Below are positions 1 through 40,234 of a DNA stretch of 40,234 nt, one piece after another; position 1 is the stretch's first letter; every line of letters starts with the position of its first letter. The DNA lies in contig JAWXAN010000014.1 of assembly GCA_034439475.1 (NCBI GenBank), forward strand, positions 1 through 40,234, written 5' to 3'. Under the pieces are notes generated by a model. It ran no database searches, was not told the DNA's origin, and was given only the letters and a program-made list of their open reading frames with translations. The position numbers and the translations under genes are program-made. This DNA comes from Candidatus Zixiibacteriota bacterium. GTDB taxonomy: Bacteria; Zixibacteria; MSB-5A5; GN15; FEB-12.

Positions 1-255
1 CCATTCCCTTTGGTCATCGGCTAACTGCCGACGCAATCGACGCAGTTCATCCTGATCCGGAGACAAATGACCTTTCCCGGGAAAGGCCGCCTCACCATCG
101 ACACACAACTGCTCTTTCCAGCGGTGAAGCAGATTGGCGCTGATCCCCAGCTCGCGAGCTACGGCCGCCACACCACGACGCTCATCAACCGCCAGCCGAA
201 CCGCAGCCTCCTTATAGCCACGATCAAAACTCCGCCGTTTCACCTGTGAACTCAT
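1..255 (-). CDS. IS3-family transposase OrfA (helix-turn-helix), N-terminal 85 residues
   Basis: This is the DNA-binding half of an IS3-type transposase. Reading from the ATG at 255 it begins MSSQVKRRSFDRGYKEAAVR and continues with a helix-turn-helix of the HTH_Tnp_1 type (VAAVARELGISANLLHRWK), the fold that binds the element's terminal repeats. After about residue 70 comes an Arg/Leu/Asp-rich stretch (DELRRLRRQLADDQREW), the start of the leucine-zipper coiled coil usual at the end of OrfA. A purine-rich site (GGAGGAG) lies about 10 bases before the ATG. The gene is open to the window edge, so the OrfA/OrfB frameshift that makes the full transposase is not visible. Confidence 0.85.
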   Translation of the reverse strand, partial: MSSQVKRRSFDRGYKEAAVRLAVDERRGVAAVARELGISANLLHRWKEQLCVDGEAAFPGKGHLSPDQDELRRLRRQLADDQREW

Positions 256-300
256 AACTAAAACTCCTCCGTCCTTGATCATAACACTATCCTTTCTCTG

Positions 301-325
301 TGTCCACTAAATCGGGGGAGGGTCA
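301..325. repeat. IS3-type terminal inverted repeat
   Basis: A 25-base end reading TG...CA, with a CCCCC/GATTTAGTG core on the minus strand, lies about 45 bases upstream of the orfA start. It resembles the end at 40140-40164 (20 of 25 positions), which supports assigning 325 as the outer boundary of the element. The call is made by comparing the two ends in this window only. Confidence 0.65.
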
Positions 326-381
326 TGTTCTTATATCCGGCGCATCTATGCATCCTTGTTTTTGTATCCAATTCGAGTTGA

Positions 382-768
382 GTGTCTATCGCAACAGGAG
401 TCAAAGTAAACTTGAATGAAGAAGTTGTTTCATTTTCACAAGAAAATAAGAAAAATATCATGTATGGAGAGTATGTAGATGTGTTCGAGTCTGAACATAC
501 ATTGAGAGCGTTCCTTGAAGGCCATTCATATGGAAATGTAAATCCCTCATTGGTAATCAAGACAAGGCCTTCTACATTCTGGTTTCTTGTTCGTGTTGAA
601 GTACCGGGCTCCCATAACCCTTCTTTAAGGTTCGGCTTAGCAAAGATTTATCGGTCTGTCACAATTAGAATAAAAAAGTGGCTGTACTGGCGAAATTATG
701 CGGAATTTTCATTAACGCGAATCCCGATAATAGCTATGAATAATAAAACAAAAATTATTGATAACTAA
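382..768 (+). CDS. Hypothetical protein next to IS element
   Basis: I do not recognise this gene. It encodes about 128 residues from a GTG at 382, or about 118 from a TTG at 412 that has a better spaced GGAG at 397-400. No signal peptide or clear membrane segment is visible. The C-terminal third is basic and aromatic (RIKKWLYWRNYAEF). Base composition is visibly more AT-rich than the neighbouring genes, which together with the adjacent IS end suggests an acquired or truncated gene. A short hairpin followed by a T-run lies just after the stop (786-804), giving weak support for transcription. It could be the 3' remnant of a longer gene cut by the IS, but an in-frame stop at 379-381 closes the frame upstream. 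Confidence 0.4.
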   Translation: MSIATGVKVNLNEEVVSFSQENKKNIMYGEYVDVFESEHTLRAFLEGHSYGNVNPSLVIKTRPSTFWFLVRVEVPGSHNPSLRFGLAKIYRSVTIRIKKWLYWRNYAEFSLTRIPIIAMNNKTKIIDN

Positions 769-785
769 CATATCAACCGCTTATG

Positions 786-804
786 AGTACGAGCCGTACT
801 TTTT
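786..804 (+). terminator. Short hairpin plus T-run after hypothetical gene
   Basis: AGTACG-AGC-CGTACT forms a 6-bp stem with a 3-base loop, followed directly by TTTT. It lies 17 bases after the stop of the gene at 382-768, where an intrinsic terminator would be expected. The stem is short, so the site may be weak. Confidence 0.45.
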
Positions 805-820
805 CGCCATCCCCCCCGCC

Positions 821-856
821 AACAACAAAGCCGCCTGATTTCTCCATCAGACGGCT
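821..856 (-). terminator. Intrinsic terminator of cupin lipoprotein gene
   Basis: Arms at 829-839 and 846-856 pair over 11 bp (one G-U on the minus-strand RNA) around a 6-base loop. On the minus strand the stem is followed by TTTGTTGTT (821-829). It sits 30 bases past the stop of the lipoprotein gene. Confidence 0.7.
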
Positions 857-886
857 TGCATACAGACTAAATATTTCTGATCCCGC

Positions 887-1432
887 TTATAGCTTCTGAC
901 TCATTTTATTCCTCGGGTCGTCGGCGGGATTCACATACATTATTCCCCATGGCCCGACTCCGTGGAGTTGAATCACACAATCCTCGCGCGCCAGGGCAAA
1001 GTGAGTTGAGCCCTTTGCCATTACGGCATAACCACCGGGCAGTAAATCTTTGAGGGAGGTGGAATCCCAAACATCGCCAGTACCCATCGCGAAATTGCCA
1101 GATATGACTGTGACATGTTCAGCCTCGGGATGACTGTGCGGACGTATCAGCCAACCGGCGGGAAGGATTACACGCATAGTGAACGGACCTACTTTGCTCG
1201 GATCCCCTTCGAGAACAGCCCTTTTCGATCCCGGCGGAAGTGAATTGGGACCGTCACCCCACTGAAACTCTGCGGCTGTCAACATTATGTGCGCCGGTCC
1301 GGTATGAGCGGTATCGGTTGTTGCCGAATGAGTTGTCTGAGTGTTCGTCTGAGCCTGATTTTCGTTCTTGGAACAACTTGTCAATATGACAAGCGCCAAA
1401 AGACTTCCAATTACATTTTGCACATTTCGCAT
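887..1432 (-). CDS. Cupin-domain lipoprotein
   Basis: A 181-residue exported lipoprotein. The N-terminus has a type II signal peptide with lipobox LTSC (Cys20), followed by a Ser/Thr/Gln-rich linker to about residue 45. The rest is a single small cupin barrel: the metal-binding motif HSHPEAEH provides His99, His101 and Glu105, and a later His (STHFAL) fits the second cupin motif, so a bound metal is likely. Cupins of this kind are close to the ChrR-like and 'anti-sigma-type' cupins, but the substrate cannot be told from sequence. The ATG at 1432 is preceded by GAGGAAACAGT. The gene stands alone with its own terminator. The anchored location is probably periplasmic. Confidence 0.8.
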   Translation of the reverse strand: MRNVQNVIGSLLALVILTSCSKNENQAQTNTQTTHSATTDTAHTGPAHIMLTAAEFQWGDGPNSLPPGSKRAVLEGDPSKVGPFTMRVILPAGWLIRPHSHPEAEHVTVISGNFAMGTGDVWDSTSLKDLLPGGYAVMAKGSTHFALAREDCVIQLHGVGPWGIMYVNPADDPRNKMSQKL

Positions 1433-1529
1433 ACTGTTTCCTCATGAAATTAAGGTGTTAGGCTTATAAATAAAACTGAGTCTACGAGAAGTCAAGATAA
1501 ATGAATCCACAGGGTAAAGTTCGGTCCCC

Positions 1530-2321
1530 CTACTCGCAGGCCGCCGGCGGCTTCAGAGTCTGAAACAAATAGTCAATCAGTGTCAGAACATCGGTGATAT
1601 CAATCACGCCGCTTCCATCAAGATCGCTCTCTGCCGGACAGCAGGGAGGGCTGTTTGAGACAAAGAGCTGGTCAATAAGCGATGCGAGGTCAGAAATATC
1701 CGTTACATGGGCGCCGTCGCAATCGACATTTCCCCGCCGCTCAAAACAGCACGGGGCATTGATATCACGAATGACTACTTTCCCCTCCCACGTCGGGACA
1801 TAAATGGCATTGCCCGACGCTACAAATCGAATGAGGGTACCGGCGTTGAATTCCGAAGTGTCGATAAACATGACATCGTTGACTTTCCAGCCGGGAAGAT
1901 CCCAGCGGAAGGTGGCTATCAATTGTCTCTCCGGAGACGGAGCCAATCCGTCACCGCTCATCCGCACCCCGCCGAACTGAAAGAGATCGTAGAGATTTGT
2001 GGTGTCAATACTGTTGCTTGCGAATACCTGATGTATGAAGCTAAATGAGGCCTTCGCCTGGGGTGACACATCGGCTGAAGTCATCACCGCGTTCTCATAG
2101 ATCCACTTGAACCCGACAGTTGCCGCCACGATATATTGCGAATCAGTGTAGAAGTACAGCTCGGCGATCATGCGCGGGCTGGCATCATTGGCGGTCGGTT
2201 TGGTTATCACAAAGAGGATTGAGTCAGGCTGTCCTTCATCCTGGGCGGAGACGCGTGCTGAGGCACATATCCAAATGACAGAAGTGAGCGCTGACAAAAG
2301 CACTGTCCGATGCAAATACAT
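1530..2321 (-). CDS. Secreted protein with C-terminal dockerin-like repeats
   Basis: A 263-residue secreted protein. Residues 1-26 form a Sec signal peptide ending VSA-Q. Residues of about 30-185 are a beta-rich domain of the cohesin-like or 'extracellular adhesive' kind without a motif I can name. The last 70 residues hold two calcium-loop repeats (NVDCDGAHVTDISDLASLID and SDLDGSGVIDITDVLTLIDY), each with the D-x-D/N-x-D/S spacing of a type I dockerin EF-hand, separated and flanked by CC pairs. Such tails are very common in Zixibacteria-type and related FCB genomes, where no cellulosome exists, so the role is probably surface attachment or folding stability rather than cellulosome docking. 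The start ATG at 2321 has AGGAGG five bases away. Confidence 0.75.
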   Translation of the reverse strand: MYLHRTVLLSALTSVIWICASARVSAQDEGQPDSILFVITKPTANDASPRMIAELYFYTDSQYIVAATVGFKWIYENAVMTSADVSPQAKASFSFIHQVFASNSIDTTNLYDLFQFGGVRMSGDGLAPSPERQLIATFRWDLPGWKVNDVMFIDTSEFNAGTLIRFVASGNAIYVPTWEGKVVIRDINAPCCFERRGNVDCDGAHVTDISDLASLIDQLFVSNSPPCCPAESDLDGSGVIDITDVLTLIDYLFQTLKPPAACE

Positions 2322-2550
2322 ATTTTCCTCCTGCGTCGATGCTCTGCCTGCATATTCGATCAGCCTTGACCGATAGATCTCTTTGTATGCCGATGACCGG
2401 ATGAAGCACGAGTCGGCGCGAAACGCCCGGTCAGGTATAATTGATTATAAGAGGTTTCAATGAGATGTCAATACTGTGCAACGAGATTTTTTCGCCTCTT
2501 GTCTTGGCAGGCTCTGGAGCGGCGGATCCTCGAACCCGCAAATCACAAGA

Positions 2551-2574
2551 CCGTCAGGCAGAAACGCCTGGCGG
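2551..2574. repeat. GC-rich intergenic hairpin
   Basis: A 9-bp stem with one T-G pair closes a 6-base AGAAAC loop. It has the look of a dispersed intergenic palindrome rather than a terminator, as there is no adjacent T-run on either strand. Confidence 0.5.
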
Positions 2575-2654
2575 CACGTGTCCCCTCTCCTTCATTGCGG
2601 GACATGCTTCTTAACATGTCGCGGCAATCTCATGTTCGTCTTTGATGCAGGTAC

Positions 2655-2672
2655 CACACCGCTTGCGGTGTG
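2655..2672. repeat. CACACCGC/GCGGTGTG hairpin after crcB
   Basis: A perfect 8-bp inverted repeat around TT, preceded by GGTAC. The GGTACCACAC edge resembles the GTGTGGTAC core shared by the repeats at 13886-13901, 14169-14184 and 40104-40117. Confidence 0.5.
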
Positions 2673-2697
2673 TCATGACGATTCTTCAATTAATATG

Positions 2698-3072
2698 TCA
2701 CACTTGTTCGCCAATAATAGCGCCCAGCCATGTCGCGGTCAGACATACGATCACTGTAAGGAATATATTTGCAATCGCCCCTGTTGTATGTCCAGCGCGG
2801 AAGAGTTCAAGAGTCTCGAGGGTAAACGATGAGAAGGTTGTGAATCCGCCAAGAATTCCAATAGTCACAAACAATCGTAGATCCGAATTCGCAATAAATC
2901 GATGCGTGACTAAAGCCATCAAGAAACCAATCAAAAAGCAGCCCGCAACATTTACCGCGATCGTGCCATAAGGAAACTGCACAGCGCCATTTCTCTGAAC
3001 TGCACTTGCTATGAGAAACCGGGCAGCCGATCCAAGCCCCCCGCCGAGAAAGACGAGCCAGACCTCCTTCAA
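2698..3072 (-). CDS. crcB: Fluoride efflux channel CrcB/Fluc
   Basis: CrcB (Fluc) forms a dual-topology dimeric channel that lets fluoride leave the cytoplasm. The 124-residue length is normal for the family. Four hydrophobic segments are visible, as are the family signatures GGGLGSAARF near the N-terminus, the NVAGCFLIGF segment that supplies the pore Asn, and GGFTTFSSF, which provides the phenylalanine box and central sodium site. The only start in frame is TTG at 3072 (an in-frame TAG lies four codons upstream), and an AAGGAGG lies just inside the gene rather than before it. There is one copy, so a homodimer is expected. I looked for a fluoride riboswitch in the 288 bases upstream and found none. 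Confidence 0.92.
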   Translation of the reverse strand: MKEVWLVFLGGGLGSAARFLIASAVQRNGAVQFPYGTIAVNVAGCFLIGFLMALVTHRFIANSDLRLFVTIGILGGFTTFSSFTLETLELFRAGHTTGAIANIFLTVIVCLTATWLGAIIGEQV

Positions 3073-3360
3073 TTTAGACCACTATTACACAATTTCGACG
3101 TTTCCGTTGACATACTCCGAAGAATATAGCCTTACAAAGCCCCCGCTATCAATAGTTAAACTCCTGTATTTCCCATATATACACGCGTTTGTATAGTATT
3201 TGATCATTAAAAGAATAAGGAGAAAAATGGCAAATAATCGAATCCTTTACTGCCGATAATCGTATTGAGAAGAGGAAATGCCAGCAAAGTTAACCGCCAT
3301 GCATTTACAGTCTCTAAAACATCAATGAATCTTTCATAACAACAAAACGGAGGTTATCCG

Positions 3361-4005
3361 ATGAGAAATCTATGTTCTGCAATGGGCTTAACGGTCTTGC
3401 TTTCTGCAATGACTGTCGGATCGGCCAGCGCCGATGTCAATGTTGGACTATCAGTCAACAGTGATGGCCAGAAGAGCTTTTATCTCGCTATTGGGAGCCA
3501 CTACAATGTCCCAGAGAAAGAAGTCATCATAGTCCGCGAAAAGAAAATCCCGGACGAAGAGCTTCCGGTCGTATTCTTCCTTGCTCGGAAGACCTCGGTG
3601 GCGCCTGAACTGCTGATAAGCCTTCGATTAAACGGCATGTCCTGGATGGCCATTGCCAAACAGTACAATGTCGGCGCCGATGTTTTTTATGTTCCCGTGG
3701 TCGTTGAGCCGGGACCGCCCTATGGCAAGGCGTATGGGCTTTACAAAAATAAAAAGAAATCTGAATGGAAAAAGATAGAACTGACTGATTCCGAGATTGT
3801 GAATTTTGTGAATCTGCGATTTATCTCAGATCATTACGGCTGTTCCCCCGATCAGGTTATAGAAATGCGCGAGAAGGGCAAAACATTTGTCCTGATAAAC
3901 GGCGAAGTAAAAGCAAATAAAGGGCAGTCAAAAAAACAATCGGCCAGCATTGATTCTGATAAAGGCAAAAACAACAAAGGCAATGACAAGAAGAAAGACA
4001 AGTAG
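3361..4005 (+). CDS. Secreted hypothetical protein with lysine-rich tail
   Basis: A 214-residue exported protein of unknown function. Residues 1-24 are a Sec signal peptide (cleavage near ASA-D). The mature part seems to hold two related helical units: one around YNVPEKEVIIVREKKIPDEE plus LLISLRLNGMSWMAIAKQYNV, and a second around FISDHYGCSPDQVIEMREKG. From about residue 180 the protein becomes a Lys/Asn/Gly/Ser low-complexity tail ending KGNDKKKDK, which would be strongly positive and could bind nucleic acid, lipid A phosphates or the wall. An ideal site (GGAGG, 3351-3355) precedes the ATG. The gene is monocistronic and ends at a strong hairpin (4041-4074). Confidence 0.75.
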   Translation: MRNLCSAMGLTVLLSAMTVGSASADVNVGLSVNSDGQKSFYLAIGSHYNVPEKEVIIVREKKIPDEELPVVFFLARKTSVAPELLISLRLNGMSWMAIAKQYNVGADVFYVPVVVEPGPPYGKAYGLYKNKKKSEWKKIELTDSEIVNFVNLRFISDHYGCSPDQVIEMREKGKTFVLINGEVKANKGQSKKQSASIDSDKGKNNKGNDKKKDK

Positions 4006-4040
4006 TCAGAATGTAAAGCCACATTCATATCGATATAAGA

Positions 4041-4074
4041 AAAGGCCATCTGAACAGATGGCCTTTTTATTTTC
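4041..4074. terminator. Strong bidirectional terminator between convergent genes
   Basis: A 12-bp perfect stem (AAAGGCCATCTG / CAGATGGCCTTT) is followed by TTTTTATTTT on the plus strand and by a TTTTCTT run on the minus strand. It lies between the stops of the lysine-tailed protein (4005) and the bacilliredoxin (4097) and can serve both. Confidence 0.88.
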
Positions 4075-4096
4075 CTGACAACTCGGAGGACCAAGT

Positions 4097-4627
4097 CTAC
4101 AATTTCGACGTATAATCAGTGCCGCATTTCGGCATGACTCCAGAACCAAACACCTGCTGAACAGTCTCAGCCGAAACCGATGGGCCAGCCTTTGTGCAGT
4201 GGGCATCAAAAGCCTTCTTTAGTTTAGCTGAGACATCGGTCGCCGTTGAGCCTTCGATATCTTTGCGCTCAAGCATAAATACCAGCTTGCCGTCTTTGAA
4301 AAGCGTGACCGATGGCGACGATGGCGGCATACCGGTCATATAATCCCGAGCCTTCTGCACGGCTTCGACATCAACACCAGCAAAAACAGTCGCTGACTGA
4401 TCAGGAATGACGGTATTCTGAAGCGCAAGCGCGACACCGGGGCGTGCGTGTCCAGCGGCACAGCCGCAAACGGAATTGACCACTACCAGCGCGGTCCCTT
4501 TATTATTCTTCAAGAGGTCATCGACGTCTTGTGCGTTTTGAAGCGGTCGGACGCCGACCGCTTCAAGTTCTTTCCACATAAATGTGACTGCGTCCCGGTC
4601 ATACATTGAAGGTTGGGCAAATTGCAT
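4097..4627 (-). CDS. Bacilliredoxin (BrxA/BrxB, YphP/YqiW family)
   Basis: A cytoplasmic thiol-disulfide protein of the BrxA/BrxB (DUF1094) family. Family members remove bacillithiol or another low-molecular-weight thiol from S-thiolated proteins. The hallmark CGC motif (NSVCGCAAGHARP, Cys54 and Cys56) is present in a thioredoxin-like fold, and the conserved pieces NNKGTALVVVNS, MTGMPPSSPSVTLFKDGKLVFMLER and DIEG are all recognisable. The 176-residue length is slightly above the usual 145, with extra residues at the C-terminus (CTKAGPSVSAET.. CGTDYTSKL) carrying two further cysteines. The ATG at 4627 has AAAGGAG upstream. Whether this organism makes bacillithiol cannot be seen here. Confidence 0.88.
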   Translation of the reverse strand: MQFAQPSMYDRDAVTFMWKELEAVGVRPLQNAQDVDDLLKNNKGTALVVVNSVCGCAAGHARPGVALALQNTVIPDQSATVFAGVDVEAVQKARDYMTGMPPSSPSVTLFKDGKLVFMLERKDIEGSTATDVSAKLKKAFDAHCTKAGPSVSAETVQQVFGSGVMPKCGTDYTSKL

Positions 4628-4865
4628 ATTCGTACTCCTTTAAAATCTTTCTCTTTCAAACCGCGCGGCGGGTTCGCCGCTTTCACTATATCCTGTGAAT
4701 ATATCAATTTTTTATCGTTTGGCAATGATTCTTGAGTCTTGATTTACCCGGCCTTTTTTCTGTTACTATATTACAATAAATAGGGAATTTCGATAAAATC
4801 GTGCATGACAGCATAAATTAACGTAATTTCAGATCAAGAGTGAGTAATCGATGGGAGAATAAAAT

Positions 4866-5219
4866 ATGCCAGAACCACTGGAATCAAAAAGCTGCATCCC
4901 CTGTAAACAGGGCGCGCCGAAACTTACAGACGAAGAAATCACAAAGATGCTGGGCGAGGTCGACAACTGGAGGGTTATTGAACAGAGCCAAAACGACAAA
5001 CAATTCAACACGCTTGAAAAGCGGTTTTCGTTCAAAGATTTTCGGGCGGCGATGGCGTTTTTACGCCAAGTCGAAGAGTTGGCCGAATCGCAAGGCCACC
5101 ATCCCGATTTTTGCGTGCATTATAATAAAGTCGATTTCACAATTTGGACGCATGCTATTGGCGGCCTGCACCAAAACGATTTTATCCTTGCCTCAAAAAT
5201 AGACGGCTTGAAAAAGTAG
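4866..5219 (+). CDS. Pterin-4-alpha-carbinolamine dehydratase
   Basis: PCD (PhhB/DCoH family) dehydrates 4a-hydroxytetrahydrobiopterin during pterin recycling, and can also serve molybdopterin metabolism. The 117 residues are a single domain. The active-site signature GHHPDFCVHYNKVDFTIWTH supplies the catalytic histidines, followed by GGLHQNDFILASKID, which is typical of the C-terminus. An N-terminal CIPCKQGAP segment is also common in bacterial members. No aromatic amino-acid hydroxylase lies nearby, so the partner enzyme is unknown. A GGGAGA site sits just ahead of the ATG, and the gene is monocistronic. Confidence 0.92.
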   Translation: MPEPLESKSCIPCKQGAPKLTDEEITKMLGEVDNWRVIEQSQNDKQFNTLEKRFSFKDFRAAMAFLRQVEELAESQGHHPDFCVHYNKVDFTIWTHAIGGLHQNDFILASKIDGLKK

Positions 5220-5334
5220 GGGGGCGACGGAATGGGTTTTCTCTAAAGCCTATCAAAGCCTATCGAACTTATTACTGTAACTGAAGCCACTATCACTCCG
5301 TGGCATGAACCGGACCCGAACTACGCCTAGACCA

Positions 5335-5520
5335 CTAGAACCAAGGCAATGAGACACTCTTCAAATCAGCTTGGTTCGGCGTTGTAGACTTCAGCGTCGA
5401 ATGCAGGTAGCTGTTATTGTACCTTTCAATCCAGCCCGATATGGCCGTTGCCACTTCATGCGGCGAACTCCGCTCCCGCAACCACATCAGTTCTTCTTTG
5501 ATGGTCCGCATAATCTGACA
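5335..5520 (-). pseudogene. IS3-family OrfB transposase, C-terminal relic
   Basis: The minus strand encodes the last part of an IS3-type integrase-fold transposase: IMRTIKEELMWLRE, then EVATAISGWIERYNNSYLH and STLKSTTPNQAD. In intact OrfB this stretch carries the third acidic residue of the DDE triad (the Glu of KEE) and the terminal conserved YN..R/YLHS block. Everything upstream, including the first two Asp, is missing: the reading frame meets a terminator palindrome at 5541. Only about 60 residues remain, so this is a decayed fragment. It may or may not derive from the same element as the two IS3 copies at the window ends. Confidence 0.75.
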
Positions 5521-5540
5521 GAAAGCGCTACACCCAATCA

Positions 5541-5570
5541 AAAACGCCATCTCGTACGAGATGGCGTTTT
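5541..5570. terminator. Perfect 30-base palindrome, bidirectional terminator
   Basis: A perfectly self-complementary 30-base sequence with A-tract on one side and T-tract on the other (AAAACGCCATCTC and its complement). It lies 38 bases after the stop of the CxxC protein gene (5608) on the minus strand, where T-rich sequence follows, and can stop transcription in both directions. Confidence 0.8.
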
Positions 5571-5607
5571 CTGGTTTGAAGACTTGAAAAAATCTATATT
5601 AAAAAAG

Positions 5608-5883
5608 TCAGGCCGATTGAGTCATCAGTTTTTCAACGCGGGTATTGACTGCGCCAGCGTTAAGGCCGAGGGCTTTCATCAGACATGGCCTGCATATCCC
5701 GGTCTCTCCGATCTCATCCAGTCGCACTGCGAATGTGCGGCTTCGAGGGAAATTATCTCCCACTAATCTGTCGGGATTTTCGCCATGGTCGGCGGCATAG
5801 ATATTACCCTTGACAACAAAGCCGTCTTCGGGGCTGGCAATCACTTTCGTGCAGGAATCACAAACAACAAATTCTTTAATCAT
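5608..5883 (-). CDS. Small protein with two CxxC motifs
   Basis: A 91-residue protein that I do not recognise by name. A CDSC at residues 8-11 and a CRPC near residue 64 could form a four-cysteine zinc site, as in zinc-ribbon-like small proteins. Between them lie an NPDR turn and a short predicted beta region (VVKGNIYAADHG, RTFAVRLDEIGETG). No signal peptide is visible, so it is probably cytoplasmic. The ATG at 5883 is preceded by GGAAGGA. The gene is transcribed away from the DUF2238 gene and ends at the palindrome at 5541-5570. Confidence 0.65.
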   Translation of the reverse strand: MIKEFVVCDSCTKVIASPEDGFVVKGNIYAADHGENPDRLVGDNFPRSRTFAVRLDEIGETGICRPCLMKALGLNAGAVNTRVEKLMTQSA

Positions 5884-6159
5884 AACAAATCCTTCCTCTC
5901 AACCGCTACAAGGTCTCTTTCACTCAATGCCCCTTTGAGCAACCTCTGTGCCGATCAACTGTAACTTCACAAATATCCTTTAAGTCATTGAATTGCATAG
6001 TATCTAATTTCCAGCCTTGAAGCTTCCTACCGTAAAAAACCTGAACCCTCTTGCACTATTGGAGCCTCTGTTTTTCGCTCTCTGCAGACTTCTTTGGTTT
6101 CCGGCCATAAAAGCCAAACCCCTTGTTTCCTCTCCATCCCCACTTGCCATTATTATTGA

Positions 6160-6912
6160 GTGGCGATAAATTACCTTATGAAAAGAGTGGAAAAAGGAGT
6201 TGGCCTCGAGTTTCGTACCCGATTATTATTTCTCTTTGCCGTATGGTGGCTTGTCTGGGCTGTGGAGCCTTGGCATTTTTCAGATTGGCTGTTGGAGAAT
6301 ATACTCACGTTTCTCTTTCTCCCGCTGCTTATACTCACCAAAGAAAGTTTTCGATTCAGCAATCTCTCCTATGGCGTCATTTTTGTTTTTTTGTCGCTTC
6401 ACACAGTAGGCTCGCACTACACCTATGCCGAGGTCCCGTATGAACAATGGACAGAAATGCTCGGATTTTCACTCAACGGCCTATTTGGATTCACCCGGAA
6501 TCACTTTGATCGGCTCGTTCATTTTCTGTTTGGGTTGCTGATGGTCTATCCGGTGCGCGAACTTTTTGTACGAGTAGCCGAAACAAAAGGGGCTTGGAGC
6601 TACTACTTCCCGATTGAGTTGGTTATGTCACTTTCGATGTTGTATGAAATTGTGGAGTGGGGAATAGCCGTGTTATTCGGCGGAGACCTCGGTCAGGCGT
6701 ACCTCGGCACTCAGGGGGATATTTGGGATGCTCACAAAGATATGGGACTGGCAACACTTGGCGCTTGCATAGCTATGGCTATTGTTGCGGCAGTCAATTG
6801 GCGATTTCAGAAAGATTTCGCTCGTGAATTTTCCCACAGCCTGACCGTCAAGAAGCACACACCTCTTGGCGAGATCAGACTGCGGGAAATAACAAACAAA
6901 AAACAATTATAA
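6160..6912 (+). CDS. DUF2238 (YjdF-type) integral membrane protein
   Basis: A polytopic inner-membrane protein of about 250 residues belonging to the DUF2238/YjdF family. Family marks are GSHYTYAEVPY, the RNHFDRLVHFLFGLLMVYPVRE block and the EIVEWGIAVLFGGDLGQAYLGTQGDIWDAHKDM block, with conserved His, Asp and Glu inside the membrane plane. Six to seven hydrophobic segments are visible. No biochemical role is established for the family. The frame opens with GTG at 6160, and an in-frame ATG at 6178 is an equally good start; neither has a clear ribosome site. The gene stands alone between two minus-strand units. Confidence 0.85.
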   Translation: MAINYLMKRVEKGVGLEFRTRLLFLFAVWWLVWAVEPWHFSDWLLENILTFLFLPLLILTKESFRFSNLSYGVIFVFLSLHTVGSHYTYAEVPYEQWTEMLGFSLNGLFGFTRNHFDRLVHFLFGLLMVYPVRELFVRVAETKGAWSYYFPIELVMSLSMLYEIVEWGIAVLFGGDLGQAYLGTQGDIWDAHKDMGLATLGACIAMAIVAAVNWRFQKDFAREFSHSLTVKKHTPLGEIRLREITNKKQL

Positions 6913-6950
6913 TAAGAGTTAAACTCTACGACAATGACGGATCTAACTGC

Positions 6951-7721
6951 CTAAGAGACAATAAACGGATCCGCGATTGCCATGACCTGCGCGCGGGTCA
7001 GCGGCTCATCGAAGGCTTCACTCGCCGCAGACGTATTCGGGAGTTCCACTCCGGCTTGAGTCCTGTTCTCTTCACCTGCGTACACTGCGTTTATTGTAGG
7101 AACATCGTTCTGATTTCCGGTGATCCAGCCTTTGAGACCGCGGAAACGACGTACTTCAGCAGCGTGGCGTGCTTCAACTGAATGAATCTGAAGCGCGACC
7201 GTCAGGATAGGTTTATTTCCAATAAGATTTCCCGCCTGGCCCTTATATGCCCGTACTCCCGTATCTTCAAAAGCTTGAGAGAGAACCCGGAAGGTGTTAT
7301 AGTCAGTGAAGGGAGTTAGCGTTCCACCAGCGGTAAAATCAAATGTTGGCTTCGAAATAGCTTGTCCACCAAGAGTACTTTGAAGCAATGCAACGTGAGC
7401 AGTTTCGTGTTTGCTGATTTGCATAAACACTGGCCGGTCAGCGGCGGGTATTAATCCTGCCGTTGCAAGTCCAATGTTATAAAATTCATTTTCAAGAAAC
7501 TCAAGCGTCAGCGCGAAATTCAGCACGTCAATTACCTGCTGAGTCAGCCCAGTCTGGGCAAACGCTTTTCTGCTGAACTTGCCCATTCCGAGAGGGAGGG
7601 CCGTCAGGGCAAGTCCCGCTCCAACCAGCGCAAGACTCTTTTTAACCGCATACCGCCGCGAGGTATCACACGAAGCGTTTGAGTCGCTGTGCGGATTATC
7701 AACTATATTCGAATTTTCCAT
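6951..7721 (-). CDS. Ferritin-like protein with Tat-type signal (copy 1)
   Basis: A 256-residue exported ferritin-like protein of the Ferritin_2 (PF13668) type. An N-terminal TSRRYAVKK followed by a hydrophobic run and an AFAQ cleavage site looks like a twin-arginine signal, implying export in a folded, perhaps metal-loaded, state. The mature part is a four-helix bundle with the expected carboxylate/His ligands: EFLENEFYN (helix 1), SKHETAHVALL (helix 2), QAFEDTGVRAYKG (helix 3) and SVEARHAAEVRR (helix 4). Relatives include the desiccation-related proteins of plants and many bacterial proteins of unknown role. AAAAGGAGA precedes the ATG. It lies 21 bases downstream of its paralogue, in one operon. 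Confidence 0.82.
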   Translation of the reverse strand: MENSNIVDNPHSDSNASCDTSRRYAVKKSLALVGAGLALTALPLGMGKFSRKAFAQTGLTQQVIDVLNFALTLEFLENEFYNIGLATAGLIPAADRPVFMQISKHETAHVALLQSTLGGQAISKPTFDFTAGGTLTPFTDYNTFRVLSQAFEDTGVRAYKGQAGNLIGNKPILTVALQIHSVEARHAAEVRRFRGLKGWITGNQNDVPTINAVYAGEENRTQAGVELPNTSAASEAFDEPLTRAQVMAIADPFIVS

Positions 7722-7742
7722 AGTAACTGTCTCCTTTTATTT

Positions 7743-8456
7743 CTATCTAAATATATTGCCGTCGAGTGGGGTAACTACGAATGGGTCAACTAAAGGCAGG
7801 ACTTCAGCCACCTCGCGTTTAACATCAAGTCCGCCCGCATTGACGACATCGTCTCCGGCAAAAGCGGCTGTTCTTGGAGCCAAAAGATCTCTGATGACCG
7901 ATGCATGGCGTGCCTCGACTGAAACTATCTTCCCCGCAAGGAGCAGATTATTCGGATCGGTTATTTGGTCGCCCGAGCCATTGTATGCCGAGACGCCCAA
8001 ATCTTCGAAAGTTCTCGCTGTTTCAAGTACGCTTGTGCGCGATGCAAAGTTAACATCTTCAAAAGTGACATCGAGCGTTCCGATCGCTTTGTCGCCCAGC
8101 GCGGCTTTCAGGAAATCCCTATGAATGATCTCGTGATCGCGGAGATCAGTCAGTACCTGCATCTCTTGAGCTGTAGCTCCAGCATAGAATGAGGAAACTA
8201 CTTGAGTATAGTATGCCGCTTCAAGCTGTTCAAGGGCGTAGGCAAAGTTTAGCACACCAGTATCCCCTGTAGGCTGCGGGGGGGGGTCAGTTCCCTTGTC
8301 GTCACCGCCGCAACCGGCCGTTGCCGCTACGGCGATAGTAATTCCTGACCAGGTAAGGAATCTGCGGCGAACAACAGGCTTGCTTAGTTCCGCGAGGAAC
8401 TGCAGTGCCTGATTATCATTCTGTGCCGGCGAAGCCAGCGTTTTGTCTTCTTCCAT
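7743..8456 (-). CDS. Ferritin-like lipoprotein with twin-arginine signal (copy 2)
   Basis: A 237-residue paralogue of the following gene. The signal region (VVRRRFLTWSG, then a hydrophobic stretch and TAGCGGD) combines a twin-arginine motif with a lipobox, so the protein is probably exported by Tat and lipid-anchored at Cys49 or so. A Pro-rich linker (DPPPQPTGDTG) leads into the ferritin-like bundle with ligand motifs EQLEAAYYT, LRDHEIIHRDFL, TARTFEDLGVSAYNG and SVEARHASVIRD. This is the same four-helix layout as copy 1, but with only modest identity, so the duplication is old. AAAGGGAGA precedes the ATG. Function could be metal storage, peroxide defence or a structural role; no substrate is visible. 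Confidence 0.82.
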   Translation of the reverse strand: MEEDKTLASPAQNDNQALQFLAELSKPVVRRRFLTWSGITIAVAATAGCGGDDKGTDPPPQPTGDTGVLNFAYALEQLEAAYYTQVVSSFYAGATAQEMQVLTDLRDHEIIHRDFLKAALGDKAIGTLDVTFEDVNFASRTSVLETARTFEDLGVSAYNGSGDQITDPNNLLLAGKIVSVEARHASVIRDLLAPRTAAFAGDDVVNAGGLDVKREVAEVLPLVDPFVVTPLDGNIFR

Positions 8457-8592
8457 TATTAGTCTCCCTTTGTAAAAGTGAACAACTCTGTGTCAAAGGA
8501 CAACGCGAAAATCTGTTTAATGCCAAAAAGCCCCCTCTACAAACGATGCAAATCCCCCGACTCCTTCCATAGAGAATTTGATGAGAACAATA

Positions 8593-8610
8593 AATTGACC
8601 ATGATCAATT
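8593..8610. promoter_or_regulatory. Operator-like palindrome AATTGA-N6-TCAATT
   Basis: A perfect 6-bp inverted repeat with 6-base spacer lies in the divergent region upstream of the ferritin-like pair. The size fits a dimeric HTH regulator, but no regulator gene is adjacent and the site appears only once here. Confidence 0.3.
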
Positions 8611-8623
8611 CATTACAGAGTCG

Positions 8624-8672
8624 ATGGCATGAACATTTCTGACCAATACATAATCGGTCAGATCCATGCCAT
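8624..8672. promoter_or_regulatory. Two-part long hairpin in divergent region
   Basis: Outer arms ATGGCATG (8624-8631) and CATGCCAT (8665-8672) enclose inner arms TCTGACC (8638-8644) and GGTCAGA (8656-8662), with an 11-base AT-rich loop and asymmetric internal bulges of 6 and 2 bases. Fifteen pairs in this arrangement are unlikely by chance in 49 bases. There is no T-run, so it is not an ordinary terminator; it could be an RNA leader structure or a small IS-derived palindrome. Confidence 0.45.
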
Positions 8673-8890
8673 TTTGTTATTGATGTAAAGGATGCCCCTC
8701 CTGCTGTCCCTTTTCGTTTATTGTTATACGCCATATCTGGCTTATCCGGTTCACGCAGAATAGTTATTGCCTGAATAAATTTATATACTTCTAAATCGTG
8801 TGCGATGAGGAAACTGGCTGCGAAAAACCCACATTGAGCCTTTCTTTATTAGATCAATTTACACGACACCGCACGTTTTCAAGATTTGCC

Positions 8891-8919
8891 TTGAGAATCG
8901 GCACATTCTTTCGTATACA
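8891..8919 (+). promoter_or_regulatory. Sigma70-type promoter of fdxA
   Basis: TTGAGA (8891-8896) and TATACA (8914-8919) are separated by 17 bases. Transcription would begin near 8926, directly at the ATG of fdxA at 8927, implying a leaderless message. Confidence 0.6.
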
Positions 8920-8926
8920 TCTGCGC

Positions 8927-9274
8927 ATGACTCATATCGTTACAGAGCCATGTATCAAATGCAAGCACACCGATTGCGTGTCGGTATGTCCCGTTGACTG
9001 TTTTCATGAAGGGCCAAACTTTATCGTGATCGATCCTGCTGTGTGCATCGACTGTGGGCTATGTGTCAGAGAGTGCCCCGTTGATGCTATATATGATGAA
9101 GTTGATTTGCCCGAGAAGTGGGTGGAATATGGTAGTCTGAATACAAGTTTATCGACTCGTTGGCCTTCGCTGATAAAACCTAAATCGCCGCTTGCAAGCG
9201 CAGAAGAATTCAAAGATATTCAGGATAAACGACACCTTCTCGATTTGTCTGACGAAGACAAACCATCGCATTAA
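8927..9274 (+). CDS. fdxA: Seven-iron ferredoxin FdxA
   Basis: A 115-residue [3Fe-4S][4Fe-4S] ferredoxin, a soluble low-potential electron carrier. It starts [20 protein letters not shown], exactly as FdxA proteins do. Cluster ligands come from [20 protein letters not shown] and [18 protein letters not shown]-terminal extension rich in Lys, Asp and Glu (EKWVEYG.. [10 protein letters not shown]) is the usual FdxA tail. The frame is open upstream to 8798 but that extra part is unlike any ferredoxin, and a promoter lies inside it, so ATG 8927 is chosen. No ribosome site precedes this ATG. The gene is convergent with the kinase gene, with only 28 bases between the stops. Confidence 0.92.
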
Positions 9275-9302
9275 CTGAGAGACGAGTCGTTGAACAAAAC
9301 TG

Positions 9303-12299
9303 TCAGGATTTGTTCTTCAGACGAGCCAATCGGGACTTGGCATCGGCAACTTCTGTGATACCGGCATCGGCATTCTTCATAATATCAAGATATTCTTCAT
9401 AAGCGGCAATTGCTTTGGAATCCCACCCGGATGCTTCGTAGGCATTGCCAAGGTAGTATATGACTCTGACGTTGTCTACTATGCTCAAGAATCTGAGGCG
9501 ATCGTAGCTCTTGAGAGTCTTTTCAAGCAACTCAACCGCCTCACCGTAGTGCCCGGCCTCAAGATACACCATGCCAAGGTCTACGCGAGTTGGAAAATAA
9601 GAGTCAGCGCTGTCTGCCATGCGGAACCATCTGAGCGTCCCGGCATAATTCTTTCTGGCTCGTTCAATTGAGCCCATCGCCCGCCAATAAGATGACATCC
9701 ACTCAAACTTGATTGAATCCATATACTTCTTCAAATATTCGGCCTTTTGGACTGCTTCATCCAGTCTTTTTTCTTTCGCAAGAAAACCAATTTCATATGC
9801 CAACACAACTGACAATCGGCGGGCATTGGGAGGACTCTCCTTGGCAATTTCTTTTACACGAGCAAATTCAGCATAAGCCTTTTCAAATTTCCCCTGTTCG
9901 GCATATAGCCTCCCTTTCATAAAATACTTCCATATTCTTTCATTTGCTCTTCGCAATTCTTTTCCCATATCCCACTCGTCATCCAAGCGATCGGCCGCAA
10001 TACAATCATCCGTCATTGCAATCGCGCTGTCGAGCTTTCCCTGATAAGCCAAAATCGAAATAAACAATGTCCTTGCGTTAGCTCGGATCTCGACATCCTT
10101 GCTGGCAATAAGCGAACGCGCAACCCGCTCAACTTCGGAATAGTTTCGCTTAAAGAGATAGCAATGTGCGAGATTTACCACCGACAGGTAAAAGTCCGGC
10201 TTAATCTGGACCGCCTTCTTGTATGATTCAATTGCGGCATCGAGATTGCCATTCCAAGCATACAGGTCTCCCCGGGTGTCGTACGGGTTTGCCTCATTTG
10301 GAGCGAGTTCAATATATTTATTTATCGCCCACAGTGAGCTATCGGGCTTTCCTTCCCTCTCGTACGTGTAGGCAAGGGAATTGTAGGACGTCCTGAACAG
10401 CGGGTCGATTTCAAGAACCTTAAAGAAATATTTCTTGGCTTCGGCTGTCTTCCCCTTCCCTCGATAAAAATTGGCAAGTTCGAAAAGCGCATGCTTCTCA
10501 TCGGGATACTGCTCAAAAAGCTTAAGCAACAATTTGATATACTCTTCTTCTTTGCCCTCGATAAGCGCGGCGCGGCTTTGGATATACAGTTTTTCCTTTT
10601 GACTCGCTTTGCCTGAATACTTGACGGCATTTTCGATTGCCTGCTTTGATTCTTCGCCGCTGGAGTTTGCCGCAAGCCCGAGATGGGCAATTGCAAAAGT
10701 AGAATCATATTCCAATGCCTTTTTGAAACTAAGACGCGCTTCAGATCCATAGACCTTTTGCACGTTCTCTCTTCCCTCAAGGAAATACCGGTATGCTTCT
10801 GTTGAGCTGGTGGTAACATCGGCGCTCTTGATTGCCACAGCGCTGCCCGGGATTTCAGCCGGAAGAATCTGGTCGTCCTTGACTTCTTTCGAGAGTTTAT
10901 CGATGACGCTAAAAATCTTCTCTCCGTTCTCCCCGGATACCCGCTGGGATTCAAGTACCCCCCCGGTAGAGACATCGACCAATTGAGTGGTGAGCACAAT
11001 GTCCGGCTCGATTTGCAGGATTGTTCCGGTCAACATCCACTTGGCGCCCGCCTTCTGAGCCACCTGAGTTGCGACTGCCCGGTCGAGGGACTTCTCTCCT
11101 TCTCTGCCAAGCAGTTTGAGAATGTCATACAAATGCTGGGTAGAGACGACTTTGAGCGACTGCGATTCCGAAAGATTGGCAATGAGCAAATTGGTTGCAA
11201 TCTCGCCCAGACGAAGCGAGTCACTCGGATCGGCAAGATTATCAAAATACATTATTGCAAGGCGATTGTCCGATGCGACGGCAGTCTGGTCAGGTGAGAT
11301 TTCAATCTTCCACGGTTTGAACACCAGCGCCCCGGCAATGACTACGGCGATAACCGTACCCGGAATAAGAAAGCCTCTCTTCGGCTTCAAAGCCGGGCGG
11401 CTGATACTCAGGTGCGCATATTGTCCGCTTCCGCCCTCAAGCTCGCGCTTCTCCCGCTTAAGATCGGCAAGCATCCCCGAGGCTGACTGATAGCGCATTT
11501 CGACATTTTTATCAAGGGCTCGGTCGAGAATCTGCTGAATGCCCGGCGGGGTCTGCGGTTTGTGAACCATGACTGACTCCGGCATCGCATGGAGAATGTT
11601 ATTCATTGTCGCGGCGTCGTTGTCTCCTCTAAACGGAGAATGGCCGGTTATGAGTTCATAAAGAACAACACCGAAAGAAAACATGTCCGAGCGCGGATCG
11701 ACCGGCTTGCCTTGTACTTGCTCAGGAGACATATAGCCTACCGTGCCAAGCGTTGAACCTTGCTTGGTCAGGCGTTCGCCTGCTTGCAGGCTGGCCAGTC
11801 CAAAATCAAGAATATGGAGGCGGCCGTCTTTATCAACGCTGATATTCTCCGGTTTTATATCCCTATGAACGATTCCGGCGCTGTGCGCGGCATGGAGTCC
11901 CTCGCAAATATGAATGGCCAGGTCAAGAATCTCAGACACATCGGGATTTTTTTCTTTGGCGTAGACGCGCAAGGAACGCCCCTCGACATACTTCATCGCA
12001 AAAAACGGACGCCCATTAAAGTCTCCGACTTCATAGATGGTCACGATATTGGGATGATCGAGCGCGGCGACAGCCTTCGCTTCACGGGCAAAGCGCGAAG
12101 TGAACGATGTATCGGTTGCAAGATGCCAAGGCAAAAATTTGAGGGCGACACGGCGGGACAAGCTCTTGTCATCGGCGAGATACACTTCGCCCATACCTCC
12201 AAATCCGATTTTTTTGACAATGATAAATTTGCCGACAACTGTCCCGGCTTGGATAGGTTGACCTGTGCGAGTCTTCTCGTCGTTATCTGGCTCGGTCAT
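9303..12299 (-). CDS. Ser/Thr protein kinase with FlgO/TolB-like region and TPR array
   Basis: A 998-residue transmembrane signalling protein. Residues of about 25-290 are a Hanks-type kinase with all key elements: glycine loop GFGGMG (32-37), Lys54 in VALKFL, HRDIKPEN (145-152), DFG (165-167) and SPEQ in the activation segment, so it should be active. A single membrane span lies near 312-330. Residues of about 350-490 form a TolB/FlgO-like domain (LAIMYFDNLADPSDSLRLGE start, GAKWMLTGTILQ middle), and from about 500 to the end there are ten or so TPR units for protein contact. This architecture is frequent in Zixibacteria-like and Acidobacteria-like genomes. Kinase side cytoplasmic, TPR side periplasmic is the expected topology. 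No phosphatase gene is adjacent. The ribosome site is weak. Confidence 0.9.
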   Translation of the reverse strand: MTEPDNDEKTRTGQPIQAGTVVGKFIIVKKIGFGGMGEVYLADDKSLSRRVALKFLPWHLATDTSFTSRFAREAKAVAALDHPNIVTIYEVGDFNGRPFFAMKYVEGRSLRVYAKEKNPDVSEILDLAIHICEGLHAAHSAGIVHRDIKPENISVDKDGRLHILDFGLASLQAGERLTKQGSTLGTVGYMSPEQVQGKPVDPRSDMFSFGVVLYELITGHSPFRGDNDAATMNNILHAMPESVMVHKPQTPPGIQQILDRALDKNVEMRYQSASGMLADLKREKRELEGGSGQYAHLSISRPALKPKRGFLIPGTVIAVVIAGALVFKPWKIEISPDQTAVASDNRLAIMYFDNLADPSDSLRLGEIATNLLIANLSESQSLKVVSTQHLYDILKLLGREGEKSLDRAVATQVAQKAGAKWMLTGTILQIEPDIVLTTQLVDVSTGGVLESQRVSGENGEKIFSVIDKLSKEVKDDQILPAEIPGSAVAIKSADVTTSSTEAYRYFLEGRENVQKVYGSEARLSFKKALEYDSTFAIAHLGLAANSSGEESKQAIENAVKYSGKASQKEKLYIQSRAALIEGKEEEYIKLLLKLFEQYPDEKHALFELANFYRGKGKTAEAKKYFFKVLEIDPLFRTSYNSLAYTYEREGKPDSSLWAINKYIELAPNEANPYDTRGDLYAWNGNLDAAIESYKKAVQIKPDFYLSVVNLAHCYLFKRNYSEVERVARSLIASKDVEIRANARTLFISILAYQGKLDSAIAMTDDCIAADRLDDEWDMGKELRRANERIWKYFMKGRLYAEQGKFEKAYAEFARVKEIAKESPPNARRLSVVLAYEIGFLAKEKRLDEAVQKAEYLKKYMDSIKFEWMSSYWRAMGSIERARKNYAGTLRWFRMADSADSYFPTRVDLGMVYLEAGHYGEAVELLEKTLKSYDRLRFLSIVDNVRVIYYLGNAYEASGWDSKAIAAYEEYLDIMKNADAGITEVADAKSRLARLKNKS

Positions 12300-12393
12300 G
12301 AGGCGTCATCCAAAGTCAAAGGTTCAATACCAATACGAATTGAATATGAACTAGTTAAGAGCCGAGCGCAACCGCAAAAACAGCAGTGTTGTT

Positions 12394-13059
12394 CTATAAG
12401 AAGGTCGCCAGATCATCGAGTGCGTGCTTCTTGATATCAGGAACCATTGCTCCGTCTGCCGGATATCCGACTACAAGCACCAGAAATGGCCGCTCCGATG
12501 TCGGGCGGTTGAGGATTTTGTTCAAGAAGCCCATCGGCGACGGAGTATGGGTCAGGGTGGCAAGTCCTGCATGGTGAAGAGCGGTTATCAAAATACCAGT
12601 GGCAATACCGACTGATTCCGGAACATAATAATTTTTCAGCGTGCTGCCATCGGTATTAGTTGTGAATTTCCGTTCAAAAATGATAATGAGATAGGGAGCG
12701 ATCTCGAGATATGGTTTGTGTTCGTCCGTTCCGAGCGGCTCAAGAATTTTCCGCCATTCATCGGTAATCTTATTGTCGTAAAAGTCCTTTTCGACTTTTT
12801 CGGCTTCGATCCGAATATGGGATTTGATATCCTTGTCACTCACAACTACAAAATGCCAAGGCTGGAGATTGGCTCCGTTGGGGGCTGTCCCGGCAGCCAG
12901 AAGGCAGTTCTCGATTATTTCGCGCGGCACTGTTCGGTCTGAAAACTCACGCACTGTTTTACGACACCGGATTTCATCATAGAATTCCTTGGCGCGTTGT
13001 TTCATTTCTTGAGGAGAATATTCCTTGTAACTGCTGTACGGAATAAACGGATATTTCAT
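12394..13059 (-). CDS. Nitroreductase-family flavoenzyme
   Basis: An FMN-dependent oxidoreductase of the nitroreductase fold, 221 residues. The FMN-phosphate binding start ([17 protein letters not shown]), the [21 protein letters not shown] active-site block and the C-terminal [10 protein letters not shown].. [13 protein letters not shown] block are clear. The overall layout, with [20 protein letters not shown] before the core and an inserted lid (KVEKDFYDN.. [10 protein letters not shown]), resembles the iodotyrosine-deiodinase-like branch, so reductive chemistry on a halogenated or nitro aromatic is possible; the substrate is unknown. The frame extends upstream to 13137, but the ATG at 13059 with GAGG 12 bases away gives the family's normal N-terminus. 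It lies 43 bases after an orphan gene pair, perhaps one operon. Confidence 0.88.
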
Positions 13060-13102
13060 AACGCAAACGTCCTCTATGCTCTGGTAGAAGGTCAGGCAGT
13101 CG

Positions 13103-13441
13103 TTATGCGCTTTGCTCGCAAAGCGACGTGAGACCAATGATTTTTTTGGCGGTGTAACCTTGCTCGAACAGGCACTGAATTTTGTCCCGCGTCATTATCT
13201 CCTCGAGCTGTTTATTGTATCCGCTTTCAGACGGCAGAATTGCCATGAGATAGCCAAGACTGCTGTAAATTGCCGCCCGATCATAATCGGGCAGATCATA
13301 TTCGATTACAATAATGATAGCTGTGAGAATTGTCAGCCTGTCATGAGGAAGGTCTTTTTCGAAACAATTCATGATCGGATATTTCATAATATGTCCACTG
13401 AAGTCGCGTATTATCTGCATCGCTTCATCTTTACCAATCAT
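13103..13441 (-). CDS. Orphan hypothetical protein, overlaps preceding gene
   Basis: A 112-residue protein that I cannot assign. It appears mainly helical and soluble, with a hydrophobic core helix ([21 protein letters not shown]) and a C-terminal [20 protein letters not shown] that looks like a helix-turn-helix-sized segment but lacks a clear match. Its ATG overlaps the stop of the gene at 13438-13740 by four bases (ATGA), so the two are translationally coupled. The nitroreductase gene begins 43 bases downstream. No homology claim can be made by eye. Confidence 0.6.
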
Positions 13442-13740
13442 TGGAGCATAGCGCTGGTGGTGTGGAGCAGTTTATTGATTCGCACGATGGTTTCTTCGAT
13501 AGGTGAAACCGGTCTTGCCCAGCTAACAAGTTGAGCAAACCCCAATGGGTTTAGACACCAGACGATAAAGCCTATTGGCGGAAGGCCACCCCCGGCAGGG
13601 GCTTTGAGCTGCAAATAACCGATATATATCCATCCTACAAAAAGCGCATACTTAAATATCTGGACAGCTTGAGCCTTATACTTCCACTGGAAAAGCTCAT
13701 TCCAGTTGATATCCCATTGTATACTATAGTCACTTCTCAT
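13438..13740 (-). CDS. Orphan small membrane protein
   Basis: A 100-residue protein of unknown function. It begins with a hydrophilic, Trp-rich segment (SIQWDINWNELFQWKYK), followed by two hydrophobic stretches (IFKYALFVGWIYIGYLQL and GFIVWCLNPLGFAQLV) with a Pro/Gly-rich turn between (KAPAGGGLPPI), suggesting two membrane spans. A hydrophilic C-terminus follows. The open frame continues back to 14043 through repeat sequence, but the ATG at 13740 with AGAGAGGGA upstream is the natural start. Overlaps the next gene by four bases. Confidence 0.6.
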   Translation of the reverse strand: MRSDYSIQWDINWNELFQWKYKAQAVQIFKYALFVGWIYIGYLQLKAPAGGGLPPIGFIVWCLNPLGFAQLVSWARPVSPIEETIVRINKLLHTTSAMLQ

Positions 13741-13885
13741 ACAATTCCCTCTCTTTCTGCGGCTTCGATCGTGCGTAGTCAGACTGCTGTCATGAGAAGA
13801 ATATGAAATGTTAAATACCCCAATGCAAGAAAGAGATGTCGAGACTCGGGCAACTCTGTCCACCCCACCACAACGGGCAGGCGTG

Positions 13886-13901
13886 GCGGAGTGTGGTACA
13901 A
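13886..13901 (+). repeat. GCGGAGTGTGGTACAA repeat, copy A
   Basis: A 16-base sequence present here on the plus strand and again, exactly, on the minus strand at 14169-14184. The last 14 bases recur at 40104-40117. These are the best defined members of a dispersed intergenic repeat. Confidence 0.7.
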
Positions 13902-14049
13902 AATATTTATAGCCGCCCTCGCGTCGTACTCTGTTCCGTCGGGTCTTGGCTTTGGCTGAGTCCGCCAAAGCGGACGAAGACAAAGATGTGACCTGACGGT
14001 CACATAGTGCGACAGTCCGCCGCGGCGAACCGCCGCGCACCAAAGAAAA

Positions 14050-14079
14050 GAGGTCGAGACCTAAGAAGGTATCGACCTC
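14050..14079 (-). terminator. Hairpin with T-run downstream of tRNA-Leu
   Basis: Arms GAGGTCGA-G-ACCT and AGGT-A-TCGACCTC pair over 12 bp with one G/A mismatch around AAGA. On the minus strand TTTTCTTTG follows. It would stop any read-through from the secG-tRNA unit. Confidence 0.55.
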
Positions 14080-14168
14080 CGAACCAAGAGAACTGAGATT
14101 GCCACGTCACTCCTAAGAAGTCGCTCCTCGCAACGACTCATTGGGAGTTCTGTTTTTACTTCTTGTAC

Positions 14169-14184
14169 TTGTACCACACTCCGC
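14169..14184 (-). repeat. GCGGAGTGTGGTACAA repeat, copy B (inverted)
   Basis: An exact reverse complement of 13886-13901. The two arms are about 270 bases apart and flank hairpin-rich DNA, so the pair may bound a small mobile or REP-like unit. Confidence 0.7.
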
Positions 14185-14245
14185 AACCGGCGGACGGTAT
14201 GGTCTTCTCTGTGGCATCGGGCGGACTCGCCCATAAACAAAACAA

Positions 14246-14274
14246 ACCCCTATGATCAGCCGGGTCACAGGGGT
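14246..14274 (-). terminator. Intrinsic terminator of secG/tRNA-Leu transcript
   Basis: A 10-bp stem (ACCCCTGTGA / TCATAGGGGT on the minus strand, one G-U) with a 9-base loop is followed by TTTGTTTTGTTT. It lies 12 bases beyond the tRNA 3' end. Confidence 0.8.
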
Positions 14275-14285
14275 CATTCATTTTA

Positions 14286-14367
14286 TGCGGGAGACGAGAC
14301 TCGAACTCGTATGTCTTGCGACGCTACCCCCTCAAGATAGTGCGTCTACCAATTTCGCCACTCCCGC
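14286..14367 (-). tRNA. tRNA-Leu (anticodon GAG)
   Basis: An 82-base class II tRNA. The acceptor stem GCGGGAG pairs with CTCCCGC, discriminator A73 at 14286, with no encoded CCA. The D arm (GGCGAAATTGGTAGACGC) has the usual leucine form. The anticodon stem CTATC / GGTAG closes the loop TTGAGGG, giving anticodon GAG, which reads CUC and CUU. A long variable arm (CGTCGCAAGACAT) is followed by the T arm ACGAG-TTCGAGT-CTCGT. It lies about 70 bases downstream of secG on the same strand and before a clear terminator, so it is likely processed from a secG-containing transcript. Confidence 0.95.
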
Positions 14368-14437
14368 AAACTCTGTTCCAATTTTTCTATGCGTTAGTCG
14401 ATGAGGCCAATTCCGCGACACGCAGGACACATCCCGG

Positions 14438-14875
14438 TTACGGGGTTGTCGAACCTCCGACCGTCGTATCAATCGGCTGCTGTGTGCCTTCGCCCGGAAT
14501 CACCTGAATTCGCGAGATCGAATCAGCAATTCTCTGCTGTTGCGCGGCCTGTTGTGATGCGGCCTGCTGTTCACGTTCCCGTTGTGCCTGTTCCGTCACG
14601 GGAGATGTTGTGACTGATGACGGGTCGGTCATCGTTTGATCGCGCGAGGATGACATAAATGCCAGCGCGCCGCAGTTAATCATGAAGAGAACGGCAAGAT
14701 ATGTGGTTGCTTTGGTTAGAAAAGACGCCGCGCCTCGTCCGCCAAAAACCGCTCCGCCGATACCGCCGCCAAATAACGAGCCGGCCAGTCCTTCTCCCTT
14801 TGACGATTGCATCAAAACCACAAGAATCAAAGCAATCGACACTAGGATGTGAAATATTACCCATGCACCAAACAA
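14438..14875 (-). CDS. secG: Preprotein translocase subunit SecG with long C-terminal extension
   Basis: SecG is the small two-span subunit of the SecYEG channel. The first 75 residues are typical: membrane span 1 (VIFHILVSIALILVVLMQSS), the cytoplasmic KGEGLAGSLFGG loop with Gly-rich repeat, and span 2 after SFLTKATTYLA. Beyond about residue 80 there is a 65-residue Gln/Ser/Thr/Glu extension (QAQREREQQAASQQAAQQQR) ending in a low-complexity tail, roughly doubling the usual length. The start is TTG at 14875 with GGAGGTATAAAT before it. The tpiA stop is only 2 bases upstream, and tRNA-Leu lies downstream. Confidence 0.92.
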   Translation of the reverse strand: MFGAWVIFHILVSIALILVVLMQSSKGEGLAGSLFGGGIGGAVFGGRGAASFLTKATTYLAVLFMINCGALAFMSSSRDQTMTDPSSVTTSPVTEQAQREREQQAASQQAAQQQRIADSISRIQVIPGEGTQQPIDTTVGGSTTP

Positions 14876-14877
14876 AT

Positions 14878-15642
14878 TTATACCTCCACACTTTCATTCG
14901 CCATAATGATGGCGATAAATTCTTTTACTACCAATGACGCGCCTCCTACAAGAGCGCCGTCGATGTCCCGTTGACTCATCAAAGCGCGGGCGTTGTCAGC
15001 TTTCACCGACCCGCCATACAAAATCGATATTCTCTCAGCGGTCTCCTCAGACCACTTCCTAATCCGGGTTCGAATAAAACGATGTACTGCCTGCGCCTGT
15101 TCCGGAGTCGCTGTCTTACCAGTTCCAATCGCCCAGACTGGCTCATAAGCAATTATCGTCTTCTCAAGATCATCGGCTGAAAATCCGGCATAGACTCCGT
15201 CGATCTGTCGGCCAACAACCGCCTCGGTTTCGTTCCGTTCATGCTCTCCAAGCGTCTCTCCGACACAAATAATCGGTGTCAGACCGTTCTCAAGCGCCCG
15301 TTTGGCCTTCACATTCACGCCTTTATCAGTTTCAGCGTAAAATTGCCGCCTTTCCGAGTGGCCTAAAATAACAAAAGTTGCCCCGACTGTCAATAGCATC
15401 TCAGCTGAGACTTCGCCGGTAAATGCTCCCTTTTCATGCTCGGACATATTTTGCGCCCCGAGTCCAATTGGGCTTCCTGCAACAAGTTGCGAAGCCGTCA
15501 AAAGTGAAGTGAAAGGTGGGCACAAAATAACCTGCGAAGTCATATTTGCAGGCAAAAGCGGTTTCAAACCGGCAATCAGTTCGTCGGTCTCTCGGATTGT
15601 GCCATTCATCTTCCAATTTCCGGCGATTATTCTTGTTCGCAT
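14878..15642 (-). CDS. tpiA: Triose-phosphate isomerase
   Basis: TpiA interconverts dihydroxyacetone phosphate and glyceraldehyde 3-phosphate in glycolysis and gluconeogenesis, as a cytoplasmic dimer. The 254-residue TIM barrel is complete: N-terminal GNWKMNG with the catalytic Lys, electrophile His in GHSERR, catalytic Glu in AYEPVWAIGTG, and the phosphate-binding YGGSVKADNA block plus GALVGGASL. It is the third gene of gap-pgk-tpiA-secG, 11 bases after pgk. The ribosome site is poor, suggesting translational coupling. Confidence 0.97.
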   Translation of the reverse strand: MRTRIIAGNWKMNGTIRETDELIAGLKPLLPANMTSQVILCPPFTSLLTASQLVAGSPIGLGAQNMSEHEKGAFTGEVSAEMLLTVGATFVILGHSERRQFYAETDKGVNVKAKRALENGLTPIICVGETLGEHERNETEAVVGRQIDGVYAGFSADDLEKTIIAYEPVWAIGTGKTATPEQAQAVHRFIRTRIRKWSEETAERISILYGGSVKADNARALMSQRDIDGALVGGASLVVKEFIAIIMANESVEV

Positions 15643-15653
15643 GGTGAGAAATA

Positions 15654-16868
15654 TTAGACCGCTGTAACTTGAGGCAATTCTGTCAAGGCCGCTACACCGG
15701 GAAGCTCTTTACCTTCGAGAAATTCAAGTGAGGCTCCGCCGCCGGTCGAAATATGGGTAAGCTTACCATCGAGTCCAGCTTGTGCGACAGCGGACGCTGA
15801 ATCTCCGCCTCCGACAATCGTAATTGCGCCGCATGCGGTCAAATCGGCGAGCAATCGGGCGATGGCGAATGTGCCATTTGCAAAGGGCGGATACTCAAAA
15901 ACACCCATCGGACCATTCCACACAATAGTTTTTGCCGGTGAGAGTACATCGGAAAAAAGGTTGACTGAGCCCGGACCAATATCTAATCCCTTGCAGCCAT
16001 TTGGAATTTTGTCTATTGGCACAACTTGCGTTTGAGCAGTGGCCGATATTTCGGATGCAACAACCGCATCGACCGGAAAGTACAACTTGGCTCTTGAATT
16101 GTTCACTTTGCTCATAATCTCACGAGCCAATTCGACCTTGTCCGCTTCGAGAAGCGAATCGCCGATAGCATATCCCATAGCCTTGGCGAAGGTGAATACC
16201 ATTCCTCCGCCGATAATTAAAATATCCACTTTGTTCAGCAGATTGGTAATAACATCGATCTTCCCTGATATTTTTGCGCCACCAAGTATCGCAGCAAAGG
16301 GTCGCTTTGGTTCGTCGAGAGCCTGACCAAAATAAGCCAGTTCCTTCTGCATCAAATATCCCGCGATTGCCTGATTAAAATAGGCAGTCACACCGACAGT
16401 CGAGGCATGAGCGCGATGAGCCGAACCGAAAGCATCGTTGACATACATATTAGCAAGCGAGGCAAGTTTTCTTGCAAACTCAGGGTCATTGGCTTCCTCA
16501 CCGGCATGGAAACGGAGATTCTCTAAGAACAGGCAATCGCCGTCATGCATTGTTGAAACCAAATTCGAGGCTTCGGGGCCGATGCAGTCATTGGCAAAGA
16601 GAACTTTTTGCCCGAGTAATTCAGAAAGCCGCACAGCCACCGGTTTTAGTGAACAGTCAGGTGTGAAGATTTTTTTGGGACGTCCCAAGTGCGAGCACAG
16701 AATTGCCCGTCCTCCCTCATTCAAGATTTTCTTTACTGTCGGCAAAGCTTCGCGAATACGGCGATCATCGGTTATTCGCATATTAGTGTCGAGCGGAACA
16801 TTGAAGTCCACTCGCACCAGAACTTTGCTTCCTTTGAAGTTTACATTATCTACAGTTAATTTATTCAT
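15654..16868 (-). CDS. pgk: Phosphoglycerate kinase
   Basis: Pgk makes ATP from 1,3-bisphosphoglycerate and ADP. All family marks of the 404-residue two-domain enzyme are seen: KVLVRVDFNVPLD near the start, LCSHLGRPK, the ENLRFHAGEE substrate segment, NDAFGSAHRAHAS, the hinge AILGGAKISGKI, and at the C-terminus WNGPMGVFE and the nucleotide loop GGGDSASAV followed by HISTGGGASLEFLEG. The gene follows gap by 19 bases and precedes tpiA, the standard glycolytic order. The ATG at 16868 has only a weak purine tract. Confidence 0.97.
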   Translation of the reverse strand: MNKLTVDNVNFKGSKVLVRVDFNVPLDTNMRITDDRRIREALPTVKKILNEGGRAILCSHLGRPKKIFTPDCSLKPVAVRLSELLGQKVLFANDCIGPEASNLVSTMHDGDCLFLENLRFHAGEEANDPEFARKLASLANMYVNDAFGSAHRAHASTVGVTAYFNQAIAGYLMQKELAYFGQALDEPKRPFAAILGGAKISGKIDVITNLLNKVDILIIGGGMVFTFAKAMGYAIGDSLLEADKVELAREIMSKVNNSRAKLYFPVDAVVASEISATAQTQVVPIDKIPNGCKGLDIGPGSVNLFSDVLSPAKTIVWNGPMGVFEYPPFANGTFAIARLLADLTACGAITIVGGGDSASAVAQAGLDGKLTHISTGGGASLEFLEGKELPGVAALTELPQVTAV

Positions 16869-16887
16869 ATCCGTACCGTTATCGTCA

Positions 16888-17871
16888 TTACATCATCAGC
16901 ATCATATCCACCATGCGGCATGAAAAACCCCATTCATTGTCATACCAGCCGAACACTTTCGCGTAGTTTCCCTGAACGGCGGTCATGCCGGAATCAAATA
17001 CTGCGCCGTGAGGATTGCCGACAACATCAATTGAAACGATTGGCTCTTCGCAATACTGCAGTGTTTTCGAGAGAGGGCCACTTGTCGCCGCCTTTTTGAA
17101 TGCGGCATTGATCTGCTCGACTGTGGCTTCGCACTCCATGATGACACCAAGGTCAACCAGCGATGCATCAGGTGTCGGAACACGGATTGCCACTCCGTCC
17201 ATTTTTCCTTTGAGAGCCGGAATTACTTCTGCTATGGCTTTTGCTGCCCCGGTTGTTGTTGGGATCATCGACATCGAGGCCGCACGGGCGCGGCGCAAGT
17301 CAGAATGAGGGGCATCCTGAAGTCTCTGATCAGCGGTGAAGGAATGGATTGTGGTCATGAAGCCTTTGACAATCCCAAAATTATCCATGATGACCTTGGA
17401 GAGCGGCGCAAGGCAATTGGTTGTGCATGAGCCAATTGAAACGACATGATGCTTGTTCTTGTCATAGTCTTGGGAATTGACGCCGAGGATAAATGTCCCG
17501 TCGTGTCCTTTGGCCGGCGCGGAGATAAGAACTTTTTTGGCCCCGCCGTTAATATGTTTTGAAGCTCCAGCTTTGTCGGTAAACTTGCCGGTACATTCGA
17601 GAATAATATCGGCGCCAAGTTTGCTCCACGGCAGGTTGGCCGGGTCTTTCTCTGCCGACACCGGAATCGATTTACCGTTTATGACTATGGAATTTCCTTC
17701 GACACGGATTTCCCCCGGGTAACGGCCATGAACGGAATCATATTTTAATAGGTGCGCAAGGGTCGCGGCATCGGTGATATCATTTATTCCAACGACGTCA
17801 ATGGCCGTATCACGCGAGGCTTTGAAGACCAACCTCCCAATTCGGCCAAATCCATTTATCCCAACTTTCAT
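16888..17871 (-). CDS. gap: Glyceraldehyde-3-phosphate dehydrogenase, type I
   Basis: GapA oxidises glyceraldehyde 3-phosphate to 1,3-bisphosphoglycerate with NAD. The 327 residues show the Rossmann start KVGINGFGRIGRLVFK, the catalytic Cys149 in SIGSCTTNCLAP, the active-site His in TIHSFTADQRLQD, the S-loop region RRARAASMSMIPTTTGAAKA and the C-terminal KVFGWYDNEWGFS. Asp at position 31 or so (VGINDITD) fits NAD preference. It begins 2 bases after the stop of the barrel-protein gene, with an AAGGAG site lying within that gene's last codons, so the two are probably co-transcribed. It leads the pgk-tpiA-secG run. Confidence 0.97.
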   Translation of the reverse strand: MKVGINGFGRIGRLVFKASRDTAIDVVGINDITDAATLAHLLKYDSVHGRYPGEIRVEGNSIVINGKSIPVSAEKDPANLPWSKLGADIILECTGKFTDKAGASKHINGGAKKVLISAPAKGHDGTFILGVNSQDYDKNKHHVVSIGSCTTNCLAPLSKVIMDNFGIVKGFMTTIHSFTADQRLQDAPHSDLRRARAASMSMIPTTTGAAKAIAEVIPALKGKMDGVAIRVPTPDASLVDLGVIMECEATVEQINAAFKKAATSGPLSKTLQYCEEPIVSIDVVGNPHGAVFDSGMTAVQGNYAKVFGWYDNEWGFSCRMVDMMLMM

Positions 17872-17873
17872 TT

Positions 17874-18641
17874 TCAGAATCTCCTTCTCGAAGGCACAGC
17901 GCTATCATTCTTCTTTGTGGGCGTATATAGATATTTCACGCCTATCATTATCGAAAGCCCGCTATAATCTTGCACAAACACAAGCGGTTTAGAAAAAGTA
18001 AACGGCATATAAGAAAATGTCAACTCAAGACCAATAGGCCGGGCAAGAGGGTAATCGATGCCACCCCCGAGGCTGTAGCCTAACTTCGTCTCGGTATCTT
18101 CATTAAAATCCGAATAATAAAAATCCGATCGGGCAAGCTGGATATCATGTCGCCCATGAAAGAAGCCGCCCCCGATTGTGAAGTATGGTTGGAATCTAAA
18201 CAGACTTGCTGCGAAGGGATATACTTTCGCTTTAATTAGTATTGGATATATGACCAGCGAGCCATAGAAACTTTCATTGAATGTATTGTTGACCGTGACA
18301 TCCCCGCGATTCACTATACCAATTGAAAGCTCGCCAGCGAAGAGTCGGCTGAAACGGTGAGAGTAATAACCTTCGAGGTAAAAGCTGCCGCTTTTGAAGT
18401 CAGAAAGTATAGAAGATGAGCCTTGGTTCCGCTCGCGCAGAGGTGTATCACCAAGGTTCCTCCATCCGCCGAGCCGTGCCCCCATCTGATGCTGGGTATT
18501 GAAATGCGCGATGAAGGCTCTATCAGAGTCCTGTGCGAAAAGCGCTGGCGCGCCACACAGTATAAAAAAAAGAAAACAGCCCAAAATTAATGGCATTAAA
18601 GTGAGCCTATAAGTCAATGTACAGGAAAACGTTGGAGACAT
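17874..18641 (-). CDS. Outer-membrane beta-barrel protein
   Basis: A 255-residue exported protein, likely a small outer-membrane barrel of the OMP_b-brl or OmpW/OmpA-like type. A signal peptide (hydrophobic MPLILGCFLFFILCGAPALF, then AQ) precedes a series of alternating beta strands (GSFYLEGYYSHRFSRLFAGE, YGSLVIYPILIKAKVYP, FRFQPYFTIGGGFFHG, LGYSLGGGIDYPLA, GLELTFSYMPF). The end GLSIMIGVKYLY carries the aromatic C-terminal strand, though 10 basic residues follow it. Substrate or role is unknown. The frame opens at 18683, but the ATG at 18641 with AGGAGG just before it (3-base spacing) is preferred; ATG 18596 is an alternative. Directly upstream of gap. Confidence 0.75.
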   Translation of the reverse strand: MSPTFSCTLTYRLTLMPLILGCFLFFILCGAPALFAQDSDRAFIAHFNTQHQMGARLGGWRNLGDTPLRERNQGSSSILSDFKSGSFYLEGYYSHRFSRLFAGELSIGIVNRGDVTVNNTFNESFYGSLVIYPILIKAKVYPFAASLFRFQPYFTIGGGFFHGRHDIQLARSDFYYSDFNEDTETKLGYSLGGGIDYPLARPIGLELTFSYMPFTFSKPLVFVQDYSGLSIMIGVKYLYTPTKKNDSAVPSRRRF

Positions 18642-18799
18642 CTTCCTCCTCTCATCTTCTGGTGTCAGGTTGCGGGCCGCCATCGGCAGTAGTATGCACT
18701 ATTTTACCCCTTTGCGAAAGAAAAAACGATACAAATTCTGCCGGTGAGTTATTTCGCGTCCGCCGGTGGCGGAGGAAATCAGATATCCTTATTCGTGCG

Positions 18800-18815
18800 G
18801 TCCGCCGCGGCGGAC
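18800..18815. repeat. Perfect palindrome GTCCGCCGCGGCGGAC
   Basis: A fully self-complementary 16-mer. Shorter relatives with TCCGCC and GGCGGA arms and 3-4 base loops lie on both sides (18758-18772, 18918-18932) and near 13968. Confidence 0.65.
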
Positions 18816-18917
18816 TGCCCCGCACCTTTGTACCCCACCCAAAGGGTGGGTTTTGTTCTCCTCCAAGCAATGAGCGATCCCTGACGGAACCGTGAGCGCT
18901 TGTAAATGTCGTACCGG

Positions 18918-18932
18918 TCCGCCACGGGCGGA
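18918..18932. repeat. TCCGCC-ACG-GGCGGA hairpin
   Basis: A 6-bp stem with a 3-base loop, flanked by GTAC on each side (18911-18914 and 18933-18936). Same arm sequence as the other small palindromes of this region. Confidence 0.55.
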
Positions 18933-18997
18933 GTACCTAGTATTTTCTTTTTCCCTTCTAAGCAAACGATAATGTGATTGTCTTCGCAGTGCAGTTA

Positions 18998-19046
18998 GGC
19001 GCCCTCGCCTGACTGTTTTGACGTGTCGGGCGAGGGCGCCCGACAC
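18998..19046. repeat. Inverted GGCGAGGGCGCC repeat with nested hairpin
   Basis: GGCGCCCTCGCC (18998-19009) is the exact complement of GGCGAGGGCGCC (19029-19040). The right copy is itself inside a 10-bp hairpin (19023-19046, GTGTCGGGCG / CGCCCGACAC, loop AGGG). A third copy of GGGCGAGGGCGCC is at 39951-39963, so this is a dispersed repeat. It lies 70-120 bases past the stop of the retropepsin-like gene. Confidence 0.65.
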
Positions 19047-19116
19047 AACATGGAATATCAGCCCATCCGCCGTGCCATTCCCCGCCACCCCGCGCTTCAA
19101 GATTCATCAAGAACAA

Positions 19117-20688
19117 CTACGGTCTGAGAAAAATAAGAGACTGATGTTCATAATCGAATAAAACCTTGAACTGTTTCAAAATGAGGTTGCCGATATTTCC
19201 GGCAAGTTCATTTGAACCAGTTATCCCCGCGCCCTTCTCGGTAAGAATAACTCGCAAAGAGTCTAAGGCAATACTCCCAAACTGGAAATGCGATGCAAAT
19301 GCAGTTTTGCTCCCGGCTTCGCCGCCAATTCCACTTATGGTCGAGCGGGTCGTTTTCACATCCTGCAGAGAATCATATAATTTTGTCTTTTGCGCGAAAT
19401 CCTCATGAATAATTAGTCCGAAGGCATTCCCGATATCCACGATAAAGTCCCCCGCGATACCTTCGATTTCCGCTCTAATTGTGGGGACATTCGAAACCAT
19501 TCTAAACGGGACAAGCACTCCGCTGTCTGGCGGAGCGTAAGTCGCCGGATTGTAAATAGTGACAGTCGAGGCCGCGTAGTCAATAAGAAGCGGAAAGCGC
19601 GACATAAAATCATACCCCAAAATCCCGCCGTAGACATTGTCTCCGTCGCTACTCTGGCCTATATCAGATAAATCCAAACTGCCGGCAACTTGGCCGAGCA
19701 GTGTCAAACCGTCCAATTGTATCGAATCGGTCTCCACCAACTGAACTTCGGCAAACCCTCCGATCCCTCTCGCTTGCACTGTACCGACAACAGGAAGTTT
19801 AAGCATATCGGCAGCGGCTTTGTTGATAATGTTTGCCGAGGAGCCTGAGTCGAGGATGAATTTCATTTTCTTGTTGCCGTTGACAGTGGCGCTCACATAA
19901 AGATGTCCCCCTTTATATTCAAAGGGCACAATCAGCTTGTCGACACCTTCAGGGAATCGGTAATCACCGAGCGCACCGCCTATCATTGAAAAGAGAGAAT
20001 CAGCGCAGACGGCGTTGAGATCCACTTTTGTAATTGTGAACTCGGATTCGATTGGTGTGTCAATTGTCACCGTTCGAGAGACGAAAGGAATAATCACCTT
20101 TTCTACTTCGCGGAAATCTTCCGAATAGGTCACACTCTTTATATTGTCGAAATCGCTCTCGAGCAGATGCGGAAGTCCCGTCGCGATATCGAAGAGAACA
20201 ATCACCGTATCATTATTGAAGGGATATAATGCGACTTCGTGATAGCTTTTTCCGTCTCGTGTAGTTCTCCCGCGATACTCACGGCCGCCTTTGAGCCTGT
20301 CTTGAAAAAGATACGAGTACGACTGAAAGTAGACTTGCTCTAAGAGAACCCTTCGCTCGAAACCGCTCAACTCAGTAATCGAGCCGTTGTGATCTTTCTG
20401 CCATGCTATTTTGCCGTCATATCCTTGGGCGAATGTCAGCGCGCCGAGTGAGATTTCAAGAAAAAATTTGTCCGGCGCTGAAAAGCAAAACGAAAATGTC
20501 GCCGGTTGCCCACTACTAAGAGCTGTGCCATTGGCCGAATAGCTCGAGACGCGCTTCAATCGTTCGAGCGCGTTTTGACCACCGACAGACTTTAAAAGAA
20601 GGGAATCGAGGTTAAATTCCTGAGCTTGAGAAGGCAACGAAAATGCCATAGAAGCTGAAATGACAATTAGCAGTATGAAACGCGGCAT
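19117..20688 (-). CDS. Exported retropepsin-like aspartyl protease-domain protein
   Basis: A 523-residue secreted protein with signal peptide (cleavage near SQA-Q, residue 22). Residues of about 30-230 resemble the LolA-like lipoprotein-carrier fold found in such proteins (SSYSANGTALSSGQP, GYDGKIAWQKDHNG). From about 250 there are two pepsin-like lobes. The first has FILDSGSSANII with Asp280 in a DSG motif, then GIGG and the GILGYDFMSRFP block. The second has FIVDIGNAFGLII, where the DTG/DSG triad is changed to DIG, so only one site looks catalytic; a homodimer of retropepsin type could still be active. It starts 3 bases after rodA, with a CAGGAG site in the rodA end, so it is the last gene of the elongation operon. 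Confidence 0.8.
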   Translation of the reverse strand: MPRFILLIVISASMAFSLPSQAQEFNLDSLLLKSVGGQNALERLKRVSSYSANGTALSSGQPATFSFCFSAPDKFFLEISLGALTFAQGYDGKIAWQKDHNGSITELSGFERRVLLEQVYFQSYSYLFQDRLKGGREYRGRTTRDGKSYHEVALYPFNNDTVIVLFDIATGLPHLLESDFDNIKSVTYSEDFREVEKVIIPFVSRTVTIDTPIESEFTITKVDLNAVCADSLFSMIGGALGDYRFPEGVDKLIVPFEYKGGHLYVSATVNGNKKMKFILDSGSSANIINKAAADMLKLPVVGTVQARGIGGFAEVQLVETDSIQLDGLTLLGQVAGSLDLSDIGQSSDGDNVYGGILGYDFMSRFPLLIDYAASTVTIYNPATYAPPDSGVLVPFRMVSNVPTIRAEIEGIAGDFIVDIGNAFGLIIHEDFAQKTKLYDSLQDVKTTRSTISGIGGEAGSKTAFASHFQFGSIALDSLRVILTEKGAGITGSNELAGNIGNLILKQFKVLFDYEHQSLIFLRP

Positions 20689-20691
20689 ACG

Positions 20692-21909
20692 CTAATACTC
20701 CTGCCAATGATAGCCTGCCAGAACTATCAGTCCGACAAGCGTCCATACCAGCACAAGACTTGTGCCACCGTAGCTGACAAACGGCAGTGGCAGACCGGTT
20801 ACCGGCATCATCCCAAGCGTCATCCCGATATTCACCAATACCTGAAAGAGCAAAATTGATGCGGCGCCGACAACAATATACGAGAGAAATGGGGAGCGGC
20901 ATTTGACCGCGGTGCGTATGGCGCGATAGAAGATTATTCCAAACAAAAGCAGTATGACCATGCCGCCAACAAATCCAAACTCTTCTCCTATAATTGAAAA
21001 AATAAAGTCTGTGTGCCGCTCAGGCAAGAAATCCAATCGCGACTGCGAACCTTCAAGGTACCCTTTGCCTGTCAGCCCACCCGAACCAATAGCGATCTTT
21101 GACTGGATAATCTGATACCCCGCTCCACGCGGGTCGCGCCCGGGATCCAAAAATGTCAGTATCCTGAGCTTCTGATAATCTTTCAATGTATTCCAGATGA
21201 ACGGCGTAAATGTGCCAAAAGCTAAATTGAAAATTATAACAACCAGCCCGAACAAAAAGCCGGGCTTAAAGAGCGCCAGAAGCCCAATAAGAACGGCAAA
21301 GTATATCACCCATGACAGCCAATGCGAGGCCGAGAGTAATGACACAAGCGGTGAGACAATGAGAAACAAATACCAAGGCGATAATCCCGACCAAAACCAG
21401 AGCGCGAAAAGCATCACAATAAGCACAAGCGATGTCCCCAGATCCGGCTGTTTCATTATAAGCGCCATCGGGATGCCGGCAATGAGTGCGGAAATGGCAA
21501 ATCGCCGTTTTGAAACAAGTGGAAATTTGGTATATGCAAAAAATCTGGCGAGCGTCAAGAGTACAGCAATTTTAGCTATGTCCGACGGCGTGATACTGAC
21601 CGGTCCAAGGTCAAACCACCGCTGCGCGCCCAGCCGAGATGTTCCCACCGAAAACACAAGGATAAGCAATAGTAAAGCGATGGCGTAGGTGAAATAGGCT
21701 CCCATATCAAAAAGCCGTGGCGGGAGATGTATCACCGTCAGAAAGACAACAATCGCCACAATAAGCCAGACCATCTGTCTCATATAGAAAGTTCGTTCGT
21801 AGGCGTGCGGCGAATGATACTCGGCAGACATTATGACAAGAATACCAATAGCCGAAAGCGCGAAAGCGCAGGCGATCAGTTTCCAATCGAGTAGTTTGTA
21901 ATCCAGCAT
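20692..21909 (-). CDS. rodA: Peptidoglycan glycosyltransferase RodA
   Basis: RodA is the SEDS-family glycosyltransferase that polymerises lipid II during lateral wall growth, working with PBP2. The 405-residue protein shows the SEDS marks: about ten membrane spans, GPVSITPSDIAKIAVLLTLA, the catalytic extracytoplasmic loop with SKIAIGSGGLTGKGYLEGSQ and LDFLPERHTDFIFSIIGEEF (catalytic Asp in the RLDFLP region), and GLPLPFVSYGGTSL near the end. Start ATG overlaps the mrdA stop by one base (TGATG), so the pair is coupled. Confidence 0.96.
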   Translation of the reverse strand: MLDYKLLDWKLIACAFALSAIGILVIMSAEYHSPHAYERTFYMRQMVWLIVAIVVFLTVIHLPPRLFDMGAYFTYAIALLLLILVFSVGTSRLGAQRWFDLGPVSITPSDIAKIAVLLTLARFFAYTKFPLVSKRRFAISALIAGIPMALIMKQPDLGTSLVLIVMLFALWFWSGLSPWYLFLIVSPLVSLLSASHWLSWVIYFAVLIGLLALFKPGFLFGLVVIIFNLAFGTFTPFIWNTLKDYQKLRILTFLDPGRDPRGAGYQIIQSKIAIGSGGLTGKGYLEGSQSRLDFLPERHTDFIFSIIGEEFGFVGGMVILLLFGIIFYRAIRTAVKCRSPFLSYIVVGAASILLFQVLVNIGMTLGMMPVTGLPLPFVSYGGTSLVLVWTLVGLIVLAGYHWQEY

Positions 21910-23726
21910 CAGAGACTATCCCTCAGTGAGAGCTGGAGCGTATCGACGATTCCAAGTTTTTTATACATATATTTCTGAATGATTTTCGCTGCCGCAGGCG
22001 CAGCAATCTCAGAACCATGACCGGCGTTCTCTACAATAGCGCACACGACGATTTCCGGAGCCTCAAGCGGCGCGACACCAACAAAAAGCGAGTGTTCATT
22101 GCCATGCGGGTTTTGCGCTGTGCCGGTTTTACCGCCGATACTGTAGTATTTATTCTTGAGCCCTCTTGCAGTACCCCCCGAGCCTTCGACGACGAGACGA
22201 ATTGACTCTTTAAGCAGTCCAAGTGTCGTTGGCGTAAAGGGTAGTTTGAATGAAATCTCCGGTTTAACCGTCTCGGTCTTCCCTGTGGTGGGGTCTGTTA
22301 TTTGTTTGACCACATGCGGGCGATATACGGTCCCGTTGTTTGCCACTCCACAAAAGAACTGCGTGAGTTGAAAGGGCGTCACCAAAATTTCGCCTTGGCC
22401 GATTGAAGTGTTGAGAACTAGTGTGCGTGTCCACTTTTTCTCGCCATACCGTTTATTGTAATAGTCAATCGTAGGGACGTTTCCCGAGGCCTCCCCCGGA
22501 AGGTCGACTCCGGTGGGGACACCAAATCCGCACTTCTGAAAGTATTCGGCAAGTATCTGCGGACCAATTTTCATTCCGAGTTGATACATGTAGACATCGC
22601 ATGAATGCTCAATGGCATTTGCCGGCAGGAGCACACCGTGCCCACGTTCCTCCCAACAACGGAAATAGCGATTGCCAAATTGCATTCCTCCAGAGCAGCC
22701 GCGAAAAGTTGTGGATGGTGTAATAAAACCAGCGTCAATTCCGGCTCCGACAGTAATCAACTTAGTCGTAGAGCCCGGGGGATACAGCCCGGTCATGGGT
22801 CTGTTTAAAAGCGGATGGCTCGAATCGGCTTGCATGGATCGCCAGAGCGAATCGGGAACAACCGACGAAAAGATATTGGCATCGTAACTCGGATATGAAG
22901 CGAGCGCGAGAACCTCACCTGAACGCGGGTCAATTGCGACAATGGCGCCGCAGCAGAACTGGGTAAGTACCTCCACACAAGCGCGCTGGAGATCGAGATC
23001 AATAGAAAGGGTCAAATCCGCCCCTGGTCTGGAATTGACTTTTTCTCGTCCGGAGTATGTTCCAAGTAGCTGACCGGAAGCTTTGATTTCTATAAAGGCC
23101 GTACCTTCATTTCCCCTCAGAGCCTGATCATACTCCCGCTCTATACCTCGCTTGCCAATCATAGTGCCCATTCGATAGAGATCCGGGTCGACCTTTTTCA
23201 ACTCTTCCTCAGAGACCTCATCGACATAGCCCGCAAACGATTCAACACTCGCGCCGGGGATATACTGCCGCACCCTGTCCATCTGATAACTGACCCCTGG
23301 AAATTTTCCGCTTTGCTCTTCGAGAACGGCCACTGCCTCGAATGCAAGATCGCGTTTAACGGGTGCTGGCTGGTAATAGCTGACTGTGTTGCGACGTATC
23401 CGCGCCCGGACTTTCGAAGTGTCTGAGTTAATTAACTTGGCCAAATTCGGAACTGTTTGCCCCTTCTCCTCTTCAGCCGGAATAACCGAAAGCGTATAGG
23501 AGGGCCGATTACCGGCCATGACTCTCCCTTCACGATCAATAATCAATCCCCGCTGGGGGATAATCGGAACGACGCGAATCCGATTGTTTTCTGATTTTTC
23601 TGCGAGTTCGTCATGATCAATGACTTGAAGTTTTATAAGGCCGATTGTCAGCAGGAGAAAGATCGCTCCGATAACGACAAGGCCGAACTGTTCACGAACT
23701 GCGAGGGAGACTTTGCTCGATTCCAT
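21909..23726 (-). CDS. mrdA: Penicillin-binding protein 2
   Basis: PBP2 is the class B transpeptidase that crosslinks glycan strands made by RodA. The 605 residues comprise a short cytoplasmic part, one membrane anchor (LVVIGAIFLLLTIGLIKLQV), a pedestal/dimerisation domain (IIPQRGLIIDREGRVMAGNR, YQMDRVRQYIPG, GKRGIEREYDQALRG) and the transpeptidase domain. Catalytic motifs are STTK (nucleophile Ser within YPPGSTTKLIT), SCD (as in other PBP2 enzymes) and KTGTAQ. It follows mreD by 12 bases and overlaps rodA. Confidence 0.96.
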   Translation of the reverse strand: MESSKVSLAVREQFGLVVIGAIFLLLTIGLIKLQVIDHDELAEKSENNRIRVVPIIPQRGLIIDREGRVMAGNRPSYTLSVIPAEEEKGQTVPNLAKLINSDTSKVRARIRRNTVSYYQPAPVKRDLAFEAVAVLEEQSGKFPGVSYQMDRVRQYIPGASVESFAGYVDEVSEEELKKVDPDLYRMGTMIGKRGIEREYDQALRGNEGTAFIEIKASGQLLGTYSGREKVNSRPGADLTLSIDLDLQRACVEVLTQFCCGAIVAIDPRSGEVLALASYPSYDANIFSSVVPDSLWRSMQADSSHPLLNRPMTGLYPPGSTTKLITVGAGIDAGFITPSTTFRGCSGGMQFGNRYFRCWEERGHGVLLPANAIEHSCDVYMYQLGMKIGPQILAEYFQKCGFGVPTGVDLPGEASGNVPTIDYYNKRYGEKKWTRTLVLNTSIGQGEILVTPFQLTQFFCGVANNGTVYRPHVVKQITDPTTGKTETVKPEISFKLPFTPTTLGLLKESIRLVVEGSGGTARGLKNKYYSIGGKTGTAQNPHGNEHSLFVGVAPLEAPEIVVCAIVENAGHGSEIAAPAAAKIIQKYMYKKLGIVDTLQLSLRDSL

Positions 23727-23738
23727 ATTATGCTTGTA

Positions 23739-24224
23739 CTAAAAAAGCTGTTGAATCTTTCTTCGAGTTATCAATCCATCGCGAATAAAGAAGAAAAAGA
23801 TGCTGATTACAGTAGTATACAACGCCCCGCCGAGAACAAAAGGGAGAAAAAGAGCGAATTGCCTGAGGGATGGATCAATGATCCAACTGAGAAAATTATG
23901 TATAACGATTCCAATGAAAACCAGGAGCACTTTGGCAAGCAACGAATCAAGGTTAAGTTTTTCACGGACATGAAAGGCAACCAAACCAAGTCCTGCCGGC
24001 GACGCCGCCTGCCAGCCGATCTGACCCGGCTCCCCCGATGCAAGGACTATACCTGCAAAAAAGCCGAACCACGTCGCGGTCAATTCGGGCTTATAGAGTG
24101 CAACAAAAAGAACTGTCAGCCCGGCGATGTTCATTGTAATTCCATGAATAGCTGTGGGATTGTACAGAACGACTTGGTAAAAAGCGATCAAGAGCAGATA
24201 GAGAATGAATGGAACGATTCTCAT
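23739..24224 (-). CDS. mreD: Rod-shape protein MreD
   Basis: MreD is an integral membrane part of the elongasome linking MreC to the lipid-II-using enzymes. The 161 residues form five or six hydrophobic segments. Sequence conservation in this family is low; the call rests on the segment pattern, length (usual about 160), features such as YKPELTATWFGFFAGIVLAS, and position directly between mreC and mrdA. The ATG overlaps the mreC stop by one base. Confidence 0.88.
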   Translation of the reverse strand: MRIVPFILYLLLIAFYQVVLYNPTAIHGITMNIAGLTVLFVALYKPELTATWFGFFAGIVLASGEPGQIGWQAASPAGLGLVAFHVREKLNLDSLLAKVLLVFIGIVIHNFLSWIIDPSLRQFALFLPFVLGGALYTTVISIFFFFIRDGLITRRKIQQLF

Positions 24225-25012
24225 TACAATTGCGGCCTCAGGACAAAGAGTTCCTCGAGCCGGTTGAAATTAACCGCTGGCTTCAAGACAATTCGCGCAA
24301 ACATTTCATTTTCGGGGCGGTCGATATTCAGAACCCGGCCCACAGCCAACCCGGGCGGGAAAATACCGCCAAGACCCGATGAGATAATCAAATCCCCTTC
24401 GGAGAGTGGAGACTGAACTGAATAATTGTCCAACATCAAATTATCCGAACGATCGTATTTCACAATACCCATTTCTCTTGTATCGGCAACCCGCACGGCG
24501 ACCCGATTGACGGGATCAGTCAACAGCTGAACCGTCGCCACATCGGGGCCGACTGAACTTATTCTGCCGACAAGCCCTTCTTCGTTGATGACCGGCAAGT
24601 CGATCGCCACACCGTCTTTTGTACCACGGTTTATAACGGCTGAATTCGGGAGCCGGCCACCTGTTGTCGAGATGACTTTCGCCGGCAAAATTCGGTATCC
24701 CGAAGGGGCTTCAAAACCGAGGATGCGTTTGAGCCTGTCATTCTCGCGATTGGACTCCTCCATCATGGATAACCTGATCGAGGCCTCCACAAGCGATTGT
24801 CGGAGACTGCTATTGTCTTTAGCCACCTCATGCAGTTCCAGGACGGCAACTTTAACTTTGAAGAACGGGAAGTACAATATGCTCATCGGAACTTTAGTAA
24901 CCGTTGCATTCACTCCGCCCAGATTGAGAATGAGCGTCGTGCACAATGCCGCTATAGTAATAAAGTGTAAATTACGCAGGTAGCGCGAGAAGAGATTTGA
25001 AACCCAATTCAT
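24224..25012 (-). CDS. mreC: Rod-shape-determining protein MreC
   Basis: MreC is a periplasmic scaffold anchored by one N-terminal span that couples PBP2 to the MreB filament. The 262 residues contain a span around 15-35, a helical coiled-coil stretch at about 65-100 (ASIRLSMMEESNRENDRLKR), then the two beta-barrel MreC domain with AKVISTTGG, NRGTKDGVAIDLPVINEEGL, VGRISSVGPDVATVQLLTDP and SGLGGIFPPGLAVGRV. First gene of the mreC-mreD-mrdA-rodA run; no mreB lies upstream, which is instead EIIA and accA. Confidence 0.95.
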   Translation of the reverse strand: MNWVSNLFSRYLRNLHFITIAALCTTLILNLGGVNATVTKVPMSILYFPFFKVKVAVLELHEVAKDNSSLRQSLVEASIRLSMMEESNRENDRLKRILGFEAPSGYRILPAKVISTTGGRLPNSAVINRGTKDGVAIDLPVINEEGLVGRISSVGPDVATVQLLTDPVNRVAVRVADTREMGIVKYDRSDNLMLDNYSVQSPLSEGDLIISSGLGGIFPPGLAVGRVLNIDRPENEMFARIVLKPAVNFNRLEELFVLRPQL

Positions 25013-25044
25013 TATATCAGTATCGGATCATATCCGATTTGACT

Positions 25045-25497
25045 TCAGTCAATATTGTCCATTAAGGCGAGGACATCACCGGGCGAAGTGACTTTCATGA
25101 GTTTGGCTCTGTTCTCCTCCGATTTCATCAAATACGACAACCGCGCCATGACATTCAAATGCGCGCCAATTGCATCTTCCGGAGCGCCGATGAGAAAGAT
25201 TAGATGTACTGGTTTATGATCCATTGCGTCAAAATCTATCCCCTTCTGGCTTCGCCCAAAAGCAATCACGATCCCTTTCGCCGCGCCGGTTTTTGCATGG
25301 GGAAAAGCCACCCCATAGCCGACACCAGTCGTCACCAATTCCTCGCGCTCTTTGACATCAGTCAGCAATTCGTTGCGGTCTTTAATCATCGAAGATCCGG
25401 CGGCCAAATCGACCATCTCCTCGATTGCCTCTTTCTTATTCTTGGCGTTTAGCGAAAATGAGACCAAGCTCTCATCACAGAATTTTGACAGTTTCAT
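25045..25497 (-). CDS. PTS EIIA domain protein (PtsN/fructose type)
   Basis: A 150-residue stand-alone EIIA of the mannitol/fructose/Ntr type. The phosphorylatable His67 sits in GVAFPHAKT, and the typical LIFLIGAPED.. HLNVMARLSYLMKSEENRAKL block follows. Alone, without an EIIB/EIIC neighbour, it is more likely regulatory (PtsN-like) than a sugar transporter part. No HPr or EI gene is in the window. It lies 32 bases before mreC on the same strand, so may be co-transcribed with the elongation genes. Confidence 0.88.
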   Translation of the reverse strand: MKLSKFCDESLVSFSLNAKNKKEAIEEMVDLAAGSSMIKDRNELLTDVKEREELVTTGVGYGVAFPHAKTGAAKGIVIAFGRSQKGIDFDAMDHKPVHLIFLIGAPEDAIGAHLNVMARLSYLMKSEENRAKLMKVTSPGDVLALMDNID

Positions 25498-25585
25498 TTA
25501 CCTAACCTATTCATAAGTTTCGACATATTCGATAAACCTAATCCAGCAGACTGAGGTTTCCAAAGAATACTTATCATTATCTTCT

Positions 25586-26548
25586 TCAGGAGACGCTGAA
25601 CTCGCCCATTTTCCGGTATTTCTGCATCCGCTCTGACAACAATATATCGAGCGGCATTCCTTTAAGTTCATTCAGGCATTTAATAATATCAGCTTTAAGA
25701 AGTCGCGCGGCCTCGACTGGGTCATTATGCGCTCCGCTTGTTGGCTCCGGCACGACACGGTCTACGATTCCAAGCTTGACCAAGTCCTCCGATGTCGGTT
25801 TGAGCGCCTCGGCGGCCTCCGACGCACGCGTGGCGTCTTTCCAAAGAATGGCCGCGCATCCTTCGGGCGAGATAACCGAATACCAGGCATATTCCATCAC
25901 AAGTACCCGATCTCCTATCCCAATTCCAAGCGCCCCGCCGGACGCCCCTTCGCCGATTATGACGACAACGATCGGAGTCTTCAGTTCAAACATTATCTGA
26001 ATGTTTTTTGCTATAGCTTCAGCCTGTCCCCGCTCTTCTGCGGCAATACCGGGGAAAGCCCCCGGCGTATCGATGAGCACGACAATTGGCAGGGCAAATT
26101 TCTCGGCAAGGTAGAAAAGACGTCTGGCCTTGCGATACCCCTCGGGATGTGCCATACCGAAATTGCGGTAGAGCTTCTGCTTTGTGTCACGTCCTTTTTG
26201 CTGCCCGATTATCATCACCGGCTCGCCATCAATTCGAGCAAATCCGCCGACCATAGCTTTGTCATCCCCATAGGAACGGTCGCCGTGAATCTCGACAAAT
26301 TCAGTCGTGATCTGTTCGATGTAATCTAATGTATATGGACGCTTGGGATGCCGGGCTATCTGGACTCTCTGCCAACGGCTGAGGTTGGTGTAAATCTCGA
26401 CACGGAGACGGTCGAGCTTCTTTTCAAGCGAGGCAATTTCGCCTCCGAGTTCAATACTCTCGCCCGCTGAGAAATCTCGCATATCCGAGATTTTTTTCTG
26501 AAGCTCCGCTATCGGTCGCTCAAAATCAAGATACGGTCCCTCGCTCAT
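25586..26548 (-). CDS. accA: Acetyl-CoA carboxylase carboxyltransferase subunit alpha
   Basis: AccA with AccD transfers carboxyl from biotin to acetyl-CoA, the first committed step of fatty acid synthesis. The 320-residue length is normal. A helical N-terminus (FERPIAELQKKISDM.. SLEKKLDRLRVEIY) leads into the crotonase-like core with RPYTLDYIEQI, FVEIHGDRSYGDDKAMVGG, FALPIVVLIDTPGAFPGIAA, GEGASGGALGIGIGD and YSVISPEGCAAILWKD. AccD is not adjacent. The gene stands between the wecA-type gene and the PTS EIIA gene, 33 and 88 bases away. Confidence 0.96.
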   Translation of the reverse strand: MSEGPYLDFERPIAELQKKISDMRDFSAGESIELGGEIASLEKKLDRLRVEIYTNLSRWQRVQIARHPKRPYTLDYIEQITTEFVEIHGDRSYGDDKAMVGGFARIDGEPVMIIGQQKGRDTKQKLYRNFGMAHPEGYRKARRLFYLAEKFALPIVVLIDTPGAFPGIAAEERGQAEAIAKNIQIMFELKTPIVVVIIGEGASGGALGIGIGDRVLVMEYAWYSVISPEGCAAILWKDATRASEAAEALKPTSEDLVKLGIVDRVVPEPTSGAHNDPVEAARLLKADIIKCLNELKGMPLDILLSERMQKYRKMGEFSVS

Positions 26549-26581
26549 AGTATTGACTCAAAAGCAGAAATGTGTCCTGCC

Positions 26582-27658
26582 TTATCCCTTTCTTACTTTT
26601 TGCCGCCCAACAGGTTTAGTTCTGTCGCGGCTGTTCATAAAGATAAAAAATAGGGACAGAATAACAACCATAAAAAGCAGGAGCAGGCTGAAGACCCAGA
26701 TGCGGTCAAAGAAGTACATGGCGAGGGTAAAAAGGCTGAAAATAAAGGACATTAAATAAAAGATGGCCACAATGCGTCGCGGCCCCAATCCTGCCAGCGC
26801 AAGATAGTGAAAAATATGCCGCCTATCGGCCTGCATCGGGTTTTTGCCGCTTGCCAGACGACGAATTATCGATGAGACCGTTTCCAACAGCGGTACACCC
26901 AAGGCCAGCAATGGCATATAGAGGGCGGCGGCGGTATATGACTTGAGCGGCACCAAGAGAGAAATAACCGCGAAATAGTAGCCAATTTGCATCGACCCCG
27001 AGTCCCCCAGAAATATGCGCGCCGGATAGCGGTTATAGCGCAAGAAAACTATTAAGTAGCCTGAAAGGGCGGCGGCAATTGTCACAGTCGAGCCGACTTG
27101 GTAGAGGACGCCAATAATTATCATTGTTACAGCCCCGATAAGGGACACACCGGCCGCGAGTCCGTCAAGTCCATCAAGTAGATTCACCGCATTAGTCAGC
27201 GCCACAACCCAGATAATCGTAATCATTGGAGCAAAGAGGCCGCTGTGCACACTCCCCACAAATGGAATGGACACAGGGTCAATCGAGAATCCCCCAAAAA
27301 TCAAAATACCCGCAACAAGCGTCTGCGCAACCAACTTAACCCATGCCGGCAGAGGTCTGAAGTCATCGATAAGCCCGACCAAAAAAATGACAACCGAACC
27401 CAGGAGAATTGACCAGAGTGAGCCTGATGGAATGTTGACCATATCAGGATATAAAAAACTCGCCGCCAACACACTAATCCAAAGCGCTACAAATAGTCCG
27501 ACGCCACCGAGAATAGGTGTCGGCAACTGGTGTCTTTTGTGCCGACCAGGAATATCGAGCAGTTTCCAGCGATGTCCCAATCTGATAAGGAGAGGTATAA
27601 GTACAAATCCCAACAGGCATCCAACGAGAAAGGTTATTAGCGGAAGTTCAAATGTCAT
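26582..27658 (-). CDS. Undecaprenyl-phosphate GlcNAc-1-phosphate transferase (WecA/TagO family)
   Basis: A 358-residue membrane enzyme of the MraY/WecA family, which starts lipid-linked glycan synthesis by placing a sugar-1-phosphate on undecaprenyl phosphate. Visible marks: RWKLLDIPGRHKRHQLPTPI with GGVGLFVAL, LIDDFRPLPAWVKL (Asp-Asp motif), the catalytic NAVNLLDGLDGLAAGVS, FLGDSGSMQIGYYFAV and the C-terminal cytoplasmic loop ADRRHIFHYLALAGLGPRR with the HxxH-like sugar-specific segment. The overall form fits WecA/TagO rather than MraY, so the product is probably an O-antigen-like or teichoic-like glycan, not peptidoglycan. About ten spans. It is followed by GT2 genes in the same direction. 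Confidence 0.9.
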   Translation of the reverse strand: MTFELPLITFLVGCLLGFVLIPLLIRLGHRWKLLDIPGRHKRHQLPTPILGGVGLFVALWISVLAASFLYPDMVNIPSGSLWSILLGSVVIFLVGLIDDFRPLPAWVKLVAQTLVAGILIFGGFSIDPVSIPFVGSVHSGLFAPMITIIWVVALTNAVNLLDGLDGLAAGVSLIGAVTMIIIGVLYQVGSTVTIAAALSGYLIVFLRYNRYPARIFLGDSGSMQIGYYFAVISLLVPLKSYTAAALYMPLLALGVPLLETVSSIIRRLASGKNPMQADRRHIFHYLALAGLGPRRIVAIFYLMSFIFSLFTLAMYFFDRIWVFSLLLLFMVVILSLFFIFMNSRDRTKPVGRQKVRKG

Positions 27659-27665
27659 TGACGAC

Positions 27666-28535
27666 TCAACGGCCCCGTTTATCCGCGGCGAGCGCTGTCA
27701 CACACAGATTTCCAATTAGCATAAACGGCAGAACAAGGAGTGAAAACCCGTTTGGAGCATGTTTGAGAAAGTACTGCCAGAACGAATAATGATGATGAAA
27801 CTTCCTGACTAAGGTGGAAGTCGTGCTTCCGCTTCCCCAATGATGTACCGCTCCGGCATCGGGCACAAAATAATTCTCATTTCCATGCAGATGGACGCGG
27901 TAAGACAAATCGGTGTCTTCCATGTAGAGAAAAAAGCGGCTGTCGAATCCATTCATTTTTGTAAAGAGCTCTTTGGTGATAAGCAAAACCGTTCCGGCGA
28001 CAGCCGTAACGGCGGTCGTCGCGTCATAGTCGGGAAGCGTGTAGGATGCAAACGCATTTTTCCTTTGCTTGCGAAAAAGCGCGGAGAGAAACGAGCCGCG
28101 TGAAAAAAGGAGATTCGAAATTTGTGGAAAATTACGGCAGTTTGCCTGAAACGTATCATCGGGAAATCTCAGACGCGGCACAACAAGACCGACTTTGCTT
28201 TCCTGGGCATAGACCTCCAGCATCTTTGTTATCGCACTCCCTTCGAGAGTGACATCGGGATTGAGAAAAAGCAGGTATTCTCCTTCAGCCAATTCGGCGC
28301 CTTGATTACAGGCCGATGCAAATCCTCTGTTTTTTTCGTTTTCGACTATAAGATATTCATCTGAACGATTCTTGACAGCCGCAACACTTGCGTCATGTGA
28401 ATTGTTATCGACAATTATAATTTGGGAAGGAATCGAAAGGAGCGCTCTGTCCAACGCATTGAGGCAGTCAACAAGCAGAGGGAGTGAATTGTGCGTGACA
28501 ATGATAACAGAAAGTGTAACCTGGTTCCCATCCAA
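27666..28535 (-). CDS. GT2 glycosyltransferase, rhamnosyltransferase-like
   Basis: A 289-residue GT-A-fold transferase similar to the WbbL/rhamnosyltransferase group. VTLSVIIVTHNSLPLLVDCL begins the nucleotide fold, ENKNRGFASACNQGAELAEG follows, and the metal site NPDVTLEGSA (DxD position) is present, then GLVVPRLRFPDDTFQANCRN and FFLYMEDTDLSYRVH with a conserved ED acid/base candidate, ending HHWGSGS. A C-terminal hydrophobic stretch near SLLVLPFMLIGNLCVTALA could associate with the membrane. Start is TTG at 28535 by frame, with no strong ribosome site. It lies 6 bases after the next GT2 gene. Confidence 0.82.
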   Translation of the reverse strand: MDGNQVTLSVIIVTHNSLPLLVDCLNALDRALLSIPSQIIIVDNNSHDASVAAVKNRSDEYLIVENEKNRGFASACNQGAELAEGEYLLFLNPDVTLEGSAITKMLEVYAQESKVGLVVPRLRFPDDTFQANCRNFPQISNLLFSRGSFLSALFRKQRKNAFASYTLPDYDATTAVTAVAGTVLLITKELFTKMNGFDSRFFLYMEDTDLSYRVHLHGNENYFVPDAGAVHHWGSGSTTSTLVRKFHHHYSFWQYFLKHAPNGFSLLVLPFMLIGNLCVTALAADKRGR

Positions 28536-28541
28536 TCAGTA

Positions 28542-29270
28542 TCAACTCAGCTTTCCAAACATCGACTTGAGCCTTAGCATCCAGACCATCCAGATCGCTT
28601 CACGCATTATCTTTTTTGACATCTTTGATGAACCGGCCACTCGGTCGACAAAAACAATTGGAATCTCTTTTAGAGTGAAGCCTTTTTTCCACGCCCGCAT
28701 GGACATCTCAATTTGGAACATATACCCCGATGCATGAACCTTATCCAGTTCAATCGTTTCAAGCACCTGTCGGCGGAAACATTTGAACCCGCCGGTCGCG
28801 TCGCGAAGCGGAAGCCCGGTGATTACCCGGGTGTACATATTTGCAAAATATGACAAGAGCAATCTCGACATCGGCCAGTTGATAACATTCACTCCGGAAA
28901 TATAGCGAGAACCTAAAACGACATCGTAGTTCTGTATCTCCCGCAAAAAATCGCGGATATACTCCGGACCATGCGAGAAATCGGCATCCATCTCAAAGAT
29001 ATAATCAAATTTGCGCTCCATAGCCCATTTGAAGCCAGCGATGTATGCCCGGCCAAGTCCTTCTTTTTTTGTGCGGTGAAGCACATTGACCGTACTCATC
29101 TGCGAGGCGAGTTTGTCGGCGATCTGGCCGGTTCCATCGGGCGAGTTATCGTCGACAATAAGAACATGAATTCGTGGATCCATCGGCAGGACGGCATGGA
29201 CAATCTTTTCAATATTGTCTTTTTCGTTATAAGTCGGAAAAATAATGAGAGCACGGTGAGTGTGGATCAT
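28542..29270 (-). CDS. Polyprenyl-phosphate sugar synthase (DPM1-type GT2)
   Basis: A 242-residue GT2 enzyme of the dolichyl-phosphate-mannose-synthase type, which moves mannose or glucose from GDP/UDP-sugar to a polyprenyl phosphate. Marks are ALIIFPTYNEKDNIEKIVHA, VLIVDDNSPDGTGQIADKLA, EMDADFSHGPEYIRDFL, SRYISGVNV and RDATGGFKCFRRQVLETI, and the C-terminal KEIPIVFVDRVAGSSKMSKK. No fused membrane domain is present, so a separate membrane partner is expected. ATG 29270 overlaps the stop of the YfhO gene (ATGA), which chooses this start over the open frame to 29321. Confidence 0.9.
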   Translation of the reverse strand: MIHTHRALIIFPTYNEKDNIEKIVHAVLPMDPRIHVLIVDDNSPDGTGQIADKLASQMSTVNVLHRTKKEGLGRAYIAGFKWAMERKFDYIFEMDADFSHGPEYIRDFLREIQNYDVVLGSRYISGVNVINWPMSRLLLSYFANMYTRVITGLPLRDATGGFKCFRRQVLETIELDKVHASGYMFQIEMSMRAWKKGFTLKEIPIVFVDRVAGSSKMSKKIMREAIWMVWMLRLKSMFGKLS

Positions 29271-31753
29271 GGATTGGCAGTTTCTGTCTCTGTTATAGTG
29301 TGCTTTGGCTTGCGTCGGCAATACACAAAATACCCACCAGCTATAATAACCAGATATATAGAGGTCAGCATTGTGGCCATTTTCCCTTTTGTGTAACGGG
29401 ACGAATGATACGAGAAAAGAATCTCGTGGTTTCCCGCTGGAACGGCCACCGCTCGGAATGCCCCGTCGGCGCGGAGTATTTTCGCAGGCTGACCACCGAC
29501 TGTGGCATGCCAGGCATCGAACCAGTTATCGGTCAACACAACGAGCGTGTTGTTCTCAGCGTGAACACCCACCTGAACGGTATCAAAGCCATACGAAACA
29601 AACCAAGCCGAATCTGTAGGGGATGACTCTCCTGAAACAGCCAAAGCTGGCTCTTCTTCGAGATAAACAAGGCGGCGAAGATCTGTCGTATCTTTTAACA
29701 CCAGTGGTGTAATCTGTGAGCGCTCAGGCAGAACCTGATACCGCGATGCGGTAAACACCCGAGGAATGGCGTTATCGTTTCTAAAAATCTGATCCGTTCC
29801 GAGTGTCGCTACCGGAACAACCGGCTGACTCCCAAAATAATTTGGAGGCAAACTTTGTCCGGCAGGCATAATCAGATATTTCACACCGGTTAAATTGAGC
29901 AATCGCGGCTCGCCGATATTCGGCATTCCGACTCCACCGAGAAGGTCATCGTACCAGCGAAGCTGGTTTCCATGATACCCTCCGACAATCTGCACATTCC
30001 ATTGAGGCAGGACTGCTTCCTGGGGCGAGCGCGGCGTGCGAATATCAAGCACCCGGTTTTGTCCCGCGTTTTGCTGAAGATAGGTCGTGACCGATGTAAC
30101 GGTGGTGTATTGCGATGGCTCTACAGTCTCCACAAACCGGCTGTTAAATCGGATGCCGTCAAACATCGGCAATGCAATCAAGACAAGAAAGAACGACGCA
30201 TTGACCTTTTCGCTCCTATAAAGCCAGATCACCAATGAGGCCAAGGCAGTGAAAAGAAAGGCAAACCACGCGCCTGACCTTATGGCAGGAAGATTGGCAT
30301 ACGCGACATCCAGCTTCGTAACGCCTTGCTGAACAGCCTGCGATGCGGCCTCGCTGTAAAAAAGGGATGTCCAAAGATCAATCATGCCTCGACCGGATGC
30401 AGAAAATGCAAGCGCGAGGAAAAGCAATAGTGCAGGCATCCCCCAGAGCAGATATTTGAACTTGCCGCTAAATCTGGGATCGTCACGTTTCCGTTCAATT
30501 ATTGCCTGCAAGCCCATAGCCCCAAGCATTGCCGCGCAGAACGAAAAGACGAACATTATCATTGACGGCGCGCGAAGCGACTCAACACCCGGTATGAGCC
30601 AGAAGAAAAGCCGAAATATCGGCGTGGTTGCGCCAAGGCCATACAAGAATGCGAATAGCGCGAGACCGCCAAAGAAATATGCATTCCTTCGGCGCGAGAA
30701 TAAAAGTCCGATTAGAGCAAGAAAGAATGCAATTATTCCAGCCGACTCAGAGTTATCTTTGAAGGCATTTTTGCCCCAATAATATGTCTGCGCGGCCTGG
30801 GTTGAAACACCGGGAAACTCAGGAATTATCAGTGAAAACGCCTCTTCCTCATGCATAGACCAAGACGTCGCCCAGTCCCAGCCTTTCTTGGTGTCGGCGC
30901 GCGGCGAAAATTCTGTCGTGTAGGTAACACCGGGATATATTTGTATGGCCGACAGACCCAGACCTATCACGACCCCGAACGCTGCCAGTGTGCCCGGCGC
31001 GACAAGCGAAGCAACCGGCCGCTTGTCCCGCAACATATTAATAAGTTTGAAAACTGTGAAGAAGAGCGATGCCAAAAGCGCAAAATAGGTCATCTGGATA
31101 TGCGGGGCAAGCAGTGTCAGCCCGATTATGAAGCCAAACATTGAGAAGTTAAAAAGCTGTTTCACACCGCTGTGGCTTTCGAAGCCGCGTTCGAGAAACA
31201 AAATAACGAGCGGAAAGAGTGATGTCACGAAAATTTTGCCATCATGGTATGGCGCAACTAAAGATACCAGATACGGCGCAAACATGTAACAAGAGGCCGC
31301 AAACAACGACGGCAGCTTTCCCAGTTTGAATTCCCTCGCGCAGAGATACATCCAGACTCCGGCCAGAAATATGTGAAGCACCAGATTATAGCTTAACATC
31401 CGCCACAGATCCCCCAGATTCCTGAATATGATAGACGGCGGATAGAGAATATCGCTGAAGAAGGATTCAATATATGGCATGCCGCCAAAGACATACGGAT
31501 TCCATTGGTCATTGACCGAGAAGAAGCCGATATGTTCGGCGATAAATTGCTTAACAAAAAATCCGGCCTGCAGAAAATCCGAACCGATTATCATATTTGT
31601 CGATGAAAAAAAGAAGTCCCGAAAGAGAATAACGAGGCCAACCGCAAATGCGGCGAACAGGAGAGGAGCAAGCCATTTCCATGACTCAATTTCATTTCTG
31701 TTTACCCGATGCGGACGGGCTGTTGTCTGTGTGGGTTTCTTTTTGACCGTCAT
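29267..31753 (-). CDS. YfhO-family polytopic membrane protein
   Basis: An 828-residue membrane protein of the YfhO/GT-C-like family. Some dozen hydrophobic segments span the first two thirds, starting from WLAPLLFAAFAVGLVILF, with the family's early loop GSDFLQAGFFVKQF and WNPYVFGGMPYIESFF and the YHDGKIFVTSLFPLVIL region. The last third is extracytoplasmic (QNRVLDIRT, NNTLVVLTDNWFDAWHATVGGQPAKI, FSYHSSRY), ending in a final span and basic tail. YfhO proteins are linked to lipoteichoic-acid glycosylation in Gram-positives and are taken as polyprenyl-phosphate-sugar-using transferases. Its coupling by ATGA to the DPM1-type gene downstream and a flippase-like gene upstream fits that role. Confidence 0.88.
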   Translation of the reverse strand: MTVKKKPTQTTARPHRVNRNEIESWKWLAPLLFAAFAVGLVILFRDFFFSSTNMIIGSDFLQAGFFVKQFIAEHIGFFSVNDQWNPYVFGGMPYIESFFSDILYPPSIIFRNLGDLWRMLSYNLVLHIFLAGVWMYLCAREFKLGKLPSLFAASCYMFAPYLVSLVAPYHDGKIFVTSLFPLVILFLERGFESHSGVKQLFNFSMFGFIIGLTLLAPHIQMTYFALLASLFFTVFKLINMLRDKRPVASLVAPGTLAAFGVVIGLGLSAIQIYPGVTYTTEFSPRADTKKGWDWATSWSMHEEEAFSLIIPEFPGVSTQAAQTYYWGKNAFKDNSESAGIIAFFLALIGLLFSRRRNAYFFGGLALFAFLYGLGATTPIFRLFFWLIPGVESLRAPSMIMFVFSFCAAMLGAMGLQAIIERKRDDPRFSGKFKYLLWGMPALLLFLALAFSASGRGMIDLWTSLFYSEAASQAVQQGVTKLDVAYANLPAIRSGAWFAFLFTALASLVIWLYRSEKVNASFFLVLIALPMFDGIRFNSRFVETVEPSQYTTVTSVTTYLQQNAGQNRVLDIRTPRSPQEAVLPQWNVQIVGGYHGNQLRWYDDLLGGVGMPNIGEPRLLNLTGVKYLIMPAGQSLPPNYFGSQPVVPVATLGTDQIFRNDNAIPRVFTASRYQVLPERSQITPLVLKDTTDLRRLVYLEEEPALAVSGESSPTDSAWFVSYGFDTVQVGVHAENNTLVVLTDNWFDAWHATVGGQPAKILRADGAFRAVAVPAGNHEILFSYHSSRYTKGKMATMLTSIYLVIIAGGYFVYCRRKPKHTITETETANP

Positions 31754-32751
31754 GACTTGCCCTGGCCGTTCTCGAAACGGATTCGGAAGGCGATTATTGT
31801 GGCAATAACCTCAGCAATGAGGTTCCATATTCGCGCGGCGAAGGCTATCCCCGCCGCAACCGGGCCAAGGAAAGGCATAAGCGCGCCAGTCAAAACCAAC
31901 TCGCGTGTGCCGATACCGCCGGGAGAAAATATCGCAAAATAGCCGGCCTGATAGGCAATGATAAATGCGCCGATACCGAGCACAAGCGGCAACTCGGCCT
32001 CCCCTGTTATTGACACGACAAACATCCAGAACGAAAATCCATATAATATCCAGCACGCAAAATATCCAAAATAAACCTTGAGAGCAACTGCTTTATCAAG
32101 CTTAAATTGTATTGTTGGCCGCTTAAGTAGTTTCAGCAGAAGGTTATACAATTGTAAAGTTTTGTTTGGCACAACCACAAAGAGCAGCGAGACCAGCATT
32201 GTCGCTATTCCGCCGATATAGAGGCTCGACCCAAGTTTTTGGCGTATCTCCGGCAATAACAAATCCGGATACAGCAAAAGTGTGCCGAAACCAACGACGA
32301 AAGCGGCCGGAATGCCAAACATCGTTGCTATACCCCACGATGCCACAGTGACAGCTCTATCAATTTTGAGCCGTTCGGCAAGATAAACCATACTCACCAC
32401 CTGCCAGATGCGCCCGGGAACGTACCGCCCTAAATTGGAGATATAACCAATCTTGAATCCGTATTTGAGCGGCACAGTATAACCGAATCCGCTCATGAGC
32501 ACACACCAGACATAGGAGAAAAAAGCTAAACTCAGTAGATGAAGCACAAGCGAACCAATAAGCAAAAGTGGATTGATATCCCACTTGAAACTCACGACAT
32601 CATCCCAATTTACAATAAGCTGTCGACCCGCGAAATAAACGACCACCAGTGTCAGGATGATTTTAATTCCGAAAGACAGCCATCGCCGGGACGGGTTTGG
32701 CTTGGTGTCACTTACGCGCGAAGTATCAGGACGTGTTGTCACAGTGAGCAT
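31750..32751 (-). CDS. LPG-synthase TM-like flippase protein (UPF0104 family)
   Basis: A 333-residue membrane protein related to the transmembrane part of MprF/lysylphosphatidylglycerol synthase. Eight or so spans; family marks RYVPGRIWQVVSMVYLAERL and FSPGGIGTRELVLTGALMPF with AARIWNLIAEV are clear. Members without the synthase domain often flip or help make glycolipids. It overlaps the YfhO gene by four bases (31750-31753, ATGA), which suggests they act together on a lipid-linked sugar. Confidence 0.88.
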   Translation of the reverse strand: MLTVTTRPDTSRVSDTKPNPSRRWLSFGIKIILTLVVVYFAGRQLIVNWDDVVSFKWDINPLLLIGSLVLHLLSLAFFSYVWCVLMSGFGYTVPLKYGFKIGYISNLGRYVPGRIWQVVSMVYLAERLKIDRAVTVASWGIATMFGIPAAFVVGFGTLLLYPDLLLPEIRQKLGSSLYIGGIATMLVSLLFVVVPNKTLQLYNLLLKLLKRPTIQFKLDKAVALKVYFGYFACWILYGFSFWMFVVSITGEAELPLVLGIGAFIIAYQAGYFAIFSPGGIGTRELVLTGALMPFLGPVAAGIAFAARIWNLIAEVIATIIAFRIRFENGQGKS

Positions 32752-32785
32752 TCACCTATTATGTGAATAATGGACATGGGCTGTC

Positions 32786-33778
32786 CTACCAGAGGTTGTC
32801 CATGTCAGAATCAAAAAACGAAACATGCATTTTGACCTTGATCGTCGGACTCATCATAATCGGATATGGCCGAGCGATAAACATTCCGTCCGATTTGTAG
32901 AGCGGCTCGTCGACAACCGAACTAATAGCCAATATCCCATCGACCCGATGTTCGATAGCATAACGCATCGCGACCGGCAAAAGCGCGGCTTTGGCTTTTT
33001 CGGTTCCGACTAGATCGCAGACTTTGACAATCGTTAAATCTCTCAAATCATTCCGAGCGCGGCGAAAAATCAGATAGCCATCGATTCCGAATCGGTAGCA
33101 AAAGTATTCGCGGTTCGGCTGACTGAGTTTATAATTGAGATAGACCGCATCGCGGATACCGTACAACTCATATCGTTCAGAGAGAAGCTCATCCCATTTT
33201 GTGTCCCATTCCGGCAAAAATGCCTCAAATTTCGTCACCGAGTCGGCGTTGACTTTTGTCTGCGCGGGAAAAACAAAATTCGCGAGTTTGATTGCAGGCG
33301 CGAGTTTCGTCGACTTTCCAAGATATTTAAGCGCTCGGGTCGGTTTGAAAAAACGACCGTACATTTTGACCGAGTCTTTTCTAATAACATGGCCGCGACG
33401 GATATAGACTTGGTCAACCCCGGCCACCATCCCGACGCCGGTATATTTCATTGGGGGCGAATTCTCGATGACTGTCAGCAATCCCCGCCCGGCCTGCTTG
33501 CGGATTTCGTTGTCGGACGTGTCGACAACGAATGTAACACCCCAGCCGATTTGCTCTCCTCCGCTTCGATTGCTCGGTTTGCCATAGTGGAATTCATGCG
33601 GTATCTGGGCGATGTAGCCGACAATTCGATTGTCGACCATAGCAATATGCTGATGGCATTTCTGCCAGCGAATGATTGAGCCTTCGCCAAGTTCGGGATG
33701 GGTAGGGCTCCATTTTTTTAGAAATGCGAGCAGTTCGTCCATTTGTTCAGAACGGAAGGGTTGGATTGTTACTTGCAC
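32786..33778 (-). CDS. GNAT-fold acyltransferase-like protein with two domains
   Basis: A 330-residue protein with an N-terminal GNAT-like domain (residues of about 1-140: IVGYIAQIPHEFHYG, then VVDTSDNEIRKQAGRGLL, an acetyl-CoA loop of the RxxGxG kind in degenerate form, and GVDQVYIRRGHV) and a second GNAT-like half from about 190 (YFCYRFGIDGYLIFRRARND, VCDLVGTEKAKAALLPVAMR). Tandem GNAT arrangements are seen in N-acyltransferases and in FemABX-like enzymes acting on cell-surface precursors. The substrate is not identified. GTG at 33778 is the start by frame. It sits between glycosylation genes, which hints at sugar or lipid acylation. Confidence 0.7.
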   Translation of the reverse strand: MQVTIQPFRSEQMDELLAFLKKWSPTHPELGEGSIIRWQKCHQHIAMVDNRIVGYIAQIPHEFHYGKPSNRSGGEQIGWGVTFVVDTSDNEIRKQAGRGLLTVIENSPPMKYTGVGMVAGVDQVYIRRGHVIRKDSVKMYGRFFKPTRALKYLGKSTKLAPAIKLANFVFPAQTKVNADSVTKFEAFLPEWDTKWDELLSERYELYGIRDAVYLNYKLSQPNREYFCYRFGIDGYLIFRRARNDLRDLTIVKVCDLVGTEKAKAALLPVAMRYAIEHRVDGILAISSVVDEPLYKSDGMFIARPYPIMMSPTIKVKMHVSFFDSDMDNLW

Positions 33779-33864
33779 AATATCTTTTCTGGATTATTCA
33801 GTAGTTGTTGCCTTAAATCTCTCGGTATGCTTTACTACAATGCCTTAATTCCACACACTCTGGA

Positions 33865-34824
33865 CTACTTGTCCTTTAACTCATCTAATATGGCTTTGGT
33901 TTTTTTTCTCAGATCCCCAATCTCCTCTTTAAGCGCGGTCTGACCCTCTGAGACAAATCCAAGAAGAAAAAGTGACATACCCACACCTATCAATAAGAGC
34001 ACCAGATATAAGTACGTCCGATCTCCATGACCGAGCACAAAGCGATGATAGATTGCGTAGAGGCCGACAAGAAATCCCAGCAAAAGCACCAGCGCTCCTG
34101 TGCCCCCAAAGAACAAAAGCGGTTTACGCAAAAACGTTATCTGAAATTTCACCGCAAGCATATCGAGCACACCGACCGGCACACGCCACACAGAGAATTT
34201 GGTCTTCCCCCATGCGCGTTCGTAAAGAGGGACTTTCACTTCTTCAATTCGATATCCTTCGTTGGCCGCCAACACCACCAAGTACCGATGCCAGTCCTTG
34301 CGCAAAAAGATGTTTTCTACAACTTCACGTTTGAAGGCCTTCACCGAATTCAGATCATGAACTTTGAGATTAAAAATCTTCTGCGAAAACCAGTTGTAGA
34401 CTTTGGACACAAATTTCTTGTTGTATTTCCCCTGCTTCCAGCCGGTGCACAGGTCGGCTCCATCGGCGATGGGAGCGATGAGCGCGGGGATATCTTCGGG
34501 AAGGTACTGCAAATCCGCCGGATAAAAGACATAGACCGATCCGGTCGCTGTCGCAAACCCACTCTGCAGGGCTTCGGTCAAACCGCGGTTTCTCTGGTGC
34601 GAGGCGTATTTTATGAAGGGGTACTTCTTTGCGTTTAGGGAAATTTTGCACAAAGTGTTGTCAGTGGAGCCGTCATCGACATAGACAAGTTCTCCCTCAA
34701 AGGGCGCTGTGAGGAGCATCTCGGCATAGAGACGGCAAAACTCATCAATATTCCCTTCCTCATTCATGGCGGGAACGATGGTCGATACGATAAATGGATA
34801 TTTTTCTTTTAGTGCCACACTCAA
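33865..34824 (-). CDS. GT2 glycosyltransferase with two C-terminal membrane spans (GtrB-like)
   Basis: A 319-residue membrane-bound GT2 enzyme. The catalytic part has VSTIVPAMNEEGNIDEFCRL, LVYVDDGSTDNTLCKI, NRGLTEALQSGFATATG and the metal site PADLQYLPEDIP, with the Ser/Lys-rich acceptor segment WFSQKIFNLKVHDLNSVKAF. Two spans follow from about 235 (PLLFFGGTGALVLLLGFLVG and TYLYLVLLLIGVGMSLFLLG), and a final coiled-coil-like segment (EEIGDLRKKTKAILDELKDK). This is the bactoprenol-glucosyl or -mannosyl transferase type (GtrB). TTG at 34824 is the start by frame; GTG 34818 is an alternative. It is the first gene of the glycosylation run. Confidence 0.85.
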   Translation of the reverse strand: MSVALKEKYPFIVSTIVPAMNEEGNIDEFCRLYAEMLLTAPFEGELVYVDDGSTDNTLCKISLNAKKYPFIKYASHQRNRGLTEALQSGFATATGSVYVFYPADLQYLPEDIPALIAPIADGADLCTGWKQGKYNKKFVSKVYNWFSQKIFNLKVHDLNSVKAFKREVVENIFLRKDWHRYLVVLAANEGYRIEEVKVPLYERAWGKTKFSVWRVPVGVLDMLAVKFQITFLRKPLLFFGGTGALVLLLGFLVGLYAIYHRFVLGHGDRTYLYLVLLLIGVGMSLFLLGFVSEGQTALKEEIGDLRKKTKAILDELKDK

Positions 34825-35132
34825 TAATCTTTCTGTTTGTTTGCTAACGCCATCACTCGCTTGGGATTGTGCTTCGCGTTAACTCGGGCTTAAAGAATAG
34901 CTATAATGCCAAAAACTCAACGTTTTTCTTCATAACCTTGTACTTTGGAACTATAGAACGCTCATTAATTGATTTTGTCGGCATATATTCCATACTACTC
35001 CTGTATAAAAGTTGGAAACTCAATAAGCTGGCCACACGAGTCGACTGCGCACATAAAGGCAGAGGGATTCGGTTTTACCATCTTTTCACTAGTGACTTTG
35101 CGCTTTCCGACATTAACCCAAGGAGGGCTTTC
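34825..35132. other. Divergent intergenic region
   Basis: About 308 bases separating the GtrB-like gene (minus) and the small membrane protein gene (plus). It is AT-rich and should hold both promoters, but I do not see a clear pair of -35/-10 boxes on either side. The open frame that extends the plus-strand gene back to 34869 has no ribosome site and is not considered coding. Confidence 0.45.
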
Positions 35133-35642
35133 ATGTCTCAGACCGAGAAAGAGATCTCGCAACCGCCTAAACCTCCTAAAATCAGCCGATACCTCTCCCC
35201 TCCTTGGTCTCGTATAATCGGTGTTTTGATAATTTTGACGATTCCGCTGCTGGCGTTATTTGGTGTGTTCGGGATAAAAAGGACGAGCCAGCAGATCACA
35301 GGGGATGGGATCAAAGTTTACATGAGCTACGCGACATTGCACCGATTCAAAACAGTTGAACTCATAGATATGGACGTGGGAAATATCTCACCGAACCCCC
35401 TGCCTAAAATTACGATTGTCTTCGATACCGGCTATATCGCAGGCTTTTCAAAAGTTGAGTTCATGCCCCACATTGAACAAGCATACGAAATTGTGTTAAA
35501 CGATGTTTTGCCCCATGAGAGACGGAAAGTCATTGTCGAACTGGAAGCAAAGAAATATGGCAGATGCGATGGAACAATACACATCCATACAGAAGGCGCG
35601 TCGCCTCTTTCAATGTACATTTCAATCTTTGTATATCCGTAG
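35133..35642 (+). CDS. Small single-span membrane protein, unknown function
   Basis: A 169-residue protein without a family I can name. The N-terminal 25 residues are Pro/Lys/Ser-rich and cytoplasmic, followed by one span (IIGVLIILTIPLLALFGVFG) and a presumably periplasmic beta-rich domain of about 120 residues (VELIDMDVGNISPNPLPKIT, RRKVIVELEAKKYGRCDGTI). AAGGAGG lies 7 bases before the ATG at 35133, which fixes the start. The frameshifted DUF421 gene begins 9 bases after its stop, so the two form an operon. Confidence 0.75.
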   Translation: MSQTEKEISQPPKPPKISRYLSPPWSRIIGVLIILTIPLLALFGVFGIKRTSQQITGDGIKVYMSYATLHRFKTVELIDMDVGNISPNPLPKITIVFDTGYIAGFSKVEFMPHIEQAYEIVLNDVLPHERRKVIVELEAKKYGRCDGTIHIHTEGASPLSMYISIFVYP

Positions 35643-35651
35643 GAGAAGAAT

Positions 35652-36138
35652 ATGGAAGCAGTCATACCCGTTGCTTTTGTTTATGTTGTGGTGTTTGTCG
35701 CTTTTCGCATACTTGGCAAGCGCGAACTAAGCCGGCTCTCGCCATTTGAACTTGTCACAATTATGCTCATTCCCGAGATATTCAGCCCGTCGCTAAGCCG
35801 CCGATGATTATTCTATGACCAATGCCGTCATGGGAGCCGGGACCCTGTTCAGTCTGGTCTTTATTACCTCAGCCCTGAGTCATCGTTTTAAAAAGGTTGA
35901 GAATATCCTGGCCGGTACGCCGACGGTTCTCGTACACAATGGAAAATTTTGTGTGAAGAATATGAATAGTGAATTGGTCTCGAACGAAGAATTTTACGGA
36001 GAGATGGGGAAAGCGGGATTAGAAGAAATCTCACAGGTCAAGTGGGGGATACTGGAAGACGACGGCCAATTCTCATTCATTCCAATCAAGCCGGAGGACA
36101 AACATACCAAAGCCAAACCGAAAGAGTTTAGCGGCTAA
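35652..36138 (+). pseudogene. DUF421 (YetF-family) membrane protein gene with a single-base frameshift
   Basis: The gene starts at ATG 35652 (AGGAG 8 bases away) with the YetF/DUF421 N-terminus: VAFVYVVVFVAFRILGKREL and SRLSPFELVTIMLIPEIFSP. At about 35801-35803 one extra C shifts the frame and gives a TGA at 35805-35807 after 51 residues. In the next frame the expected continuation follows at once: DDYSMTNAVMGAGTLFSLVF, then AGTPTVLVHNGKFCVKN and EEISQVKWGILEDDGQFSFI, the normal DUF421 C-terminus. Removing one base would give one intact protein of about 162 residues. DUF421 proteins are three-span membrane proteins of unknown role, linked to stress and sporulation in Bacillus. This is either a real recent mutation, programmed slippage or a sequencing error. 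Confidence 0.85.
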
Positions 36139-36156
36139 AGAACTAACACAATCGTA

Positions 36157-36822
36157 TTAGATATGTAAATTGAATTCCAGCGTGGTTTCGCTGGTTTCAT
36201 CGGCATGGGCGAGAATCGTGCCGTCGCCCGCGACAATCATCGATGACCCGCCGAACACATTTGTGCCATCATCCCCCACTGCATTGACAGCTACTATCAT
36301 TGCGCCAGTAGATTGGGCCCGCTCGACGATGAGCCGCTTCCAATCATGTATTCGGACATTGGGCCAGGCGGCAGGCAGAAAAATAATTGGGACCTTTTCT
36401 TTCTTGAGATTCTCGAAAATGTCCGGAAAACGGAGGTCGTAGCAGATCGCCGAGCCGACACGTCCAAAATCTGTTTCAAATATCCCTGCTTGTTTGCCCG
36501 GTGAGTAAACTGTGGTTTCGTTCATGCCCGGGAAGAGATTTATCTTTTTGTAGATTTGGTACTTATCCTTATGGAAATATCCGTAGGAGTTAAAAAGACC
36601 ATCGGTCGACAGATACGGGAATCCGGCCATGACTCGAAAATCATGCTTTGAGAATTGCGCCTGAATTGCTTTGAAATCGGGGACCTCGCGAGTTGTGTAG
36701 AGACAGCCCGATGTGGCCAGCTCTCCGAAGCAAACAAGTTCTACTTTTCTTGCCTTGGCCAAATCCAAATATGGTGTTAGGTCCGAGGTGTTGACATGTT
36801 TTTGGACGAGCAAAGTTTTCAT
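36157..36822 (-). CDS. Carbon-nitrogen hydrolase (nitrilase superfamily)
   Basis: A 221-residue nitrilase-superfamily amidase. The catalytic triad is visible: Glu34 in CFGELATSG, Lys93 in IYKKINLFPGMNE and Cys127 in GSAICYDLRFPDIF. The later conserved WPNVRIHDWKRLIVERAQS and GGSSMIVAGDGTILA are also typical. The protein is shorter than the usual 260 residues, lacking part of the start; the ATG at 36822 gives a plausible MKTLLVQKHVNT N-terminus. Members such as omega-amidase (Nit2/YafV-like) are likely. Its start lies 12 bases after pyrC, making it the last gene of the pyr operon, so a role in pyrimidine or amide turnover is possible but not shown. Confidence 0.85.
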   Translation of the reverse strand: MKTLLVQKHVNTSDLTPYLDLAKARKVELVCFGELATSGCLYTTREVPDFKAIQAQFSKHDFRVMAGFPYLSTDGLFNSYGYFHKDKYQIYKKINLFPGMNETTVYSPGKQAGIFETDFGRVGSAICYDLRFPDIFENLKKEKVPIIFLPAAWPNVRIHDWKRLIVERAQSTGAMIVAVNAVGDDGTNVFGGSSMIVAGDGTILAHADETSETTLEFNLHI

Positions 36823-36834
36823 AGTATCTATCTT

Positions 36835-38148
36835 CTATAACTCGAAAACTGTCCGGCCGTTCAAAATTGTTCTTACAACCTGCCCTGAGAGCTTATAACC
36901 CACAAACGGAGAGTTCTTTGACCGCGAGCGGAATTTCTCGCGCGATACTGTCCATTTCTTATCGGGATCGATAATCGTTATGTCTGCTTCTGAACCGATT
37001 GAGAGGGTTCCGCCGGGAAGATTGAATATCCTCGCGGGATGAATTGTCATTTTCTGAATTGCATCTCCCCAGTCCAAATAGCCTTTGTCAATGAGGTACG
37101 TTTTCACAAGCCCCACTGTTGTTTCGAGTCCGATCATACCGGCCGGAGCCTGATCAAACTCGGAGTCTTTGCTTTCATCAGAATGCGGGGCATGGTCTGA
37201 GGCAATGCAATCGATAGTGCCATCAACTAAACCCTCGATTACCGCCGCCACATCGTCTGCCGTCCGCAGCGGAGGATTGACACGTAAATTCGTGCTGAAC
37301 TCTTTTCCTATCTCTTCATCAGTCAAAACAAAATGGTGCGGGCAGGCTTCAGTTGTGACAAGAATCCCTTCGCGCTTGGCCTGCCTGATAGCATCGACCG
37401 CGCGGCGAGTGGAAATATGTTGAATATGAAGTCTCGCGCCGGTGAGTCTGCAAAGGGCAAGGTCACGCAGGACTGCAATCTCCTCCCCTACAGCGGGCGC
37501 GCCTTTGAGTCCAAGTCGTGTGGATTCAAACGATTCATTCATCACCCCGCCAGCGCAGAGATACTGATCCTCGGCATGCTGCATAACCGGGATATTGAAC
37601 ATTTTGGAATACTCCATCGCGTTGCGCATGATCTCAGGATTCTGGACATAATGGCCGTCATCGGTTATCGCAACCGCGCCCATTTTGACCAGATCGCCGA
37701 TTTCGGAAAGCTGTTTCCCTTCGATATTTTGGGTGATCGCGCCGACCACATAGACCCGGGCATTTGCATTCTTCGCTCTGTCTTGCACAAATTTGACTGT
37801 CTCCTGACTGTCAATTCGCGGTGTTGTGTTGGGCATACAGCAAACCGAAGTAAATCCTCCGGCGGCGGCGGCGTTGCATCCGCTTTCGACCGTTTCGGCG
37901 TCCTCCCGACCCGGTTCACGGAGATGGACATGGCAGTCTATAAGTCCCGGCACCACTAATTTTCCGGTTGCATCTATAATCTGATCATAGTCAAGTCCGC
38001 TTATCATTTTTTGTATTGCGACAGAATTTTTTTCGATTCCGGCTATTTTACCATCTTTGATAAAGAGATGGGCGTCGTTTGAAAAACCCAGAGCCGGATC
38101 GATAACCCGTCCCCCTTTTATCACAAAATCATATTTCTTGCTGGCCAT
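36835..38148 (-). CDS. pyrC: Dihydroorotase (class I PyrC)
   Basis: PyrC closes carbamoyl-aspartate to dihydroorotate in de novo pyrimidine synthesis. The 437-residue amidohydrolase has the metal-binding DCHVHLREPG (His73, His75), later QHISTRRAVDAI, PHHFVLTDEEIG and the catalytic Asp in IASDHAPHSDES. The N- and C-terminal beta parts (IKDGKIAGIE, GSEADITIIDPDKKWTVSRE) fit the long class I form of Gram-positives, Bacteroidetes and Aquifex. One-base overlap with pyrB at 38148; the nitrilase gene follows 12 bases downstream. Confidence 0.96.
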   Translation of the reverse strand: MASKKYDFVIKGGRVIDPALGFSNDAHLFIKDGKIAGIEKNSVAIQKMISGLDYDQIIDATGKLVVPGLIDCHVHLREPGREDAETVESGCNAAAAGGFTSVCCMPNTTPRIDSQETVKFVQDRAKNANARVYVVGAITQNIEGKQLSEIGDLVKMGAVAITDDGHYVQNPEIMRNAMEYSKMFNIPVMQHAEDQYLCAGGVMNESFESTRLGLKGAPAVGEEIAVLRDLALCRLTGARLHIQHISTRRAVDAIRQAKREGILVTTEACPHHFVLTDEEIGKEFSTNLRVNPPLRTADDVAAVIEGLVDGTIDCIASDHAPHSDESKDSEFDQAPAGMIGLETTVGLVKTYLIDKGYLDWGDAIQKMTIHPARIFNLPGGTLSIGSEADITIIDPDKKWTVSREKFRSRSKNSPFVGYKLSGQVVRTILNGRTVFEL

Positions 38149-39086
38149 TATTCTTCCCCTTCTTCTTTGCGACCTGAAAGCAGATAGAGAACAGCCATCC
38201 GCACAGCCTGCCCGTTGGTAACTTGCTCCAATATGACGGATTTGTCGCCATCGGCAACTTCGCTGGTAATTTCCACGCCGCGATTAATCGGCCCAGGGTG
38301 CATTATGGTGTAATCTTTGTTGAGGCGTCGAAGCCGCTCTTTTGTGATCCCAAAAAGATTTGTGTACTCGCGATTTGAGGGAAACAGTCCCCCTTGCTGG
38401 CGTTCCAACTGTATCCGCATGATATTGACCACATCGGCGCCATCAAGGGCTTCATCAATATTTGAGTAAACATCACAGCCAAATTTCTCGACTTCGTAGG
38501 GCATAAGTGTGCTCGGCCCGCAAAGCGCAACCGATGCTCCCATTGTTTTCAGCCCCCAAATATTTGAGCGAATAACGCGCGAGTGTTTGACATCGCCAAC
38601 AAGCACCACGCGAAGTCCGTCGAGTCGGCCGTATTTTTTCCGGATAGTATACATGTCGAGAAGACCTTGGGTGGGATGCTCATGCGCTCCATCGCCGGCA
38701 TTAATAATATTGGCCTGCATACATTGTGTCAGAAAGTATGGTACCCCGGTCGATTGATGCCGCACGACGACCATATCGATTTTCATGGCTTCGATGTTTT
38801 GCACCGTGTCGCGAAGGCTTTCTCCTTTTTTTACCGATGACCCAGAGGGCGAGAAGTTCACCGTGTCAGCAGAGAGACGCTTTTCGGCCAGTTCAAATGA
38901 GATGCGAGTGCGGGTCGAATTTTCATAGAAGAGGTTGACAACTGTGATACCGCGTAGGGTCGGGAGTTTCTTGATTGTCCGGCCAAGAACCTCGCTAAAG
39001 GTATCGGAAGCATCAAGAATCTTGGTTATATCCTCTTTGGGGACGTTTTCAAGTCCAAGCAAATGCCGTGATGAAAGCAGGCTCAT
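38148..39086 (-). CDS. pyrB: Aspartate carbamoyltransferase, catalytic subunit
   Basis: PyrB condenses carbamoyl phosphate and aspartate to carbamoyl-aspartate. The 312 residues contain the carbamoyl-phosphate site STRTR (57-61, in NLFYENSTRTRISFELAE), the HPTQGLLDMYTI motif, GDVKHSRVIRSN and the C-terminal MHPGPINRGVEIT. No pyrI regulatory subunit is seen in the window. It overlaps pyrR by four bases (ATGA, 39083-39086) and pyrC by one, so the genes are translationally coupled. Confidence 0.96.
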   Translation of the reverse strand: MSLLSSRHLLGLENVPKEDITKILDASDTFSEVLGRTIKKLPTLRGITVVNLFYENSTRTRISFELAEKRLSADTVNFSPSGSSVKKGESLRDTVQNIEAMKIDMVVVRHQSTGVPYFLTQCMQANIINAGDGAHEHPTQGLLDMYTIRKKYGRLDGLRVVLVGDVKHSRVIRSNIWGLKTMGASVALCGPSTLMPYEVEKFGCDVYSNIDEALDGADVVNIMRIQLERQQGGLFPSNREYTNLFGITKERLRRLNKDYTIMHPGPINRGVEITSEVADGDKSVILEQVTNGQAVRMAVLYLLSGRKEEGEE

Positions 39087-39727
39087 TTCTTGCCTCCCTT
39101 CTTTGCGGTAGCGGGCTTCGCCGTGCCTTTAGCCCGTTTGCCGGCACTGTCGTTGGTTCTTTCAACTGACGGGCGCGCGGATTCCGGCGGACGCTTGCTG
39201 ATGTACACTCGGTCAGTCCCTTCCCTTTCGGTGACTTCAAGAATGACCCTGTCAGTGCGGGAAGTAGGGATATTGACCCCCACATAGTCGGCTTTAATCG
39301 GCAATTCGCGGTGTCCGCGATCCACAAGCACTGCCAGTTGGATTGAACGCGGACGACCGAAATCGATTATCTGGTCAAGAGCCGCGCGGACTGTCCGGCC
39401 GGTGAAAAGCACATCATCGACTAAAATGATATTCTTATTAAGCACCGAGAATAGAATGTCAGTGCGCTGTATAATCGGTTGGTCGAGATTGGAGTGAATG
39501 TCATCGCGATACAGGCCAATATCCATAAGACCAACAGGGACGTTGACTTTTTCGAGCTGTTCGATAATGGCCGCGATGCGTTTGGCCAATATGGCGCCGC
39601 GGGTTATTACGCCAATGATAGCGATTGTCTCGGCGCCGCCATTATTCTCGACAATCTCGTGCGCAATGCGTGTTAGGGCTCGACTTATCTTTTTTTCATC
39701 GAGCACGATGTCCGTCTGCGTTGGCAA
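39083..39727 (-). CDS. pyrR: Bifunctional pyr operon regulator / uracil phosphoribosyltransferase PyrR
   Basis: PyrR binds a leader RNA of pyr operons when UMP/UTP is high and also has uracil phosphoribosyltransferase fold and activity. The core shows DEKKISRALTRIAHEIVENN, the PRPP loop VDDVLFTGRTVRAALD and VDRGHRELPIKADYVG. The start is placed at TTG 39727, 6 bases after a GGAGGT (39734-39739); it gives the family's natural N-terminus, whereas ATG 39805 has no site and adds an unrelated sequence. After about residue 178 there is a basic Ala/Lys/Arg tail of about 35 residues (ESARPSVERT.. AKKGGKK), longer than in well-studied PyrR and perhaps helping RNA contact. First gene of pyrR-pyrB-pyrC-nitrilase. 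Confidence 0.93.
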   Translation of the reverse strand: MPTQTDIVLDEKKISRALTRIAHEIVENNGGAETIAIIGVITRGAILAKRIAAIIEQLEKVNVPVGLMDIGLYRDDIHSNLDQPIIQRTDILFSVLNKNIILVDDVLFTGRTVRAALDQIIDFGRPRSIQLAVLVDRGHRELPIKADYVGVNIPTSRTDRVILEVTEREGTDRVYISKRPPESARPSVERTNDSAGKRAKGTAKPATAKKGGKK

Positions 39728-39733
39728 GCGGGT

Positions 39734-39739
39734 ACCTCC
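39734..39739 (-). promoter_or_regulatory. Ribosome-binding site deciding the pyrR TTG start
   Basis: GGAGGT on the minus strand, 6 bases before the TTG at 39727. No comparable site precedes ATG 39805, so this site selects the shorter PyrR. Confidence 0.8.
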
Positions 39740-39833
39740 GGAATGTATTATAAACAATGATAGGATTATAGTATGCGAAGCCGCCAATTGGCGGACGAGA
39801 GTCATTGAAAGAATTATTTATCATGCAGTATTC

Positions 39834-39866
39834 CCTTTAGAAATCTCACCGGATTTCCTTAAAAGG
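39834..39866 (-). promoter_or_regulatory. PyrR-binding loop candidate in pyr operon leader
   Basis: On the minus-strand RNA a lower stem CCUUU / AAAGG encloses an asymmetric bulge (UAAGG on one side, CU on the other) and an upper stem AAAUC / GAUUU with hexaloop CGGUGA. The known PyrR-binding loop has loop CNGNGA on a stem ARUC/GGYU with an asymmetric internal bulge below. Here the loop matches at every fixed position, and the one stem difference (U-A in place of U-G) keeps pairing. It lies just after the likely start of transcription (about 39868) and about 107 bases before the TTG of pyrR. Confidence 0.7.
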
Positions 39867-39874
39867 TTGGAGTG

Positions 39875-39902
39875 AGTATACGGGATTGGCGGACAGAGTC
39901 AA
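39875..39902 (-). promoter_or_regulatory. Sigma70-type promoter of pyr operon
   Basis: TTGACT (39897-39902) and TATACT (39875-39880) on the minus strand, separated by 16 bases. Transcription would begin near 39868, a few bases before the PyrR-binding-loop candidate. Confidence 0.7.
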
Positions 39903-39950
39903 GTGTCGGGGGGATTATTTTTTGCGGGGGAATAAAACATGTGCAGTGAC

Positions 39951-39963
39951 GGGCGAGGGCGCC
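39951..39963 (+). repeat. GGGCGAGGGCGCC repeat
   Basis: An exact copy of 19028-19040, 21 kb away, and present in inverted form (12 of 13 bases) at 18998-19009. Confidence 0.65.
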
Positions 39964-40081
39964 GGGTTCTATTGTCCTTGTAGCGATTCCGCCACCGCGG
40001 ACTGCGGTTCAGCGATTCTTTCTTCTCTTTGAATATATTTTCATCCTGCCGGCTCCAAAGTATAGAGGGAAAAGGGAAGAT

Positions 40082-40117
40082 CACACCGTCCCGACGAATG
40101 TCGGGAGTGTGGTACAA
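40082..40117. repeat. Hairpin with GTGTGGTACAA edge
   Basis: Arms CACAC (40082-40086) plus TCCCGAC (40089-40095) pair with GTCGGGA (40100-40106) plus GTGTG (40107-40111), loop GAAT, with a 2-base bulge. The right edge continues into GGTACAA, giving a 14-base match to the repeat at 13886-13901. Confidence 0.65.
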
Positions 40118-40139
40118 ATTGGCGGGTTCGCGGACGGAT

Positions 40140-40234
40140 TGATCTTGCCCCAATTTAGTGAACAGTTTGCTAAGGTTGGATTAGCTTGGCACTGGAGGTA
40201 CTATCGATGGACAGACGCAGACAATTTGATCGGG
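40140..40234 (+). mobile_element. IS3-family insertion sequence, 5' end, cut by window edge
   Basis: A 25-base terminal end (40140-40164) resembling the left-hand IS end (20 of 25 positions), then a leader with GGAGGT (40194-40199), then the start of orfA at 40207. The rest lies beyond the window. The leader differs from the left-hand element, so these are related but distinct IS elements rather than two copies of one. Confidence 0.75.
40207..40234 (+). CDS. IS3-family transposase OrfA, first nine codons
   Basis: ATG at 40207 begins MDRRRQFDR, comparable to the KRRSFDR start of the left-hand orfA. GGAGGT lies 7 bases upstream. Only nine codons are inside the window, so the call leans on the IS end just before it. 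Confidence 0.6.

Follow-up and report, generated by a model that had tools for sequence, protein, structure and literature searches.

The pyrimidine operon on a 40,234-nucleotide stretch of DNA from a member of Candidatus Zixiibacteriota, an uncultured phylum of Gram-negative type, is headed by an RNA hairpin at 39834-39866 on the minus strand that is, to judge from its sequence, almost certainly a PyrR-binding loop. The whole stretch that was analysed is referred to as the window. The loop is strongly indicated to gate a leader ORF that runs into pyrR, and the reading preferred here, with a probability of roughly 0.55, is that PyrR-UMP would block translation of the leader and that Rho would then terminate transcription within it. 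An earlier reading of the window, made from the sequence alone and termed the sequence-only reading, had overlooked the leader ORF. Its proposal that the operon of a Gram-negative-type genome is controlled by PyrR through the loop finds strong support: nearly all pyrR-bearing close relatives retain the loop, its stem covaries, and the first gene of the operon is pyrR.

The operon and its predicted PyrR-binding loop

The promoter, the loop and the genes of the operon all lie on the minus strand:

39875-39902, minus strand: sigma-70-type promoter, TTGACT (39902-39897), 16 nt, TATACT (39880-39875), with 10 of 12 consensus matches
39834-39866, minus strand: predicted PyrR-binding loop, by covariance model R1, covariation in relatives and a sub-cut-off match to RF00515
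39735-39739, minus strand: GGAGG, Shine-Dalgarno (SD) of pyrR, by sequence and anti-SD pairing of -10.9 kcal/mol
39083-39727, minus strand: pyrR (TTG start), bifunctional regulator/uracil phosphoribosyltransferase, NCBIfam NF003549 at 226.9 bits against a cut-off of 138, also matching solved PyrR structures
38148-39086, minus strand: pyrB, aspartate carbamoyltransferase, NCBIfam NF002032 at 409.7 bits
36835-38148, minus strand: pyrC, dihydroorotase, NCBIfam TIGR00857 at 423.5 bits

The NCBIfam matches for all three genes bear out the placement of the loop upstream of pyrR-pyrB-pyrC. A carbon-nitrogen hydrolase of the nitrilase superfamily (36157-36822, minus strand) follows 12 nt after pyrC and probably belongs to the pyr operon as its fourth gene; the only tRNA gene of the window, for tRNA-Leu (GAG), is at 14285-14368 on the minus strand. 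The residue K152 of Bacillus subtilis PyrR is implicated in RNA binding. PyrR from the window has V at the matching position, and the equivalent residue in 69 relatives with a readable motif is K in 31, V in 17, A in 14 and I in 5.

On the minus strand, TTGACT-N16-TATACT is followed by CACTCCAA and then by the hairpin, and the promoter scan agrees with the sequence-only reading in placing a promoter directly ahead of the hairpin. Transcription is predicted to start at about position 39868, so the loop would sit at the 5' end of the mRNA, and its end lies approximately 106 nt from the start of pyrR. The hairpin (39866-39834) reads CCUUU-UAA-GGAAAUC-[CGGUGA]-GAUUUCU-AAAGG and folds as drawn, with a minimum free energy of -8.4 kcal/mol. 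It consists of a 5-bp lower stem (CCUUU/AAAGG), a 3-nt UAA bulge on the 5' side, a 7-bp upper stem with a G-U pair at its base, and the hexaloop CGGUGA; the hexaloop, the asymmetric bulge and the lower stem had all been described previously, but the upper stem had been given 5 bp rather than 7.

The hexaloop conforms to CNGNGA on a paired stem, and the flanks AAUC/GAUU depart from the consensus ARUC/GGYU at one position (U-A for U-G), as they do in 8 of 36 relatives. A consensus-pattern scan of the window returned one match, against 0.00 in shuffles. The covariance model R1, which was built on relatives and has the window's own site among the sequences behind it, finds the loop in the window's genome at 52.1 bits (E 3e-11). 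With the Rfam PyrR model RF00515, the loop scores 29.1 bits against a gathering score of 54; the loop part of that model fits, and its downstream structure has no good counterpart in the window. An Rfam scan of the window's genome gave several weak PyrR matches, of which one (C54, 30.7 bits) scores slightly above the true site; these were rejected as further PyrR sites, given that R1 reports the pyrR leader only, and the regulon of the loop therefore appears to be the pyrR-pyrB-pyrC operon alone. As had been noted for the leader, no intrinsic terminator or T-run was found in a scan of 39600-40000.

Conservation of the loop across Zixibacteria

The nearest named relatives of the window's PyrR protein are mostly Candidatus Zixiibacteriota MAGs. 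Matches resembling pyrR are present in 57 of the 61 genomes searched, the window's own counted and including G025, whose sole match is weak and probably paralogous, and loops upstream of pyrR were found in 54 leaders. A covariance-model search of related genomes had been put forward as the check on the loop, and R1 duly picks out a single strong site in each of 53 genomes among 61 close relatives; over the phylum it matches in 98 of 132 genomes. Most of the genomes compared are MAGs. Wherever the surroundings of an R1 match were read, the match proved to be upstream of pyrR. Two loci, L011 (G016) and L060 (G044), possess pyrR, and a PyrR loop was not found upstream of it. In 89 of the 98 leaders, a promoter-like sequence of the form TTGA..N15-19TA...T precedes the loop by no more than 120 nt.

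An alignment of 36 loops shows that the C, G, G and A of CNGNGA are invariant and that two-sided compensatory changes occur at six of the seven upper-stem pairs (54 cells), a level reached by none of 500 shuffles; slid controls fail in the same test. The lower stem, CCUUU/AAAGG, is nearly invariant among relatives. The closing C-G of the hexaloop is replaced by A-U, U-A, U-G or A/G, with CNGNGA retained, at L013, L024, L026, L028, L029, L030, L040 and L053, and the loop is one base shorter or longer than a hexaloop at L046, L048, L052 and L056 of the same phylum.

A leader ORF whose presumed ribosome site lies in the loop

Three further features lie between the hexaloop and pyrR, the second of which extends into the gene:

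39833-39838, minus strand: AAAGGG, presumed SD of the leader ORF, within the 3' arm of the loop's lower stem, with 16S anti-SD pairing of -4.6 kcal/mol
39696-39824, minus strand: leader ORF of 42 codons with ATG at 39824, by open frame and start position
39781-39794, no strand assigned: palindrome CCGCCAATTGGCGG inside the leader, unconserved in relatives

The 3' arm of the lower stem is presumed to be the SD of the leader ORF, which stops 32 nt inside pyrR in a frame that differs from that of pyrR. The AAAGG arm is already paired in the hairpin alone with a probability of 0.96, suggesting that basal translation of the leader may be low.

Across the phylum, the same loop is found in three layouts. 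In type A, which comprises two genomes (L188 and L191, family f7), the SD formed by the arm is pyrR's own. In type B, which comprises approximately 23 genomes (families f2, f8, f9, f10, f12, f13, f14, f17 and f18), the leader ORF enters or crosses an intrinsic terminator and in nearly all cases, L182 being an exception, reaches the terminator hairpin, so that a ribosome would disrupt the terminator. In type C, the layout of the window and of approximately 74 genomes, the ORF extends over the leader as far as the pyrR start, which it overlaps or falls just short of, and there is no terminator; this type comprises families f1 (with the window), f3, f4, f5 and f19 together with single members of f2, f9 and f10, and counts L042 in the family table, where the terminator call is weak, as well as L181 and L190, which were called type C and by eye resemble weak terminators. 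Sister families share loop and ORF with type C and differ by an intrinsic terminator placed in the path of the ORF. At L185, the leader ORF is in frame with pyrR through the terminator and would make a 210-aa fusion protein. Outside the phylum, loci read by eye include type-A-like arrangements in Thermoleophilia-like loci (L113, L114 and L136) and type-B-like arrangements in Dehalococcoidia and one KSB1 locus (L128, L129, L123, L130 and L124).

An ATG lies 4-12 nt after AAGG in 50 of 70 type-C leaders, compared with 9.7 in shuffles. In 58 of the 70, the leader frame stays open as far as the pyrR start, compared with 18.3 +- 3.4 in shuffles; the other two frames are open in 15 and 14 of the 70. 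The choice of leader-ORF starts gave preference to ATG and passed over very short frames, a slight bias towards open frames. With near copies removed, 50 of 61 type-C leaders have the open frame, against 15.3 expected. The leader peptides themselves are dissimilar among relatives, and a comparison for selection on the peptide offered pairs that were too few or too diverged, with indels between related leaders that are not clearly in-frame. No conserved peptide is therefore claimed, the case for translation consists of the open frame and the start position, and the act of translation, rather than its product, seems to matter.

Such counts are unexpected for an incidental ORF, and it is accordingly improbable that the loop directly controls pyrR translation or mRNA stability across the intervening ~100 nt with the leader ORF a bystander, even though the loop is conserved by itself and mycobacterial PyrR loops act on translation; moreover, no pairing that would mask the ribosome site of pyrR was found. 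Sequestration of this site as the switch was rejected, since across type-C leaders it is no more hidden than in shuffles. The sequence-only reading had suggested that control may be at translation, which points in the right direction insofar as an intrinsic terminator is not involved, but the ribosome site presumed to be occluded is that of the leader ORF and not that of pyrR. The same reading had offered the palindrome CCGCCAATTGGCGG as the acting element, and in the window's genome it is indeed a stable hairpin between the loop and pyrR. That genome contains only one near-exact copy, however; among the 216 loci searched the palindrome was found in no relative, and it lacks a T-run. Together with the unhidden pyrR ribosome site, this confinement makes the palindrome unlikely as a switch, and an effector role for it is very improbable indeed.

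Leader composition and the proposed termination step

Because the loop hides the presumed ribosome site of the leader ORF, PyrR probably switches the operon off by excluding ribosomes from the leader. In the proposed switch, in which PyrR binding, its dependence on UMP and translation of the leader ORF are all predicted, PyrR-UMP would bind the loop at high UMP and lock the lower stem, which would hide the leader-ORF ribosome site and leave the leader free of ribosomes. Rho would load on the naked leader, in which G is scarce relative to C, and transcription would end before or early in pyrR. At low UMP, a ribosome would open the stem, translate the leader ORF to beyond the start of pyrR and exclude Rho, allowing transcription of the operon, and pyrR would start from its own strong ribosome site.

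We infer the Rho step from several features of the leader. Type-C leaders have a C-over-G skew of +0.24, compared with 0.00 upstream of the loop (p 5e-12) and -0.04 for a control set of 83 5' regions from related genomes (p 9e-17), p-values that are optimistic because the test treats leaders descended from one ancestor as independent. The mean skew is positive in every type-C family, and the skew before the terminators of type B is -0.14. Type-C leaders are also slightly less structured than shuffles (p 5e-4), and a rho gene is present. The window's leader contains 22% C and 12% G and is itself more structured than its shuffles (-25.8 vs -21.8 kcal/mol), probably because of the palindrome. In Bordetella, a region of C>G marks a Rho terminator that is guarded by a translated upstream ORF (PMC9426467), and repression of translation leads to Rho termination at E. 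coli topAI (PMC12121999). The skew, the low structure, the exposed pyrR SD, the rho gene and these precedents collectively favour PyrR-gated leader translation with Rho. An alternative role of the G-poverty might be the avoidance of stray ribosome sites.

The main rival is translational coupling to pyrR, which has the gate in common with the preferred model: PyrR-UMP would block the leader ORF, pyrR would mainly be translated by ribosomes finishing it across or beside the pyrR start, repression would act on translation, and any loss of transcript would be secondary. This rival is tentative and the less likely of the two. It draws on type-C leaders, nearly all of which have a leader ORF that overlaps the start of pyrR or ends close to it, hardly ever in the pyrR frame, and on type A, where the identical gate acts directly on pyrR. 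Coupling would not be required, however, since pyrR comes with its own strong ribosome site (an SD motif occurs in 67 of the 70), which is no more hidden than in shuffles; in addition, the stops of type-C leader ORFs are scattered from -50 to +47 nt of the pyrR start, mostly beyond it, and coupling leaves the C-over-G skew unexplained. The broader proposition, that PyrR gates leader-ORF initiation and thereby Rho termination while other members of the phylum combine this loop and ORF with an intrinsic terminator, is given about an even chance.

Comparison with known systems

The window's loop shares the CNGNGA hexaloop, the stem and the asymmetric bulge with the pyr attenuators of Bacillus subtilis, and its PyrR is of the same equivalog family, but the window is without an antiterminator or terminator and there is one site per genome, whereas Bacillus has several. 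For Thermus strain ZO5, PyrR-dependent leader attenuation was reportedly proposed by Van de Casteele et al. in 1997, with PyrR said to act via ribosome access to the leader and a translating ribosome to prevent termination. The likeness to Thermus ZO5 lies in a pyrR-led operon with a short leader, and type B of the phylum has the full anatomy, terminator included. The anatomy of the window fits that proposal in that the loop may control ribosome access to a leader ORF; type C differs in that it has no intrinsic terminator, its ORF spans the leader into pyrR, and its leader is G-poor relative to C. In Mycobacterium smegmatis, the SD with which the PyrR loop overlaps reportedly belongs to the first pyr gene, as attributed to Fields and Switzer in 2007. 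A PyrR loop overlapping a presumed SD is likewise found in the window, and type A of the phylum has the mycobacterial layout; in the window, however, the SD overlapped is that of the leader ORF and not that of the first pyr gene. The PyrR-dependent translational repression of M. smegmatis (Fields and Switzer 2007) is cited in PMC10672894. CruR of Bordetella (PMC9426467) resembles the window in having a region of C>G together with a uORF, translation of which excludes Rho, but there the nascent peptide senses the signal, whereas in the window a protein would gate initiation of the ORF. The predicted wiring of the loop to a leader ORF without a terminator, as in type C, differs from the mycobacterial, Bacillus and Thermus layouts.

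A recent review describes PyrR as a regulator of pyrimidine synthesis in Gram-positives, with other mechanisms for Gram-negatives (PMC13328217). Among the papers searched, none was found to describe PyrR control in Zixibacteria, which does not prove its absence, and those found contain no experiment for this phylum. The PyrR loop is the usual arrangement in this uncultured Gram-negative-type phylum, and the form that it takes in the window's genome is missed by the Rfam cut-off. Within one phylum, the same loop is associated with three outputs: the ribosome site of a gene, a leader ORF with a terminator, and a leader ORF without one. With three outputs arranged around a fixed sensor, the evolution of regulatory output becomes directly testable.
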